From contig NZ_CP047028.1 in NCBI RefSeq assembly GCF_009796865.1, positions 1,612,001 to 1,676,000 on the forward strand: DNA of 64,000 nucleotides, in the 5' to 3' direction. Positions 1 through 64,000 of this stretch are shown piece by piece. The notes under the pieces were generated by a model that was not told the DNA's origin, ran no database searches, and saw only the letters and a list, made by a program, of their open reading frames with translations. Source of the DNA: Formosa sp. L2A11. GTDB lineage: Bacteria; Bacteroidota; Bacteroidia; Flavobacteriales; Flavobacteriaceae. How positions within the stretch are numbered: the first letter of the stretch is position 1; each line of letters begins with the position of its first letter. The translations under genes and the position numbers were made by a program.

Positions 1-23
1 TTTTTTTAGCACAACAAATTTTT

Positions 24-3000
24 ATGTACTTAATATTCGATACAGAAACTACAGGTTTACCAAAGCGTTGGAATGCACCAATTAGCGATACAGATAATTG
101 GCCAAGATGTATACAAATTGCTTGGCAACTGCACGACGAGCTTGGAAACTGCATAGAACATCAAGATTATTTGGTGAAGCCGGAAGGATTTAATATTCCT
201 TACGATGCAGAAAAAATTCATGGTATTTCTACCGAACTTGCCCAAGAACAAGGACTGCCTTTGTCTGAAGTTTTAGAGAAATTTAATGTTGCTCTAGGTA
301 AAACTAAGTTTGTTGTTGGTCAGAATGTAGGGTTCGACCTTAATATAATGGGGGCAGAATTTTATAGAGAAGATCTAGAAAATGAATTGCAGGAACTTCC
401 TGTTTTAGATACCTGTACAGAAATTACTGCAAAATTATGTCAGATTCCTGGAGGACGTGGAGGTAAATTTAAACTACCAACGTTAACAGAGTTGCATCAG
501 TTTTTGTTTAATAAACCTTTTGGAGATGCGCATAATGCCACTGCCGATGTGGAGGCTACAACACGTTGTTTCTTTGAGTTAATTCGAAGAAAAGAATATA
601 CTGTTGAAGCTTTAGATGTTCAGCCAGATTATTTCGAACGTTTCGATAAGGCCAACCCACAAGAGATTCAGTTAATTGGTTTAAAGCATATCAATTTACA
701 GAAGGCAAGTGCTAAAATTAATGCACGTTTACAAAAAGCACAGAGTACAGATCTTTCTGAAGCAGAAATAGAAGAAAATATTTCAACGTTAGAAGATGCT
801 AATTTTTCGCATTTACATAATCACACTCAATTATCAATATTACAATCTACTATAAGTATACCTAATTTAGTAGGTGCAGCAGCTAAGCATAATATGACGG
901 GTGTTGCGATAACCGATCATGCAAACATGATGGGGGCTTTTCACTTTGTAACGGCAGTTATTAATCATAATAAAGGTGTTCGTGCAAAAAACGAAGAAGC
1001 TATTGCAGCAGGTAAAAAGCCTGTGTTAAACGAAATGAAACCTATTTTAGGGAGTGAGTTTTTTGTTTGCGAGGATCATTTAGATAAAACAAGAAAAGAC
1101 AACGGGTACCAAATCGTTGTCTTTGCAAAAAATAAAAACGGGTATCATAATTTAGCGAAATTATCGTCTGCGGCATTTACAGATGGATTTTATTATGTGC
1201 CTAGAGTTGATAAAAAACTGATAGAACAATATAAAGAAGACCTTATTGTTTTAACCGGAAATTTATATGGAGAAGTACCTAGTAAGGTGCTTAATGTTGG
1301 AGAAAAACAAGCAGAAGAAGCTTTACTTTGGTGGAAGGAACAGTTTGGAGACGATTTGTATATTGAGTTAATGCGACATAATCAGGAAGATGAAGATCGT
1401 GTAAATCCTGTTTTAATAGCGTTTTCTAAAAAGCATAATATAAAGTTAATAGCTACAAATAATACCTATTATCTAGAAAAAGACGATGCCAATGCACATG
1501 ATGTTTTGTTATGTGTACGTGATGGTGAAAAGCAGGCAACTCCAATAGGTCGTGGTCGTGGTTACCGTTATGGTATGCCAAATCAAGAATATTACTTTAA
1601 GTCGCCAGATGAAATGAAGGCGCTTTTTAAAGATATTCCTGAAGCGATTACCAATATTCAAGAAATTGTAGATAAAATTGAAATCTACGAATTAGCACGT
1701 AGTGTCTTGTTGCCTAAATTCGATATTCCTGAAGAATTTCAATTTGCAGAAGACAATGTAGACGGTGGAAAGCGTGGAGAAAATGCCTTTTTAAAAGATA
1801 TGGCTTTTAAAGGAGCCAAAATTAGATATGGAGAAGAACTCTCTGAGGAAGTTGTTGAGCGTCTAAACTTTGAGCTTGAAGTTATTGAAAAAACAGGGTA
1901 TCCTGGATACTTCTTAATTGTAGAAGATTTTATTCGTGCAGCACGAAGAATAGGTGTTTCTGTTGGTCCAGGGCGTGGATCTGCAGCAGGGTCTGTAGTT
2001 GCGTATTGCCTTTGGATTACAAACATCGATCCGATGTTGTATAATCTGCTTTTCGAGCGTTTCTTAAATCCAGATCGTGTAAGTATGCCCGATATTGATA
2101 TTGATTTTGATGATGAAGGTCGAAGTCGAGTTATGGATTACGTTATCGAGAAATACGGAAGCAATCAGGTGGCTCAGATTATTACTTACGGTACCATGGC
2201 AGCTAAATCGTCTATTAGAGATACTGCACGTGTTTTAGATTTACCACTTTTTGAAGCCGATAGAATTGCGAAGTTGATTCCTAATATGTCTAAGCTGAAA
2301 AAAATATTTGCTTTAGATGAAAAGGGATTAAAAGAAAAATTTAAAGCAGAAGAATTAGAAAAGGTTAATGAACTTATAGGACTTGCAGATGGTGATAATC
2401 TAGAATCTATAACCTTAAACTTGGCAAGACGTTTAGAGGGTTCTGTTAGAAATACAGGAATCCATGCTTGTGGTGTAATTATTACGCCAGACGATATTAC
2501 TAAATTCGTTCCGGTGTCTTTGGCAAAAGATTCTAATTTATATGTCACACAGTTTGACAACTCGGTTGTAGAATCTGCTGGATTATTAAAAATGGACTTC
2601 TTGGGGTTAAAAACATTAACCCTAATTAAGGACACCGTAAAAATTATAAAAGCGAAACACGATATAGATTTAGATCCAGAATCTATTCCTTTAGACGATG
2701 TTAAAACATACGAGCTGTTCCAGCGCGGAGAAACAATTGGAGTGTTCCAGTATGAATCTCCAGGGATGCAGAAACACATGCAGTCCTTAAAGCCAACAGT
2801 TTTTGATGACCTTATTGCCATGAACGCCTTGTATAGACCGGGGCCAATGGAATATATTCCGAGTTTTATTAGAAGAAAACACGGTGAAGAAGAAATTGAG
2901 TACGATTTACCAGCGATGGAAGAGTACTTAAAAGAAACATACGGGATTACGGTTTACCAAGAGCAAGTAATGCTTTTGTCGCAAAAATTAGCAGATTTCA

Positions 3001-4412
3001 CGAAAGGTGAAGCCGATGTTTTGCGTAAGGCAATGGGTAAGAAACAGATTGCAGTACTTGATAAAATGAAGCCTAAATTCATTAGTCAAGCGAGTGAAAA
3101 AGGTCATGATCCTAAAAAATTAGATAAAATTTGGAAAGACTGGGAAGCCTTTGCGAGTTATGCCTTTAACAAATCTCACTCGACGTGTTATGCGTGGATT
3201 GCATATCAAACCGCATATTTAAAAGCGCATTACCCTGCAGAATATATGGCGGCTGTTTTATCGAATAATATGAACGATATTAAACAGGTTGCATTCTTTA
3301 TGGAAGAGTGTAAACGTATGAAATTGAGTGTGCTTGGTCCAGATGTGAACGAGTCTTTTTATAAATTCTCTGTAAACGATGAGTATGCCGTGCGTTTTGG
3401 AATGGGAGCAGTAAAAGGTGTTGGTCATGGTGCTGTTATGACTATTGTTGAAAACAGAAAAGAAGGAGGTCCATATAAATCTATTTTCGATTTTGCTAAA
3501 CGTATAGATTTGCGAGCTGCAAATAAAAAAGCGTTTGAAAGTCTTGCTTTGGCAGGAGGATTTGATTGTTTCTCAGATACACACCGATCTCAGTATTTTC
3601 AAGATGAAGGCGATGGTATTACGTTCTTAGAAAAAGCAGTTAAATACGGAAGTAAGCATCAAGAAAACGAAAATTCTGCACAGGTAAGTTTATTTGGAGA
3701 AGCAAGTGATGTGCAAATAGAAGAGCCTTTAGTCCCGCCTGCAGACGAGTGGGGGAATATGGAGAAACTTGCAAGAGAGAAAGAAGTTGTTGGTATTTAT
3801 ATTTCGGGACATCCGTTAGATGATTTTAAGATTGAAATGAAAAATTTCTGTAATGCAAATTTAAGTATGTTCAGAAATTTAGAAACATGTTTAAATGCCG
3901 AGCTAACTTTTGGTGGTGTAATTACTGATGTGCAACACCGTGTAAGTAAACAAGGTAAAGGTTGGGCTTTGTTTACAATAGATGATTATTTTGATAGTTA
4001 TGAATTCAGAATATTTGGAGAAGATTATTTAAAATTCAGACACTTTTTTGTAGTAAATAGTTTTGTTCATGTAAAAACCTTTGTTCGTGAAGGTTGGGTA
4101 AATAAGGATACAGGAAAGAAAAGTGATCCAAGAATTCAGTTTAATAGTTTTCAGCTGTTACACGATGTTATGGATCAATATGCAAAGAAATTATCTATTC
4201 AGTTAAGTATAAAAGATTTAACAGAAAATAAAATTAAAAACTTAAAACAATTGCTAGACGACCATTTCGGAACTAAATTACTTAATTTCTTGGTTTATGA
4301 TCAAGAAGATAAAGTAAAGTTGCCTATGGTAAGTAGAAAGCAAAAAATAACAATTTCGCAAGAATTATTGCATGCCCTGGACGATCAAAATGTGTTTTAT
4401 AAGTTAAATTAG
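24..4412 (+). CDS. dnaE: DNA polymerase III alpha subunit with fused N-terminal proofreading exonuclease
   Basis: Replicative DNA polymerase of 1462 aa, longer than the roughly 1160 aa of E. coli DnaE because a DnaQ-type 3'-5' exonuclease is fused in front. The exonuclease spans about residues 1-185, with the DxE motif at D6/E8 (FDTETTGL), a second motif GQNVGFDLN and an HNATADVE ExoIII-epsilon motif. A PHP domain begins near F261 (FSHLHNHTQLS). The polymerase active site is PDIDIDFDDEG with D690, D692 and D694. A sliding-clamp binding motif QVSLFG lies at 1220-1225 and an OB-fold follows near 1290-1370. The ATG at 24 puts the first exonuclease beta-strand directly at the N-terminus, so the start is well supported. 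The exonuclease is N-terminal, not inserted in the PHP domain, so this is a DnaE-type enzyme and not PolC. Confidence 0.97.
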   Translation: MYLIFDTETTGLPKRWNAPISDTDNWPRCIQIAWQLHDELGNCIEHQDYLVKPEGFNIPYDAEKIHGISTELAQEQGLPLSEVLEKFNVALGKTKFVVGQNVGFDLNIMGAEFYREDLENELQELPVLDTCTEITAKLCQIPGGRGGKFKLPTLTELHQFLFNKPFGDAHNATADVEATTRCFFELIRRKEYTVEALDVQPDYFERFDKANPQEIQLIGLKHINLQKASAKINARLQKAQSTDLSEAEIEENISTLEDANFSHLHNHTQLSILQSTISIPNLVGAAAKHNMTGVAITDHANMMGAFHFVTAVINHNKGVRAKNEEAIAAGKKPVLNEMKPILGSEFFVCEDHLDKTRKDNGYQIVVFAKNKNGYHNLAKLSSAAFTDGFYYVPRVDKKLIEQYKEDLIVLTGNLYGEVPSKVLNVGEKQAEEALLWWKEQFGDDLYIELMRHNQEDEDRVNPVLIAFSKKHNIKLIATNNTYYLEKDDANAHDVLLCVRDGEKQATPIGRGRGYRYGMPNQEYYFKSPDEMKALFKDIPEAITNIQEIVDKIEIYELARSVLLPKFDIPEEFQFAEDNVDGGKRGENAFLKDMAFKGAKIRYGEELSEEVVERLNFELEVIEKTGYPGYFLIVEDFIRAARRIGVSVGPGRGSAAGSVVAYCLWITNIDPMLYNLLFERFLNPDRVSMPDIDIDFDDEGRSRVMDYVIEKYGSNQVAQIITYGTMAAKSSIRDTARVLDLPLFEADRIAKLIPNMSKLKKIFALDEKGLKEKFKAEELEKVNELIGLADGDNLESITLNLARRLEGSVRNTGIHACGVIITPDDITKFVPVSLAKDSNLYVTQFDNSVVESAGLLKMDFLGLKTLTLIKDTVKIIKAKHDIDLDPESIPLDDVKTYELFQRGETIGVFQYESPGMQKHMQSLKPTVFDDLIAMNALYRPGPMEYIPSFIRRKHGEEEIEYDLPAMEEYLKETYGITVYQEQVMLLSQKLADFTKGEADVLRKAMGKKQIAVLDKMKPKFISQASEKGHDPKKLDKIWKDWEAFASYAFNKSHSTCYAWIAYQTAYLKAHYPAEYMAAVLSNNMNDIKQVAFFMEECKRMKLSVLGPDVNESFYKFSVNDEYAVRFGMGAVKGVGHGAVMTIVENRKEGGPYKSIFDFAKRIDLRAANKKAFESLALAGGFDCFSDTHRSQYFQDEGDGITFLEKAVKYGSKHQENENSAQVSLFGEASDVQIEEPLVPPADEWGNMEKLAREKEVVGIYISGHPLDDFKIEMKNFCNANLSMFRNLETCLNAELTFGGVITDVQHRVSKQGKGWALFTIDDYFDSYEFRIFGEDYLKFRHFFVVNSFVHVKTFVREGWVNKDTGKKSDPRIQFNSFQLLHDVMDQYAKKLSIQLSIKDLTENKIKNLKQLLDDHFGTKLLNFLVYDQEDKVKLPMVSRKQKITISQELLHALDDQNVFYKLN

Positions 4413-4500
4413 ATTAACTTTATTAAAAATCATCAATTAAGACAATTTGGCAATAAATAAAACAAATAGTCGCCGTGTAAGGTTTGGCAGAATTTTTGAC

Positions 4501-4508
4501 TAATTTTG
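4501..4508 (+). promoter_or_regulatory. Candidate -7 promoter box for trxA
   Basis: TAATTTTG matches the Bacteroidota -7 consensus TAnnTTTG and lies 39 bp upstream of the trxA start codon. A TTTG lies upstream at 4483-4486, but the 14-bp spacing is shorter than the usual 17-23, so the -33 element is doubtful. Confidence 0.4.
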
Positions 4509-4547
4509 TGTAATAAGATAAGAAGTAGAACTTTTAAAATAAAAATA

Positions 4548-4865
4548 ATGGCATTAGAAATAACAGACGCAAACTTTGAGGAAATGGTATTAAAAAGTGA
4601 CAAACCAGTAGTAGTAGATTTTTGGGCTGCTTGGTGTGGTCCTTGTCGTATGGTAGGTCCTATTATTGATGAAATTAGTACAGAATACGATGGTAAAGCT
4701 GTAGTTGGAAAAGTAGATGTTGATGCAAATCAAGATTTTGCTTCTAAATATAGTGTACGTAATATTCCTACTGTTTTGGTATTTCAAAACGGAGAAGTTG
4801 TAGAACGTCAAGTAGGTGTAGCACCTAAAAAATCATATACAGACGCTATCGATAAGCTTTTGTAA
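4548..4865 (+). CDS. trxA: Thioredoxin
   Basis: A 105-aa cytoplasmic thioredoxin that reduces protein disulfides. The active site WCGPC sits at residues 29-33 (C30 and C33) after the conserved VVDFWAAWCGPC strand, and the cis-proline loop is NIPTVLVF. Length is typical. I start at the ATG at 4548 (MALEITDANF). A longer reading frame reaches back to 4506, but it adds 14 lysine/arginine-rich residues that thioredoxins lack and would begin inside the candidate promoter. The gene ends 28 bp before an intrinsic terminator, so it is probably transcribed alone. Confidence 0.97.
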   Translation: MALEITDANFEEMVLKSDKPVVVDFWAAWCGPCRMVGPIIDEISTEYDGKAVVGKVDVDANQDFASKYSVRNIPTVLVFQNGEVVERQVGVAPKKSYTDAIDKLL

Positions 4866-4893
4866 TCGCATTAAAACAATATAACATGTAATT

Positions 4894-4928
4894 AAAGGTT
4901 TGGCTTAGTGCTAAACCTTTTTTATTTT
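4894..4928 (+). terminator. Intrinsic terminator of trxA
   Basis: The arms AAAGGTTT and AAACCTTT enclose an 11-nt loop and are followed by a T-rich run (TTTTTATTTTT). It lies just after trxA and before the DUF58 gene. Confidence 0.8.
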
Positions 4929-4949
4929 TAGATGGTAATAAAAAAAATC

Positions 4950-5879
4950 ATGGATTTAAAAGAAGAATTACAACATGTAGGCGGGTTTGTTAATCTAGAA
5001 TTATTGGCTAAACAAGTTGTAGAAGGTTTTATAGCAGGTATGCATAAAAGTCCGTTTCATGGTTTTTCTGCTGAATTTGCTGAACATAAAATTTACAATC
5101 AAGGAGAAAGTACAAAACATATAGATTGGAAACTGTTTGCTAAAACAGATAAGTTATACACTAAGCGTTACGACGAAGAGACGAACTTGCGTTGCCATCT
5201 TATTATAGATAATAGTAGTTCGATGCATTATCCAGACCTTCAAGATTTTTCAATAAATAAATTAAATAAAATTGCATTTTCAGCATTAGCTTCAGCATCT
5301 ATAATGCATATGCTTAAACGTCAGCGTGATGCTGTGGGGTTAAGTGTATATAGTAATACTTACGATTATTATGCACCGGAAAAAGGGAGTGATAGGCATC
5401 ATCATATGTTGTTAAACGAGTTAGAGCGTGTGGTTTTATCCAGGCCTAAGGCTAAAACTACAGATACTTATACCTATTTACATCATATTGCAGAAAAGCT
5501 TCATAAACGCTCTTTAATTGTTTTGTTTACAGATATGTTTCAGGAGTCTGCAAATAAAGACCAATTGTTTGAAGCCTTGCGCCATTTAAAATATAATAAG
5601 CATGAAGTTGTATTGTTTCATGTGTTTGATAAAGAGAAAGAAAAACGCTTTAATTTCGATAATACGCCAAAACGATTTGTAGATGTAGAGACAGGTACGC
5701 ATATAAATGTGTACGCCGAAAATATAAAAGAGACCTACGAAAATGAAATTTCAGTCTATTTTGAAGCTTTAAAACTAAAATGTACGCAGTATAAAATAAA
5801 ATATGTCGAGGCAGATATTAACGAAAATTTCGATAACATATTGACAGCCTTTATGGTAGAACGCTCAGGTTTTTTGTAA
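4950..5879 (+). CDS. DUF58 domain protein
   Basis: A 309-aa cytoplasmic protein of the DUF58 family (vWA-like fold), often found with MoxR AAA ATPases. The DUF58 signature is visible: a basic HKSPFHGFSAEF segment, then HIDWKLFAKTDKLYTKRYDEE, then a vWA-type metal-site strand HLIIDNSSSMHY (DxSxS). A second strand SLIVLFTDMF resembles the vWA TD motif. No membrane segment is visible. I prefer the ATG at 4950 (MDLKEELQHVGGF) over 4932, which adds a non-conserved MVIKKI. The molecular function of such proteins is unknown, and no MoxR gene is adjacent in this window. Confidence 0.85.
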   Translation: MDLKEELQHVGGFVNLELLAKQVVEGFIAGMHKSPFHGFSAEFAEHKIYNQGESTKHIDWKLFAKTDKLYTKRYDEETNLRCHLIIDNSSSMHYPDLQDFSINKLNKIAFSALASASIMHMLKRQRDAVGLSVYSNTYDYYAPEKGSDRHHHMLLNELERVVLSRPKAKTTDTYTYLHHIAEKLHKRSLIVLFTDMFQESANKDQLFEALRHLKYNKHEVVLFHVFDKEKEKRFNFDNTPKRFVDVETGTHINVYAENIKETYENEISVYFEALKLKCTQYKIKYVEADINENFDNILTAFMVERSGFL

Positions 5880-5912
5880 TACACATTAGTTCTAAAAAAG
5901 TTTAAATATTTA

Positions 5913-5943
5913 TTTGTGTAATTCAAAAAGGAGTGTATATTTG
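5913..5943 (+). promoter_or_regulatory. Promoter of first tRNA-Asp
   Basis: TTTG at 5913-5916, a 19-bp spacer, then TATATTTG at 5936-5943. This fits the Bacteroidota -33/-7 consensus (TTTG, N17-23, TAnnTTTG). Transcription would begin about 12 bp before the mature tRNA. Confidence 0.75.
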
Positions 5944-5961
5944 CACTCGCAATAACGCAAC

Positions 5962-6035
5962 GGTCTGGTAGTTCAGCTGGTTAGAATACCTGCCTGTCAC
6001 GCAGGGGGTCGCGGGTTCGAGTCCCGTCCAGACCG
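5962..6035 (+). tRNA. tRNA-Asp (GTC)
   Basis: A 74-nt cloverleaf. The acceptor GGTCTGG pairs with CCAGACC and the discriminator base is G, as expected for tRNA-Asp. The anticodon stem CCTGC/GCAGG encloses the loop CTGTCAC with anticodon GTC. The T arm is GCGGGTTCGAGTCCCGT. CCA is not encoded. Confidence 0.97.
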
Positions 6036-6046
6036 CTATATTGCTT

Positions 6047-6073
6047 AAAGCTCCATTCTTGGAGCTTTTTTTT
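6047..6073 (+). terminator. Terminator of first tRNA-Asp
   Basis: AAGCTCC and GGAGCTT flank a 6-nt loop and are followed by a run of T. It lies 11 nt past the tRNA 3' end. Confidence 0.9.
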
Positions 6074-6323
6074 GCAATAAAAAGTAGTTGTGTTGTTTAG
6101 ATAGGTTTAGCGCTTATCTAAGGTTTACGTTGTTAAACCAATGAAAGGCTTTCCTTTTTTCATACATTGAAAACAGGGATGCTTTTTTATTTTAAGACCA
6201 TTTGGTTTTATATATAGAAATTTTTTTTAGTCGTAAATATTTGTAAATGTATAAGTTAACTTTGTAATGAAAGATAATAGTGAAAAATATTACTTTTTAT
6301 AGCTGAGTTGTTAGAAAAGAGTG

Positions 6324-6331
6324 TATCTTTG
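6324..6331 (+). promoter_or_regulatory. -7 promoter box of second tRNA-Asp
   Basis: TATCTTTG fits TAnnTTTG and lies exactly 388 bp from the box of copy 1. The matching -33 TTTG is not preserved at the same spacing, so the second copy may be expressed differently. Confidence 0.6.
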
Positions 6332-6349
6332 CAGTCGCAATAATGCAAC

Positions 6350-6423
6350 GGTCTGGTAGTTCAGCTGGTTAGAATACCTGCCTGTCACGCAGGGGGTCGC
6401 GGGTTCGAGTCCCGTCCAGACCG
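6350..6423 (+). tRNA. tRNA-Asp (GTC), second copy
   Basis: Identical in sequence to the tRNA at 5962-6035, with the same GTC anticodon and G discriminator. It forms part of the tandem duplication. Confidence 0.97.
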
Positions 6424-6434
6424 CTATATTGCTT

Positions 6435-6461
6435 AAAGCTCCATTCTTGGAGCTTTTTTTT
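6435..6461 (+). terminator. Terminator of second tRNA-Asp
   Basis: Same hairpin as at 6047-6073: AAGCTCC/GGAGCTT followed by a T run. Confidence 0.9.
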
Positions 6462-6691
6462 GCAATAAAAAGTAGTTGTGTTGTTTAGATAGGTTTAGCG
6501 CTTATCTAAGGTTTACGTTGTTAAACCAATGAAAGGCTTTCCTTTTTTCATACATTGAAAATAGGGATGCTTTTTTATTTTAGGATAGTTCTATTCTCAT
6601 TTTATTCAAAAAAGGCATGCTTGGTAATCCTAATGTCTAAGTAGCTTGTTATATACTCTAGTGTTAAAAATCTTCTTTAAATAAAATTTAA

Positions 6692-7115
6692 AAGAATTTA
6701 ATAGCCTACGACGATAATGGTAATCCGAAAACATGGTGTTTTATGAAGATGAATACGATTATGAAACCGATGAATATTGGGAAAAAGAATGTACTGCAGA
6801 AATTAAATATGACGAAGCACCTAATCCTTATTATTATACATTAGAACTGCGGGTGTTGTTGATGCGTTAGATAAGGTTAAATTAAATTTTAGTATCACGC
6901 AATCTTCAGAGATTGTAAAGGCTAAGCTTTTGTTTCCTTTAAATAATCCTTCTCAAGTTATTTATAGAAATCAAGAAAATGAAATTGTACTTACCTTAAA
7001 TGCAAATTATGTTTATGATGATGATAATTATCCAAAATCTGCAACTTTAACTTCTGTAGATTCTAGATATGATGAGAGTACTTCATTAACACTTATATAT
7101 AGCTACGTAAACTAA
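6692..7115 (+). pseudogene. Frameshifted remnant of a hypothetical lipoprotein-type gene
   Basis: Coding-like sequence is spread over shifting frames. One frame reads NLIAYDDNGNPKTW. A second continues VFYEDEYDYETDEYWEKE and KYDEAPNPYYYTLE, then runs to a stop at about 6870. A third picks up near 6848 with AGVVDALDKVKLNF and runs to a stop at 7113-7115, ending TLIYSYVN. Together they look like the C-terminal half of a secreted Bacteroidota protein with YD-type repeats. There is no start or signal peptide, so at least two frameshifts and a 5' truncation are needed. The family is not recognised. The 5' edge lies about 110 bp after the tRNA duplication, so both may stem from one rearrangement. 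Confidence 0.7.
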
Positions 7116-7157
7116 AATTTAGAGTTTAGTTTATCTATAATAGTTCCATTTATTACT

Positions 7158-7200
7158 AAAAAAACTGAATTACAAATCTAGGTTCGTAATTCAGTTTTTT
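7158..7200. terminator. Bidirectional intrinsic terminator
   Basis: The 15-bp arms run AAAAAACTGAATTAC and GTAATTCAGTTTTTT around a 12-nt loop, with T runs on both strands. It separates the plus-strand pseudogene from the converging minus-strand transglutaminase operon. Confidence 0.9.
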
Positions 7201-7225
7201 GTTTTTAATATATTTTTTATCAGAA

Positions 7226-8113
7226 TTAAGCCGGTCTAATATCTACGGCTACATTCATTTTGTTTTTTCCTGTACTATATACTACGCCTTTTAATGGTGG
7301 TACATCGTAATAATCTCTTCCCCAAGACACTGTAATGTGTTGGTTTTTTGGAATCTGATTGTTTGTTGGGTCAAAATCTATCCAGCCAAATGTTGGTATG
7401 TACACAGAAAACCAAGCGTGAGAAGCATCTGTTCCTACTAATTTTTCTTTTCCTGGAGGCGGTAATGTTTCTATATAACCACTAACATAGCGTGCGGGTA
7501 ATCCCATAGAGCGTACACAAGCTATAGCAATTTGTGCAAAATCTTGACATACACCTTTCTTGGCTTTTATTACTTCTTGTATGGGAGTTGCAATGGTACT
7601 AAATTCTGAGTCGAATTTAAATTCTTTAAAAATACGTTGCATCAATTCAAAAGCAGCTTCAAAAATGGGTCTGTCTGGTTTAAAAGATTTTTCAGCATAA
7701 GCCTTAACTTCAGGCGATATTTGGGCTATGAAAATAGATTCTAATATAAATTGCTTAATGTCTATAAACTCTTTATTATTTGTCTTTAAAATAGCTAAAC
7801 CTTCTTTTAAGGTTACGGTTTTTCCTGTTTCCGAATCTTCAATATGTGGTTGCAGTTCATAATCTCTTTCAATGATGCTTTTTGCTGTAACTTTTAATTT
7901 TTTATGTGGTTTTTGAATAGAAAATCGTGTAATTGTGTTTCCAAAAAAATCTAAGCGATCAGTAATTTCAGATGGCTCTGGACTTATTTCAAGTTCATAG
8001 TCTAAAAGCGTTTGGCCCAACATTGTTTTGGGCTTTAATGTTGCGATATTATGACAAAAGGTTACGCCACTATCATAATCGTAGCTAGTTGTATGTGAGA
8101 CTTTAAATTTCAT
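7226..8113 (-). CDS. Transglutaminase-like cysteine protease/transferase
   Basis: A 295-aa protein with the bacterial transglutaminase-like N-terminal domain (about residues 1-85) and a transglutaminase core. The catalytic triad is visible: C189 in GVCQDFAQ, H232 in ASHAWFSVY and D247 in IDFDPTNN. There is no signal peptide, so it is probably cytoplasmic. It is the last gene of a minus-strand operon, only 2 bp from the upstream ATP-grasp/alpha-E gene. In such clusters this enzyme is predicted to cut or form amide bonds in peptides made by the neighbouring ligase. That role is inferred from gene association, and the substrate is unknown. Confidence 0.9.
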   Translation of the reverse strand: MKFKVSHTTSYDYDSGVTFCHNIATLKPKTMLGQTLLDYELEISPEPSEITDRLDFFGNTITRFSIQKPHKKLKVTAKSIIERDYELQPHIEDSETGKTVTLKEGLAILKTNNKEFIDIKQFILESIFIAQISPEVKAYAEKSFKPDRPIFEAAFELMQRIFKEFKFDSEFSTIATPIQEVIKAKKGVCQDFAQIAIACVRSMGLPARYVSGYIETLPPPGKEKLVGTDASHAWFSVYIPTFGWIDFDPTNNQIPKNQHITVSWGRDYYDVPPLKGVVYSTGKNKMNVAVDIRPA

Positions 8114-8115
8114 AA

Positions 8116-10677
8116 TTATAATTCGAAATTTTGATTAACCAATTGCTTTTGTTGGTACGAATGATTAAAGTAAGTGTCTGATATAGCTAAAGACATTTCA
8201 TGAAGTAAATCGCTTAATTCTGTTAAAGCGTCGTCTAGATTTTGTCTTATTATAGTGTCTGAACTTAATTCAGACAAGGAGTCTATATTTAAGTTCTGAA
8301 TTTTAGTGTTCGCTGCCGAGATAAACTTTTGGCAATCGGTTGTTTCTCCTAAACCTTCAGGATGTGGTAATCTATCTATGTCTTTTTGTATACGTCTTAA
8401 TTGATAAGTTAACGATTTTGGATATCCTTTATCTAATAATAGCAGATTAATTACATTTTTTGTACTTAAATAAGATCGGTAACTGTACCTGTAAATATTT
8501 AAACTTTCATGACTATTTAGTACTGCCTCTAAAATTTCGTATTGAGGTTGTTCGTTATAATTTACAACTAAAAGAGAACGACATTTAGCAATATTCATCA
8601 TGGATTGCTCGGTTTGTAAACCAATAAAATACAAGAGTAAACCTTGTTCTACCATAATGCTCTCTTCAATAAGTGCCATAAAAGCGATAAGTCTTGTAAT
8701 AATCTTATCTAATATTTTTATAAGCGATTGAATTGTGCTTTTTTCATCGGCTTGATTTACAAATAGTTTCCAATTTTTCTGAATACCATCAAAAACACGC
8801 CACATGTCTTTAGACCATAAATTACGTAATGTATAATATGAGTTATTAAAACTAGAAAGTGTTTGCGCAAAACTTCCTATTCTATCTGAATCTATCATAA
8901 TTGATAGAATCTCTTTTAACGGATTGTTTAGTGCAACTTTTCCTTTTTCTCCTACAAAACCAGGAAACGTAAAAGTAAGATGTGTTACAGATTTTAATAA
9001 ACAAACTAAGCTTTCAGATTGCTTTTCTTGCTTGTTATATTGTTCGTTACTCATCTTATTTAAAACGGTACGTAAATAGCGAGCAGTTACTAGTGCTCTT
9101 CCTAAATAACGTCCAGACCAATATAAGTTTTCGGCCGTGTTACTTGGTAAATCATTAATGCCTGGAATTGAAATTTTACCAGTGTTATTCCATGAATAAT
9201 TCTGAATATTAGTTTGAGGCTTGTCTGTAACAACCCAGAAATCTTTACTTACACCGCCACGATGATTTGAAACAAATAAGTCTTCGCGTTCTGCAGCAAC
9301 TCTTACTAAACCACCAGGCATAACAGAATATCCGTCGTCTTTGGCTATAGAAAATGTTCTACACATAACCTTACGAGGCTCTAATTTGCCTTTCACAAAA
9401 TCTGGAGCTGTAGAAAATATTATTTTTTCCTGAGCTACAAAAACATAAGGATTCGTAATGATTTCTTTTTTTAACTTTTCTAAGTCTTCTTTTTCTAAAA
9501 ATTCGCAGAAAACAATGCTTTCTCTATTAGATTTGTCTATACGTTTTAAAACTAAATTTGTTAGATTCTCTAAAACATAATCGCGTTCCTTTTTCTGTCC
9601 GCACCACCAAGAACCTATTTGCGGAAGAATTAAATCTTCTTTAAAAAAGTATTTGCATATGGCACTCATAAAAGGTATGAGTCCTGAGTTTTCTAAAATT
9701 CCGCTTCCTATTGGGTTAACTATTGTAACATGTTGTTCTCTTACTACATCAAGTAATCCTGCAACTCCTAAATAAGAATCTTCACGAAGTTCTAAAGGAT
9801 CCATAAAAACATCGTCTACACGTCTTAAAATAACATCGACTTGTTTTAACTCTTTTAAGGATTTTAGCCAAACTTTTCCATCTCTTACAACCAAATCGTT
9901 CCCTGTAACTAAAGGATAACCTAAAAAAGACGACATATAAGCATGTTCGAAATAGGTTTCGTTTAAAGGGCCAGGTGTAAGAATAACAATGTTTGGATTG
10001 TCTTGATTTTGAGGTGCCGCATCTAAAAGCATTTTATTAAAATCGGCAAAGAAAGATGTTGGCGGTTTTACATGAATGTCGTTAAAGACATCTGGTAAAA
10101 TACGACTGGTTGCATATCTGTTTTCTAACGCATAACCCATTCCCGAAGGCGCTTGTGTTCTGTCGTTAACAACCCACATACGACCATCTGGTCCACGAGC
10201 TAAATCGGCCGAATGAATTAATAAATTCTTAGCTGTTTTGTATTGAATCTGATCGCATTGTCTTAAAAAACCACGATGCGCATAAATAACCTCAAGCGGA
10301 ATAATTCCGTTTTTAATAAGCTCACGCTTACCATATATATCTTTTAACGTTAGGTTTAATAATTCCGAACGTTGTTGCATTCCCTTTTCAATTGTTTCCC
10401 ATTCTTTTTCGTGAATAAGAAAGGGAACAATGTTTAATTGCCATGAGCGGTGCATCCCTTTTGGGTCGTTGTAAACATTATAGGTTACACCGTTTTCGTC
10501 CATTAACCAATCCATTTCATCTTGCTTAGAGATTAAGGTTTTGGTGTCCATTTGGGTTAGATTACTTAGTAATTTTTTCCAATTCGGATTAACAGACTTA
10601 TTTGATTTAAGAACTTCGTCATAATTTTTAAAATCAGAAAAATAGTTCTTAAATAATGTGTTTTTATCAATCGGCAT
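8116..10677 (-). CDS. Circularly permuted ATP-grasp protein fused to alpha-E domain
   Basis: An 853-aa fusion of two proteins that are often separate. The first ~490 residues match the circularly permuted ATP-grasp family (DUF404/407), with typical blocks GMGYALENRYATSR, RRVDDVFMDPLELR, NPIGSGILENSG and a late MPGGLVRVA. The remainder, from about NLYWSGRYLGRA onward, is the helical alpha-E (DUF403) domain. ATP-grasp enzymes join a carboxylate to an amine using ATP, so a peptide-ligase role is predicted. Alpha-E has no proven function. The gene is followed after 2 bp by the small transglutaminase and preceded after 7 bp by the DUF2126 protein, so the three are surely co-transcribed. Confidence 0.92.
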   Translation of the reverse strand: MPIDKNTLFKNYFSDFKNYDEVLKSNKSVNPNWKKLLSNLTQMDTKTLISKQDEMDWLMDENGVTYNVYNDPKGMHRSWQLNIVPFLIHEKEWETIEKGMQQRSELLNLTLKDIYGKRELIKNGIIPLEVIYAHRGFLRQCDQIQYKTAKNLLIHSADLARGPDGRMWVVNDRTQAPSGMGYALENRYATSRILPDVFNDIHVKPPTSFFADFNKMLLDAAPQNQDNPNIVILTPGPLNETYFEHAYMSSFLGYPLVTGNDLVVRDGKVWLKSLKELKQVDVILRRVDDVFMDPLELREDSYLGVAGLLDVVREQHVTIVNPIGSGILENSGLIPFMSAICKYFFKEDLILPQIGSWWCGQKKERDYVLENLTNLVLKRIDKSNRESIVFCEFLEKEDLEKLKKEIITNPYVFVAQEKIIFSTAPDFVKGKLEPRKVMCRTFSIAKDDGYSVMPGGLVRVAAEREDLFVSNHRGGVSKDFWVVTDKPQTNIQNYSWNNTGKISIPGINDLPSNTAENLYWSGRYLGRALVTARYLRTVLNKMSNEQYNKQEKQSESLVCLLKSVTHLTFTFPGFVGEKGKVALNNPLKEILSIMIDSDRIGSFAQTLSSFNNSYYTLRNLWSKDMWRVFDGIQKNWKLFVNQADEKSTIQSLIKILDKIITRLIAFMALIEESIMVEQGLLLYFIGLQTEQSMMNIAKCRSLLVVNYNEQPQYEILEAVLNSHESLNIYRYSYRSYLSTKNVINLLLLDKGYPKSLTYQLRRIQKDIDRLPHPEGLGETTDCQKFISAANTKIQNLNIDSLSELSSDTIIRQNLDDALTELSDLLHEMSLAISDTYFNHSYQQKQLVNQNFEL

Positions 10678-10684
10678 TAATCAT

Positions 10685-13600
10685 TTATTTTTTTCTTAAA
10701 TCTAGAGTATAAGGGAACTCAGAATTAACCGGTTGCTCCTCGTATTTATACTTTCTAGAACTGCCGTGAATTTCGACATTTCTACTCGAATTATTATCAT
10801 CTTGTTCAATTTTTTCTACTTCAAAAATTTCGCCTTGAGTGTGTCCTATGTCCCAGAAACGGTTAATTCTCCTAGATTCAGCTTCATAGCTATTAACCGG
10901 ATATGTTTCGTAAGATCGTCCTCCTGGATGTGCAACAAAATATGTGCAACCTCCAATGGCACGTTTGTTCCAAGTGTCAATAATATCGAATACTAAAGGT
11001 GTGTCTACATCTATTGTTGGGTGTAATGAAGAATGCGGATTCCATGCTTTATATCGAATACTCGCTACAAATTCTCCTTTTACACCTGTATTGTTTAAGT
11101 TTATTTTTACACCATTACAGGTTAATACGTAGCGCTCTTCTGTGAAATGAGAAACTTTAACTTGAATACGTTCTACAGAAGAATCTACATATCTTGCGGT
11201 TCCTCCGCCAGTCATTTCTTCACCTAAAACATTCCAAGGTTCTATTGCTGCACGTAATTCTAAATTAATATTGTTTATTTCAACCATACCGTGAAGTGGG
11301 AATCTAAATTCGAAGAACGGATTAAACCAGTCTTCTTTAAATTTGTATCCAGCTTTGTTAAGTTGTGTAACAATGTCTTTTATGTCTTCTCTAACGTAAT
11401 GTTCTGTTAAGAATTTATCGTGTAATTCTGTTCCCCAACGCACTAAATCATGCTCGTAAGGTTTTTTCCAGAACCAGGCAACAAGTGTTCTTACTAATAA
11501 GTTTTGCATTAAACTCATTTGTGGATGCGGAGGCATATCAAAAGCACGTAATTCTAAAATTCCTAAACGTCCAGAAGATGAATCTGGAGAGTATAATTTA
11601 TCGATACAAAATTCTGCACGGTGTGTATTTCCTGTTAAATCGGTTAATAAATGACGGAATAATCTGTCTGTTAACCAAAATGGAACTTTACCACTTTTTG
11701 GAATCTGGCTAAATGCAATTTCAAGTTCGTATAGGTTTTCCATACGAGCCTCATCAATACGTGGCGCTTGACTTGTGGCACCTATAAATGCTCCAGAAAA
11801 TAAATAAGAAAGTCCTGGATGGTGTTGCCAAAAAGTTAGTAAACTTCGTAATAAACTTGGTTTACGTAACAATGGGCTATCTTTAGGCGTAACGCCGCCT
11901 AAAGTAACATGGTTTCCTCCACCGGTTCCGGTGTGTTTACCATCTAACATGAATTTTTCTGTTCCTAAACGCGACTCTTTTGCAAGTCTGTAAAGGGTTA
12001 ATGTGTTGTTTGTAAGTTCTTTCCAGTTTTTAGCAGGCTGTACATTTACTTCGATTACACCCGGATCTGGAGTAATTTTCATAGACTCTAAACGGTTGTC
12101 TTTTGGCGGATCGTAACCTTCTAAAACAACAGGGATATTAAGTTCTTTTGCTGTAGATTCTATAGAAGCGACTAGATCTAAAAATATTTCAGCAGTATCT
12201 AAAGGCGGGAAAAATAAATGCATTTTACCTTCTCTAACTTCTGCACATAAACCTGTACGGATAAAAAAGTTAGATGTGTCTTTAGAAATACCTTCCTCTT
12301 TAACCTTATTAGAACGTCTTAAGACAATGTTCTTATAACTTGGAAGTTTTTTCTTTTTTGAAAAATTATCGGGTTCCTGTTGTGGAAATTCTCCAAATTC
12401 AGGATCTCTAAGCAACGAATCTAGAGGTAATCTTAGTCCGATAGGAGAGTTTCCTGGAATTAAAAATAAATGTTTACGTCTAAAACTCCATGTGTTAGAA
12501 TACCAAGTATCTGCTGTGTTATTTAGTGGTAATACATGCCCGATGGCTTTAGATTTTCCGTCTTTAAGGATTTGCTTTAATTTGTCTTTAACTAACAAAG
12601 CACCATCATCTACAGTCGGGTCTACATCAATAGGTAATTTACCTTCTTCCCACATAAAGTAAAACGCATCTTCGTAAGCGGGAATGATGTGTTTGTCTGT
12701 AATGTCTAATTTTTGGGCTAAGGTTTTTAAAAATAATTTAGTTGCATTTTCAGGCAACACGGGATTATTAGAGAATAGAGATAATAAATTTTTATTATGC
12801 CAGATTTTCTTACCGTCTTTTCTCCAGCAAAGTTCTATTTGCCAACGCGGTAGTGGTTCTCCTGGATACCATTTACCTTGCGCTTGGTGTAAAACACTAC
12901 CATTATCGTATTCGTCGTATAATTTAGCAGCTAAATTTTTTGCCAATTCACGTTTATGAGGTCCATCTGCGGCTGTATTCCATTCTTCAGATTCCATATC
13001 GTCTATAGAAACAAAAGTAGGTTCGCCACCCATGGTTAATCTTACATCGCCTTTTTCTAGTTCTTTTTCAACCTTAAAACCTAGTTTGTAAATGGCTTTC
13101 CATTGCTCTTCGGTGTATGGTTTAGTTACTCGTGGAGATTCAAAAATACGTTTTACAGAATTTTCAAATTCAAATTCAGTTTCACAAATATCTGTCATTC
13201 CAGAAACTGGTGCAGCACTTTCAAAAGAAGGTGTACACGCTAATGGAATATGTCCTTCTCCTGCTAATAATCCTGAAGTGGCATCGAAACCAATCCAACC
13301 TGCACCAGGAAGATAGACTTCGGCCCAAGCATGTAAATCTGTAAAATCTTCTTCCGGACCAGAAGGGCCATCTAGGGATTTTTCATCAGATTTTAATTGT
13401 ACTATATATCCAGATACAAATCGTGCACCAAAACCTAAGTGACGTAAAGTTTGTACAAATAGCCAAGCGTAATCACGACAAGAACCTGTTCTGTGGTCTA
13501 GCGTTTCTTCGCAAGATTGTACCCCAGGATCCATCCTGATGTTATATTTTAAATATTCATAAATTTTCTGATTGATGTCAATTAAAAAATAAATGGTTTT

Positions 13601-14017
13601 TCTAGGTGTTGTATCAATCGTTTTTAAGAAATCTTCTAGAAGCTGACCTCTTTCTGTGATTTCTAAATATGGAAGAAGTTCCTTTTTTGTAGTCTCAGAA
13701 TATTCAAACGGATATTCTTCTGCACTTTCTTCAACAAAGAAATCAAACGGATTTATGGTCTTTAAATCGGCTATTATTTCTACCTCGACAGTTAATTCTC
13801 TAGTTTTTTCAGGAAAAATTAATCGTGCCATATAATTTCCGAAAGGGTCTTGTTGCCAGTTAAAAAACTGTTCCTCGGGTGTAATTTTAATAGAATATGC
13901 TTCTATTGGTGTACGACTATGAGGTGCGGGACGTAATCTAAAAATGTGGGGAGATAACGACACCAATCTGTCGTATTTATATTTTGTTTTGTGTGTAATT
14001 ACTATTTTTAAAGCCAT
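10685..14017 (-). CDS. Transglutaminase-DUF2126 protein
   Basis: An 1110-aa protein. Residues 1-90 are the bacterial transglutaminase N-terminal domain. The transglutaminase core follows, with C180 (GSCRDYAW), H229 (DLHAWAEVY) and D245 (IGFDATSG). From about residue 300 the protein is DUF2126, a large domain distantly related to the glutamine-synthetase-like ligase fold. Conserved blocks include LTMGGEPTFVSIDD, VEVNVQPAKNW, HTGTGGGNHVTLGG and LRAFDMPPHPQMS. I start at the ATG at 14017 (MALKIVITHKTKYKYDR) and not at 14038, which adds MSLTGLF before the conserved first strand. It is the first gene of the operon. A role in peptide ligation or modification is inferred. Confidence 0.92.
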   Translation of the reverse strand: MALKIVITHKTKYKYDRLVSLSPHIFRLRPAPHSRTPIEAYSIKITPEEQFFNWQQDPFGNYMARLIFPEKTRELTVEVEIIADLKTINPFDFFVEESAEEYPFEYSETTKKELLPYLEITERGQLLEDFLKTIDTTPRKTIYFLIDINQKIYEYLKYNIRMDPGVQSCEETLDHRTGSCRDYAWLFVQTLRHLGFGARFVSGYIVQLKSDEKSLDGPSGPEEDFTDLHAWAEVYLPGAGWIGFDATSGLLAGEGHIPLACTPSFESAAPVSGMTDICETEFEFENSVKRIFESPRVTKPYTEEQWKAIYKLGFKVEKELEKGDVRLTMGGEPTFVSIDDMESEEWNTAADGPHKRELAKNLAAKLYDEYDNGSVLHQAQGKWYPGEPLPRWQIELCWRKDGKKIWHNKNLLSLFSNNPVLPENATKLFLKTLAQKLDITDKHIIPAYEDAFYFMWEEGKLPIDVDPTVDDGALLVKDKLKQILKDGKSKAIGHVLPLNNTADTWYSNTWSFRRKHLFLIPGNSPIGLRLPLDSLLRDPEFGEFPQQEPDNFSKKKKLPSYKNIVLRRSNKVKEEGISKDTSNFFIRTGLCAEVREGKMHLFFPPLDTAEIFLDLVASIESTAKELNIPVVLEGYDPPKDNRLESMKITPDPGVIEVNVQPAKNWKELTNNTLTLYRLAKESRLGTEKFMLDGKHTGTGGGNHVTLGGVTPKDSPLLRKPSLLRSLLTFWQHHPGLSYLFSGAFIGATSQAPRIDEARMENLYELEIAFSQIPKSGKVPFWLTDRLFRHLLTDLTGNTHRAEFCIDKLYSPDSSSGRLGILELRAFDMPPHPQMSLMQNLLVRTLVAWFWKKPYEHDLVRWGTELHDKFLTEHYVREDIKDIVTQLNKAGYKFKEDWFNPFFEFRFPLHGMVEINNINLELRAAIEPWNVLGEEMTGGGTARYVDSSVERIQVKVSHFTEERYVLTCNGVKINLNNTGVKGEFVASIRYKAWNPHSSLHPTIDVDTPLVFDIIDTWNKRAIGGCTYFVAHPGGRSYETYPVNSYEAESRRINRFWDIGHTQGEIFEVEKIEQDDNNSSRNVEIHGSSRKYKYEEQPVNSEFPYTLDLRKK

Positions 14018-14308
14018 AAATAATCCAGTTAAAGACATTACAATTTAAGTGATTTTTATGCGATAATTTCAAGATCTTATGAAAAATAATAAAAGATTGT
14101 AAATTGTATATTAATAACAATAGTTAAATGATGTATTTATAATTTTTTTATATGTTTTTTGTTAAATAGTATTTATGTCTGCTTTTTAATTTAAATAAAG
14201 CAATGTAAGGTGTTAATATTATAGCGTTTTGTTTTTATTTTAAAGGCTGTTTTCTTTGTTTAAGGAGTTTAACGATGTCTTTCGTTTTTAGGTGATATTT
14301 CTTAAAGA
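14018..14308. other. Intergenic region without a recognisable gene
   Basis: 291 bp of very AT-rich DNA upstream of the minus-strand operon and downstream of the PBP4-type gene. No ORF with recognisable content, no TAnnTTTG box on the minus strand and no clear terminator hairpin were found. The operon promoter should lie here but was not identified. Confidence 0.6.
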
Positions 14309-15607
14309 TTAATAGCTGTCTCTTAAGTATTCGAAAATTTGTTGCATGCGTTTTTTTACTTCTGTTGTAGGGGTTCTGTAGTGGTTATTCATAAAACTAA
14401 AAATTAATGTTTTTCCAGATTTAGTTATTAAAAATCCGCTTAAGCAATAATTGTTTCCAACAGTTCCGGATTTAGCGTAAATATAGGGTTCTGGATTTCC
14501 TGCATACCAATTTTTTAGGGTTCCAGATTGTCCGCCTACAGGGAAGAAACTTAATAAGCGCTCACGCGGAATTGTAGCATATAATTTTGATAATATTTGC
14601 ACGAAAGAGAGCGGTGAAAATAGGTTGTATCTGCTTAATCCGGAGCCATCAACCCAACGCGGTTTTTGTTTTAAATCGTTTAAATAATCATCTAATATAT
14701 AGTTTCTAACTAATGCGGTATTTAAGGTGTCTGATATTGTGCTCGATGCCATAACTAGCATTTGTTCGGCAAGAAAATTGTCGCTTTTGTGCATCATACG
14801 TGTGTAAAGAGAGTCGGATGGAATGCTATAGGCTATTTCTGGAGTAGATGTAAATGCGGTGTTGGTAAAGCTAACTTTTCCTGGCAGTACATCTTTCCAA
14901 AGATTTTTAGTGGTTAAACTGTCAAATACAATAGGGATTTCTACAGCACGTGTTTTTGTAGTGTCGTAATAAAAAATATTTTTGTTGTATAGACGACTTA
15001 TTTTTTTTGTTTTTTGAAAAACACTGTCTTTAAAGTATTCTGGATTAACGTCTAATTTATTAGTATTAGAAAGACTCAGTACGTTTCCATACATGGGGAA
15101 GCTTGTACGTTCTGGACTATAATATGTATCGTAATCTTCCCAAGCCCATCCTGGTCCAAATTTATCATCGGCAAACGTGTTTTTTATAATCTTTACATGT
15201 TTGTAATTTGCAGCCCATTTTAGTGCTGTACTATCTTTAAAATAAGGATGTAAAAATGTAGGGTTACCAATTCCTTTTATAATTAGGGTGTCTTCTAGTT
15301 TCTCGTAATAAAAAGCAGGAACGCTATCTTTTAATAATGTTAAGGCACTAAATAATGTTGCAATTTTTGTGTTACTGGCAGGAATAAAATATTTTTCTGC
15401 TTGGTGCTTATAAATAGTGTCGTTTGTTTCTGGATCTAAAACCATGATTCCTGTAAACTGATTGTCATAAAGAGGACTAGAAATGGTTTTGGTAATGGCT
15501 TTATTTGTTTTCGCAGATTTACAGCTTAGTGTTATTATAGATATAATAAAAATGAAAAGTATTTTAAACGTAATCGTTTTTAAGTTGAAATTAGAAATGC
15601 GACACAT
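14309..15607 (-). CDS. D-alanyl-D-alanine carboxypeptidase/endopeptidase, PBP4 type (S13)
   Basis: A 432-aa penicillin-binding protein of the DacB/PBP4 family, which trims or cuts peptidoglycan peptides. The three serine-transpeptidase motifs are present: SxxK at S78-K81 (ASNTK), a SGLSRYN box in the middle and KSGT at K379. The N-terminus has a hydrophobic stretch ending in LSC (C29), a lipobox. The residues after it (CKSAKTNK) are basic, without the acidic surface-export signature, so a periplasm-facing lipoprotein is likely. The gene lies divergent to SusC/SusD pair 1, whose other flank holds a dipeptide epimerase, so a link to murein-peptide use is possible. Confidence 0.92.
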   Translation of the reverse strand: MCRISNFNLKTITFKILFIFIISIITLSCKSAKTNKAITKTISSPLYDNQFTGIMVLDPETNDTIYKHQAEKYFIPASNTKIATLFSALTLLKDSVPAFYYEKLEDTLIIKGIGNPTFLHPYFKDSTALKWAANYKHVKIIKNTFADDKFGPGWAWEDYDTYYSPERTSFPMYGNVLSLSNTNKLDVNPEYFKDSVFQKTKKISRLYNKNIFYYDTTKTRAVEIPIVFDSLTTKNLWKDVLPGKVSFTNTAFTSTPEIAYSIPSDSLYTRMMHKSDNFLAEQMLVMASSTISDTLNTALVRNYILDDYLNDLKQKPRWVDGSGLSRYNLFSPLSFVQILSKLYATIPRERLLSFFPVGGQSGTLKNWYAGNPEPYIYAKSGTVGNNYCLSGFLITKSGKTLIFSFMNNHYRTPTTEVKKRMQQIFEYLRDSY

Positions 15608-15713
15608 ATGTATTATTTTAAGTAAAAATGCGAATAGATTTAATTGAATTTATCTTGAAATATAAATGTAATAAACATTAATAGGACACGTTTTTTAGAA
15701 AACTAGAGCTTTA

Positions 15714-15721
15714 TAATTTTG
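15714..15721 (+). promoter_or_regulatory. Candidate -7 box for susC/susD pair 1
   Basis: TAATTTTG fits TAnnTTTG. A T-rich TTTT lies 19 bp upstream (15691-15694), an imperfect -33. Confidence 0.4.
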
Positions 15722-15759
15722 CCGTTTTTTTGCGATAGTTTCTTAAATATTGACGTTTT

Positions 15760-15773
15760 TAACATTAATGTTA
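15760..15773. promoter_or_regulatory. Perfect palindrome TAACATTAATGTTA
   Basis: A perfect 14-bp palindrome between the candidate promoter and susC pair 1. It shares its half-site with the palindrome at 15988-16006, which suggests a repressor or activator operator. Confidence 0.4.
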
Positions 15774-15987
15774 GGTTAAAATTAAGTTTTAAAGTAATAA
15801 ATATGCAGGTGTTAGTCATGTTTTATTGTGTTCTTTTTTTAGTTTTTTATGAAAACAATATTTGTTTGTTGTTTAAGGTGTCTTACTCTAGGATATCTTT
15901 ATTGTAAGTCTTTGTTTTTTGATAAATATGTAGAAGTTGGAAGGTTTTGGTGATTTTGGCTTTTGTTAGATGTGTTATTACTGAATT

Positions 15988-16006
15988 TTATGTTAATTTA
16001 ACATAA
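15988..16006. promoter_or_regulatory. Palindrome TTATGTTAATTTAACATAA upstream of susC pair 1
   Basis: Two perfect 9-bp arms around one central base, ending 18 bp before the susC start codon. It could be an operator or an RNA hairpin over the translation start region. Confidence 0.45.
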
Positions 16007-16024
16007 CAATTAAAACAACCAAAT

Positions 16025-19000
16025 ATGAGAAAAACACATATGCTTTCTTTTATTGTCTTTTTTACATCGATGTTTTCATTTCTTTTTGCTCAAAACATTG
16101 AAGTAACAGGGACTGTAAAAGACGACAATGGTATGCCTTTACCTGGTGTAAACATTTTATTAAAAGGAACAGCTTCCGGAACCTCAACAGATTTCGATGG
16201 AAATTATAAGATTAAAACAAATCCAGGAGATGTTTTATTGTTTTCTTTTTTAGGTTACGAAAAATCAGAAAAAATAGTTGAAGGTTCAACTTTAAATGTA
16301 ACGTTAGTTACGAGTGAAGGTGAAGCTTTAAATGAAGTTTTAGTTACTGCCTTTGGTATAGAAAAATCTTCTAGAGAATTAGGGTATTCTGTGTCTAAAG
16401 TTGAAACTGCAGATTTAGAATTGGCAGGACAATCTAATGCTGTAGCCGCACTTCAGGGGCGTGTTGCAGGATTGCAAATTAGCCAAACATCTGGTTCTTC
16501 AGGTGGAGGTGTAGATATTTTAATTCGTGGAGTTACTTCTGTAAATCCAGATAGAAGTAATCAACCTTTAATTATTGTAGATGGTTTAGCGCTAAATAAC
16601 GATACATTTTCAGGAGATGTTCTTCCAAGTTCAGGGTCTAACTCACCAAGTAGTTCAGAGCAATTTTCATTTTCAAACAGAGCTACAGATATTAACCCAG
16701 AAGATATTGAAAGTTATAACGTATTAAAAGGTGCAGCAGCAAGTGCTTTGTATGGTGTAAGAGCATCTAATGGTGCAATTGTAATTACAACTAAAAGAGG
16801 TAAGTTAGGAAAAGCGAGAGTTAATATGTCTGCGTCTACTAGTTTTAAACAGATTCGTACAACTCCAGATTTACAAAAAACATATAGAGAAGGATATAGT
16901 GGTGCGCCTAGAACATTATATACTCCGGAAACAGATAGTGGTTTTACAAGATTAAGAGAAGGGAATTTAACTTCTTTTTATTCTTGGGGACCAAAGTATA
17001 GTGACGATTCTTATACTATGGATGATGGTACTATTGTAGATTTAACAGGAGATAAGTTTTACGATCCTTATAATTTATTTCAAACAGGAGTAAACACACA
17101 ATTAAACTTTAATATTAGCGGAGCTACAGAACGTATGGATTATTTCTTTTCTGTAGGGAATAATAGTGAAGAAGGTGTGTTGCCAAATACAAATTACGAC
17201 AAAACAACATTTAGATTTAAAAGTGGTTATAAAGTAACCGATAACTTTAAAGTGAATACGTCTATATCATATACTAAATCTGGTGGTTCTAGAGGTAATG
17301 GAGGTGATAAGTCTGTATTTAGTTCACTGTCTTATTATTCAGCAACATTCCCAATTAATGATTATATAAATGCAGATGGAACACAAAGAAATTATTCTTT
17401 TGGTATTATCGATAATCCAAGATATGTGTTAGAAACAAGTCCGTTATTAGACGATGTTAATAGATGGATAGGTAATGCAACATTTAATTGGACACCTCTA
17501 AACTGGTTGACGGTTACTTATGCGGCGCAAGTAGATAATTATTCTGATCAAAGAAATCGTTTTGTATCTCCATATATAGATGCCGGCGCTGGTGTTGGTG
17601 GTTTTATTGTAAATCAAAATATTAATTTTTTAGGCTTAGAGTCTAACCTTTTAGTAGCTATGGAAAAAGAGTGGAACGATGATTTTAGAACAACGCTTAC
17701 TGTAGGTAATCAAATTTCTGATACTAAAAGAGATTATACTTGGCAACGCGGAGAAACACTAAATGTGCCAAGCATTAACGAAATCTCTAACACTATAAAT
17801 ATGTATGCGGGAAAATCTATAGAACAATTACGTAATGTAGGTGTGTTTGGAGAATTAAAAATGGACTATCGAAATAAGTTGTTTTTAACCGTTACAGGTA
17901 GAAACGACTGGGTGTCTACTTTACCAACACAGAACAGATCGTTTTTTTACCCTTCTGTAAGTTTAGCTTACGATATTCATGATTTAATTACAGAAGATAC
18001 TAGTATTTTTAGTTTTGGAAAATTAAGGGCATCTTGGGCAGAAGTAGGTAAAGGGCCTTTATTTGGTCAAGTAGGACATTATTTTGTGTCTGACGATAAT
18101 TTTCCTTTTAATGGTGCCGGAGGATATAGGTCTAGTACAGAGTATGGTGATGTAAATATGATTCCAGAACGTAACCAATCTCATGAAATAGGAGCAGATT
18201 TACGTTTCTTTAATAATAGATTGCGTATAGATTATGCATATTATAAAACACGTGTAAAAGATCAAATATTTACTGTTGCTGCTGCGTACTCATCAGGATT
18301 ATCTGGTGTTGTTAGAAATGCAGGAGATTTTGAATCTTTTGGGCATGAATTATTAGTTGGGTATGATATTATTAGAAACAAAGACATTAAATGGGATGTG
18401 GTTTTTAATTGGGCGACTAACGAAGGAAAAGTGTTAGAGTTACCAGACGATATAGAATCATTAATTTTTGCAGATTCAGGTTTTGCAGGAGTGACTTCAG
18501 AAATTCGTGAAGACGGTACTATGGGAGATATGTATGGTTATAAATGGACTTATGTTGATGGTCAACGTTATATAAACGCAGATGGTTTACCTGTTGTAAA
18601 TACAGATGAACGTGTTAAAGTAGGAAATGCATTTCCAGATTTTACAACCTCTTTAGGAAGTAATTTTAGTTATAAAGGTTTTGGATTTAATGTTTTAGTT
18701 GAATGGAAAAAAGGTGGAGATTTATACGATGCTGGAAGACGTAATGGTTTAAGAAACGGTATTCTAAAAGAAACAGAATTTAGAGATGAATTTACTGTTA
18801 TGGACGGTGTTATGGACGATGGTGCTGGCGGATATGTTACAAACACAACAGCAGCTTACATCGATCAGGATTACTACAGAAGTAGTGATAATTACAACCG
18901 TGCATCTGAGGTCTTAGTACAAGATGCATCTTGGGTAAAATTACGTAGCATTGGGTTAAGTTATGATGTTAAAGGTGCGTTATTGAATAAATTAAAAATG

Positions 19001-19171
19001 GAGCGTATTGGATTTTCTATTAGTGCTAATAATATCTTATTATGGACACCTTATGAAGGTTACGACCCAGAAGGAAATCAATACAGTGCAGGAAGTAACG
19101 TTTATGGATTTACAGGTTTAGGTACTCCTGTTAGTGAGAGTTTTTCAATGGGAATTAATTTAGGATTTTAA
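16025..19171 (+). CDS. SusC/RagA-family TonB-dependent outer-membrane transporter (pair 1)
   Basis: A 1048-aa outer-membrane importer. The signal peptide ends near FLFAQ (residue ~22). A carboxypeptidase-regulatory-like domain follows (VTGTVKDDNGMPLPGVNILL, about 25-105), then a TonB-box-like LNEVLVTAFGIEKSSRE, a plug (LQGRVAGLQI, GVDILIRG, IIVDGLAL) and a long beta-barrel ending SFSMGINLGF with the terminal Phe typical of OmpA/barrel insertion. The SusD partner starts directly after its stop codon. No glycoside hydrolase is nearby. The flanks are a murein peptidase and a dipeptide epimerase, so the cargo may be peptides and not glycans (inference). Confidence 0.93.
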   Translation: MRKTHMLSFIVFFTSMFSFLFAQNIEVTGTVKDDNGMPLPGVNILLKGTASGTSTDFDGNYKIKTNPGDVLLFSFLGYEKSEKIVEGSTLNVTLVTSEGEALNEVLVTAFGIEKSSRELGYSVSKVETADLELAGQSNAVAALQGRVAGLQISQTSGSSGGGVDILIRGVTSVNPDRSNQPLIIVDGLALNNDTFSGDVLPSSGSNSPSSSEQFSFSNRATDINPEDIESYNVLKGAAASALYGVRASNGAIVITTKRGKLGKARVNMSASTSFKQIRTTPDLQKTYREGYSGAPRTLYTPETDSGFTRLREGNLTSFYSWGPKYSDDSYTMDDGTIVDLTGDKFYDPYNLFQTGVNTQLNFNISGATERMDYFFSVGNNSEEGVLPNTNYDKTTFRFKSGYKVTDNFKVNTSISYTKSGGSRGNGGDKSVFSSLSYYSATFPINDYINADGTQRNYSFGIIDNPRYVLETSPLLDDVNRWIGNATFNWTPLNWLTVTYAAQVDNYSDQRNRFVSPYIDAGAGVGGFIVNQNINFLGLESNLLVAMEKEWNDDFRTTLTVGNQISDTKRDYTWQRGETLNVPSINEISNTINMYAGKSIEQLRNVGVFGELKMDYRNKLFLTVTGRNDWVSTLPTQNRSFFYPSVSLAYDIHDLITEDTSIFSFGKLRASWAEVGKGPLFGQVGHYFVSDDNFPFNGAGGYRSSTEYGDVNMIPERNQSHEIGADLRFFNNRLRIDYAYYKTRVKDQIFTVAAAYSSGLSGVVRNAGDFESFGHELLVGYDIIRNKDIKWDVVFNWATNEGKVLELPDDIESLIFADSGFAGVTSEIREDGTMGDMYGYKWTYVDGQRYINADGLPVVNTDERVKVGNAFPDFTTSLGSNFSYKGFGFNVLVEWKKGGDLYDAGRRNGLRNGILKETEFRDEFTVMDGVMDDGAGGYVTNTTAAYIDQDYYRSSDNYNRASEVLVQDASWVKLRSIGLSYDVKGALLNKLKMERIGFSISANNILLWTPYEGYDPEGNQYSAGSNVYGFTGLGTPVSESFSMGINLGF

Positions 19172-20662
19172 ATGATGAAAACGATGAAAAAATTTATAAT
19201 AAAAACAGGAATGTTAGGACTGCTTCTAGTTGGGATTTCTTCTTGTAGTGATAATTATTTTGATGTCAATACACCATCAAGAACTGCTCAAGAAGAAGAA
19301 TTACGTGTAAGTGATTTAATGGCTCCAGTAATGTATAGAGTTCTGTCAGGACAATATTCTGTAGAGCAATCTTTTGGTAACTATACACAATATTTTGTTG
19401 GAGAAGGCGGTGTGGCTTCTGGAGAAACAACAGCTTCTGGTTTATGGTCTAGTGTGTATTTATATACCTTACCTAATGTGGTGACCATTAAAGAAAAAGC
19501 AGATGAAATTGGAGCCATTCATTACAGTGCTGTAGCAGATATTATTACAGCTATTAATATAGGTGTTGCTACAGATACTTGGGATGATATTCCTTATACT
19601 GAAGCTACAGGTGGAATAGATAATTTGTTTCCATTTTTCGATACTCAGGAATCTATTTATACAGAAATTTTTACCCTTCTAGATAACGCTATTGTAGAAC
19701 TTCAAGAAGTAGATGAGTCTGGAACGTATTTAGGAACAGACGATTTAATTTATGGAGGAGATATCGATAAATGGATAAAAGCCGCATATACTTTAAAAGC
19801 ACGTTATCAATTACATTTAGTTGGCAAAGGAACGGTTTCTGCTAGTGATGTATTAACAACAATAGAAAACGGATTTGAATCTAACGATGATGATTTTCAA
19901 ATGTATTACGACGACGAAGACCAAAATCCTTGGTATTCTGTAGAAGTTGTAGCAAAGAGTACAGGGAATTCTCATAATGATCTTGCTAGTCAATTAGTTA
20001 GTTCTATGAATGGAGATTATTTTCCTTTTCAAAGTTCTGCTTTAAGTATCGATCCGCGTTTACCTGTATTTGGAGACAATGATGGAGAAGCAGAGTGGAA
20101 AGGTTATGTAAGTGGTGGTGGTGGTTTAGCTCCAGATGGTACTTCTGGTAACACTGGTTTTGTTGAAGGCGGTTATTATACAAGTAAAGATTCTCCGTTA
20201 TTACTTATTAGTTATGCCGAAGCACAATTTATAAAAGCCGAAGCTGCATTTTTAGAAAATGGAGGTACTACAACAAGTGTTGGTTCTAGCACAGTGGCTT
20301 ACGAAGCGTATTTAGCAGGAATAGAATCTAGTATGTCTAAATATGGAGTAGATGGTTCAGATTATTTAGCAGACGGATCGATTGCTGTTGGAGAATCTGG
20401 ATTGATGTTACAAAACATCATGAAAGAGAAGTATATTCATAATTTTTTAAACCCAGAAACTTTTGTAGATTTTAGACGTTACGATTTTTCTGATGATGTT
20501 TTTAAAGGTTTACAAATTAGAGGAGAAATAGATTCTGATGGTGATTATGCAGGGGAATGGTTTAGAAGAGCAACTTATCCAACTACTGAAGAATTTTCGA
20601 ATCCAGATAATGTAGCCGCAAATAAAGAAACTCCAGTAACACCAGTTTGGTGGGATGAATAA
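19172..20662 (+). CDS. SusD/RagB-family substrate-binding lipoprotein (pair 1)
   Basis: A 496-aa lipoprotein expected to cap the preceding SusC barrel. A signal peptide ends in the lipobox GISSC, and the mature end CSDNYFDVNTP carries an early acidic residue, as in surface-exposed Bacteroidota lipoproteins. The sequence resembles the SusD-like_2 subgroup more than classical RagB, with conserved TPSRTAQEEEL, ATDTWDDIPYTEA and LLLISYAEAQFIKAEA (the TPR-type helix). The ATG at 19172 abuts the susC stop. Internal starts at 19175 and 19184 are equally possible. Substrate is not deducible from sequence. Confidence 0.88.
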   Translation: MMKTMKKFIIKTGMLGLLLVGISSCSDNYFDVNTPSRTAQEEELRVSDLMAPVMYRVLSGQYSVEQSFGNYTQYFVGEGGVASGETTASGLWSSVYLYTLPNVVTIKEKADEIGAIHYSAVADIITAINIGVATDTWDDIPYTEATGGIDNLFPFFDTQESIYTEIFTLLDNAIVELQEVDESGTYLGTDDLIYGGDIDKWIKAAYTLKARYQLHLVGKGTVSASDVLTTIENGFESNDDDFQMYYDDEDQNPWYSVEVVAKSTGNSHNDLASQLVSSMNGDYFPFQSSALSIDPRLPVFGDNDGEAEWKGYVSGGGGLAPDGTSGNTGFVEGGYYTSKDSPLLLISYAEAQFIKAEAAFLENGGTTTSVGSSTVAYEAYLAGIESSMSKYGVDGSDYLADGSIAVGESGLMLQNIMKEKYIHNFLNPETFVDFRRYDFSDDVFKGLQIRGEIDSDGDYAGEWFRRATYPTTEEFSNPDNVAANKETPVTPVWWDE

Positions 20663-20680
20663 ACTTTAAGTGTGTAATTT

Positions 20681-20717
20681 AAAAAAGCGTTTTCATTTAG
20701 TTGAAAACGTTTTTTTT
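20681..20717. terminator. Terminator between susD pair 1 and the converging PLP enzyme gene
   Basis: AAAAAAGCGTTTTC and GAAAACGTTTTTTT form a stem with an 8-nt loop and T/A runs on both sides, so it can act in both directions. Confidence 0.85.
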
Positions 20718-20723
20718 ATGCCT

Positions 20724-21743
20724 TTATATAATTGATTTTTTTAATATATCTATATCTGCTTTTGTATGGTTTGCCGAGAGTACAATTCTGCTTAAAACAT
20801 CTTTAGGTGTTGGATAATTAAAATGTGTAATAACAATATCTTTTTGTAATAACGATTCGTAGAATTCTGGTGAGAAATTATAAATATTTGGATATTTTGT
20901 GTTGAATAGAAAAGCATAATTTAACTGTAATCCATCAAAAAAGTACTGTAAATTACATTTTAGTTTGTCCTGTTGTGCTTTGTAAATGTCTGCCGATTGT
21001 AAATAGGCTTCTAAATACGCCGGACTCATTCCGGATGCTGTAGAAAACATTACAGTTGCTTTTATGTCTTCTATAAAAGAAGAATCTCCTGCGATAATTC
21101 CACCTGGTAATCCTATTGCTTTTCCTAAAGAACTCACTAGAATTTTTTGTTTTACATGTGTTGTCGGGATGCTACTAAAAATACCCATTCCTGTTTCTCC
21201 AGTAATACCAATACTATGCGACTCGTCTACAAGAAGTGTTATTTTTTTTTGCTTCGGAATAGTTTCGATAAAACTAAAATCTACAGTGTTTACAGTTGCT
21301 GTAGGTACAGCATCTGCACAAATAGCAATGGCTTCAATCGTTTCTGTTAATAGTGTTGGGTGTAGTGTATTATCAATAAATAATGGTAAACTGTTTGGTG
21401 CTAATATTGCTGGATGTGTATTGGGATAATGATAAAAACGTGTAGGCGATTGTGCCAAATAATCTAGTGTTAATTTCCCTGCTAACATTCCAGAAGATAC
21501 GGTAACACAGGCTTCTGTTTGTAATTGAGAAGCCAGCAGCTTTTCAACATCATTAAACACTTTTAATTTTACATTTGCATGTCTAGAGCTACCATAAGCT
21601 GTTCCCCATTTTCTAATGCCTTTAATTACCTCATCCTGAAATGCAGGAAGTGTCGCTAGCCCTAAATAAGAAGTGCCTCCAAAATAGGAAACACTTTTAT
21701 GTATTAAGGAAATTTTATCGTTGGGTGCTTTTATAACTTCCAT
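20724..21743 (-). CDS. PLP-dependent alpha-oxoamine synthase-like enzyme (BioF/KBL fold)
   Basis: A 339-aa fold-type I PLP enzyme. The PLP lysine is K208 in VSSLGKAIGLPGG, and the DESHS block (D173, H176) contacts the cofactor. The GTAYGSSRHA motif near residue 47-56 matches BioF/KBL enzymes, which condense an amino acid with an acyl-CoA. At 339 aa it is shorter than the usual ~390-400, missing part of the N-terminal arm. It lies 5 bp downstream of the dipeptide epimerase gene, so the two form an operon. The exact reaction is unknown. An aminotransferase or a murein-peptide-derived amino-acid role is possible. Confidence 0.75.
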   Translation of the reverse strand: MEVIKAPNDKISLIHKSVSYFGGTSYLGLATLPAFQDEVIKGIRKWGTAYGSSRHANVKLKVFNDVEKLLASQLQTEACVTVSSGMLAGKLTLDYLAQSPTRFYHYPNTHPAILAPNSLPLFIDNTLHPTLLTETIEAIAICADAVPTATVNTVDFSFIETIPKQKKITLLVDESHSIGITGETGMGIFSSIPTTHVKQKILVSSLGKAIGLPGGIIAGDSSFIEDIKATVMFSTASGMSPAYLEAYLQSADIYKAQQDKLKCNLQYFFDGLQLNYAFLFNTKYPNIYNFSPEFYESLLQKDIVITHFNYPTPKDVLSRIVLSANHTKADIDILKKSII

Positions 21744-21748
21744 GCTAA

Positions 21749-22759
21749 TTAAAGTAAAGTGACGCCAGTTCCGTTTAAGTCGCTATAATGTGTTACTCCA
21801 TTGTCTATAGTTATTCCTGTAGCAATATCTTTTGCTAATAACATAGCGCCGTCCATATCTACATAATCGAGTAACGGTAAAAGTTGTGCAACTGCAGAAA
21901 TCCCAACCGAAGATTCTGTCATGCAACCTACCATAGTTTTCATACCGAGTGCTCTTGCTTCTACAAGCATGTTACGTGCAGGTGTTAATCCGCCACATTT
22001 TACAAGCTTAACATTTACACCGTGAAAGTGATTGTGGCATTTCGCAATATCTTCACTTACTTGGCAACTTTCGTCTGCAACTATTGGTAATACAGAGTCT
22101 TGAAATAGTCTTTTGTGTCCATCCCAATTATCGGCTTTTAAAGGTTGTTCTAAAAATTCAACGCCTAGTTTTTTTAGTGCAATTGCATTTTTTAGAGCTT
22201 CATCTACGCCCCAACCGCAATTGGCATCTATTCTAAACACAGCATCTGTATGTTTTCTTAATTCGGTAACAATTTTAATATCTTCATTTGTACCTAATTT
22301 AATCTTGTAAATAGGCCAAGGCAATTCTTGCATTTTCTCTACCATTTTTTCAACGGTATCAATTCCAATCGTGTAATCTGTAATTGGATTATGAGAAATA
22401 TCGTAGCCCCAAAGATCGTAAAGTTTTTTGTGTTGTTTTCTTGCGTATAAGTCATTGTAAGCAAGGTCTAAAGCGCAAAGGGCAAACATATTGTGTTTTA
22501 AAAGCGGATACATTTTTGTCCAGAAAATATCAGGAGTTTCATTTACTGTGGTTTCAATACTACTTTTAACCTTAGATAATTCGTTCATCATTATAGGCAC
22601 AGTAACATTGTAATACGGGTTTGAAGTAGCCTCGCCATAACCAGAAAAACCTTCGTCTTCTAAAACGACAATTAAACTGGGTTGTACATCTATCGATTCT
22701 CTAGAAATTGTAAACGTGTGTTTCAATTCAAGAACGTAGTCTTTTAAAATAAGTTTCAT
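21749..22759 (-). CDS. Dipeptide epimerase (L-Ala-D/L-Glu epimerase type)
   Basis: A 336-aa enolase-superfamily enzyme of the muconate-lactonising subgroup. The catalytic set is complete: K152 and K154 in YKIKLG, metal ligands D178 (RIDANCGW), E204 (LEQPL) and D229 (VADESC), and the second base K251 (NVKLVKCGG). It likely epimerises L-Ala-D-Glu from murein turnover to L-Ala-L-Glu for peptidase degradation. Other dipeptides cannot be excluded. The cytoplasmic location fits the lack of signal peptide. It shares an operon with the BioF-like gene. Confidence 0.88.
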   Translation of the reverse strand: MKLILKDYVLELKHTFTISRESIDVQPSLIVVLEDEGFSGYGEATSNPYYNVTVPIMMNELSKVKSSIETTVNETPDIFWTKMYPLLKHNMFALCALDLAYNDLYARKQHKKLYDLWGYDISHNPITDYTIGIDTVEKMVEKMQELPWPIYKIKLGTNEDIKIVTELRKHTDAVFRIDANCGWGVDEALKNAIALKKLGVEFLEQPLKADNWDGHKRLFQDSVLPIVADESCQVSEDIAKCHNHFHGVNVKLVKCGGLTPARNMLVEARALGMKTMVGCMTESSVGISAVAQLLPLLDYVDMDGAMLLAKDIATGITIDNGVTHYSDLNGTGVTLL

Positions 22760-22779
22760 ATACTAATTGTGTTGTTACT

Positions 22780-22787
22780 CAAAAATA
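22780..22787 (-). promoter_or_regulatory. Candidate -7 box for the dipeptide epimerase operon
   Basis: Minus-strand TATTTTTG fits TAnnTTTG and lies 20 bp before the epimerase start codon. No -33 at good spacing. Confidence 0.4.
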
Positions 22788-22852
22788 CGGAATTATCCGT
22801 TTTATAGATTCTAATAACAAGTTATTTTAAGTAAACATCCACTTTTGTTCAT

Positions 22853-22887
22853 AAAAAATGCTTAACAGGAATTTTTGTTAAGCATTT
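22853..22887 (-). terminator. Terminator of the susCDE-amylase operon
   Basis: Perfect 12-bp arms AAATGCTTAACA/TGTTAAGCATTT with an 8-nt loop. On the minus strand it is followed by a T run. It lies 22 bp after the amylase stop codon and isolates the operon from the epimerase genes. Confidence 0.9.
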
Positions 22888-22909
22888 GTGAATCGAAATA
22901 AATTGTGTT

Positions 22910-25768
22910 TTAGATCTTTATAAGTTTAGACGTGCTTTCTTGTCCTTCTGAATTAATTATTTTAATAATGTATAATCCAGATTTAAGTACAGAGACGTTA
23001 AAAGAATTAGTTGCATTAAAGTTGCCTTTAAATTGTTTTACACGTTTTCCTGTAATATCGTAAACATTTACATCTGTTGATGTTGTATTGATTTTAAAGC
23101 TATTTTGAGTCGGATTTGGGTAAACAGTAAAAGTGTCTGCTAAAACAGTATCGTCTACACCCAAGCTTTGCGGTATGTTGTTCCCGTAAATTTTGAAAGT
23201 TCCAGGTTCTAAAGTAATTGCATTAGTCGCAGAAATTGAAGTGTTTCCTGTTTCGTCCATTAAGTCGTACCAAATTCCTGTGCTAGGAAAATCAGGATCT
23301 ACGGTTTGTGTTGTGGTATCAAAATTAGAAATAATTACGACTTCATTTAAATCTGTAGAAGCTAAGTCTGAATTCCAGATATAAATTCTAGGCGTTAAAT
23401 CTCCAGAGGTAATGGTGTAATCACCCTCGAATACATCTTCATTAATTTTTAGTTCATTTAATCTGGTCCAAGTGTCGTAAACCGCTTTTCTGTTCTCGTC
23501 TGCTAACCAATTTTCAGACCATTGTGGCTGAGGTTTAGTGCTTAGTTTACAAGAATCGTCTGAAGATAACGAGCCATCTGTACAGGTGTAAATAGAATTA
23601 TCCATACCTAAATCTCCAAAATGCCAAATCATTTTTGGACCAGGAATAGTTAAGGTAATCGCTCCTAAAGCTTCCATGCGTTGTAAAGACGTGTTTAAAT
23701 CTTTTACACTATAGGTTCCTGAAGATGCACCATATTGCAAGTTTTTATACATTAATCGTTCTTCGTCATGACTTTCTGCATAGCCAACTAAGCGTTTTCC
23801 TGTGAAACCATGTGCATCACTTCCCATTCGCTCAATATTAGAATCAGAAGCATATCCCATAGTTAATTGATTATATGGATCTGTCATTTTTCCCCACATC
23901 ATTACACCTTTACCTTCATCAATCTTATAGTTTGCCCATTCTTGTTCTTCGGTGTCTTCTCCTAAATGTTCGAAAATAACGTATTGTGTTTCATCTAAAT
24001 CCCAAGAATAATCTGCATATTGTTTTAAAATATCTACACGATCTTGTTGGTAACTATTGGTGCAGCTTTCGTCGCTAGAGGTGCAGTTTTGTGTAAACCC
24101 TTTAGTTAAATCCCAGCGGAATCCATCAATATTAAAATCAGTAATCCAATGCTCGACCACACGTTCTACATAATATTGTGTGCGTGCTTGCTGATGATTA
24201 AAATCTGATCCCACACTATAACTGTGTGTTGCTTCTTCATTAAAATAGGGATTTTCACTACTTGGATCTCCCCAGCCATCGCCATCGGGATCTTCCATCC
24301 ACATACGAACCATTGGGTTTCTACCGTACGCATGATTTAAAGCAACATCTAGAATTACTGCAATTCCATTTTCATGACATAAATCTATAAATTCTTTGAC
24401 TTTGTCTTCTGTACCATAAAATTTATCTAAAGCCATATGAAAAGCGGTATTGTAACCCCAACTTTCATTGCCTTCAAATTCCATAATTGGCATAAGTTCG
24501 ATGGCATTAATATTCAGATTTTTGAAATAATCGATACGATCTATTAAATCTTGAATATTTCTGTCTGCATCAAAATCACGAATTAAGACTTCATAAATGA
24601 CTAAGTCTTCTTTTTTAGGTTTTTCAAAATCGCTGACTTGCCAATCGTATGCAGATACTCCAGTTTGTAATACGGTAACTTCGCGCTCCTGACCTGTTGG
24701 ATAATCAGGTAAATTAGGATAGGTGTCTGAAGAAATTTCAGAATCATCGAAAGGTGATAAAACTAAAGTTGAAAAAGGATCGGCAGTTTTTACCATAACA
24801 GGTGAGTTTGCTATAGGTGTTTCGTCTACAGCCCAATATTGATAGGTTTCTATATTTTGAGACGTTAAACCTGTTAGTTCTAACCAGAACATTCCAGTAG
24901 TTGGATCTTGTTTCATGGCATAAGCCGATGTAGGTGACCAATTATTGAAACTTCCTGCGACGTACACAAAGCCTTTTAACGGTGCATCTAAAACCAAAGT
25001 TGCTTTTGTAGCATCGCTTGCATTGTAGTTAATTCCGTTTTCTAATCCATCAGGCATGGTTTGAGATAGCGTTCCAGGGTTTACTAATACAGAAAATGTT
25101 TTGGTAGTTGTATTAGAACCTTGATTTACGGTTAACTCATAATCCTGATTGGTTGTAATATTTGTTTGCGTATATGTATACGAACTGATGCTTGTTTTAG
25201 TGTCTAATACACTTCCGTTTGCTGTAAGTGTATAATTTGCACCTCCTGCAGTATTTGATGCAGACACGGTTAAACTTCCTCCAGAAGTTAAAATTGTTGA
25301 ACTGTTTTCTTCAGGTGAATTTAAAGTGACTTGAAACGTCCCGACATTAACAAAAATATCTGAACAACCAGTTGCTTTTAATTCTTGGTCTCCGGCTGCA
25401 TTTCTAAAAACCATCCCCATTTTTGTAGCAGAATCTGCTTGTGCATCGGTTAGACCGTAATATGTTTTAGGTGTAATGGTAATACTCCACGTACCATCGT
25501 TGTTATTAGTCATTTCTCCAACACCATCATCTGTGCCCCAATTCCCGATAACATTGTATCCCCAAGGATCAGAGCTATCCCCGATTCCGGAATGCATATA
25601 AACTTTAGAAGGACTACTTAGGGTATTACAATTTGTATCTGAACTTAAAATATTTACGGTAATGGTTACCGTTTCTGTTGTGTTAAATGTAGTTGGGTTT
25701 GTGGTTACTTGAGCATAATTAAAGCTAGTAACAATTAAAAGTAAAAAAGCGAGTAAAGTTTTTTTCAT
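22910..25768 (-). CDS. T9SS-secreted GH13 alpha-amylase
   Basis: A 952-aa secreted multidomain amylase. The order is: signal peptide (1-19, ending NYAQ), an N-terminal beta-sandwich likely to bind starch (about 30-130), an Ig-like linker, a CBM48-like domain (VYVAGSFNNWSP, about 265-350) and the GH13 barrel from about 385. The catalytic residues are D553 (FRWDL, nucleophile), E600 (FEHLGED, acid/base) and D668 (SHDEER). The last ~75 residues (FTVYPNPTQNSF to TSKLIKI) form a type IX secretion sorting domain, so it is released or surface-anchored. It ends the minus-strand arm after susC, susD and susE, in the place where the B. thetaiotaomicron Sus operon has the lipoprotein amylase SusG. A strong hairpin separates it from the susE-like gene. 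Confidence 0.93.
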   Translation of the reverse strand: MKKTLLAFLLLIVTSFNYAQVTTNPTTFNTTETVTITVNILSSDTNCNTLSSPSKVYMHSGIGDSSDPWGYNVIGNWGTDDGVGEMTNNNDGTWSITITPKTYYGLTDAQADSATKMGMVFRNAAGDQELKATGCSDIFVNVGTFQVTLNSPEENSSTILTSGGSLTVSASNTAGGANYTLTANGSVLDTKTSISSYTYTQTNITTNQDYELTVNQGSNTTTKTFSVLVNPGTLSQTMPDGLENGINYNASDATKATLVLDAPLKGFVYVAGSFNNWSPTSAYAMKQDPTTGMFWLELTGLTSQNIETYQYWAVDETPIANSPVMVKTADPFSTLVLSPFDDSEISSDTYPNLPDYPTGQEREVTVLQTGVSAYDWQVSDFEKPKKEDLVIYEVLIRDFDADRNIQDLIDRIDYFKNLNINAIELMPIMEFEGNESWGYNTAFHMALDKFYGTEDKVKEFIDLCHENGIAVILDVALNHAYGRNPMVRMWMEDPDGDGWGDPSSENPYFNEEATHSYSVGSDFNHQQARTQYYVERVVEHWITDFNIDGFRWDLTKGFTQNCTSSDESCTNSYQQDRVDILKQYADYSWDLDETQYVIFEHLGEDTEEQEWANYKIDEGKGVMMWGKMTDPYNQLTMGYASDSNIERMGSDAHGFTGKRLVGYAESHDEERLMYKNLQYGASSGTYSVKDLNTSLQRMEALGAITLTIPGPKMIWHFGDLGMDNSIYTCTDGSLSSDDSCKLSTKPQPQWSENWLADENRKAVYDTWTRLNELKINEDVFEGDYTITSGDLTPRIYIWNSDLASTDLNEVVIISNFDTTTQTVDPDFPSTGIWYDLMDETGNTSISATNAITLEPGTFKIYGNNIPQSLGVDDTVLADTFTVYPNPTQNSFKINTTSTDVNVYDITGKRVKQFKGNFNATNSFNVSVLKSGLYIIKIINSEGQESTSKLIKI

Positions 25769-25786
25769 AATATATGGATTAAAAAC

Positions 25787-25822
25787 AATACGGGCTGTGA
25801 TGTTAATATCACAGCCCGTATT
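25787..25822 (-). terminator. Strong intra-operon hairpin between susE-like and amylase genes
   Basis: Perfect 15-bp arms AATACGGGCTGTGAT/ATCACAGCCCGTATT with a 6-nt loop. On the minus strand it is followed by TGTTTTTAAT. It is much more GC-rich than the surroundings and sits in the 59-bp gap between two genes of the same operon. It may act as a partial terminator or as a 3'-end stabiliser for the susCDE message. Confidence 0.8.
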
Positions 25823-25827
25823 TATTG

Positions 25828-27141
25828 CTAATTAGTTAAAGTATACGTTGGATTAGACGTATCTGATAAGTCTAAAATTATATCGTAAGTGCCTGCTGTA
25901 ATAGCGATGTTGTCTCCGCCATCGTCTAAAATACCATCTGCACCAGTATCTCCATAGTTTATTCCCCAATCGTTGTTGGCTCTAAACTTCATTTCTCCTG
26001 TTGTAAGCGTTACACCGTTTAAATACCAAACACCATCTGTAGTGTAATCCATATTTAAAACGGTGTCTGGACCATCCCAACCGTTAGGTGTAGCATCTCC
26101 AACAAGTCCCCAAAGATTTTCGATAGCTTCAAGAGAGTATGTCAAGTCGTTTAAGTTTAAAGTTACAAGATAATTTCCTGCTGTAACGGCAATGTTATCT
26201 CCACCATCATCTAAACTTCCGTCTGCACCAGTATCTCCGTAGTTAAAACTCCAATCGTTGTTCTTTCTGAATTTCATTTCACCATCGGTTAAGGTAACAA
26301 CGGCACGCCATTGGTCTGATGTAGAATCGTATGTTAACGGCGTATCTGGTCCATCCCAGCCATTAGGTGTTGCATCTCCAACAAGTCCCCAAGTGTAAGC
26401 TTCAATTTTGTAGGTTAAAGTACCTGCGTTAAAAGTTACTTTATAAGTACCTGCAGTAACAATAATATTGTCTCCATTTTCTTCTAAAGTACCGTCTGCT
26501 CCAGTATCACCATAGTTTAAATCCCAGCTATTGTCTTGTCTTATTTTTATTTCACCATCTGTAAGTGTTACATAGGCATTAAAAATATCGGCTTCGCTAG
26601 TAGTGTAGAATGGCATATCTGGACCGTTCCAACCATTTTCTGTAGCACTACCAACAAGTCCCCAAACAGAAGATAAATCTAAAGTATTTGCATATCCTGT
26701 TACATTAATGTTGCTAATGTTAGATGTTGCTGCAATTGTAGAGGTACCAATAATACTTTCTACCTTAACATCTATAGTTGTTTCTACGCCAGATTCAACT
26801 TCTAAAGTTTGTAGAATAGTATTTAGTTCTTCAGTTAAAAGGCTGTATTCTAAATCGCTTCCTACATCTTTTTTTACTGCATTTTGGAAGTTGTTTCCAG
26901 AAACATCAAAGTAAACCATATATGTTGGTATGGCGCTGTATCCGTAGTCTGGCTCTGTCCAAGTTAAATCTAATGCAGTAAGACCTACATTGTCTTTAAG
27001 TAATACAATATCTGATGTAGATGTTGTAAGTGCTGTTGTGGCTGTGGCATTTAAAACCGTATCGGTGTCGTCTGTGCTGCAGCTGTATAATGCCAGGGTG
27101 ACTAACATTATACTTAATAATTTTGAAGCTATATTTTTCAT
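25828..27141 (-). CDS. SusE/SusF-like starch-binding outer-membrane lipoprotein
   Basis: A 437-aa surface lipoprotein. The signal peptide ends in the lipobox LYSC (C21), followed by STDDTD, an acidic segment typical of surface export. Residues 30-150 match the SusE N-terminal Ig-like domain (LDLTWTEPDYGYSAIPTYMVYF). Three tandem ~92-aa repeats follow at 160-250, 251-343 and 344-437. Each has WGLVG-ATpNGW-GPD, GE-K-R-NNDW and NYGDTGADG-LDDGGDNI. Conserved Trp and Lys/Arg suit glucan stacking, as in SusE and SusF carbohydrate modules. It is encoded 17 bp after susD. Confidence 0.88.
   Translation of the reverse strand: MKNIASKLLSIMLVTLALYSCSTDDTDTVLNATATTALTTSTSDIVLLKDNVGLTALDLTWTEPDYGYSAIPTYMVYFDVSGNNFQNAVKKDVGSDLEYSLLTEELNTILQTLEVESGVETTIDVKVESIIGTSTIAATSNISNINVTGYANTLDLSSVWGLVGSATENGWNGPDMPFYTTSEADIFNAYVTLTDGEIKIRQDNSWDLNYGDTGADGTLEENGDNIIVTAGTYKVTFNAGTLTYKIEAYTWGLVGDATPNGWDGPDTPLTYDSTSDQWRAVVTLTDGEMKFRKNNDWSFNYGDTGADGSLDDGGDNIAVTAGNYLVTLNLNDLTYSLEAIENLWGLVGDATPNGWDGPDTVLNMDYTTDGVWYLNGVTLTTGEMKFRANNDWGINYGDTGADGILDDGGDNIAITAGTYDIILDLSDTSNPTYTLTN
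25831..26664 (-). repeat. Three in-frame tandem starch-binding modules
   Basis: Three ~280-bp units in the SusE-like gene (26392-26664, 26113-26391 and 25831-26112). Units 2 and 3 are closer to each other than to unit 1, consistent with stepwise duplication. Confidence 0.9.
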
Positions 27142-27158
27142 ATTATAATGCTTTTATA

Positions 27159-28772
27159 TTAGTATCCTGAGTTTTGTTCTAAGTTTGGATTAATAGAAAT
27201 AACGTTAGTTGGTAAAGGGAATATTTGTCTGAAAGAATCTACTCCATTACCATCGCTAGAACCACCTTTAAACGGCCACACATAAGTATCTGATGTGAAT
27301 TCATTAAAACGAATTAAATCTGTTCTACGTAAGCCTTCCCAATATAATTCTCTTGAACGTTCATTTAAAATGAAGCTTAAAGATAGGTCTGATATAGAAA
27401 TATCTCCAGAGTTATCGCCATAAGCACGTTCTCTTAATTGATTTATTAAGTTTACCGCAGTATTTAAATCTCCTCCGCCACCACGAAGTGCAGCTTCTGC
27501 ATAGTTTAAGTAAATTTCTGCTAATCTAATTAATGGAATATCTGTGTCTGCAAACTCTCCAGAAGTATCGTTAGCTTGGCTACCATCGCTATTTACATTT
27601 GAAAATTTAGTTACGGCATAACCATCTGTAAATGTGTTTGAAATGGTTGTAATTTCGTATTCTTGACCGTCTGTGTAAAACATAGCACGGTGATCTGCCC
27701 AAGCTGTTGGGTTACCATCGCTGTCTTTTGCAGTAATAGAAGTCGAAAATTTATTAACTAAAGCTTTCGTGGTTCTAAGTCCAGACCAACCTCCGTTAAC
27801 ACCATAAGCAAGCGGATCCATACTACCACCAATTGCAGCATGTATTAAGAATGTGGTTCCACCATAAGTTGTAGACTGTACACCATCAAAATTAGCTGTA
27901 AAAATGAATTCGTTTTGAGAACCATTAGTGTTATTGTCTGCTAAGAATAATTCATCGTAAGCAGAGCCGTTTCCGTTAACATCGTTAGTATTTATTGAAT
28001 ATGAAGAATTAATTACTTCGTTAGAATATGTAATGCAATCTGCATATCTGTCTTCACCAATCCAAGTTTCAGCATTTAAATATAAACGAGATAATAATGC
28101 CCAAGCAGCAACTTTGTCTACACGACCATATTCGTTACTATCTGCTAATTCATCTTGAATTTCTAATAATTCTGATTCAACAAAACTAAAAAGTTCTGTT
28201 CTATCACTTTGTAATGGTAAATCTGTCGATACTACTGTAGTTAATGGCACATTTGCATATAAATCTATTAAGTTATAGTAAGCATATGCTCTTAAAAAAC
28301 GTGCTTCTGCAATATATGTTTGTGCTTCTGCATCTGATAATACTGATGCATTTTCAATGAAAGAGTTACAAAACGAAACTTCTTGTCCTAATCTGTAATA
28401 CATAGCTTCAGAGAAGTCGTTACCAGAAGACCAGCTTAAGTTATGTAAATCAGGTAGTCCTGGATCTCCCCAGCCTACAACTGCATTGTCTGTTGTAAGT
28501 TCGTTTAGATTGAAAAGCATACGTGTGTATTGCGAGAACCCTTCATCTATACCAGAAATATCTGCATCGCCTGCAGGTCCTTCTTGCCCGGTTAAAGCTA
28601 AACTTGCATACAGTTTAGCTAAGGCTCCTTTAGCTTCATTTATATTTGCAAAGACATCTTCTTCTGTAAAACTATCTGGATCGATAGGCGTTTGGTCTAA
28701 ATCGTCATGACAAGACACTATAGATAGCGCTAAAGCGAAACCAACTGTGAATTTATTTATTATATTTTTCAT
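27159..28772 (-). CDS. SusD/RagB-family starch-binding lipoprotein (pair 2)
   Basis: A 537-aa lipoprotein, the glycan-capturing lid of the SusC2 importer. The signal peptide ends in the lipobox IVSC, and the mature N-terminus CHDDLDQTPIDPDSF has the acidic surface-export pattern plus the LDQTP motif seen in classical SusD proteins. Later blocks include EARFLRAYAYYNLIDLYANVPL, RLAEIYLNYAEAALRGGG and LNERSRELYWEGLRRTDLIRF, typical SusD TPR and C-terminal segments. It lies 12 bp after susC2. The alpha-glucan specificity is inferred from the surrounding GH13/GH97/GH65 genes. Confidence 0.93.
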   Translation of the reverse strand: MKNIINKFTVGFALALSIVSCHDDLDQTPIDPDSFTEEDVFANINEAKGALAKLYASLALTGQEGPAGDADISGIDEGFSQYTRMLFNLNELTTDNAVVGWGDPGLPDLHNLSWSSGNDFSEAMYYRLGQEVSFCNSFIENASVLSDAEAQTYIAEARFLRAYAYYNLIDLYANVPLTTVVSTDLPLQSDRTELFSFVESELLEIQDELADSNEYGRVDKVAAWALLSRLYLNAETWIGEDRYADCITYSNEVINSSYSINTNDVNGNGSAYDELFLADNNTNGSQNEFIFTANFDGVQSTTYGGTTFLIHAAIGGSMDPLAYGVNGGWSGLRTTKALVNKFSTSITAKDSDGNPTAWADHRAMFYTDGQEYEITTISNTFTDGYAVTKFSNVNSDGSQANDTSGEFADTDIPLIRLAEIYLNYAEAALRGGGGDLNTAVNLINQLRERAYGDNSGDISISDLSLSFILNERSRELYWEGLRRTDLIRFNEFTSDTYVWPFKGGSSDGNGVDSFRQIFPLPTNVISINPNLEQNSGY

Positions 28773-28784
28773 GAATTCTTTTTT

Positions 28785-31700
28785 TTAAAAATCAATATTT
28801 ACACCTAAAACGTAAGTTCTTGGTCTTGGGTAGAAATTGTTGTCAATTCCACCATAAACTTCTGGGTCTAAACCATCGTAATCTGTTACTGTTAAAACAT
28901 TCTGAACAGATCCGTAAAAACGGAACGTTGTGTCTTTAATGGCTTCCGTTAGTGTATAACCAAGCGTAATGTTGTCTACTTTAAAGAAGGATGCGTCTTT
29001 TACATAATGGTCGCTTAATAAACCATTGTCTGTTAAAGATTGGAATCCAGTATTGTAATAATCGGTGCTTAGATTTGTTAAAATACCGTTTTCTGTAGCT
29101 CTATTTAAAGTTCCTGCTCTAGATGAAATATTGTCGTAAATGTAGTTACCTAGATTAGCTCTTGTTACTACAGATAAATCCCATTTTTTATAACTTAAAT
29201 TAGTGTTTAATCCCATAGTTATATCTGCATACGGATCGTGATCTATATATCTATCATCATCGTTAATAATGTTATCTCCGTTACGATCTACATACGCACC
29301 TTCAATAGGTTTTCCTGTACTGTCATAAACTTGCTCGTATACTAAGAAGCTGTAAGGAGCTTCTCCTTCTACGTGAGTTTGTACTGTGTTTCCTGTACCA
29401 CCACTAATACCTCCAACAAATTGTTGGTCAGGAAGGTTTGTAATTTCATTGTCGTTAAAAGCAATGTTGTAACCAAGGCTCCACTCGAAATTATCATTTC
29501 TAACAGGAATAACATTTAAGTTAAACTCGATACCTTTATTTTCCATATCACCAATATTAGCTTCAATTTGGTTTCCAAAATTTGTAAAAGGATCTACAAA
29601 AGAGTTACTAATTAAGTCTTTTGTTTTCTTAGAGTATACGTTTAAAGAACCAGAAATTCGTCTAGAAAATAAAGCGTAGTCTATACCAATGTTAAGTGTT
29701 TGTGCAACTTCCCAACGTAAATCTTCGTTTGTAGCAGAAGGTCTATACGTTTGGTAAAATGCATTTCCAAATTGATAGTTTGCTGTAGATGTACTACCAG
29801 TATAACTTGTTATAAATTTGTAATCGTTTAGACCATTTACGTTACCAACTTCTCCGTAACCTAATCTTAATTTTAATTCGTTTACGGCAGAAACATCTTT
29901 TAAGAAAGATTCTTTATTAATGTTCCATGCTAAGGCTGCAGAAGGGAAATATCCCCAACGGTCGTCTGGATTTAATTTAGAAGATGCATCTGCTCTTAAA
30001 CTTGCAGTAATAAGGTATTTTCCGTTTAGTGCGTAATTAACACGACCAAAATACGATAGTAATACGTTTTTAGATTTATCTATAAATTCGTAATCCACAC
30101 CATCTTCTTCATTTTCACTATTATAATCAAAGTTGTTGTATTCAAAAGATTGGTAAGAGTAACCTGCTACTGCAGTTAAATTGTTGTTATCATCAATTTC
30201 TTTTTCGTAAGTTACATACGCATCAAATAATTTGTTTGTAGCTTCTTGAGTATAACTGGTACGAGATCCATTCCAAGTTTCATCTGCAGTTGGAATTAAA
30301 TCTGATGTTACTGTTCTACCGTGGCTATTTTGTTTATCTATACCTATGTTAACTGTTGCTGTTAAATCTTCAAAAAAGTGAAGGTTGTAATCTACTTTAG
30401 CATTTGCTACTATACGACGTACTTCAGAAGTATCATCTACCAAGTCTAATAAAGCGACTGGATTTGTAGGCGCTAAACTTGGTTTGTTTCCTGTATTAGG
30501 ATCTATCCAAGAGAAATATCCACCATATTTTGAATCTGCATCATAAATAGCTTGTGTCGGGTCGAAATCGATTGCGGAACCAATAGCGTCTTGATTTGCA
30601 AACGTGTTTTCAGTATACATCCCACGAGCATTTAAATCTAATCTTAAGTGATCGTCTAAAAAGCTAGGTTTTACGTTTAAGGCAGCAGTGGTTCTTGTAA
30701 GATTATCTCCTTTAAGAATACCATCCTGATCAGAATATCCAATAGATGCTCTTACAGGTACGCCAAAAGCATTACCAATTGCACTAAAAGCATGGTCAGA
30801 CCCGTAAGCGTTACCATAAATTTGGTCTTGCCAATCTGTGTTTTCAGATCCTAATAAAGCGATGTTTTCTGCTGTTCCTGTTTCTGTAATAAGCGTTCTA
30901 AATTGGTTTGCAGACATAACATCTACAGTGTTAATAGGAGTTGCTACAGTTGCAGAACTGCTTATATTAAATTTAAAGCCTCTATCTTTCCCTTTTTTAG
31001 TAGTAATTAAAATAACACCGTTAGCAGCACGCGATCCGTAGATTGCTGTTGCAGAAGCATCTTTTAAAACCACCATACTTTCAATATCACTAGGATTAAT
31101 AAAGTTTAATGGGTTTCTAGAACCGCCAACGCTTCCGTTATCAATAGGGAAACCATCAATAACATAAAGCGGTGTGCTTTCTAAAGATAAAGATCCTTGT
31201 CCTCTAATAATAATGTTTTGTCCTTCTCCTGGAGCTCCACTACTAGAAGTTACAGATACACCGGCAACTTTACCGCTAATTAATTGTTGTGCAGATAAAA
31301 CAGGGCCTTCGTTAAATTCGTCTGATTTTACCATGTCTACGGCTCCTGTTAAGTCTTCTTTCTTAACACTACCATATCCAATAACAACAACTTCGTCTAA
31401 GACTGCCGCGTCTTCTTCAAGTTTAATGTTTAATGTTGTTTGTCCGTTAAAGGTTATATCCTGTGATTTATAACCAATAAAAGTAAATTCTAAAATATCT
31501 CCTTCATTTACAGAGAGGGAGTAGTTTCCGTCAAAATCTGTAGCAGTACCAGTTGTTGTTCCTTTAATCACAATATTTACACCAGGTATGGGTAAATTTG
31601 ATGTGTCTTCGGAAACGGTTCCTGTTACGGTTGTTTGCGCCAATAGTAATGATGGTGCAAAAAACAATGCCAGTAATACACTGTTAAAAAATGTTTTCAT
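28785..31700 (-). CDS. SusC-family TonB-dependent maltodextrin importer (pair 2)
   Basis: A 971-aa outer-membrane transporter. The signal peptide ends SLLLAQ (about 22). A carboxypeptidase-regulatory-like domain covers 25-100, then comes a clear TonB box region DEVVVIGYGSVKKEDLTGAV, the plug (VAGVSVTSSSGAPGEG, IIIRGQGSL, YVIDGFPI) and a beta-barrel ending in NIDF. It heads the minus-strand arm, divergent from lacI, with a LacI-type operator candidate between them. It probably imports maltooligosaccharides produced at the surface. Confidence 0.95.
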   Translation of the reverse strand: MKTFFNSVLLALFFAPSLLLAQTTVTGTVSEDTSNLPIPGVNIVIKGTTTGTATDFDGNYSLSVNEGDILEFTFIGYKSQDITFNGQTTLNIKLEEDAAVLDEVVVIGYGSVKKEDLTGAVDMVKSDEFNEGPVLSAQQLISGKVAGVSVTSSSGAPGEGQNIIIRGQGSLSLESTPLYVIDGFPIDNGSVGGSRNPLNFINPSDIESMVVLKDASATAIYGSRAANGVILITTKKGKDRGFKFNISSSATVATPINTVDVMSANQFRTLITETGTAENIALLGSENTDWQDQIYGNAYGSDHAFSAIGNAFGVPVRASIGYSDQDGILKGDNLTRTTAALNVKPSFLDDHLRLDLNARGMYTENTFANQDAIGSAIDFDPTQAIYDADSKYGGYFSWIDPNTGNKPSLAPTNPVALLDLVDDTSEVRRIVANAKVDYNLHFFEDLTATVNIGIDKQNSHGRTVTSDLIPTADETWNGSRTSYTQEATNKLFDAYVTYEKEIDDNNNLTAVAGYSYQSFEYNNFDYNSENEEDGVDYEFIDKSKNVLLSYFGRVNYALNGKYLITASLRADASSKLNPDDRWGYFPSAALAWNINKESFLKDVSAVNELKLRLGYGEVGNVNGLNDYKFITSYTGSTSTANYQFGNAFYQTYRPSATNEDLRWEVAQTLNIGIDYALFSRRISGSLNVYSKKTKDLISNSFVDPFTNFGNQIEANIGDMENKGIEFNLNVIPVRNDNFEWSLGYNIAFNDNEITNLPDQQFVGGISGGTGNTVQTHVEGEAPYSFLVYEQVYDSTGKPIEGAYVDRNGDNIINDDDRYIDHDPYADITMGLNTNLSYKKWDLSVVTRANLGNYIYDNISSRAGTLNRATENGILTNLSTDYYNTGFQSLTDNGLLSDHYVKDASFFKVDNITLGYTLTEAIKDTTFRFYGSVQNVLTVTDYDGLDPEVYGGIDNNFYPRPRTYVLGVNIDF

Positions 31701-31814
31701 ACAATATGAATTAAATTAAATCTGAATTAGTTTGTTTGTTCGTACTTTTACTTCTCGAGATTAAAATTATGTAAATTTTATGTTACTTCTAATTATAATT
31801 TTACGATATCCCTA

Positions 31815-31830
31815 ACGTAAACGTTTTCGT
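31815..31830. promoter_or_regulatory. Candidate LacI-family operator
   Basis: ACGTAAACGTTTTCGT is a 16-bp CG-centred imperfect palindrome (7 of 8 arm positions match), the usual form of LacI-family sites. It lies in the susC2/lacI divergent spacer, 115 bp from susC2 and about 100 bp before lacI, so it could control both arms. Confidence 0.55.
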
Positions 31831-31931
31831 GTTAGTAACTTTTTCTGTATTCAAGAGTTTTTGGTCTTAATTCTGTGAATTATTGAAAATTTGATAGATT
31901 GTAATATATTTACGAGTATAAAATAATGCTT

Positions 31932-32972
31932 ATGAAAAAGAAAGTAACCTTAAAACAAATTGCTAAAGAGTTAGATGTGTCTATCGCAACAGTGTCTAAA
32001 GCTTTAAGAAATAGCAAGGAGATTAGTGAAGATACCCGAGATAAGGTTAAGGCTTTTGCTAAGCTTTATCATTACAGACCCAATAATATAGCCCTAAGCT
32101 TAAAAAACAGAAAGACTAAAACTATAGGAATTTTAATTCCAGAAATTGTACATCACTTTTTCTCGAAAGTAATTCAAGGGATTGAAGAGGTTGCTAATAA
32201 AAAAGGATATAATGTTATTATAGGGTTATCTAATGAGTCTTTTGATAAGGAGGTTATTAATATGGAAATGTTAGCCAATGGAAGCATAGACGGTTTTATA
32301 CTTTCTATCTCTAAAGAAACATTATTAAAGCATGATTATCATCATTTTAAAGAAACAATAAGTCAAGGAATGCCTATTGTAATGTTCGATAGGGTTGTAA
32401 ACGAAATTGCTTGCGACAAAGTTGTAGTAGACGATTTAAGAGGTGCTAAAAAAGCAGTAATTAAACTGATTGAAAATAAATGTAAAAACATAGCAATTAT
32501 AACTACTATGGACTATGTTAGTGTAGGTAAATTGCGTACTCAGGGGTATATTGAAGCTTTAAATGAGTTTAATATTGAAAGTAATCCTAATCTTATTCTA
32601 AAGGTAGATGATAAGTTGGTTTCTGAAGATTATATAGATGTCTTAGAAAAAGAAATTATGGATTTATTTTTGAAGAATCCAGATATAGATGGTGTCTTTG
32701 CCGTTAATGAATTATACGCTATAACAGTCATGAAAGTGGCTAGAAAATTAGGGAAACAAATCCCTGAAGAACTTCAAATTATTGGCTTTACAGACGGCGT
32801 ATTGTCTCGTCATGCCATACCAAGTTTAACTACAGTGAGTCAGCATGGTAATGAAATGGGAGCTGTTGCTGCCGAATTATTAATTGAAAAGTTAGAGAGC
32901 GAATCTGAGGATGAGCAAGTTAGAGCGGTAGTTGTAGAGACCGAGTTGATTGAAAGAGAGTCTACCAAATAA
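31932..32972 (+). CDS. LacI-family transcriptional regulator of the alpha-glucan locus
   Basis: A 346-aa regulator. The N-terminal helix-turn-helix is textbook LacI (VTLKQIAKELDVSIATVSKA), and the hinge helix region YRPNNIALSLKNRKT follows. The rest is the periplasmic-binding-protein-like effector domain (IGILIPEIVHHFFSKV, MVMFDRV-type strands and the C-terminal LTTVSQHGNEMG). I start at the ATG at 31932 and not 31926, since MKKKVTLKQIA is the family pattern. It sits between the two arms of the locus and probably senses maltose or a related sugar. Bacteroides uses the membrane-bound SusR for the same task, so the control logic differs. Confidence 0.93.
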   Translation: MKKKVTLKQIAKELDVSIATVSKALRNSKEISEDTRDKVKAFAKLYHYRPNNIALSLKNRKTKTIGILIPEIVHHFFSKVIQGIEEVANKKGYNVIIGLSNESFDKEVINMEMLANGSIDGFILSISKETLLKHDYHHFKETISQGMPIVMFDRVVNEIACDKVVVDDLRGAKKAVIKLIENKCKNIAIITTMDYVSVGKLRTQGYIEALNEFNIESNPNLILKVDDKLVSEDYIDVLEKEIMDLFLKNPDIDGVFAVNELYAITVMKVARKLGKQIPEELQIIGFTDGVLSRHAIPSLTTVSQHGNEMGAVAAELLIEKLESESEDEQVRAVVVETELIERESTK

Positions 32973-33017
32973 AATTTAACATCACTAATTTAAAATCTTT
33001 TGTATCTTAGCACTTTA

Positions 33018-33072
33018 ATCAAAACTTTTACTTCTCAATAATAAGTTTTGATAAGTTTTTTTTCGCTTATCA
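33018..33072 (+). promoter_or_regulatory. Two overlapping hairpins between lacI and the MFS gene
   Basis: Stem A: ATCAAAACTT (33018-33027) pairs perfectly with AAGTTTTGAT (33043-33052) and is followed by a run of T, so it resembles an intrinsic terminator. Stem B: TGATAAG (33049-33055) pairs with CTTATCA (33066-33072). The stems share 33049-33052 and cannot both form fully. Stem B ends 22 bp before the MFS start codon. Confidence 0.6.
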
Positions 33073-33094
33073 ATGGTATCCATTAAAATATACT

Positions 33095-34480
33095 ATGATG
33101 AAAAAGCGTACCCTTAGTTTCTGGGAAATTTGGAACATGAGTTTCGGTTTCTTAGGAATACAATTCGGATTTGCACTACAAGGAGGCTTCATGTCTCGAA
33201 TATTTCAAACTTTAGGAGCCGACAAGGAAGCCATTCCAATGTTGTGGATTGCTGCACCTTTAACTGGTTTGTTAATTCAACCCATAATTGGCTATATGAG
33301 CGATCATACTTGGAGCCCGCGCTGGGGAAGACGTAAGCCCTACTTTCTAGTTGGTGCTATTCTAAGTTCTATTGCTTTACTTCTTGTGCCACATTCTCCC
33401 GTATTATGGGTTGCTGCTGGTTTTTTATGGATTTTAGATGCATCTATTAATGTGTCTATGGAACCTTTTAGAGCACTTGTAGCAGATAAATTACCCGATT
33501 CGCAACGGTCTTACGGCTTTGTCGTACAAACTTTAATTATTGGTATTGGTACTTGGGTTGCTAGTAATTTACCTTGGATGGTTTCTAAACTAGGTGTTAG
33601 CGATGCTGCAGCTATGGGTGTTGTGCCTATGTCTGTAAAAGTTGCTTTTGCTATCGGAGCCGTGGTTTTTATGGCGAGTATTTTATATACCGTTTTTAGT
33701 ACATCCGAATATCCTCCAGAAGATATGGAAGCTTTCGAAAAAGAGAAGGCTAAAAAGAATAGTTTTATTTCAGATATTAATAATAATATCGGGAATATGC
33801 CTTCTACTATGAAACGTTTAGGACTTATCCAGTTTTTTAGTTGGTTTGCCTTTTTTACTATGTGGAGTTTAGCAAATCCAGCATTAACAGAACACGTATA
33901 CCACACGCCAGCACCAATAGAAGCGGCATACGATTTTTCTATTCCAGAACAAGCCGCTGCTTTCGATGTCGTAAACACAGCTTTCCAAAAATCTTCAAAT
34001 TTAGTAGGATCTTCAATGGGCGTTTATGGGTTGTCGTCTATGGTTTTTGCTTTAGTCTTAGCATTCTATACTTCTAAGAAACGTATTAACCGTAAATATG
34101 TACACATGTTTTCTTTATTTGTGGGTGGTTTAGGCTTTTTGTCTATGTATTTCTTTCCCTCTCCAGATTTTTTAAAATACTCGTTTATTCTAGTAGGAAT
34201 AGCTTGGGGTAGTATACTTTCTATGCCTTATGCTATGTTATCCAGTGCAGTAGATCCTCATAAAATGGGAGTTATTATGGGAATTTTTAATATGTTTATA
34301 GTAATTCCGCAAATTATTGCAGCAATAGGAGGTATTAATTTTGTGTCTAACCTCTTGGGAGACGAAACCATTAACGCCATGTTAGTTGCTGGATTTAGTT
34401 TAATTATTGCAGGGCTTTGCAACTTTTTAATAACAGATAAAAACGCGATATCATATCAACCAGAATTAGAAAACTCATGA
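33095..34480 (+). CDS. MFS sugar transporter (SLC45/sucrose-transporter-like)
   Basis: A 461-aa inner-membrane transporter with about 12 hydrophobic segments. The loop SDHTWSPRWGRRKPYFLVGAI carries the RWGRR signature of the GPH/SLC45-type sugar carriers, and FWEIWNMSFGFLGIQFGFALQ is the typical first helix of Bacteroidota maltose-locus members. It likely brings maltose or glucose from the periplasm to the cytoplasm with protons. Its stop codon overlaps the start of pgmB by 4 bp (ATGA), so the two are translationally coupled, which supports delivery of substrate to the GH65/PgmB route. Confidence 0.9.
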   Translation: MMKKRTLSFWEIWNMSFGFLGIQFGFALQGGFMSRIFQTLGADKEAIPMLWIAAPLTGLLIQPIIGYMSDHTWSPRWGRRKPYFLVGAILSSIALLLVPHSPVLWVAAGFLWILDASINVSMEPFRALVADKLPDSQRSYGFVVQTLIIGIGTWVASNLPWMVSKLGVSDAAAMGVVPMSVKVAFAIGAVVFMASILYTVFSTSEYPPEDMEAFEKEKAKKNSFISDINNNIGNMPSTMKRLGLIQFFSWFAFFTMWSLANPALTEHVYHTPAPIEAAYDFSIPEQAAAFDVVNTAFQKSSNLVGSSMGVYGLSSMVFALVLAFYTSKKRINRKYVHMFSLFVGGLGFLSMYFFPSPDFLKYSFILVGIAWGSILSMPYAMLSSAVDPHKMGVIMGIFNMFIVIPQIIAAIGGINFVSNLLGDETINAMLVAGFSLIIAGLCNFLITDKNAISYQPELENS

Positions 34481-35133
34481 AAATAAAAGGATTTATATTC
34501 GATTTAGACGGTGTCATTGTAGATACTGCAAAATATCATTTTTTGGCTTGGAAAAATTTAGCCAATAGTTTAGGTTTCGATTTTACCGAAACTCAAAACG
34601 AACAGTTAAAGGGAGTGAGTCGTGTAGAGTCGCTTAAAAAAATATTAGCTTGGGGAAATACCACCGTTTCCGATGAGAAGTTTCAAGAATTAATGACTTT
34701 AAAAAATACAGAATATTTAGAGTTTATTAATAAAATGGACGATTCAGAAATTCTTCCAGATGTGCCTCGTGTTCTAGATTATTTAATAGATAACAAACAA
34801 GGTGTGTCTTTGGGGTCTGCAAGTAAAAATGCAAAAGTTATACTTGAAAAAGTTCACCTATTATCTAAATTTAAAACCATAGTAGACGGGAACGATGTTT
34901 CTAAGGCAAAACCAGATCCAGAAGTGTTTTTAAATGCTGCAAAATCCTTAAACATAAAACCAGAAGACTGTGTGGTTTTCGAAGATTCTGTTGCCGGTGT
35001 ACAAGCAGCAAATACGGCCAATATGATTTCTATAGGTATTGGTAGTAAAGATGTGTTGTATGAGGCCGATTATATTTTTAACGACTTCACAGAAATTTCA
35101 ACAGAATTTATAAATAAAATAATTAATAACTAG
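34477..35133 (+). CDS. pgmB: Beta-phosphoglucomutase
   Basis: A 218-aa HAD-superfamily enzyme converting beta-glucose-1-phosphate to glucose-6-phosphate. Motif I is FDLDGVIVDT with the phosphorylated D9 and acid/base D11. Motif II is the SLGSASKN serine loop, motif III is the Lys in SKAKPDPEVF and motif IV is VFEDSVAGVQAA. The cap-domain substrate loop KGVSRVESL is the typical beta-PGM sequence. It overlaps the transporter gene by 4 bp and is followed by the GH65 phosphorylase that makes its substrate. Confidence 0.95.
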   Translation: MKIKGFIFDLDGVIVDTAKYHFLAWKNLANSLGFDFTETQNEQLKGVSRVESLKKILAWGNTTVSDEKFQELMTLKNTEYLEFINKMDDSEILPDVPRVLDYLIDNKQGVSLGSASKNAKVILEKVHLLSKFKTIVDGNDVSKAKPDPEVFLNAAKSLNIKPEDCVVFEDSVAGVQAANTANMISIGIGSKDVLYEADYIFNDFTEISTEFINKIINN

Positions 35134-35146
35134 AATACATAAAACC

Positions 35147-35156
35147 GTAACGTTAC
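35147..35156. promoter_or_regulatory. Perfect palindrome GTAACGTTAC before the GH65 gene
   Basis: A CG-centred 10-bp perfect palindrome in the 74-bp gap between pgmB and the GH65 gene. Its core resembles the operator candidate at 31815-31830. Confidence 0.35.
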
Positions 35157-35207
35157 CAGATTTCATTTTTGGTATACAAATCACGGTATTCTATTATCTT
35201 AAATAAA

Positions 35208-37502
35208 ATGAATCAAGATTATATTAAACCAGACAATTGGTCGATAATTGAAGAAGGATTTGATGTAGAACGCGTTAAATCATCAGAGAGTTTATTCAGT
35301 ATCGGGAACGGTGCTATGGGGCAACGTGCTAATTTTGAAGAGTACTATTCAGGACCAACATTTCAAGGAAGTTATATCGCGGGTGTATATTATCCAGATA
35401 AAACACGTGTAGGTTGGTGGAAAAATGGATATCCTGAATATTTTGCTAAAGTGTTAAATGCACCAAGTTGGATTGGTATTAATATATTCGTAAACGGAAA
35501 TCCGCTAGATTTATTTACGTGTAAAGATGTGTCCGATTTTAAGCGTGAATTAAATATGAAAGAAGGTTGGTTGTCGCGTTCTTTTAAAGCAACCTTACCA
35601 AACGCTATTGAAATTGCTGTTGAAACAAAACGTTTTTTAAGCATAGATTTAGATGAGGTTGGAGCTATTTCTTATGCTATTACACCTTTAAATGGCGATG
35701 CAGAAATTACTTTCGAACCCTATTTAGATTCGGGAATTACAAACGAAGACACCAATTGGGACGATAAATTTTGGGAAACTACTGCGGTAACTCAAGATGG
35801 AAATATGGCGTTTATTGAAGCTCATACTATGAAAACGGAGTTTAAAACGTGTACGTTTATGGCTTCAGAGTATTTCTTAGATAACCAGAAATTAGATGTA
35901 AAAGCAGAGGTATCTCATACAGACCGGACTATTACATTTAAGCAGACTTCAGCAGTAAATAAAAATCAAACATTCACTATTCATAAATTTGGTGGTTACA
36001 CCGTAGATCGTAATCACGAGGTAACGCATTTAGTGTCTGCAGCCAAAGACGTTTTAAGCAAAGCGTTAAATTTAGGGTTTCAACATTTATTGGTTCAGCA
36101 AGAATTGGCTTGGGCTAAAATTTGGGATATGGCAGATATTACAATCGAAGGCGATGTAAAAGCACAACAAGGTATCCGATTTAATATTATGCAATTAAAT
36201 CATACCTATTTAGGAAAAGATGCCCGTTTAAATATTGGTCCGAAAGGGTTTACAGGTGAAAAATATGGAGGAAGTACCTATTGGGATACCGAAGCCTATT
36301 GTATTCCGTTTTACATGGCAACTAAAGATCAAGAAGTAGCGCGTAACTTATTAGAATATCGTTACAATCACTTAGATCGTGCTATTGAAAATGCAGGAAA
36401 ACTAGGATTTACTAACGGTGCAGCTTTATACCCAATGGTAACCATGAATGGTGAAGAATGCCATAACGAATGGGAAATTACGTTCGAAGAAATTCATAGA
36501 AACGGAGCCATTGCATTTGCCATTTTTAACTATTACCGTTACACAAACGATTATAGTTACATTCCAGAAAAAGGATTAGAGGTGTTAATCGGAATTGCTC
36601 GTTTTTGGCAACAACGTGCAACATTATCTACAGCACAAAATAAATACGTAATTCTTGGCGTTACAGGACCAAACGAATACGAAAACAACGTAAATAACAA
36701 TTTCTACACAAATTATCTTGCTAAGTGGTGTATAGATTATGCCATAGAAAATATTAAGAAAGTTGCTAAAGAATACGAAGACGATTTTAGTAGAATTCAA
36801 GATAAAGTAAATCTGTCTCCTGAAGAATTAGAAAAATGGAAAGCCGTTGCCGGAAACATGTATTTACCTTTTTCTAAGGAGCATAATATTTACTTGCAAC
36901 AAGATGGTTTCTTAGATAAAGAGTTAATCTCTGTAGCAGATTTAGATAAGGCGTCTCGCCCAATAAATCAAAAATGGTCTTGGGATCGTATCTTACGTTC
37001 GCCTTATATTAAGCAAGCAGATACGTTACAAGGATTCTACTTTTTCGAAGATCATTTTACAACAGAAGAATTAGAACGTCATTTCGATTTTTATGAACCA
37101 TTTACTGTTCACGAAAGTTCGTTATCGCCTTGTGTACACAGTATTCAGGCAGCAAAATTAAACCGTATGGATCAGGCTTACGAGTTCTATTTACGTACAT
37201 CGCGTTTAGATTTAGACGATTATAATAGAGAGGTTGAAGAAGGCCTACATATTACGTCTATGGCAGGAACTTGGATGAGTATTGTTGAAGGTTTTGGAGG
37301 TATGCGTATTAAAAATAATATGTTGTCTTTTGAACCTAAAATTCCTCACCAATGGGAAGGGTATTCATTTAAAGTGAATTTTAGAAATCAAGTTGTAAAA
37401 GTAAAAGTAACTCAAAAAGGTACCGAATTTAAACTTGAGAAAGGTAGCGAATTAGAAATAATCGCAAATAATAAAAACGTATTGCTTCAATTAGAAGATT
37501 GA
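35208..37502 (+). CDS. GH65 phosphorylase, probably maltose phosphorylase
   Basis: A 764-aa cytoplasmic enzyme (no signal peptide). It has the GH65 N-terminal beta-sandwich (GNGAMGQRANFEEYYSG), the catalytic (alpha/alpha)6 barrel with GGSTYWDTEAYCIPFYM, and the block ECHNEWEITFEEIHRNGA that holds the general-acid Glu. A C-terminal phosphate/substrate segment TSMAGTWMSIVEGFGGMR follows. It would split maltose with phosphate to glucose and beta-glucose-1-phosphate. The adjacent pgmB and the locus enzymes support maltose. Kojibiose, nigerose or trehalose specificity is less likely but cannot be excluded. I use the ATG at 35208 (MNQDYIKPDNW); the frame from 35169 adds 13 non-conserved residues. 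Confidence 0.93.
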   Translation: MNQDYIKPDNWSIIEEGFDVERVKSSESLFSIGNGAMGQRANFEEYYSGPTFQGSYIAGVYYPDKTRVGWWKNGYPEYFAKVLNAPSWIGINIFVNGNPLDLFTCKDVSDFKRELNMKEGWLSRSFKATLPNAIEIAVETKRFLSIDLDEVGAISYAITPLNGDAEITFEPYLDSGITNEDTNWDDKFWETTAVTQDGNMAFIEAHTMKTEFKTCTFMASEYFLDNQKLDVKAEVSHTDRTITFKQTSAVNKNQTFTIHKFGGYTVDRNHEVTHLVSAAKDVLSKALNLGFQHLLVQQELAWAKIWDMADITIEGDVKAQQGIRFNIMQLNHTYLGKDARLNIGPKGFTGEKYGGSTYWDTEAYCIPFYMATKDQEVARNLLEYRYNHLDRAIENAGKLGFTNGAALYPMVTMNGEECHNEWEITFEEIHRNGAIAFAIFNYYRYTNDYSYIPEKGLEVLIGIARFWQQRATLSTAQNKYVILGVTGPNEYENNVNNNFYTNYLAKWCIDYAIENIKKVAKEYEDDFSRIQDKVNLSPEELEKWKAVAGNMYLPFSKEHNIYLQQDGFLDKELISVADLDKASRPINQKWSWDRILRSPYIKQADTLQGFYFFEDHFTTEELERHFDFYEPFTVHESSLSPCVHSIQAAKLNRMDQAYEFYLRTSRLDLDDYNREVEEGLHITSMAGTWMSIVEGFGGMRIKNNMLSFEPKIPHQWEGYSFKVNFRNQVVKVKVTQKGTEFKLEKGSELEIIANNKNVLLQLED

Positions 37503-37643
37503 AAAATTAAGGATAGTGCGTTTTGATAGTTAGGCTGTTTAATTCTTGTTTTAGTGGTTTTTAATAACAGTCTCATTCAGGATTAAATAATTGTCAGAAT
37601 GCACTTGTCTTTAATATGTTAAAGCTTGCTGTTTTGTAATTGA

Positions 37644-39782
<2,139 letters not shown>

Positions 39783-39835
39783 GTTGTATATTTTATGTCT
39801 TAAAGAATAATTTTATGCTAGAAAAACATTTAGAT

Positions 39836-41731
39836 ATGCGTATATTATTTAAAGAATTAGTAAACAATAAATACACTATCTTTTCTATGGTATTACTATT
39901 TTTTAGTTTGAATTTAAATGCACAAATTTCACATGTCGAGCCTCCAAATTGGTGGGTAGATTTCCATAATTCGGAATTACAATTGTTAATTAAAGGTCCT
40001 GGAATAGGTCGTGCAACGCCTGTAATTAATTATCCTGGTGTTACAATTACTGCAGTCCATCAAGCTAAAAGTCCGAATTATTTATTCATCGATTTAAATA
40101 TAGATAAGGCGACTCAAGCAGGAGCATTCGATATTGTTTTTAATAGCGAAACGGATAAACCTATTTCATATACATATCAATTAAAAGCACGCGATAAAAA
40201 GGCTGAAGATTATATTGGTTTTAATAGTTCTGATGCTATTTACTTAATCACACCAGATCGTTTTGCTAACGGGAATACTAAAAATAATATAGATACAGAT
40301 CTTAAGGAACAAATTATAGATCGTAATAATGGATCTGCGAGACATGGTGGAGATATTCGTGGTATTATTAATCATTTAGATTATATAGACGAATTAGGGT
40401 GTACTGCGATTTGGCCAACACCATTATTAACTAACGATATGAATTCTTCCTCTTATCACGGTTATGCAATGACCGATTTTTATGAAGTAGATCCGCGTTT
40501 TGGAACACTTGATACATATAAAGAATTAGCACAAAAGATGCGTGGTCGCGGTTTGAAGTTAATTATGGATATGGTAGCAAACCATTGCGGTAGCGAACAT
40601 TGGTGGATGAAAGATTTACCTTTCGACGATTGGGTGAATCAACAAAATGCATTTGAGACTAAAGGTACACTACGAAACTCAAATCATAGACGGACAACAA
40701 ATCAAGATATATACGCTTCAGAAATCGATAAAAAAGACATGACCGAAGGTTGGTTTGTGCCTTCCATGCCCGATTTAAATCAGAAAAATCCATTTATGGC
40801 GAAGTACATCATTCAAAATAATATTTGGTGGATAGAAACGTTGCAACTTGGTGGTATTCGTCAGGATACATATCCGTATTCAGACAAAAACTTTATTAGT
40901 AATTGGGCAGGTTCTATAATGAAAGAATATCCCAATTTTAGTATTGTAGGAGAGGAGTGGAGCGTAAAACCGTTACTTGTTAGATATTGGCAAACGGGTA
41001 CTCCAAATAAAGAAGGTTTTGAGTCGCATTTAAGATCTACAATGGACTTCCCGATGCAAGAAAATATTGTGAGTGCTTTAAATGAAGACGAAGATTGGGC
41101 AACAGGCTTTGTAAAAATGTATGAAGGTTTAGCCATGGATTTTGCATATACTAAACCTGAAGATATTTTAATTTTTCCAGACAATCACGATATGGATCGT
41201 GTGTTTACACAGTTAAGAGAGCATGTGCAAAATACCAAAATGGCATTGAGTTATATTTTTCTTATGCCACGTATTGTTCAAATGTATTATGGTACCGAAA
41301 TCTTAATGCAAAACACAGAAAAACCAGGAGATCATGGTACGATTAGATCCGATTTTCCTGGAGGTTGGGACGGCGATTCAGTAAATGCATTTACCGGAGA
41401 AGGATTAACTGAAGATCAGGCAAGCATGCAAGATTTTGTAAAAAAAATACTGAATTACAGAAAACAAAGTGAAGCGATTAAGCATGGAAAAACAATGCAT
41501 TTTGCTCCCATAGACGGTGTTTATGTGTTGTCTAGAATTAAAGATGATGAAACCGTAGTCTTGATTTTAAACAAAAATGAAACCCCTATAGATATAGATT
41601 TAACACATTATAAAGAACTAGGCTTAGAAGGGAAAATCCTAAAAAATGTAATATCTGGAGATTCTGTAATATGGAATACTAATTATAAGCTTACTCAGAA
41701 AGGTCCACTGTTATTAACGACAAAACAGTAA
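39836..41731 (+). CDS. GH13 neopullulanase/cyclomaltodextrinase-type amylase (SusA-like)
   Basis: About 631 aa with a signal peptide ending LNLNAQ, so periplasmic. The N-terminal domain begins SHVEPPNWWVDFHNSELQLL, as in SusA and other cyclomaltodextrinase-type GH13 enzymes. The GH13 barrel follows (DAIYLITPDRFANG, MVANHCGSEHWW). The catalytic residues, numbered from this start, are D344 (GIRQDTYPY), E373 (VGEEW) and D452 (PDNHDMDR). It would cut linear and cyclic maltodextrins in the periplasm. The reading frame opens upstream (from 39779, and an ATG at 39815), but the start at 39836 gives a standard signal peptide. It lies 53 bp after the GH97 gene. Confidence 0.92.
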   Translation: MRILFKELVNNKYTIFSMVLLFFSLNLNAQISHVEPPNWWVDFHNSELQLLIKGPGIGRATPVINYPGVTITAVHQAKSPNYLFIDLNIDKATQAGAFDIVFNSETDKPISYTYQLKARDKKAEDYIGFNSSDAIYLITPDRFANGNTKNNIDTDLKEQIIDRNNGSARHGGDIRGIINHLDYIDELGCTAIWPTPLLTNDMNSSSYHGYAMTDFYEVDPRFGTLDTYKELAQKMRGRGLKLIMDMVANHCGSEHWWMKDLPFDDWVNQQNAFETKGTLRNSNHRRTTNQDIYASEIDKKDMTEGWFVPSMPDLNQKNPFMAKYIIQNNIWWIETLQLGGIRQDTYPYSDKNFISNWAGSIMKEYPNFSIVGEEWSVKPLLVRYWQTGTPNKEGFESHLRSTMDFPMQENIVSALNEDEDWATGFVKMYEGLAMDFAYTKPEDILIFPDNHDMDRVFTQLREHVQNTKMALSYIFLMPRIVQMYYGTEILMQNTEKPGDHGTIRSDFPGGWDGDSVNAFTGEGLTEDQASMQDFVKKILNYRKQSEAIKHGKTMHFAPIDGVYVLSRIKDDETVVLILNKNETPIDIDLTHYKELGLEGKILKNVISGDSVIWNTNYKLTQKGPLLLTTKQ

Positions 41732-41844
41732 TAATAATGCCTATCTATTTGTTGCTTTTAGATGTGTTTTAGGTGTTTGTTTTTCTACCAAATAATAAGC
41801 TTTTTCTAGAACGATTTCTTTTGCATTTTTAATGTCTAAATACT

Positions 41845-44235
41845 ATGAGAAAATTTTTATATATTTTTATTACACTTTGCATAACTCAACTAAGTTTTGC
41901 TCAAAATCCCGATAGAACTTTTGAAAAATCAGAAGATTCTAATAACGGATATAAAGTTGAAGTTAATGATGGTTATTATCTGTTTAAACTGTATAATCAA
42001 TCTATTGTAGAAACTACTTTTGTGCCCGATGGACAAGTTTTTAATCCAGAATCTCATGCTGTAGTTTTTAAAGAGAATCAATCTTTTTCAAAAATTACAG
42101 AATCTTCTAACGACATTACTTTAACGTCTTCGGGACTTTCTGTTCTAATAAAAAAAGCACCATTCCAAATTCAATATTTCTATAAAGGTCAACCAATCGT
42201 TTCAGAAAAAAAAGGCTATGCTAAAATTGAAGAAGGCGAGGCCATTCAGTTTAATTTAGACGATTCTGAAGTCTTATATGGAGGTGGAGAACGCGCTTTA
42301 GGGATGAATCGTAGAGGAAATCGTTTGCAATTATACAATCGTGCACACTACGGTTACGAAACGCATAGCGAGTTAATGAATTACACATTACCCATTGTAA
42401 TGTCTTCAAAAAAATATATGATTCATTTTGATAATGCACCAATTGGGTATTTAGATTTGGATAGTAAACACGATAATAGTCTGACTTACGAAACCATTTC
42501 TGGCCGTAAAACTTATCAGGTTATAGCTGCCAATTCTTGGGTAGATATTATAGATGCTTATACCACGTTAACAGGAAAACAACCTATGCCGCCACGGTGG
42601 GCTTTAGGGAATTTTTCTAGTCGTTTTGGATATCATTCAGAAGCAGAAACACGAGCAACAGTGTCTAAATTTAAGGAGGAAGAAATCCCGTTAGATGCTG
42701 TAATTTTAGATTTGTATTGGTTCGGAAAAGAAGTAAAAGGTACAATGGGAAATTTAGCATTCGATACCGATTCGTTTCCTACGCCTGAAAAAATGATTAA
42801 AGATTTTAAGACACAAGGCGTAAATACAATTTTAATTACAGAGCCTTTTGTGTTAACAACGTCTAAGAGGTGGCAAGATGCTGTAGATCATGATGTTTTG
42901 GCTAAAGATGCTGTTGGGAATCCATATACTTACGATTTCTTTTTTGGAAATACAGGGCTAATCGATATTTACAGTACGTCTGGTTTCAATTGGTTTTCTA
43001 ATATTTATAAGGACTTATTTAAAATGGGAGTTTCTGGAATTTGGGGAGATTTGGGCGAGCCGGAAGTGCATCCTAAAGATCTTATTCACGCAACAGGAAC
43101 TGCAAACGAAGTTCATAATATTTACGGTCATGATTGGGCAAGATTAGTGTACGAAAGTAGTTTAAGTGCTAAAGCAAATACACGACCATTTGTGTTAATG
43201 CGTGCAGGGTATTCAGGGTCTCAGCGTTACGGATTAATTCCGTGGTCTGGAGATGTTAATCGTTCTTGGGGCGGTTTGCAAAGTCAGCCCGAAATAGCAT
43301 TACAAATGGGTATGCAAGGCTTAGGTTATATGCACAGTGATTTGGGCGGATTTGCTGGAGATAATTTAGACGACGAGTTGTATGTGCGTTGGTTGCAATA
43401 TGGCGTTTTTCAGCCTATTTACCGGCCTCATGCACAAGAAGGAGTGCCAAGTGAACCTGTTTTTAGAAGTGAACAAGCTAAAAATTTAGCACGTAAAGCC
43501 ATAAGATTACGTTATGCATTATTGCCTTATAATTACAATTTAGCATTTCAAAATAACCAAAAAGGAACACCTTTAATGCGTCCGTTGTTTTTTGAAAATC
43601 CTGAAGATGTAACGCTTCAAAATTTAGCAAACACCTATTATTGGGGAGATGCGTTTTTGGTTTCTCCTATACTAGAAGCAGGCGTAACGTCTCACGATGT
43701 TGTGTTTCCGAAGAACACGTTATGGTTCGATTTTTATACAGATGAAAAGATTGATGGCGGACAAACTAAAACCGTTTCAGTAGCAAAAAATAGAATTCCA
43801 ACTTATGTTAAAGCAGGTGCATTTATTCCGTTGGCAAAACGCATGCAAAATACAAAGTCGTATACAGGAAACGATTTAGAGCTTCATTATTATAATGATG
43901 CTTCTATTTTAAATAGTGAATATGAAATGTATGACGACGACGGAAAGACGGTTAATGCATTTGAAAAAGGGAAATACGAAAAGCTTAATTTTTCATATAT
44001 AAATGATAAAAAAGGCATTCGTTTTGTCTTTAAAGATAGAATAGGTTCAGATTATGCGGCACAAACTAAGCTTATTCAATTTACCATTCATAATATAGAA
44101 AAAGAACCCGATGGTATTAAAATAGGAAGAAAAGACATGTCGTTTACTTACGATAAACATACGCATGTTTTAGAAATACCAGTAATATGGGAAACGGATT
44201 CTGAGTTAGAAATTAAAATAATTTATAATGATTAA
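41845..44235 (+). CDS. GH31 alpha-glucosidase
   Basis: A 796-aa enzyme with a signal peptide ending QLSFAQ (about 20). An N-terminal GH31 beta-sandwich is followed by the barrel. The catalytic nucleophile is D402 in GIWGDLGEPE and the acid/base is D470 in WSGDVNRSWGG. The C-terminal half has the GH31 RPLFFENPED and YYWGDAFLVSPIL blocks. It likely removes alpha-linked glucose, perhaps alpha-1,6 or alpha-1,3 linkages that GH97 and GH13 leave (inference). Its last 8 bp overlap the next GH13 gene, which shows tight operon packing. Confidence 0.93.
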   Translation: MRKFLYIFITLCITQLSFAQNPDRTFEKSEDSNNGYKVEVNDGYYLFKLYNQSIVETTFVPDGQVFNPESHAVVFKENQSFSKITESSNDITLTSSGLSVLIKKAPFQIQYFYKGQPIVSEKKGYAKIEEGEAIQFNLDDSEVLYGGGERALGMNRRGNRLQLYNRAHYGYETHSELMNYTLPIVMSSKKYMIHFDNAPIGYLDLDSKHDNSLTYETISGRKTYQVIAANSWVDIIDAYTTLTGKQPMPPRWALGNFSSRFGYHSEAETRATVSKFKEEEIPLDAVILDLYWFGKEVKGTMGNLAFDTDSFPTPEKMIKDFKTQGVNTILITEPFVLTTSKRWQDAVDHDVLAKDAVGNPYTYDFFFGNTGLIDIYSTSGFNWFSNIYKDLFKMGVSGIWGDLGEPEVHPKDLIHATGTANEVHNIYGHDWARLVYESSLSAKANTRPFVLMRAGYSGSQRYGLIPWSGDVNRSWGGLQSQPEIALQMGMQGLGYMHSDLGGFAGDNLDDELYVRWLQYGVFQPIYRPHAQEGVPSEPVFRSEQAKNLARKAIRLRYALLPYNYNLAFQNNQKGTPLMRPLFFENPEDVTLQNLANTYYWGDAFLVSPILEAGVTSHDVVFPKNTLWFDFYTDEKIDGGQTKTVSVAKNRIPTYVKAGAFIPLAKRMQNTKSYTGNDLELHYYNDASILNSEYEMYDDDGKTVNAFEKGKYEKLNFSYINDKKGIRFVFKDRIGSDYAAQTKLIQFTIHNIEKEPDGIKIGRKDMSFTYDKHTHVLEIPVIWETDSELEIKIIYND

Positions 44236-46114
44236 ACATCCAATAGTGTCAATTGCAATGATTTTATTAGTTTTAATCAGTTGTGATTCAAAAAAGAAAG
44301 ATATTTTGAAAGAAAATAATAGGGCAGAAATTGCCATCGCACCAAAAAAAGAAGTTGTGTATCAGGTGTTTACAAGGTTGTTCGGGAATACAAATCCGAC
44401 TAATAAACCGTGGGGAACTATTGAGGAAAATGGAGTCGGAAAGTTTAATGATTTTACAGACAAGGCTTTGTCTAAAATTAAAGATTTGGGTGTGACGTAC
44501 ATTTGGTATACAGGTGTGCCTCATCATGACGTGATTAGAGATTATACAGAATATGGCATTTCTAACGACGATCCGGATGTGGTAAAAGGCCGAGCAGGTT
44601 CACCGTATGCTGTTAAAGATTACTATAATGTAAATCCTGATTTAGCAGAAAATCCATCAAAACGTTTAGAAGAATTTGAGGCTTTAATAGCACGCTCACA
44701 TAAAGCGGGTTTAAAAGTAGTGATAGATATTGTGCCAAATCACGTGGCTAGAAATTACCAAAGTATTACTAAACCAGAAGGTGTTACAGATTTTGGGGAG
44801 ACAGATGATAAGACTGTAGTTTATAATGTAAATAATAATTTTTATTATAATCCAGGAGAGCCATTTGTTGTGCCAGAACGTCGCGATGGTTATGTGCCTT
44901 TAGGAGGTTCTGAAAATGTATTATTAGATGGTAAGTTTGATGAGAATCCGTCTAAATGGACAGGAAATGGATCGCGTTTATCGCAGCCAGATCCTAACGA
45001 TTGGTACGAAACAGTAAAAATAAATTATGGTATAACTCCAGATGGACATCATGATTTTGATAGCTTACCAGAAGGTTTCGATGCTAAAGATTATAAGGCT
45101 CATTTTGAGTTTTGGCAAGATAAAACCGTACCAGATTCTTGGGTAAAGTTTAAAGATATTGCACTGTATTGGACAGCAAAAGGCGTAGATGGATTTCGTT
45201 ACGATATGGCAGAAATGGTTCCTGTAGCGTTTTGGAGTTATATGAATTCGGCTATAAAAATGAAAAATCCAGAGGCGTTTTTATTAGCAGAAGTGTATAA
45301 TCCGAGTTTGTATAGAGATTATATCCGTAAAGGAAAAATGGATTATTTATACGATAAAGTTCAGTTGTATGATACTTTAAAACATGTTATGCAAGGTTGG
45401 GGAAAAACGGACGATATTGTGCCAATTCAACACGATTTAAAAGATATAGAACACCATATGTTACATTTCTTAGAAAACCACGACGAGCAACGTATTGCAA
45501 GTCCTGAGTTTGCAGGAAATGCAGAAAAAGCAAAACCTGCAATGGTGGTATCTGCAACCATAAGTACATCGCCAACGTTAATTTATTTCGGACAAGAGTT
45601 TGGAGAGCCAGGAGCAGAAGATTTAGGTTTTGGAGATCCGTCTAGAACGTCTATTTTCGATTATGGTAGTGTGCCAACCTTAAGACGTTGGGTAAATGAT
45701 AAGAACTTTGACGGCGGACAATCTTCTCCAGAAGAGTTAGAGCTTTACGATTTCTATAAACGGTTATTAAACTTTACAATTTCTAGTGAAGCATTAATGG
45801 GAGACTATCAAGATCTTCATGATTATAATACGCATAACACAGCGCATTATGGTTTAAAACAATTCTCTTATGCGCGTTGGAGTGCTAATGAAAAACTAAT
45901 TGTCGTAAATAATTTCGATGCAGATTATGGTACCGAGTTTTATTTAAAATTACCAAAAGAACTTGTAGAAGCTTGGCAATTAAAACCAGGGGAATATATG
46001 TTAGAAGATCAATTGTATAAGTCGTATCAAACGCTTTTACAAGTCTCGGAAAATGGTGCAGAAGCTAAAATAGCAGTTAAACCTTTACAATCATTCATAT
46101 TTAAATTAAAATAG
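44228..46114 (+). CDS. GH13 alpha-amylase-family lipoprotein 1
   Basis: A 628-aa lipoprotein with lipobox LISC (C19), then DSKKKD. The GH13 barrel starts VVYQVFTRLFGNTNPT. The catalytic residues are D326 (GFRYDMAEM), E355 (LLAEVYNP) and D419 (ENHDEQR). The IDIVPNHVAR block is canonical. An insertion of about 100 residues (VVPERRDGYVPLGGSENV to WQDKTVP) separates barrel strands 3 and 4 and may carry substrate specificity. It overlaps the GH31 gene by 8 bp and is followed after 3 bp by a second GH13 lipoprotein. The basic residues after the lipid Cys leave periplasmic or surface placement open. Confidence 0.9.
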   Translation: MIKHPIVSIAMILLVLISCDSKKKDILKENNRAEIAIAPKKEVVYQVFTRLFGNTNPTNKPWGTIEENGVGKFNDFTDKALSKIKDLGVTYIWYTGVPHHDVIRDYTEYGISNDDPDVVKGRAGSPYAVKDYYNVNPDLAENPSKRLEEFEALIARSHKAGLKVVIDIVPNHVARNYQSITKPEGVTDFGETDDKTVVYNVNNNFYYNPGEPFVVPERRDGYVPLGGSENVLLDGKFDENPSKWTGNGSRLSQPDPNDWYETVKINYGITPDGHHDFDSLPEGFDAKDYKAHFEFWQDKTVPDSWVKFKDIALYWTAKGVDGFRYDMAEMVPVAFWSYMNSAIKMKNPEAFLLAEVYNPSLYRDYIRKGKMDYLYDKVQLYDTLKHVMQGWGKTDDIVPIQHDLKDIEHHMLHFLENHDEQRIASPEFAGNAEKAKPAMVVSATISTSPTLIYFGQEFGEPGAEDLGFGDPSRTSIFDYGSVPTLRRWVNDKNFDGGQSSPEELELYDFYKRLLNFTISSEALMGDYQDLHDYNTHNTAHYGLKQFSYARWSANEKLIVVNNFDADYGTEFYLKLPKELVEAWQLKPGEYMLEDQLYKSYQTLLQVSENGAEAKIAVKPLQSFIFKLK

Positions 46115-46117
46115 ATT

Positions 46118-47788
46118 ATGCGTAACTTTATAGTAGTTTTAATTTTAGGAATTATGATTACAGGATGTCAAAACAAAACAGAAAAACCTATTGAAAAAGA
46201 AGTACAAGCTCCGTTTGAGTGGGATGCTGCTACCATTTATTTTATGTTAGTAGACCGTTTTAATAATGGAGATACTTCTAACGATGAAAATTTTGATAGG
46301 GATAAGGAAACTGGAGTGTTGCGAGGTTTTGAAGGTGGAGATATTAAAGGTGTAACAGAAAAAGTAGAATCTGGTTATTTTACAGATCTAGGCGTAAATG
46401 CCATTTGGATGACGCCAATTGTAGAACAAATTCATGGCGGAACAGATGAAGGTACAGGTTTGTCTTATGGTTTTCATGGCTATTGGACTAAAGATTGGAC
46501 GAATTTAGATCCAGATTTTGGAACCAGAGACGATTTAAAAAAATTAGTAGAAGCTGCACATAAAAAAGGGATTCGTATTGTTTTAGATGCTGTTATAAAT
46601 CATAGAGGACCAGTAACAGACAAAGATCCTGTTTGGCCACAAAGTTGGGTAAGAACAGGTCCTGCCTGCGATTATCATGATTTTGATAGTACTGTGAGTT
46701 GTACTTTGGTAGAAAATTTACCAGATATTAGAACAGAAAGTAATGAATCCGTAGAGTTGCCTCCTCAGCTTATTAAAAAATGGAAAGCAGAAGGTAGATA
46801 TGAGAAGGAAGTTGCAGAATTAGATGCGTTCTTTGAAAAAACAGGATATCCAAGAGCACCACGTTTTTACATCATGAAATGGTTGGCAGATTATATTACA
46901 GAATTTGGTATTGATGGTTATCGTGTAGATACCGTAAAGCATACAGAACCTTATGTATGGCGTGAGTTTAGAAAAGTTGTAGATGCTGCTTTTGCTCAAT
47001 TTAAGTCTGAAAATCCTGATAAAGTTTTAGACGATAACGGATTTTATCTTGTAGGTGAAGTGTATAACTATGGAATTAGTAATGAAAAAGCATTCGATTT
47101 TGGTGATCGCAAAGTGAATTATTTCGACAAAGCTTTTAATCAATTAATCAATTTTGAATTTAAATGGAACGCTGAACAAATGGATTATGAATCTATGTTT
47201 AGTAAATACGATAGTATTATTCATAACGATTTAAAAGATTATAGTGTTTTAAATTATTTAAGCTCGCATGACGATGGACAACCATTCGATCCTATGCGTG
47301 AAAAACCATTTGAAACCGCAACAAAATTATTGTTAACTCCAGGTGCTGCTCAAATATATTATGGAGACGAATCTGCGAGACCTTTACATGCAGAAGGTGC
47401 TGTAGGAGATGCAAATTTACGCACGTTTATGAATTGGGACGATATAAAATCTAACCCAACAACACAAGCTATTTTAGCACATTGGCAAATCTTAGGTAAG
47501 TTTAGAGAACGTAATCCTGCTGTAGGAGCTGGAAGACATAAAATGATTTCTAAATCACCTTATGTATTTTCAAGAACGTATGTTAATGGCGATTATAAAA
47601 ATGCTGTAGTTATTGGTTTAAATCTTGAAAAAGGTAAGAAAATAATACCTGTTGGAGGGGCTTTTCCAGAACGTATGATGCTTCATGATGCGTATTCTAA
47701 TACAGATGTTACTGTTGAAAATGGTAATGTTATTCTGAATAACGAATATAATATGGTGTTGTTAGAATTAGCATCTACGTCTAGATAA
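46118..47788 (+). CDS. GH13 alpha-amylase-family lipoprotein 2
   Basis: A 556-aa lipoprotein with lipobox ITGC (C17). The GH13 barrel starts AATIYFMLVDRFNNGDTSND, whose Asp/Asn-rich loop resembles a calcium site. The catalytic residues are D271 (GYRVDTVKH), E314 (VGEVYNY) and D385 (SSHDDGQ). The HHD-type block is replaced by LDAVINHRGP. It is the last gene of the plus-strand arm and is followed by a terminator. It could be a surface or periplasmic endo-amylase akin to SusG, but SusG identity is not assured. Confidence 0.9.
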   Translation: MRNFIVVLILGIMITGCQNKTEKPIEKEVQAPFEWDAATIYFMLVDRFNNGDTSNDENFDRDKETGVLRGFEGGDIKGVTEKVESGYFTDLGVNAIWMTPIVEQIHGGTDEGTGLSYGFHGYWTKDWTNLDPDFGTRDDLKKLVEAAHKKGIRIVLDAVINHRGPVTDKDPVWPQSWVRTGPACDYHDFDSTVSCTLVENLPDIRTESNESVELPPQLIKKWKAEGRYEKEVAELDAFFEKTGYPRAPRFYIMKWLADYITEFGIDGYRVDTVKHTEPYVWREFRKVVDAAFAQFKSENPDKVLDDNGFYLVGEVYNYGISNEKAFDFGDRKVNYFDKAFNQLINFEFKWNAEQMDYESMFSKYDSIIHNDLKDYSVLNYLSSHDDGQPFDPMREKPFETATKLLLTPGAAQIYYGDESARPLHAEGAVGDANLRTFMNWDDIKSNPTTQAILAHWQILGKFRERNPAVGAGRHKMISKSPYVFSRTYVNGDYKNAVVIGLNLEKGKKIIPVGGAFPERMMLHDAYSNTDVTVENGNVILNNEYNMVLLELASTSR

Positions 47789-48135
47789 TAACAAAAAATA
47801 GTTCGTTTTTTTTTAAGAGAAGCTGGGAATGTATAATTAAAAACGATGCATTTTAAATTTAATAATAAAACCTATCCTAATCGTGTATATAGATTAAGAT
47901 AGGTTTTATTGGTTTTTATATTGTGGTTAGAATTTGTATCTTTTTTAATAATGTTATAGCTTCTTAATCTTGTTTCATGTAAAATTGTAAGATTATTAAC
48001 AATCGATATTTTTATCGGCAACATGAAATAAGCATATTTGTATGTAAGATGTTGTTCATTAATGAGTCTAATAAAGATATATTATAACGCCATCAATGTT
48101 GTTTTTTAAATACAAATTAAAAGAAAGGAAATAGT
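47789..48135. other. Intergenic region with terminator, before msrB
   Basis: 347 bp without a gene. It holds the locus terminator (47867-47907) and a weak promoter-like CATATTTG near 48032-48039 (the -7 consensus wants TAnnTTTG). AAAGGAAA a few bases before the msrB ATG is an unusually Shine-Dalgarno-like purine run for this group. Confidence 0.6.
47867..47907. terminator. Terminator ending the alpha-glucan locus
   Basis: The 16-bp arms AAAACCTATCCTAATC and GATTAAGATAGGTTTT (one mismatch) enclose a 9-nt loop and end in T-rich sequence. Confidence 0.88.
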
Positions 48136-48585
48136 ATGCTTACATGGAAAGATATAATGGATTTTGCTGTGAATGGCAATCCAAAGCCAGACCGTCGTGT
48201 AGAGAAATCTGCAGAGGAATGGCAAGAATTATTAACACCACAACAATTTAGAATAACAAGATTAAAAGGAACAGAAGCACCACATTCTGGAGCACTTTGT
48301 AGTGCACATGAAGCTGGAAAGTATGGTTGTGTTTGTTGCGATACATTGTTATTTGATTCTACAATAAAATTCGATTCTAGTTCTGGGTGGCCAAGTTTTA
48401 CTCAGCCTATACAAGAGAACGCTATTAAATACGAAAAAGATACCGCTTTTGGTATGGTTCGCGTAGAAGTCATGTGTAATACATGCGATGCGCATTTAGG
48501 ACATGTTTTTCCTGATGGACCAGAACCTAGTGGTTTACGTTATTGTGTAAACTCAGAATCAATTACCCTAGAGAAAGTAGAATAA
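48136..48585 (+). CDS. msrB: Peptide-methionine (R)-S-oxide reductase
   Basis: A 149-aa cytoplasmic repair enzyme. The catalytic C137 lies in RYCVNS and a possible resolving C55 in GALCSAHE. Zinc ligands are two CxxC pairs, C65/C68 (CVCC) and C114/C117 (CNTC). The SSSGWPSFTQP block binds substrate. It starts 1 bp before msrA, so MsrB and MsrA repair both sulfoxide diastereomers from one transcript. No signal peptide is seen. Confidence 0.96.
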   Translation: MLTWKDIMDFAVNGNPKPDRRVEKSAEEWQELLTPQQFRITRLKGTEAPHSGALCSAHEAGKYGCVCCDTLLFDSTIKFDSSSGWPSFTQPIQENAIKYEKDTAFGMVRVEVMCNTCDAHLGHVFPDGPEPSGLRYCVNSESITLEKVE

Positions 48586-48586
48586 A

Positions 48587-49123
48587 ATGAATAATACAAC
48601 TGAAATTATCACACTAGGAGGCGGATGCTTTTGGTGTGTAGAAGCTGTTTTTCAGCAAATAAAAGGTGTAGAAAAAATAGTTTCAGGATATACAGGAGGA
48701 ACCGTTCCTGGTGTACCAACTTATCGTGAAATTTGTTCAGGTTTAACTGGTCATGCAGAAGTAATTCAGGTCACGTTCGATACTGCTGTAATTTCTTTAG
48801 AAGATATTTTAGTTATCTTTTTTACAAGTCACGATCCAACAACATTAAATCGTCAAGGTGCAGATCGTGGTACACAATACAGATCTGTAATTTATTACCA
48901 GACAGAAAAACAGAAAGAAATAGCAGAAACGGTAATTGAAAAAATTACACCTTATTTTGATGATGAGATTGTAACTGAAGTGAGTGCTTTAGGAACCTTT
49001 TTTGAAGCAGAAGATTATCATCAAGATTATTACGAAAACAATAAAACACAAGGGTATTGCACTGCCGTTATTAGTCCGAAATTGGCCAAGTTAAGACAGA
49101 TGCATGCCGATAAATTAAAATAG
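48587..49123 (+). CDS. msrA: Peptide-methionine (S)-S-oxide reductase
   Basis: A 178-aa enzyme. The signature GGGCFWCVEAVF carries the catalytic C14, with C17 nearby. The YTGG, GHAEVIQVTFD and FFTSHDPTTLNRQG blocks and the C-terminal EAEDYHQDYYENN (substrate Tyr/Glu) are all present. It sits between msrB and the selO-like gene with gaps of 1 and 9 bp, so a redox-repair operon is clear. Confidence 0.96.
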   Translation: MNNTTEIITLGGGCFWCVEAVFQQIKGVEKIVSGYTGGTVPGVPTYREICSGLTGHAEVIQVTFDTAVISLEDILVIFFTSHDPTTLNRQGADRGTQYRSVIYYQTEKQKEIAETVIEKITPYFDDEIVTEVSALGTFFEAEDYHQDYYENNKTQGYCTAVISPKLAKLRQMHADKLK

Positions 49124-49132
49124 ATTTTTCAT

Positions 49133-50704
49133 TTGAAGACATTTAAATCACATATAAAAGACACGTTTACTAGCGAACTCCCTGCAGATCCAATAGCAGG
49201 AAGTGATAGAAGACAAGTAGAAAAGGCTTGTTTTTCTTACGTAAACCCTAAACTCACTAAAAACCCTAAATTGTTACATGTTTCTACAGAGATGTTAACG
49301 AATTTAGGAATTTCTGAAGCAGAGAGTCAGTCTAAAGAATTTTTAAATGTGTTTACAGGAAATCAAGTGTTGCCAAATACCAAGCCGTTTGCCATGTGTT
49401 ATGGCGGACATCAGTTTGGGAATTGGGCAGGACAATTAGGCGATGGTCGTGCGATAAATTTAACAGAAGTTAATTATAAAAATCAGCATTGGGCATTGCA
49501 ACTTAAAGGTGCCGGAGAAACGCCATATTCCAGAACTGCAGACGGGTTGGCGGTGTTGCGTTCTTCTATACGCGAGTATTTGTGTAGCGAAGCCATGTTT
49601 CATTTAGGTATTCCAACAACACGAGCGTTGTCTTTGTCTGTTACAGGAGACCAAGTGTTAAGAGACGTTATGTACAACGGAAATTCTGAATATGAGGAAG
49701 GTGCTATTGTTTGTCGTGTGGCTCCAAGTTTTTTACGGTTTGGTAGTTTCGAAATTCTTGCAGCAAGAGAAGATACAACAACACTTAAAACGCTTACAGA
49801 TTATACCATTACTCATTTTTATCCAGAATTAGGAGCGCCCTCAAAAGAGACGTATTTAGCCTTCTTTAAAGTAGTTTCTGAGCGGACATTAAAAATGATT
49901 ATAGATTGGCAACGTGTAGGTTTTGTGCATGGTGTAATGAATACAGATAATTTATCCATCTTAGGATTAACCATAGATTATGGGCCTTATGGTTGGTTAG
50001 AAGGTTTCGATTTTGGTTGGACACCCAATACTACAGATAGACAACATAAACGATACCGCTACGGAAATCAGCCAAATATTGGGCTTTGGAATTTATACCA
50101 GTTAGCGAATGCTTTATATCCTTTAATTGAGGATGTAGAATCGTTACAAGCTATTTTAGATGAGTATAAATCCGATTTTGAAACACAGTCTTTACAAATG
50201 ATGCGTTCTAAAATAGGTCTTTTTCAGGCAGAAGAATCAGATTTAAAACTGATACAAGATTTAGAAGATGTATTGCATATGATGGAAACAGATATGACAA
50301 TTGCTTTTAGAAATCTTTCTAAGTTTGAAAAAGATAAACCTTCAAATGGTTTAGGAATTATTCAAGAGGCTTTTTATAATCCAGATGCTTTAACTGACGA
50401 GATTAAAACGGTTTGGAACAACTGGTTTGTAAAGTATGCAGATCGTCTTCAGAAAGAAACTTTAACAGATGAAGAGCGTGCTTCAAAAATGAATGAAGTG
50501 AACCCCAAATATGTGCTTAGAAATTATATGGCACAACTCGCAATTGATGATGCTGAAAAAGGAGATTATGCACTGATTGATGAATTATTTCAACTATTAA
50601 AAAATCCTTATTCAGAACAAGAGGCGTCTCAAAAATGGTTTGCTAAACGTCCGGAATGGGCACGAAATAAGGTAGGATGTTCTATGCTGTCGTGTAGTTC
50701 ATAA
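49133..50704 (+). CDS. selO: SelO/YdiU-family protein adenylyltransferase
   Basis: A 523-aa pseudokinase-fold enzyme that transfers AMP to protein Ser/Thr/Tyr. Family blocks are ELPADPI, YGGHQFGNWAGQLGDGRAI, LKGAGETPYSR and the catalytic loop HGVMNTDN, followed by the metal-binding DYGPYGW. The C-terminus GCSMLSCSS puts C521 third from the end, where animal SELENOO has selenocysteine. C516 could form a disulfide with it. The start is a TTG at 49133: no ATG gives the conserved IKDTFTSELPADP region at the right distance. It lies 9 bp after msrA. SelO has been tied to redox homeostasis, which fits the operon. Confidence 0.92.
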   Translation: MKTFKSHIKDTFTSELPADPIAGSDRRQVEKACFSYVNPKLTKNPKLLHVSTEMLTNLGISEAESQSKEFLNVFTGNQVLPNTKPFAMCYGGHQFGNWAGQLGDGRAINLTEVNYKNQHWALQLKGAGETPYSRTADGLAVLRSSIREYLCSEAMFHLGIPTTRALSLSVTGDQVLRDVMYNGNSEYEEGAIVCRVAPSFLRFGSFEILAAREDTTTLKTLTDYTITHFYPELGAPSKETYLAFFKVVSERTLKMIIDWQRVGFVHGVMNTDNLSILGLTIDYGPYGWLEGFDFGWTPNTTDRQHKRYRYGNQPNIGLWNLYQLANALYPLIEDVESLQAILDEYKSDFETQSLQMMRSKIGLFQAEESDLKLIQDLEDVLHMMETDMTIAFRNLSKFEKDKPSNGLGIIQEAFYNPDALTDEIKTVWNNWFVKYADRLQKETLTDEERASKMNEVNPKYVLRNYMAQLAIDDAEKGDYALIDELFQLLKNPYSEQEASQKWFAKRPEWARNKVGCSMLSCSS

Positions 50705-50747
50705 ATTTAGCTAATTAGTGTTTTTAATCAATAAAGAATCAAAAAAA

Positions 50748-51965
50748 ATGAAAAGTCAGAAACTGGAAATAGAGAATAGCAAAGGCGTTAAGTTACAGGC
50801 GTATTTAGAATTGCCTGCAAATCAGAATCCTAATTATTTTGCAGTTTTTGCACATTGTTTTACGTGCACAAGTACATTATCTGCGGTTAAGAATATTAGT
50901 CGGTCGTTAACCAATCATGATTTTGGAGTATTGCGATTCGATTTTACAGGATTAGGAAGAAGTGAAGGTGAGTTTTCAGACAGTCATTTTTCGTCTAATG
51001 TTTCCGATTTAATGGCAGTAAGTGCATATCTAGAAAAACACTATCAGGCACCTTCTCTATTGGTTGGGCATTCGCTTGGTGGCGCAGCTGTTATTGTTGC
51101 TGCATCTCAATTAGAATCGGTTAAAGCGGTAGCAACTGTTGGGGCGCCTGCAACGGTAGATCATGTCACGCATTTGTTTTCTCATGGTTTTGATGCTGTT
51201 GAAGAAAAAGGAGATGTCGAGGTAAATATTGGTGGTCGTCCATTTAATATTAATAAAGAATTTGTAGACGATTTTAGTAAAACAGATTTGCCAGAGATTA
51301 CTAGAAATCTAAGAAAACCCTTACTTATTATGCATTCGCCTTTAGATACTGTTGTGCCTGTAGAAAATGCAGAGCGCTTGTATAAAACGGCACATCATCC
51401 TAAAAGTTTTGTGAGTTTAGATCAAGCCGATCATTTATTATCGGATGCTCGAGATAGTGTGTATGCAGGAAATGTTATTGGGACTTGGGTGCAACGTTAT
51501 TTTGATGCTAAAGACAGTATAATCCTAGATACAGAAGGCGAACAATTGGTAGCACATTTAAACCTTTTAGAAGATAATTTTACAACTAATATTCAGACAA
51601 AAAAGCATACGCTAATTGCAGACGAACCAGAACGTGTTGGCGGAGACGATTTTGGGCCTTCTCCTTACGAGTATTTAAATGCCGCGCTAGCATCTTGTAC
51701 CGCAATGACCTTAAAGTTATATGCGCAACGCAAAAAGTGGGATTTGCAGGAAGTGTTTGTTTATATTACATATTCTAAAAAACATAGCGACGATTTAAAC
51801 TTAGATTTAGAAATTCCGGCACAAATAGATTATTTAAAAAAGACTTTAAAATTTGTAGGCGATTTAACCACAGAACAAAAAGACAGATTAAAAGAAATTG
51901 CTTCTAAATGTCCGGTTCATAAAACGCTTATAACAGATACAATTATCGAAACTGAAGTAGAATAA
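50748..51965 (+). CDS. Alpha/beta-hydrolase fused to OsmC peroxiredoxin-like domain
   Basis: A 405-aa two-domain protein. Residues 1-255 are an alpha/beta hydrolase with S109 (GHSLGG), D200 (SPLDTVVP) and H229 (QADHLL). Residues about 265-405 are OsmC/Ohr-like, with both peroxidatic-type cysteines, C317 (ASCTAM) and C388 (KCPVHK). OsmC domains reduce organic hydroperoxides, so this protein could hydrolyse and reduce a lipid peroxide. That is inference. I start at the ATG at 50748; the frame opens earlier at a GTG (50718). The 43-bp gap after selO suggests the same transcript as the Msr genes. Confidence 0.88.
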
Positions 51966-52128
51966 ATTCTGTTTTTCGTTATTCTGAACGTATTTAAGAA
52001 ATCCTTATTTAGTACATGAGTCTTGGTTTATAACTATGAACTTAAAATAAATTAAGCGTTTAACATTTGTCAAATTATTAGAAATAGTTAATAATTATAT
52101 TAAATTCTGAATTTGATATCTAGTTTAT

Positions 52129-52136
52129 TAATTTTG
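52129..52136 (+). promoter_or_regulatory. Candidate -7 box for the aldo/keto reductase gene
   Basis: TAATTTTG (TAnnTTTG) 17 bp before the start codon. A TTTG lies only 13 bp upstream, shorter than usual, so the -33 is uncertain. Confidence 0.45.
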
Positions 52137-52153
52137 AATAAAATTAAAACGAA

Positions 52154-53110
52154 ATGTCGAAACACACCAAAATAGGATTAGGTCTAGCTGCCATTGGTCG
52201 TCCGGAATATATCAATATTAAGAAAGAAGATATTGAACAAACAGAAGCTGTATTTCAAGAGAATGCCATGCAGGTTTTAGATGATGCCTATCGGTTTGGA
52301 ATTCGGTATTTCGATGTGGCACCATCTTATGGTAAAGGCGAACAGTTTTTAATAGATTGGCACAACTCTAGACATTATCCGGATGTTACTTTAAGCACCA
52401 AATGGGGCTATACGTATATGGCTAATTGGGAATTAGGTTATGCTGGAAAACATGAAATAAAAGAACATTCGCTTTCTAAATTGTTAGAGCAGTGGCAAGT
52501 CTCTCAAGTGTTGTTACCTGAGTTAAAAATTTATCAAGTACATTCTGCAACCTTAGATAGTGGCATATTTACAAATACAGAAGTCCTTGAAGAATTACAT
52601 CGAATAAAGAAAGAAACAGACCTGCAAATAGGTGTGTCTACAAGCGGTGCAAATCAGGTAGAAATTATTGAAACGGCTTTAGGTATTCAAGTTGAGGGAG
52701 AAGCTTTGTTTAGTAGTTTTCAGGTCACTTACAATGTGTTTGAACAATCTACATTTAAAATTTTAAAAACACTTTTAAGCAATAATAAAACAGTAATTAT
52801 TAAAGAAGCACTTGCTAATGGCCGTGTGTTTCCTAACGAGAATTTTCAAAATTATTCAGCAGCGTATACTTATTTTAATTTATTGTCTAAACATTATAAT
52901 GTTGGTGTAGATGCTATTGCACTTCGGTTTATAATAGATAGTTTACAACCCGATTATGTGCTAAGTGGTGCTTTAACAAGTCTTCAGCTTCAAGATAATT
53001 TAAAAGCATTAACGTTTCAATTAACTTCAGAAAACATACATCAACTTCAAATTTTTGCATCGCCATCTAAAGCGTATTGGCAAGAACGTAGCGCGCTTGC
53101 TTGGCGTTAA
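52154..53110 (+). CDS. Aldo/keto reductase
   Basis: A 318-aa NAD(P)H-dependent reductase of the AKR TIM-barrel superfamily. The catalytic tetrad is visible: D54 and Y59 in FDVAPSYGKGEQFL, K83 in STKWGY and H130 in IYQVHS. The start MSKHTKIGLGLAAIGRPEY places the NADPH-binding strand correctly. It resembles D-threo-aldose dehydrogenase-type members, but substrate is not predictable. It has its own candidate promoter and no clear operon partners. Confidence 0.88.
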   Translation: MSKHTKIGLGLAAIGRPEYINIKKEDIEQTEAVFQENAMQVLDDAYRFGIRYFDVAPSYGKGEQFLIDWHNSRHYPDVTLSTKWGYTYMANWELGYAGKHEIKEHSLSKLLEQWQVSQVLLPELKIYQVHSATLDSGIFTNTEVLEELHRIKKETDLQIGVSTSGANQVEIIETALGIQVEGEALFSSFQVTYNVFEQSTFKILKTLLSNNKTVIIKEALANGRVFPNENFQNYSAAYTYFNLLSKHYNVGVDAIALRFIIDSLQPDYVLSGALTSLQLQDNLKALTFQLTSENIHQLQIFASPSKAYWQERSALAWR

Positions 53111-53177
53111 AAAGGCACTATAGTGTATTCGGTCAATTTTAAAATGATTAGAGTCAAGTAAGCCTGTACTTCTAACA

Positions 53178-53185
53178 TAACTTTG
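53178..53185 (+). promoter_or_regulatory. -7 box for the ytxH-hemerythrin pair
   Basis: TAACTTTG (TAnnTTTG) 33 bp before the YtxH start. No -33 is recognisable. Confidence 0.5.
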
Positions 53186-53218
53186 TAGTATTAAGTTTAA
53201 CCATTAAAATTAAATACT

Positions 53219-53572
53219 ATGAAAAGTTTAGGAAATACAATATTAGGAATTACAGCAGGAGCAGCTTTAGGAGCATCAATGGGAATTTTGTTTGCACCAA
53301 ATAAAGGGAGCAAAACAAGAAAAATGATTGCTAAAGAAGCCGAAACTACAAAAAGTAAAATTTCAGACCACGCCACAGAATTAGCAGATACTATTGCTAA
53401 AAAAGTTAATGTAAAAAAAGCTTCACTAGAAGAGCAATTAGAAGATCTTTCTGCAGATGCAAGTCATAAATCTAATGATGTAATCACTGCTTTAGAAAAG
53501 AAATTAGAAGCTCTAAAAACAAAGCAAAAAGATTTTAAAAACGGTGCTAAAAAATCAACTGCAACAGCATAA
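53219..53572 (+). CDS. YtxH domain protein
   Basis: A 117-aa small protein of the YtxH family. It has an N-terminal glycine/alanine-rich hydrophobic segment (ILGITAGAALGASMGILFAP, about residues 8-27), then the diagnostic NKGSKTRKMI, then a lysine-rich coiled coil to the end. It is probably membrane-associated. Family members are often stress-induced. Its function is unknown. The hemerythrin gene follows after 26 bp, so the two are likely co-expressed. Confidence 0.88.
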   Translation: MKSLGNTILGITAGAALGASMGILFAPNKGSKTRKMIAKEAETTKSKISDHATELADTIAKKVNVKKASLEEQLEDLSADASHKSNDVITALEKKLEALKTKQKDFKNGAKKSTATA

Positions 53573-53598
53573 GTTTAACTTCTTTTTAAATTTTTACT

Positions 53599-54033
53599 AT
53601 GACAATTTTTGAAGCAATAAGAAACGATCATGATATTCAGCGCGATTTACTAGATAAATTAGTGCAATCTTCTGGAGATACAACAAACAGAGATGAGCTA
53701 TTTAAAGCGGTGAGAAACGAATTGGAAGTACATGCGAATGCAGAGGAGCGCCACTTTTATAAACCATTAATTTCTACAGATATGATGCAGGAACATGCTA
53801 GACATGGTATTGCAGAACATCATGAAATAGATGAATTAATAGAACAGCTAGAAGACACCGAATATGATTCGTCTGCTTGGCTTAAAATTGCTAAAAATTT
53901 AAAACATAAAGTGGAGCATCATCTAGAAGATGAAGAGCATACATTTTTTCAACTGGCAGGTAAAACCTTGTCAGATAAACAAAAATCAGACTTAGCTTCT
54001 AAATATGAAGTATATATGAAAAAGAATAGATAA
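53599..54033 (+). CDS. Hemerythrin HHE-domain protein
   Basis: A 144-aa four-helix protein with a di-iron-type ligand set: H11 (NDHDIQ), H45 and E49 (EVHANAEERHF), H74 (AEHHEID), H107 and the acidic DEEH around residues 111-114. It likely binds oxygen, nitric oxide or iron in the cytoplasm. Length and ligand spacing match the HHE family (PF01814). It is paired with the YtxH gene upstream and followed by a terminator. Confidence 0.92.
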   Translation: MTIFEAIRNDHDIQRDLLDKLVQSSGDTTNRDELFKAVRNELEVHANAEERHFYKPLISTDMMQEHARHGIAEHHEIDELIEQLEDTEYDSSAWLKIAKNLKHKVEHHLEDEEHTFFQLAGKTLSDKQKSDLASKYEVYMKKNR

Positions 54034-54056
54034 TAAAGGTTGATTAGTAGTGAATT

Positions 54057-54102
54057 AAGCGCTGAATATGTGTAATTATTTACATGAGTTTGGCGCTTTT
54101 TT
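54057..54102 (+). terminator. Terminator of the YtxH-hemerythrin unit
   Basis: AAGCGC (54057-54062) pairs with GCGCTT (54093-54098), enclosing an inner ATGTGTAA/TTACAT hairpin, and is followed by a T run. Confidence 0.7.
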
Positions 54103-54241
54103 GTGTTTTAGAATAGGTTTGTTTTTAGACCATTTAAATGCTTTAATTGACTTAAAATGAAATTGAATTTGATAAAAGCCAATTAAAGTAAGGTTCTCAA
54201 AAATCATTTTAATAGTTTTGAATATTAATAAGAAATAATTT

Positions 54242-55117
54242 ATGAAGTCAGCAAACGAGTTATTAGAACTTTTAGATTTAAAATCTATAGATTCAGTACA
54301 TTTTGAGGGAGTTAGTAAAACCATTGGGAGTCCGCATGTTTTCGGAGGTCAGGTTTTAGCTCAGTCTGTAAATGCGGCTTATAGAACGATTACAAACGGG
54401 CGTATTTTACATTCTCTTCATGCTTATTTTATTGAAGCGGGAGATTTAAATGTGCCTATTCGTTTTACTGTAAATGAGGTTCGTGATGGCGGAAGTTTTT
54501 CTACACGTCGTGTGTTGGCTAGTCAAAATGGAATTCCTATTTTTATTTTGGCGGCATCTTTTCATAAACAAGAAGAAGGTTACGATCATCAAATACAAAT
54601 GAATACCAATTTAAAGCAACCAGAAGAGTTATTAAGTTGGACGGAAATGTTGGAACAATACGGAAGTGTATTACCTAAAATAACGAAACATTTTCTTGAG
54701 ATTGAACGCCCAATAGAATTTAAGCCTGTAGAAGTTGTAAATCCTTTAAAACAAGAAAATTTACCACCGTATTCTAATGTGTGGTTTAAACTTAATAATC
54801 CGCTTAAAGAAGCAGATTTAGCAACAAAACAACAAATATTAACATACATATCCGATTACAATATCTTAGCAGCAGCCTTGTTACCACATGCAAGTAAAGC
54901 GCATTTCGGAAACACACAAATGGCAAGTTTAGACCATTCTATGTGGTTTTTTAGAGATTTCGATTTCGAGGATTGGATGTTATATTCTATAGAAACTCCA
55001 AATGCATCAAATGCACGCGGATTTGCAAAAGGAAATATTTTCTCTCGCGATGGTAAATTAATTGCCTGTGTTGCACAAGAAGGTTTAATGCGACCAATGA
55101 AAAAAAATCCAAAGTAA
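54242..55117 (+). CDS. tesB: Acyl-CoA thioesterase II family protein
   Basis: A 291-aa double hot-dog thioesterase. Blocks HVFGGQVLAQSVNAA, LHSLHAYFIEAGD, DGGSFSTRRVLASQNG and LASLDHSMWFFRDF match TesB. It would hydrolyse acyl-CoAs to free fatty acid and CoA in the cytoplasm. The length is close to E. coli TesB (about 286). Its stop codon is followed at once by the GDPD start. It opens a run of five tightly packed genes to 58644. Confidence 0.9.
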   Translation: MKSANELLELLDLKSIDSVHFEGVSKTIGSPHVFGGQVLAQSVNAAYRTITNGRILHSLHAYFIEAGDLNVPIRFTVNEVRDGGSFSTRRVLASQNGIPIFILAASFHKQEEGYDHQIQMNTNLKQPEELLSWTEMLEQYGSVLPKITKHFLEIERPIEFKPVEVVNPLKQENLPPYSNVWFKLNNPLKEADLATKQQILTYISDYNILAAALLPHASKAHFGNTQMASLDHSMWFFRDFDFEDWMLYSIETPNASNARGFAKGNIFSRDGKLIACVAQEGLMRPMKKNPK

Positions 55118-55807
55118 ATGAAATCTAATTGCCTAGCTTTTGGGCATCGAGGTGCCAGAGCTTATGTTGCAGAGAATACATTAGAATCTATACAAAAAGC
55201 ATTAGATCTTAATGTAGATGGCATAGAAATAGATGTGCATTGTTGTGCTTCTGGAGAATTGGTGGTATTTCATGATTTTACTTTAGACCGTATAACAAAT
55301 GGTGAAGGTGAATTGTCAAAATACACACTTTCAGAATTAAAGGCATTGCATGTTAATGGACACTATTTAATTCCGACTTTAGATGAGGTTTTAAATCTTA
55401 TTGATAAAAAATGTATTTTAAATATTGAATTAAAAGGAAAGTTTACTGCGGAAGCTACCTGCAAAACCATTCAGAATTATATAAATAATCATGGTTGGGA
55501 CTATTCCGGTTTTTTACTGTCTAGTTTTCGGTTTTCAGAATTAGAAAATGTTTTCAAAATAGATAAAAACATACCATTAGGTGTGTTAATTGATGCTGAT
55601 ATGATTGATGCAATAGACTTTGCTGAAACTATAAAAGCAAAAGCAATTCATCCGGGGTATACGCTTGTAACTCGAGATAATATAAACTTAGCGCACAGTA
55701 AAGGTTACGCCGTAAATGTGTGGACTGTTAACGATAATGCGACTATAAAACGAATGAAAGATTATGGTGTAGATGCCATAATTTCTGATAACCCAGACCG
55801 TGTATGA
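55118..55807 (+). CDS. Glycerophosphodiester phosphodiesterase
   Basis: A 229-aa GDPD TIM barrel. The catalytic HR pair lies in FGHRGARAYVAENT, with the metal ligands ExDxH in IEIDVHCC and a second His in VVFHDFTLDR. It lacks a signal peptide, so a cytoplasmic role in recycling glycerophosphodiesters is likely. The start is directly after the tesB stop and the end overlaps the next gene by 4 bp (ATGA). Confidence 0.92.
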   Translation: MKSNCLAFGHRGARAYVAENTLESIQKALDLNVDGIEIDVHCCASGELVVFHDFTLDRITNGEGELSKYTLSELKALHVNGHYLIPTLDEVLNLIDKKCILNIELKGKFTAEATCKTIQNYINNHGWDYSGFLLSSFRFSELENVFKIDKNIPLGVLIDADMIDAIDFAETIKAKAIHPGYTLVTRDNINLAHSKGYAVNVWTVNDNATIKRMKDYGVDAIISDNPDRV

Positions 55808-57018
55808 TTGAAAAAGATGTGATTATTGTAGGAGGTGGAGCGGCAGGTTTTTTTGCAGCGATAAATATTGCAGAACAAAATCCGGAATTGAAAGTTGCCA
55901 TTTTAGAACGCGGAAAAGATGTTCTAGGAAAGGTGAAAGTATCTGGTGGCGGACGCTGTAATGTGACGCATGCAGAGTTTATTCCGCAGGATTTAGTAAA
56001 ATATTATCCGCGTGGAGAAAAAGAATTGTTAGGTCCGTTTCATCAATTTATGACGGGAGATACAATGGCTTGGTTTCAAGAGCGTGGCGTCGAGTTGAAA
56101 ATTGAAGACGACGGACGTATGTTTCCTGTTTCAGATTCTTCACAAACTATAATTGATTGTTTTCTGTTCGAAGCTAAAAAGCATCATGTTGAGGTTTTAA
56201 CAAATCATGCTGTAAAAGCAATTCATAATGTAAATGATGCTTGGCAAATAGAAACAAATCATGGCGATTTTAAGTCCGAACAATTACTTATTGCCACAGG
56301 AAGTAGTCCAAAAATTTGGACAATTTTAGAGTCTTTAGGACATAGTATTTCTCAGCCCGTTCCGTCTTTGTTTACTTTCAATATAAAAGACAAAAGGTTA
56401 AAAGATATTCCAGGTGTTGTGGCTCAGAATGTAGAAGTTAAAGTTTTAGGAACAGATTTATATTCTGAAGGGCCTTTATTAGTGACGCATTGGGGCTTGA
56501 GTGCACCTGCAATTTTAAAACTATCAGCTTTCGGTGCGTTAGAATTGGCACAACGGGATTATAAATTTGATGTAGAAGTCAATTTTGTAAGAGAATCTAC
56601 AGCTGATGTTTTAGACCGTCTAAAACAAGTAAAGTTAGATTCTGCCAGAAAAACAGTGTTTAAGTCTCCGCAATTCGATTTACCTAAACGCCTATGGCAA
56701 CAATTGGTTTTGGCTTCAGAAATGACAGAGGATAGCCGTTGGGGCGACATCAATAAAAATCAGTTAGAAACTTTGGCAGAACAGTTGTCTCAAGCTGTTT
56801 TTAAAGTAGATGGTAAAAGTACCTTTAAGGAGGAATTTGTTACAGCTGGAGGTGTCGATTTAAAGGAAATTAATTTTAAAACCTTTGAAAGTAAACGACA
56901 CAAAAACCTGTATTTGGCAGGAGAAGTTATAAATATAGATGCGGTTACAGGTGGCTTTAACTTTCAGAATGCATGGACGGGAGCATTTATTGCCGCTAAA
57001 GCCATTTCTGCAAAATAA
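55804..57018 (+). CDS. HI0933-family FAD/NAD(P)-dependent oxidoreductase
   Basis: A 404-aa flavoprotein. The N-terminal dinucleotide motif is VIIVGGGAAGFFAAI, and the family signature KVKVSGGGRCNVTH follows at about residue 42. The C-terminal FAD block is LYLAGEVINIDAVTGGFN. Relatives are annotated as HI0933-like or BaiN-type reductases; no physiological reaction is established for this branch. It overlaps the GDPD gene by 4 bp and the DUF1697 gene by 1 bp. Confidence 0.9.
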   Translation: MIEKDVIIVGGGAAGFFAAINIAEQNPELKVAILERGKDVLGKVKVSGGGRCNVTHAEFIPQDLVKYYPRGEKELLGPFHQFMTGDTMAWFQERGVELKIEDDGRMFPVSDSSQTIIDCFLFEAKKHHVEVLTNHAVKAIHNVNDAWQIETNHGDFKSEQLLIATGSSPKIWTILESLGHSISQPVPSLFTFNIKDKRLKDIPGVVAQNVEVKVLGTDLYSEGPLLVTHWGLSAPAILKLSAFGALELAQRDYKFDVEVNFVRESTADVLDRLKQVKLDSARKTVFKSPQFDLPKRLWQQLVLASEMTEDSRWGDINKNQLETLAEQLSQAVFKVDGKSTFKEEFVTAGGVDLKEINFKTFESKRHKNLYLAGEVINIDAVTGGFNFQNAWTGAFIAAKAISAK

Positions 57019-57554
57019 TGAATACTTATATTGCGTTATTACGAGGTATAAATGTGTCGGGACAGAAAAAAGTACCGATGGCAGAGTTACGAGAGCTCAT
57101 GGCTAATTTAGGTTTTGTAAATGTGAAAACGTATATACAAAGTGGGAATGTGGTGTTTCAATCTTCAGAAAAGAATTTATCAGTTTTAGAAGCTAAAATT
57201 TCAGAAACTATTTCAGAAACTTTCGGATTTGAAGTGCCTGTTTTGGTGAAAAATGAATCGCAACTTCAAGAGATATTCAATTTTAATTCCTTTTCGGAAG
57301 AAGAAAGACCTACAAGTTATTTTACGCTTTTAAGTGAAATTCCAAAAGTAGAGTTAGTAGAATCTGTTTTAGAAGAAACGTATAAAGATGAGGTTTTTAC
57401 CATTACCGATTCTTGCGTGTATTTGTATTCAAAACACGGTTACGGCAAAGCAAAATGCAATACCAATTTTTTTGAACGTAAATTAAAAGTATCGGCAACC
57501 ACAAGAAATTTTAAAACAATGCAGAAGTTGTTATCTTTGTGCTCAGATTTATAA
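57018..57554 (+). CDS. DUF1697 protein
   Basis: A 178-aa conserved protein. The DUF1697 signature is complete: YIALLRGINVSGQKKVPMAE, LGFVNVKTYIQSGNVVF and the C-terminal TTRNFKTMQKL. It has no signal peptide. The function is unknown. It is embedded in the tesB-to-mvaD operon. Confidence 0.92.
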   Translation: MNTYIALLRGINVSGQKKVPMAELRELMANLGFVNVKTYIQSGNVVFQSSEKNLSVLEAKISETISETFGFEVPVLVKNESQLQEIFNFNSFSEEERPTSYFTLLSEIPKVELVESVLEETYKDEVFTITDSCVYLYSKHGYGKAKCNTNFFERKLKVSATTRNFKTMQKLLSLCSDL

Positions 57555-57558
57555 AATC

Positions 57559-58644
57559 ATGATCGAACAACAATTTATTCCTCAAGCCTATTCTAATACA
57601 GTAAGCCAAGGAACAGTGTCTTGGGAATCGCCAAGCAATATTGCACTTATAAAATATTGGGGTAAAAAAAAGGATCAAATTCCTGAAAATCCATCTATTA
57701 GTTTTACGTTAAATGCGTGTAAAACCACTACGGTTTTATCGTATTCTAAAAAAGAAGAAACCTCAGGTTTCGATTTTGAAGTGTATTTAGATGGCGAACA
57801 CAAACCAGATTTTCAGCCAAAAATAAAAACATTTTTCGAGCGTGTTTTCGTGTATTTACCATTTTTAAAAGACTATTCATTTAAAATTGAAACCTCAAAC
57901 ACATTTCCGCACAGTTCTGGAATTGCATCTTCTGCTTCAGGAATGAGTGCCTTGGCATTGTGTTTAATGAGTTTAGAAAACCAATTTGCTCCAGAAATGA
58001 CATCTGAGTTTTTTAATAAAAAAGCATCGTTTTTATCACGATTAGGTTCTGGTTCTGCATGTAGAAGTATTGAAGGCGATTTAATTGTTTGGGGAGAAAA
58101 TAAAACGGTTAAAGGAAGTTCAGATCTATTTGGTGTAAAATATCCGTATGCTGTTCATGAGAATTTTAAAAGCTATCAAGATACTATTTTGTTAGTCGAT
58201 AAAGGTGAAAAACAAGTCAGTAGTACAGTTGGTCATAATCTAATGCACGGACACCCGTTTGCAGTACAGCGTTTTGCTCAAGCTCACGATAATCTAGCCA
58301 AATTAAAACCTATTTTAGAATCTGGAGATTTAGATGCTTTTATTGCGTTAATAGAAAGTGAAGCCTTGACGTTACACGCTATGATGATGACGAGTATGCC
58401 GTATTTTATATTGATGAAACCAAATACTTTGGAAGTTATTAATAAGATTTGGGCATTTAGAAAAGAAACTGGTCTGAACGTTGGATTTACTTTAGATGCA
58501 GGAGCCAATGTGCATGTGTTATACCCAAAAGCAGAAGCAGAAGCCATTTTAGATTTTATAAAAAAGGAATTAGTGGTACATTGCCAAAACGGACAATTTA
58601 TTTGTGACGAAATAGGGTTTGGAGCGAAAGCGCTTACCAAGTAA
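57559..58644 (+). CDS. mvaD: Diphosphomevalonate decarboxylase
   Basis: A 361-aa GHMP-superfamily enzyme making isopentenyl diphosphate in the mevalonate pathway. Blocks SPSNIALIKYWGKKKD and NPSISFTLNAC near the N-terminus, the phosphate-binding loop FPHSSGIASSASGMSALAL and GSGSACRSIEGD are diagnostic. The C-terminal LDAGANVHVLYP is typical. It is 4 bp after DUF1697 and upstream of the mevalonate kinase-like gene, so two mevalonate steps are clustered. Confidence 0.95.
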   Translation: MIEQQFIPQAYSNTVSQGTVSWESPSNIALIKYWGKKKDQIPENPSISFTLNACKTTTVLSYSKKEETSGFDFEVYLDGEHKPDFQPKIKTFFERVFVYLPFLKDYSFKIETSNTFPHSSGIASSASGMSALALCLMSLENQFAPEMTSEFFNKKASFLSRLGSGSACRSIEGDLIVWGENKTVKGSSDLFGVKYPYAVHENFKSYQDTILLVDKGEKQVSSTVGHNLMHGHPFAVQRFAQAHDNLAKLKPILESGDLDAFIALIESEALTLHAMMMTSMPYFILMKPNTLEVINKIWAFRKETGLNVGFTLDAGANVHVLYPKAEAEAILDFIKKELVVHCQNGQFICDEIGFGAKALTK

Positions 58645-58821
58645 TAAATAAATGAGACGTATTTATCCTTAAATATTTAACATTTGAAATTGATTTGTGC
58701 CCTTAATTTGTTGTTCGTATTTCCTTATTAAAGTCTAATGGTATTAGTAGTCAGTAGTATAGCGTTAATTGCGGTACAACGATTAATTGTATAAATAAGT
58801 ATATAAACAGAATTTAATTGT

Positions 58822-58829
58822 TAATTTTG
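58822..58829 (+). promoter_or_regulatory. Candidate -7 box for the GHMP kinase gene
   Basis: TAATTTTG (TAnnTTTG) 27 bp before the ATG at 58856. No -33 at proper spacing was found. Confidence 0.45.
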
Positions 58830-58855
58830 CAGTAACAATTTACAATTGTGTGTAC

Positions 58856-59785
58856 ATGAAAGGACCTTTATTTTATTCTAAGATTTTACTTTTTGGTGAA
58901 TATGGTATCATAAAAGATAGCAAGGGATTATCTATTCCTTATAGTTTTTATAATGGTGCTTTAAAATTAATGGAAACACCAACTGAAAAAACAATAAAGT
59001 CTAACGAAAGTTTAAAGCGTTATGCTGCCTATTTAGCTACTATTAATGCAGATTTAGTTGTTTTTGATGTCGTAAAATTGAATACAGATATCGATGCAGG
59101 TATGTATTTCGATTCTTCTATTCCTCAAGGCTATGGCGTAGGAAGTAGCGGTGCATTAGTCGCTGCACTTTACGATGAGTATGCACAAGATAAAATTACA
59201 GTTCTAGAAAATCTTACACGTGAAAAATTATTAAAGTTGAAAACCATTTTCTCTGAAATGGAATCTTTTTTTCACGGAAAATCTTCAGGTTTAGATCCTT
59301 TAAATAGCTATTTAAGTATTCCTATTTTAATCAATTCTAAAGATAATATTGAAGCTACTGGCATTCCTTCGCAAAAAAGTGATGGTAAAGGTGCTGTGTT
59401 TTTAATAGATAGTGGTATTGTTGGAGAAACTGCTCCGATGGTACATATTTTTATGGAAAACATGAAACAAGAAGGATTTAGAAACATGATTAAAAATCAG
59501 TTTGTAAAACATACAGATGCTTGTGTAGACGATTTTTTAAAAGGCGATATCAAATCGTTGTTTAAAAACACAAAACAATTGTCTAAAGTGGTTTTAAATC
59601 ATTTTAAACCTATGATTCCTCAGCAATTTCATGATTTATGGAAAAAAGGTTTAGAATCTAACGATTACTATTTAAAACTTTGTGGCTCTGGTGGAGGTGG
59701 TTATATTCTTGGATTTGCAGAAGATTTTGAAAAAGCAAAACTAGCGCTTCACGGTCATAAATTAGAAGTAGTTTACAATTTTTAG
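58856..59785 (+). CDS. GHMP kinase, probably mevalonate kinase
   Basis: About 309 aa. It has the N-terminal substrate strand SKILLFGEYGI, the ATP loop PQGYGVGSSGALVAAL and the C-terminal LCGSGGGGYILGF, all GHMP features. ESFFHGKSSGLDPL carries the catalytic Asp in the place used by mevalonate kinases. Its position beside mvaD and a prenyltransferase supports mevalonate kinase, though phosphomevalonate kinase is possible. I take the ATG at 58856; a GTG start at 58850 adds two residues. Confidence 0.85.
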   Translation: MKGPLFYSKILLFGEYGIIKDSKGLSIPYSFYNGALKLMETPTEKTIKSNESLKRYAAYLATINADLVVFDVVKLNTDIDAGMYFDSSIPQGYGVGSSGALVAALYDEYAQDKITVLENLTREKLLKLKTIFSEMESFFHGKSSGLDPLNSYLSIPILINSKDNIEATGIPSQKSDGKGAVFLIDSGIVGETAPMVHIFMENMKQEGFRNMIKNQFVKHTDACVDDFLKGDIKSLFKNTKQLSKVVLNHFKPMIPQQFHDLWKKGLESNDYYLKLCGSGGGGYILGFAEDFEKAKLALHGHKLEVVYNF

Positions 59786-59831
59786 TAAACCAAACTGTCG
59801 TTTTTCATTTCCATCTTTTTAATTTTTAACT

Positions 59832-60737
59832 ATGTTCTCTAGAAAACATAAACATATTTTGTTGAAATTCTTCAGTATGTTTTCTGTGGTTAGAGGGTAT
59901 AATGTGCTTATGGTTGTTGTGGCGCAATATGTTACAGCTGTTTATATATTGGCACATGAAAAACCGGTAAGAGAAGTTGTTTTCGATCTTAATTTATTTA
60001 TGCTGGTTTTGGCGTCTTCTGCAACTATTGCAGGCGGATACATTATTAATAATTTTTACGATTCAGAAAAAGATTTAATTAATAGACCACAAAAATCGAT
60101 GTTGGACCGTTTAATAAGTCAGAATACAAAACTCTCCTTTTATTTTGTTCTTAATTTGCTGGCAGTAATTATGGCAAGTTATGTGTCGTTTAAAGCTGTT
60201 ATATTTTTTGCATTTTATGTTTTCGGGATTTGGTTTTATTCACATAAATTAAAGAAGATGCCTTTCGTAGGTAATTTAATCTCTGCAGTATTAACAATCA
60301 CGCCTTTCTTCGCTATTTTTATGTATTATCAAAATTTCGAACATGTTATTTTTGTACATGCTATTTATCTTTTTTTAATTATTTCTATGCGGGAACTAAC
60401 TAAGGATTTAGAGAATATTCCAGGAGATTTAGTACAAGGTTATAAAACTATTCCAATTCTATATGGAGAAAAGTATTCGAAAATAATGCTTACCGTTTTA
60501 GCTTTATTAACATTAATTCCAGCGTATTTTTTATTAACTAGATACGACATCGGACATATGTATTACTTTTTCTATTTTACAATGTTTTTACTTTCCGCTT
60601 TTATGGTGTTGTTATGGAATTCTGATTCTAAAAAACATTATTTAATTCTTCATAATATTTTAAAATTTATTATTTTTTCAGGTGTGTTTAGCCTGCTTTT
60701 AATTAACGTGGATTTAGTGTTAAACCGACTTTTTTAA
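59832..60737 (+). CDS. UbiA-family prenyltransferase, DGGGP-synthase-like
   Basis: A 301-aa integral membrane protein with about eight or nine hydrophobic segments. The first Asp-rich motif is NNFYDSEKD (N73, D77, D81), an NNxxDxxxD form of UbiA NDxxDxxxD. The second is RELTKDLENIPGD. Flavobacterial relatives are usually annotated as geranylgeranylglycerol-phosphate geranylgeranyltransferase. Placement 46 bp after the mevalonate kinase links it to isoprenoid supply. A role in quinone or other prenylation is an alternative. Substrate specificity cannot be read from the sequence. Confidence 0.8.
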   Translation: MFSRKHKHILLKFFSMFSVVRGYNVLMVVVAQYVTAVYILAHEKPVREVVFDLNLFMLVLASSATIAGGYIINNFYDSEKDLINRPQKSMLDRLISQNTKLSFYFVLNLLAVIMASYVSFKAVIFFAFYVFGIWFYSHKLKKMPFVGNLISAVLTITPFFAIFMYYQNFEHVIFVHAIYLFLIISMRELTKDLENIPGDLVQGYKTIPILYGEKYSKIMLTVLALLTLIPAYFLLTRYDIGHMYYFFYFTMFLLSAFMVLLWNSDSKKHYLILHNILKFIIFSGVFSLLLINVDLVLNRLF

Positions 60738-60776
60738 AAGGATTTACATAAAAATAAAAAATCGTAAATTATAGTA

Positions 60777-60784
60777 TATCTTTG
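60777..60784 (+). promoter_or_regulatory. -7 promoter box for the RluB-like gene
   Basis: TATCTTTG (TAnnTTTG) 20 bp before the start codon. The -33 is not evident. Confidence 0.5.
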
Positions 60785-60804
60785 CATAAAATAAATATAT
60801 CACA

Positions 60805-61662
60805 ATGAATAAGCAACAAGGCAGCAATAAAAAAGGAAAAGCTTCAGGACGCGGATCAGGAAATTCACGAAATACAAGTTATGCGAGAGGAAATGCGCCT
60901 ATTAAAAAACAGGTTGTTACGAGTACGCCTAAATCAGAAGTTAAAAAATCAAATCCAGGCGAAATTCGTCTAAATAAATATATAGCCAATTCTGGTATCT
61001 GTTCACGTCGAGATGCCGACATGCATATTGCTACAGGTTTGGTTTCGGTAAATGGTAAGATTGTTGTTGAAATGGGATACAAGGTGAAGCTTGATGATGA
61101 AGTGCGTTTTGATGGATCTCGTGTTAACCCAGAAAAGAAAGCATACGTATTATTAAACAAACCAAAAGGTTTTGCAACAACAACCAGCGAAGGAAAAGGA
61201 CGTACTGTAATGGATTTGGTCGCTAATGCAACATCTTCTAAAATTAAGCCAATAGGACGTTTGGGTAGAAACTCTTTAGGATTAATTTTATTTACGAATG
61301 ATGAAGATATAGCAAAGAAATTTACAAATTCTAAAAATGGAGTGCCAAGATTATTTCATATCGAATTAAATAAAAATTTAAAGCACGAAGATTTTACAAA
61401 AATTAAAGAAGGTTTTAAAGTAGAAGGTAAACTTGTCGCTGTAGAAGAGATAAGTTATATCGATAAAGGATCTAAAAAAGAAATTGGGTTAAAAGTCAAA
61501 AATACAGGAAGTACAATTATTCGTACCATTTTTGATTACCTAAAATATGATATCGAAAAGATAGATTGTGTGAGTATCGGGCAGCTTACTAAAAAAGATA
61601 TTCCACGCGGACACTGGAAACACTTAACCGATCAAGAAGTTATTAGTCTTAAGATGCTGTAA
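60805..61662 (+). CDS. RsuA/RluB-family protein lacking the catalytic Asp
   Basis: A 285-aa protein of the RsuA/RluB pseudouridine synthase family. A basic, Gly/Ser-rich N-terminus (about 1-50) precedes an S4 RNA-binding domain (IRLNKYIANSGICSRRDAD, about 52-110). The synthase domain has YVLLNKPKGFATT and the active-site block, but this reads IGRLGRNSLGLILFTND. The family has GRLD there, with the Asp as nucleophile; here it is Gly154 (codon GGT). The rest of the fold, including FHIELNK and the C-terminal IGQL, looks intact and there is no frameshift. It may be an RNA-binding pseudo-enzyme, perhaps in ribosome assembly. Confidence 0.88.
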   Translation: MNKQQGSNKKGKASGRGSGNSRNTSYARGNAPIKKQVVTSTPKSEVKKSNPGEIRLNKYIANSGICSRRDADMHIATGLVSVNGKIVVEMGYKVKLDDEVRFDGSRVNPEKKAYVLLNKPKGFATTTSEGKGRTVMDLVANATSSKIKPIGRLGRNSLGLILFTNDEDIAKKFTNSKNGVPRLFHIELNKNLKHEDFTKIKEGFKVEGKLVAVEEISYIDKGSKKEIGLKVKNTGSTIIRTIFDYLKYDIEKIDCVSIGQLTKKDIPRGHWKHLTDQEVISLKML

Positions 61663-61683
61663 GTCAGTTTGTAAAAGTTTTTC

Positions 61684-61720
61684 AAAAAAATCGAAAAAAA
61701 ACTTTTTTTTTCGATTTTTT
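61684..61720 (+). terminator. Terminator of the RluB-like gene
   Basis: AAAAAATCGAAAAAAAA pairs with a T run, CGA and TTTTTT (arms of about 17 bp, tiny loop). It isolates the next transcript, so the region after it must have its own promoter. Confidence 0.85.
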
Positions 61721-61754
61721 ATAGCACATTTGTATAAGCATTTAGCTGAACATC

Positions 61755-61922
61755 ATGAAAAGTGTTTGTGTGTTCGGGCTTTTGAAACTTAGGAAGTTAT
61801 ATTCAAAAGCAGCTTATCAGATGAGCAACCGAATTTTAGAGCTAACTTCCGCATACTCCATAGTAAAAAGCCAACATGTGTATGGCTTTATTCCTACAAC
61901 CCATAGTCAAATTCAGATTTGA
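61755..61922 (+). CDS. Possible 55-aa leader peptide upstream of arginine decarboxylase
   Basis: An ATG-started frame of 55 codons in the decarboxylase leader, beginning MKSVCVFGLLKLRKLYSKA and ending GFIPTTHSQIQI. It is unusually long and compositionally balanced for AT-rich non-coding DNA and has no low-complexity tract. It overlaps the pseudoknot-capable repeats, so either RNA structure or coding could explain the constraint. The family is not recognised. It may be a regulatory uORF or chance. Confidence 0.35.
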   Translation: MKSVCVFGLLKLRKLYSKAAYQMSNRILELTSAYSIVKSQHVYGFIPTTHSQIQI

Positions 61923-61947
61923 TAGATAGTTAACATATTAAATTACA

Positions 61948-61969
61948 ATATGCAGAATACTCTGCGTAT
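61948..61969 (+). terminator. Terminator-like hairpin just before arginine decarboxylase
   Basis: ATATGCAGA pairs with TCTGCGTAT (one G-U) around the loop ATAC, followed by CTTATTTATTTTTAATT. The 3' arm ends 33 bp before the start codon. A terminator inside a leader would suit attenuation. Confidence 0.45.
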
Positions 61970-62002
61970 CTTATTTATTTTTAATTATTATATCAAAATC
62001 TC

Positions 62003-63403
62003 ATGAATACTAAATACATTGATTTAATTAATCAATCTTTTTATTTCCCACAAGAAGAATTTAAATTAGAAAACAAAACCCTTCAATTTCACGATATAGA
62101 TTTAATGAAATTGGTAGAAGAATATGGTGTGCCTTTAAAGTTTACCTATTTACCACAAATTTCTAATAATATTTCCCGTGCTAAAGGCTGGTTTGCAAAA
62201 GCCATTGAAAAGAACGATTACAAAGGAAAATATAACTATTGTTATTGTACAAAAAGTTCGCATTTTAAACACGTGTTACACGAAGCCTTAAAGAACGATA
62301 TTCATATTGAAACCTCTTCGGCTTTTGATATTGATATTGTTGAAAGTTTAAAGAAAGAAGGTAAAATTACAGATAATACCTATGTTATTAGTAACGGTTT
62401 TAAACGTGCAGAATACATTACTAACATTGCAAGGTTAATTAATAACGGACACAAAAATGCAATTCCTGTAATTGATAATTATGAGGAAATTGATTTGTTA
62501 TCTCAAGAAATTGATGGCAAATTTAATGTTGGTATTAGAATTGCTTCAGAAGAAGAGCCCAAATTTGAATTTTACACCTCTCGTTTAGGAATTGGCTACA
62601 AGAATATAGTACCTTTTTATAACCGTCAGATTAAAGATAATAAACAAGTCGAGCTTAAAATGCTTCACTTCTTTATAAATACAGGAATTCGTGATAATGC
62701 GTATTACTGGAACGAATTAGTAAAATGTTTAAAGGTATATACAGCTTTAAAAAAGATATGTCCAACACTAGATAGTTTGAATATTGGAGGCGGATTTCCA
62801 ATAAAAAACTCTTTAGCTTTTGAATTCGATTACGAATATATGGTAGATGAAATCTTGCATCAAATTAAAATGGTTTGTGAAGAAGAAGAAGTCGATGTGC
62901 CTAATATTTTTACAGAATTTGGTAGTTTTACAGTTGGTGAAAGTGGAGGTGCTATTTATGAAGTATTATACCAAAAACAACAAAACGATCGTGAAAAGTG
63001 GAACATGATAAACTCATCGTTTATTACTACTTTACCAGATACTTGGGCAATTAATAAAAGATTTGTAATGTTACCTATTAATCGCTGGCATGAAAGTTAT
63101 GAACGTGTATTGTTAGGAGGATTAACTTGCGATAGTGACGATTATTATAACAGTGAACAGCATATGAATGCGATTTACTTGCCAAAGTATAATAAAGATA
63201 AACCATTGTATATTGGGTTCTTTAACACCGGTGCATATCAAGAAACTATAGGTGGATTTGGAGGTTTACAACACTGTCTAATTCCGACACCAAAACATAT
63301 TTTAATAGATAAAGACGAAGATGGAAACATCTCGACAAAATTATTTAGTGGACAACAAAAAAGTGAAGACTTACTTAAAATTTTAGGATATCATGAGCAA
63401 TAA
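62003..63403 (+). CDS. speA: Arginine decarboxylase, short fold-III type
   Basis: A 466-aa PLP enzyme with an alanine-racemase-type barrel. The PLP lysine is K84 in YCYCTKSSHF. HIETSSAFDIDIV, LNIGGGFPIKN (phosphate loop) and FTEFGSFTVGESGG follow as in SpeA. It is about 190 residues shorter than E. coli SpeA (about 658) and lacks its helical insertion and C-terminal extension. It would make agmatine from arginine, supported by the overlapping agmatinase gene downstream. The ATG at 62003 fits the length of relatives. Confidence 0.9.
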   Translation: MNTKYIDLINQSFYFPQEEFKLENKTLQFHDIDLMKLVEEYGVPLKFTYLPQISNNISRAKGWFAKAIEKNDYKGKYNYCYCTKSSHFKHVLHEALKNDIHIETSSAFDIDIVESLKKEGKITDNTYVISNGFKRAEYITNIARLINNGHKNAIPVIDNYEEIDLLSQEIDGKFNVGIRIASEEEPKFEFYTSRLGIGYKNIVPFYNRQIKDNKQVELKMLHFFINTGIRDNAYYWNELVKCLKVYTALKKICPTLDSLNIGGGFPIKNSLAFEFDYEYMVDEILHQIKMVCEEEEVDVPNIFTEFGSFTVGESGGAIYEVLYQKQQNDREKWNMINSSFITTLPDTWAINKRFVMLPINRWHESYERVLLGGLTCDSDDYYNSEQHMNAIYLPKYNKDKPLYIGFFNTGAYQETIGGFGGLQHCLIPTPKHILIDKDEDGNISTKLFSGQQKSEDLLKILGYHEQ

Positions 63404-64000
63404 AACGTATGCTGGAATTCCTCAAGAATATGCAAAATTAGAAATCTCTAAAATTGTATTAATTCCAGTGCCCTATGACGGGACAAGTACATGGCAAAAA
63501 GGAGCAGATAAAGGGCCGAAAGCTTTTTTAGATGCTTCCGAAAATATGGAAACTTACGATATTGAAACTCAAACAGAAGTTTACCAACAAGGTGTGTTTT
63601 TAGCAGATGCTGTTACAGAAAACAGTTCGCCAGAAGCTATGGTTGATGCCGTGCATAAAACCACTAAAAAATACATTAAAAAGAATAAGTTTGTTACGCT
63701 TTTTGGTGGCGAACATTCTATTTCTATTGGTAGTATTAGAGCGTTTAATGAATGTTTTAATAATCTAACAGTTTTGCATATAGATGCACATGCAGATCTG
63801 CGTAAAACTTATCAAGGATCTGCTTGTAATCATGCTTGTGCAGTTTATGAGGCTAGCCAGACCACGAACCTAATACAAGTAGGTATTCGTTCTATGGATG
63901 TTAAAGAAACTACTGTAATGGATACAGAAAAAACATATTTTGCACACGAATTAGCCTCTAACGAATTTTGGATGGATAGTGCAATAGATCAGATGACGGG
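63393..64000 (+). CDS. speB: Agmatinase, partial (runs off the window)
   Basis: The first 202 codons of an arginase/agmatinase-family enzyme. The ATG at 63393 overlaps the arginine decarboxylase end by 11 bp in another frame. Visible motifs are PVPYDGTSTWQKGADKGP, the Mn ligand His in FGGEHSISIG and the HIDAHADLR ligand cluster. It would hydrolyse agmatine to putrescine and urea, completing the two-step route. The 3' end lies beyond the window. Confidence 0.93.
   Translation, partial: MSNKTYAGIPQEYAKLEISKIVLIPVPYDGTSTWQKGADKGPKAFLDASENMETYDIETQTEVYQQGVFLADAVTENSSPEAMVDAVHKTTKKYIKKNKFVTLFGGEHSISIGSIRAFNECFNNLTVLHIDAHADLRKTYQGSACNHACAVYEASQTTNLIQVGIRSMDVKETTVMDTEKTYFAHELASNEFWMDSAIDQMT

Follow-up and report, generated by a model that had tools for sequence, protein, structure and literature searches.

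What controls the arginine decarboxylase operon that lies at the end of the window, i.e., the whole stretch of 64,000 nucleotides of Formosa sp. L2A11 DNA analysed here, and what is encoded in the 282 bp that precede it? The initial annotation read this leader as a cis-regulatory RNA, a riboswitch or an attenuator, crossed by a short open frame. Compared across relatives, the same letters of the leader appear to yield both an RNA with a tight fold and a small peptide whose tail is conserved, and it looks like a built-in switch for the decarboxylase, of a kind for which no match was found in Rfam 15. Leader-peptide control and structured RNA switches usually occur separately, but they seem to be combined here in a single ORF.

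The Locus and Its Transcription Start

The locus is framed by the following features:

61720-61732, forward strand: probable promoter -7 element TATAGCACATTTG, of the Bacteroidetes type TAnnTTTG, motif kept in relatives
61721-62002, forward strand: leader, 282 bp between the likely terminator of the upstream rRNA pseudouridine synthase gene and the decarboxylase
62003-63403, forward strand: arginine decarboxylase of the SpeA family (TIGR01273, PF02784, solved chains), the gene thought to be regulated
63393-64000, forward strand: agmatinase-like gene (TIGR01230), overlapping the decarboxylase end and running off the window

By its matches, the decarboxylase is a member of the SpeA family of arginine decarboxylases: it matches PF02784 above the cut-off of that model and TIGR01273 (speA) at 5.1e-47, yet under the model cut-off, and the three solved chains matched at E ≤ 1e-10 are all arginine decarboxylases. 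Arginine is its likely substrate. The agmatinase-like gene matches TIGR01230 at 1.9e-37, below the cut-off, as a partial frame. By eye, an A/T-rich hairpin (61684-61719) is seen 3′ of the rRNA pseudouridine synthase gene and is likely the terminator of that gene.

Every feature named in the initial annotation was found where it had been placed. That annotation knew of no named leader class for this gene, and none was found in Rfam 15 or in the main text of the open-access papers among the matches listed. The Rfam 15 scan gave eight matches for window positions 61400-62400 (E up to 10) and three for five relatives (E up to 5), none of them reaching the gathering score of a known class. The accessible part of the 2010 list of 104 motifs names no such element (PMC2864571), a keyword search did not find it in the main text of a study of 50 genomes (PMC11109978), and the 2017 list of 224 motifs was compared through Rfam only. 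For Flavobacterium psychrophilum, 64 structured leaders are placed in supplementary tables by the part of the report consulted (PMC9723704).

The start of transcription probably lies near 61737-61740, as inferred from the -7 element. Of 97 nonredundant relatives (from 145; 10 more had no anchor or lay too near an end), 61 have a TTTG at -17 to -14 relative to GCTGAAC, and a -7 element of the TAnnTTTG type is described for F. psychrophilum in the accessible text of PMC9723704. With the conserved -7-like motif sitting just upstream, a start downstream of 61890 is unlikely.

A Three-Way Junction with a Loop Pseudoknot

The upstream stretches of relatives were gathered by DNA and protein searches and then aligned. 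The two interleaved repeats, described initially as 9-bp and 8-bp complementary pairs in the order a-b-a′-b′, are, on the covariation seen in these alignments, two of four helices in one three-way-junction fold with a loop pseudoknot:

61742-61747, forward strand: P4 5′ strand UUAGCU (probable), partner 61840-61845, 91.9% of cells paired
61746-61751, forward strand: P0 5′ strand CUGAAC, alternative partner GUUCGG at 61772-61777, weak covariation
61773-61777, forward strand: P1 5′ strand UUCGG, partner 61829-61833, closing the three-way junction, 98.8% paired
61778-61786, forward strand: P2 5′ strand (repeat a), 95.9% paired
61792-61799, forward strand: pseudoknot 5′ strand in the P2 loop (repeat b, core GGAAGU), covarying
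61802-61810, forward strand: P2 3′ strand (repeat a′), covarying with the 5′ strand
61812-61826, forward strand: P3 hairpin, 61812-61817 with 61821-61826, 88.3% paired, double changes in 6/6 pairs
61829-61833, forward strand: P1 3′ strand CCGAA, covarying with the 5′ strand
61840-61845, forward strand: P4 3′ strand AGCUAA (probable), paired as the 5′ strand
61843-61850, forward strand: pseudoknot 3′ strand (repeat b′, core ACUUCC), covarying

With 20 aligned sequences 91.6% of the cells are paired, and double changes are seen in 16 of the 28 pairs. An alignment of 101 sequences, which was fitted to the structure, forms 92.5% of the pair cells and shows compensatory change in 25/28 pairs; none of 500 shuffles reaches any of five measures, and sliding the partners by 1-3 columns lowers pairing to 29-51%. 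The third alignment (123 nonredundant sequences of 151, also used for P0 and the single-pair tests) is free of structure-fitting bias, since it was anchored on the start codon and contains no gaps. Branches of the tree with double changes were counted on it per helix and set against 1000 random placements: 15 for P1 (null mean 1.2, maximum 5), 40 for P2 (10.2, 21), 45 for P3 (14.1, 25) and 11 for the pseudoknot core (1.3, 6), and partners slid out of register gave counts close to the null, with 7 vs 3.2 as the greatest excess. This per-helix count was adopted because the single-pair tree-aware test (Fitch-reassigned null, APC-corrected G scores) gave no pair at E < 0.05, the best being 0.11; at the top of the single-pair list the proposed pairs stand together with a misaligned upstream block.

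The paired segments thus checked in the upstream regions of relatives proved to be conserved, with strong compensatory change. The a/a′ repeat (9/9 paired in the window) exceeds chance, and the interleaved order is a true pseudoknot, by compensatory change on 20, 101 and (tree-aware) 123 sequences. Of the b/b′ repeat, paired 8/8 in the window, the core GGAAGU/ACUUCC held and the outer part did not: the six core pairs are 98.6% paired, all eight 87.9%, and one of the eight is broken in 83/101 sequences. When 61721-62020 was refolded, 0/200 shuffles folded equally well (z -4.4).

The remaining helices are graded lower. P4 is probably real: 91.9% of its cells are paired vs 90.3% in shuffles, and 4/6 pairs change on both sides, in only six such cells. 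P0, which would form around the start codon and is mutually exclusive with P1 and P4, is a possible, weakly supported competing switch helix. All six of its pairs form in 100/123 sequences, a level that on average 19% of shuffled right arms equal; only four cells have a double change, and subtype II of the element (see below) lacks the helix as judged by eye. P0 is kept as an option only, because its letters are conserved but covary weakly, and P4, also thin, is preferred.

A 7-bp hairpin noted at first (61867-61873 with 61883-61889) is present in the window and is not kept in relatives. It overlies coding sequence (SQHVYGF in the window), and as a conserved part it was ruled out by a mean of 3.66/7 pairs in 100 relatives vs 3.38 with swapped arms. 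By eye, no fitting slippery site for programmed frameshifting was seen upstream of the pseudoknot.

Distribution of the Element

A covariance model of the element matches 189/397 genomes of the window's family, identified as Flavobacteriaceae through its named members, and the decarboxylase is present in 269 of the 397 (E ≤ 1e-60). The two go together, since 185 of the 189 carriers own a decarboxylase (Fisher p 2.7e-40, relatedness ignored). Among the 155 loci examined, 19 of which had been found via the decarboxylase, this gene is downstream of the element in 149, once at a distance of 1294 nt. From a draw across the phylum (make-up by family unlisted) 5/395 genomes match, all five Flavobacteriaceae, and with filters off no clear match was seen at L028-L030, three decarboxylase loci that belong to other families within the order. 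Of the 80 named loci closest by decarboxylase, which are no random draw, 60 carry the element at E ≤ 0.01, e.g., in Bizionia, Winogradskyella, Olleya, Algibacter, Aquimarina and Kordia; of 11 decarboxylase loci initially without it, one (L022) holds a diverged copy. No plasmid copies were found.

Two diverged forms were distinguished. Subtype II (L024, L198, L201-L207, L209, L211, L216) has GCATTGCC instead of TTTAGCTGAAC at its 5′ end, and its ORF tails end in ..F-x-F-R-I or similar. In subtype III (L359, L361-L364, L366, L368, L371) most letters are changed and few are shared, and by eye the helices are the same; seven of its eight ORFs stop at TAG, and the eighth, in L361, stops at TGA and has a tail that departs from the strict form defined below.

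At four loci (L039, L099, L102, L165) the element is kept near MKRIIVDYQKL-type genes with no decarboxylase downstream, and in the genomes of L039, L099 and L165 a search for the decarboxylase found none. The tail at L165 is still FEQFRI-stop. Second copies away from the decarboxylase are found in G206 (L189/L192), G240 (L219) and G135 (L218), where the element precedes small proteins that begin in a signal-like manner and have YEDGTYYF or a similar motif in common; of the three, two were scanned and matched no Pfam family above cut-off. The two copies in G206 are divergent and about 230 nt apart. Another second copy (L217, in G379) lies before two genes, a small one of MKRVIVDFKKL type and one that by eye resembles RimK. 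A typical element with decarboxylase is present in an uncultured Campylobacterales MAG record (L296), probably a misassigned bin. Christiangramia-type leaders (L267, L278, L285) are without the element at the threshold used and share another upstream stretch, with a frame ..ILNINLPVDSFDP.NYSLIFS.., that reaches the decarboxylase.

The Leader ORF: RNA First, Peptide Last

The frame noted across the repeats is kept in relatives, above chance expectation:

61755-61922, forward strand: leader ORF of 55 codons, ATG start, UGA stop, frame open in relatives
61875-61922, forward strand: last 15 codons and stop, ending QIQI-UGA, under amino-acid selection by pN/pS and residue counts

An NTG start followed by an open frame through the folded part was found at 155/155 loci (one cut by a contig end) and at 26 of 27 more diverged ones; the exception is the second copy L218, where no ORF was found. 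For the detailed counts 143 of the 155 ORFs were used, the other 12 being off-column (4, later 55-56 codons) or outside 50-64 codons (8). They start at TTG (101), ATG (31) or GTG (11). The stop is UGA in 132/143, as compared with 4/37 ORFs of at least 150 codons in the window and 1/118 in the loci, controls that belong to few gene families and are not independent.

Selection was measured as pN/pS in pairs among 100 nonredundant ORFs that differ by at most 45% in the stretch concerned. In codons 6-32 the ratio is 0.81 in frame vs 0.87 and 0.81 in the other frames, so that nothing points to a role for the amino acids there. For the last 15 codons the values are 0.41 vs 1.46 and 1.75, and it is here that the proposed test of the 55-codon frame showed selection. 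Codons 2-5 (4.9 in frame vs 0.57 and 0.48) are under a constraint on letters. By these ratios the leader gene is mixed, evolving as RNA over codons 6-32 and as protein over the last 15, and selection seems to be split cleanly inside one ORF.

The general form of the tail, seen in most ORFs, is [I/F/L]-x-[I/V]-stop. Of the 100 nonredundant ORFs, 97 end in I or V, the third base of that codon varying, and 94 have I, F or L at the antepenultimate position. Tails vary much among clades (PTTxxQIQI, YWLNPIRI, WALLPIIV, ANIRV). Selected residues in the last ~15-20 positions behind a free N-terminal part are the pattern of arrest peptides.

Two other uses of the ORF have to be weighed here. It might encode a small protein that acts in trans, from an mRNA that is merely structured; a length near 55 amino acids, the conserved start and tail, and a median of 9 K+R and 2 D+E per peptide would suit such a protein. 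We consider this very unlikely, given that codons 6-32 bear no sign of amino-acid selection, that N-terminal parts look unrelated between clades, that the window peptide has no Pfam or NCBIfam match and that the decarboxylase so regularly follows (149/155 loci). Least probable of all the readings is classical attenuation, in which charged Arg-tRNA would be sensed at arginine codons. Arginine is indeed the likely substrate, and the penultimate residue is Arg in 35/100 ORFs, but it is Q in 40/100, the window included, and the window ORF has no Arg-Arg and no run of Arg codons.

Predicted Pairing Between the Leader Stop and the Decarboxylase Start

Three further features lie between the tail and the decarboxylase:

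61918-61924, forward strand: stop-region arm TTTGATA, across the leader stop, one half of a perfect 7-nt inverted repeat
61991-61997, forward strand: start-region arm TATCAAA, just before the decarboxylase ATG, predicted to pair with 61918-61924
61948-61969, forward strand: hairpin followed by a T-rich tract, terminator-like, 1 found vs 0.1 expected in shuffles

Pairing and terminator scans covered 90 of the 100 ORFs; the rest were dropped because their locus contained no decarboxylase or because the gap exceeded or fell short of the limits set. Between leader stop and decarboxylase start region 10.83 pairs are expected vs 4.47 in shuffles. Since base composition alone could favour pairing, start regions were also swapped between leaders; this gives 6.39 expected pairs, and the cognate partner is over the median in 73/90. 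Among 32 leaders that the model does not match at the thresholds used, the values are 10.87 vs 6.66 swapped, with 29/32 above. The p-values of these tests are optimistic (too small), because the sequences are related. Compared in this way, the two arms appear to have changed together. L323 keeps the tail and has no stop-to-start pairing.

The terminator-like stem with its T-rich tract, noted initially, is there in the window, as it would be if the position of the ribosome decided on termination, intrinsic or by Rho, in the stretch that separates the leader from the gene. Stems of this kind occur in 19/90 leaders vs 3.4 expected, which is an enrichment but a minority: the scan found none in 71/90, so that an intrinsic terminator does not look like the general mechanism, and the stems are short and A+T-rich. 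In 73 of these 90 leaders, by contrast, cognate halves pair better than swapped ones from stop to start. Control by transcription attenuation is judged quite unlikely.

The Tail in Leaders Without Recognised RNA

Decarboxylase leaders of Arenibacter and Flavobacterium match the pseudoknot weakly or not at all, and they contain an ORF of ~55-60 codons ending ...FFIPTTEKQIIV or ...EKLQIIYANIRV. A survey covered loci from 77 of the 84 genomes with decarboxylase and without a match to the first model (72 nonredundant), admitting ORFs of 30-90 codons that end 40-115 nt before the gene. The strict tail [ILFV]-[RQ]-[IV]-stop is present in 27/72 leaders, 0.10 being expected from shuffles; of these 27 tails, 24 have Arg in penultimate position, which adds to what could be said for sensing of Arg-tRNA. 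These tails stop at UGA (14), UAG (8) and UAA (5), so that UGA is not general. In the other 45/72 leaders the strict tail was not found, and in some of them the rRNA pseudouridine synthase gene ends nearby. Diverged forms of the RNA are present in part of the set: with filters off, 13/40 short loci score E < 0.05, and pairs are broken in several of them.

This recurrence bears on the view that the leader is a metabolite riboswitch alone, whose pseudoknot domain binds arginine, agmatine or a polyamine and refolds, the frame being a by-product. On comparative evidence an aptamer-like, covarying fold does lie upstream of a pathway gene, as in a riboswitch: a compact junction with pseudoknot, conserved loop letters, a tight link to one pathway gene (185/189 genomes) and, in P0, an alternative to P1 and P4. 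Against these stand the frame kept open at every one of the 155 loci, the weak covariation of P0 and its absence by eye from subtype II. A plain riboswitch is moreover not the best reading because the tail is under amino-acid selection and its terminal motif recurs where no RNA of the kind is recognised, and we regard it as unlikely. Thus, of the cis-regulatory RNA first proposed, the conserved pseudoknot leader tied to arginine decarboxylase remains, and the plain riboswitch does not remain its best explanation.

A Model for the Control of the Decarboxylase

The reading preferred here, probable though by no means certain, is translation attenuation: the arginine decarboxylase operon would be governed by a cis-acting leader that is itself translated. 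The three-way-junction RNA with its pseudoknot lies inside the first ~32 codons of the ~55-codon leader ORF, and the predicted stop-to-start pairing would mask the start region of the decarboxylase. A ribosome that reaches the leader stop and pauses there would cover one arm of this pairing and unmask the start. The tail, placed in the upper exit tunnel, may make the pause conditional by nascent-chain sensing and so set how long the ribosome dwells. The fold, in which P1 begins 18 nt past the first base of the start codon, could gate the number of ribosomes that get through, possibly under the influence of a ligand (arginine, agmatine or a polyamine, for instance). In the window's own lineage the terminator-like stem may add a transcriptional layer. 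Several findings do not sit easily with translation attenuation of the decarboxylase. Clade tails differ much, which is unusual for one arrest peptide that senses one ligand, and L039, L099, L102 and L165 keep the element with no decarboxylase downstream. To these are added the 45/72 leaders in which the strict tail was not found, the tails that stop at UAG or UAA, the missing stop-to-start pairing in L323, the single-pair covariation test that passed no pair, and the constraint on letters in codons 2-5.

A bolder version, which is put forward only tentatively, is a leader with two sensors, in which an ancient, family-wide arrest peptide with the stop signature hydrophobic-[R/Q]-[I/V]-stop would have a ligand-binding pseudoknot aptamer embedded in its coding sequence. 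If this were true, the same RNA would serve first as aptamer and afterwards as template for the peptide, joining RNA and nascent-chain sensing of arginine or polyamines. For what may be a new arrest peptide linked to polyamine synthesis, the tail would offer a minimal signature at the C-terminus, and the natural series, RNA with peptide and peptide without recognised RNA, lets the role of each part be separated. Flavobacterium mRNAs lack Shine-Dalgarno sequences according to the part of PMC9723704 consulted; the element is common in a large family lacking them, and therefore how translation is tuned there becomes testable.

Comparison with Known Systems

The TnaC leader, too, stops at UGA, and we know of no conserved pseudoknot in its ORF. 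As far as the accessible text of PMC8429421 describes it, TnaC has in common with the present leader a peptide tail at the stop codon as sensor, and differs in that it serves tryptophan and the tryptophanase operon. The spermidine riboswitches, variants of SAM-I, likewise place polyamine genes under RNA control (PMC10853860, in the part consulted); they have the SAM-I fold, and no SAM-I match was obtained here with Rfam 15 for the window and five relatives.

Also comparable is the odc1 (uORF-25-1) motif of Alphaproteobacteria, which joins a pseudoknotted RNA to a conserved short ORF with UUG starts before a polyamine-pathway decarboxylase. In the portion of PMC8632094 that was available, it is described as one hairpin with a 5′ pseudoknot, most of which precedes an ORF of 11 codons, with the RBS in the stem; the ORF starts two nucleotides before the start of the gene, which encodes ornithine decarboxylase. 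Unlike odc1, the present element is a three-way junction inside an ORF of 55 codons, and 80 nt separate the end of this ORF from the gene.

The precedent for the proposed mechanism is SpeFL (orf34)-speF of Salmonella and other Gammaproteobacteria, where, in the text available of PMC6386406, the decarboxylase start is masked by an RNA structure until translation of the short ORF opens it. Both systems have a short leader ORF with a UGA stop before a polyamine-pathway decarboxylase, translation being proposed here from comparison, and in both a pairing near the leader stop masks the start, here as a prediction only. The element is nevertheless not the same as SpeFL-speF, since length, Arg codons and phylum differ: the latter has 34 codons with two consecutive Arg codons, involves Rho termination and an ornithine decarboxylase and belongs to another phylum (PMC6386406, same portion), while the present ORF has ~55 codons with no Arg pair in the window. 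And unlike SpeFL-speF as described there, it carries a covarying pseudoknot inside the ORF itself.
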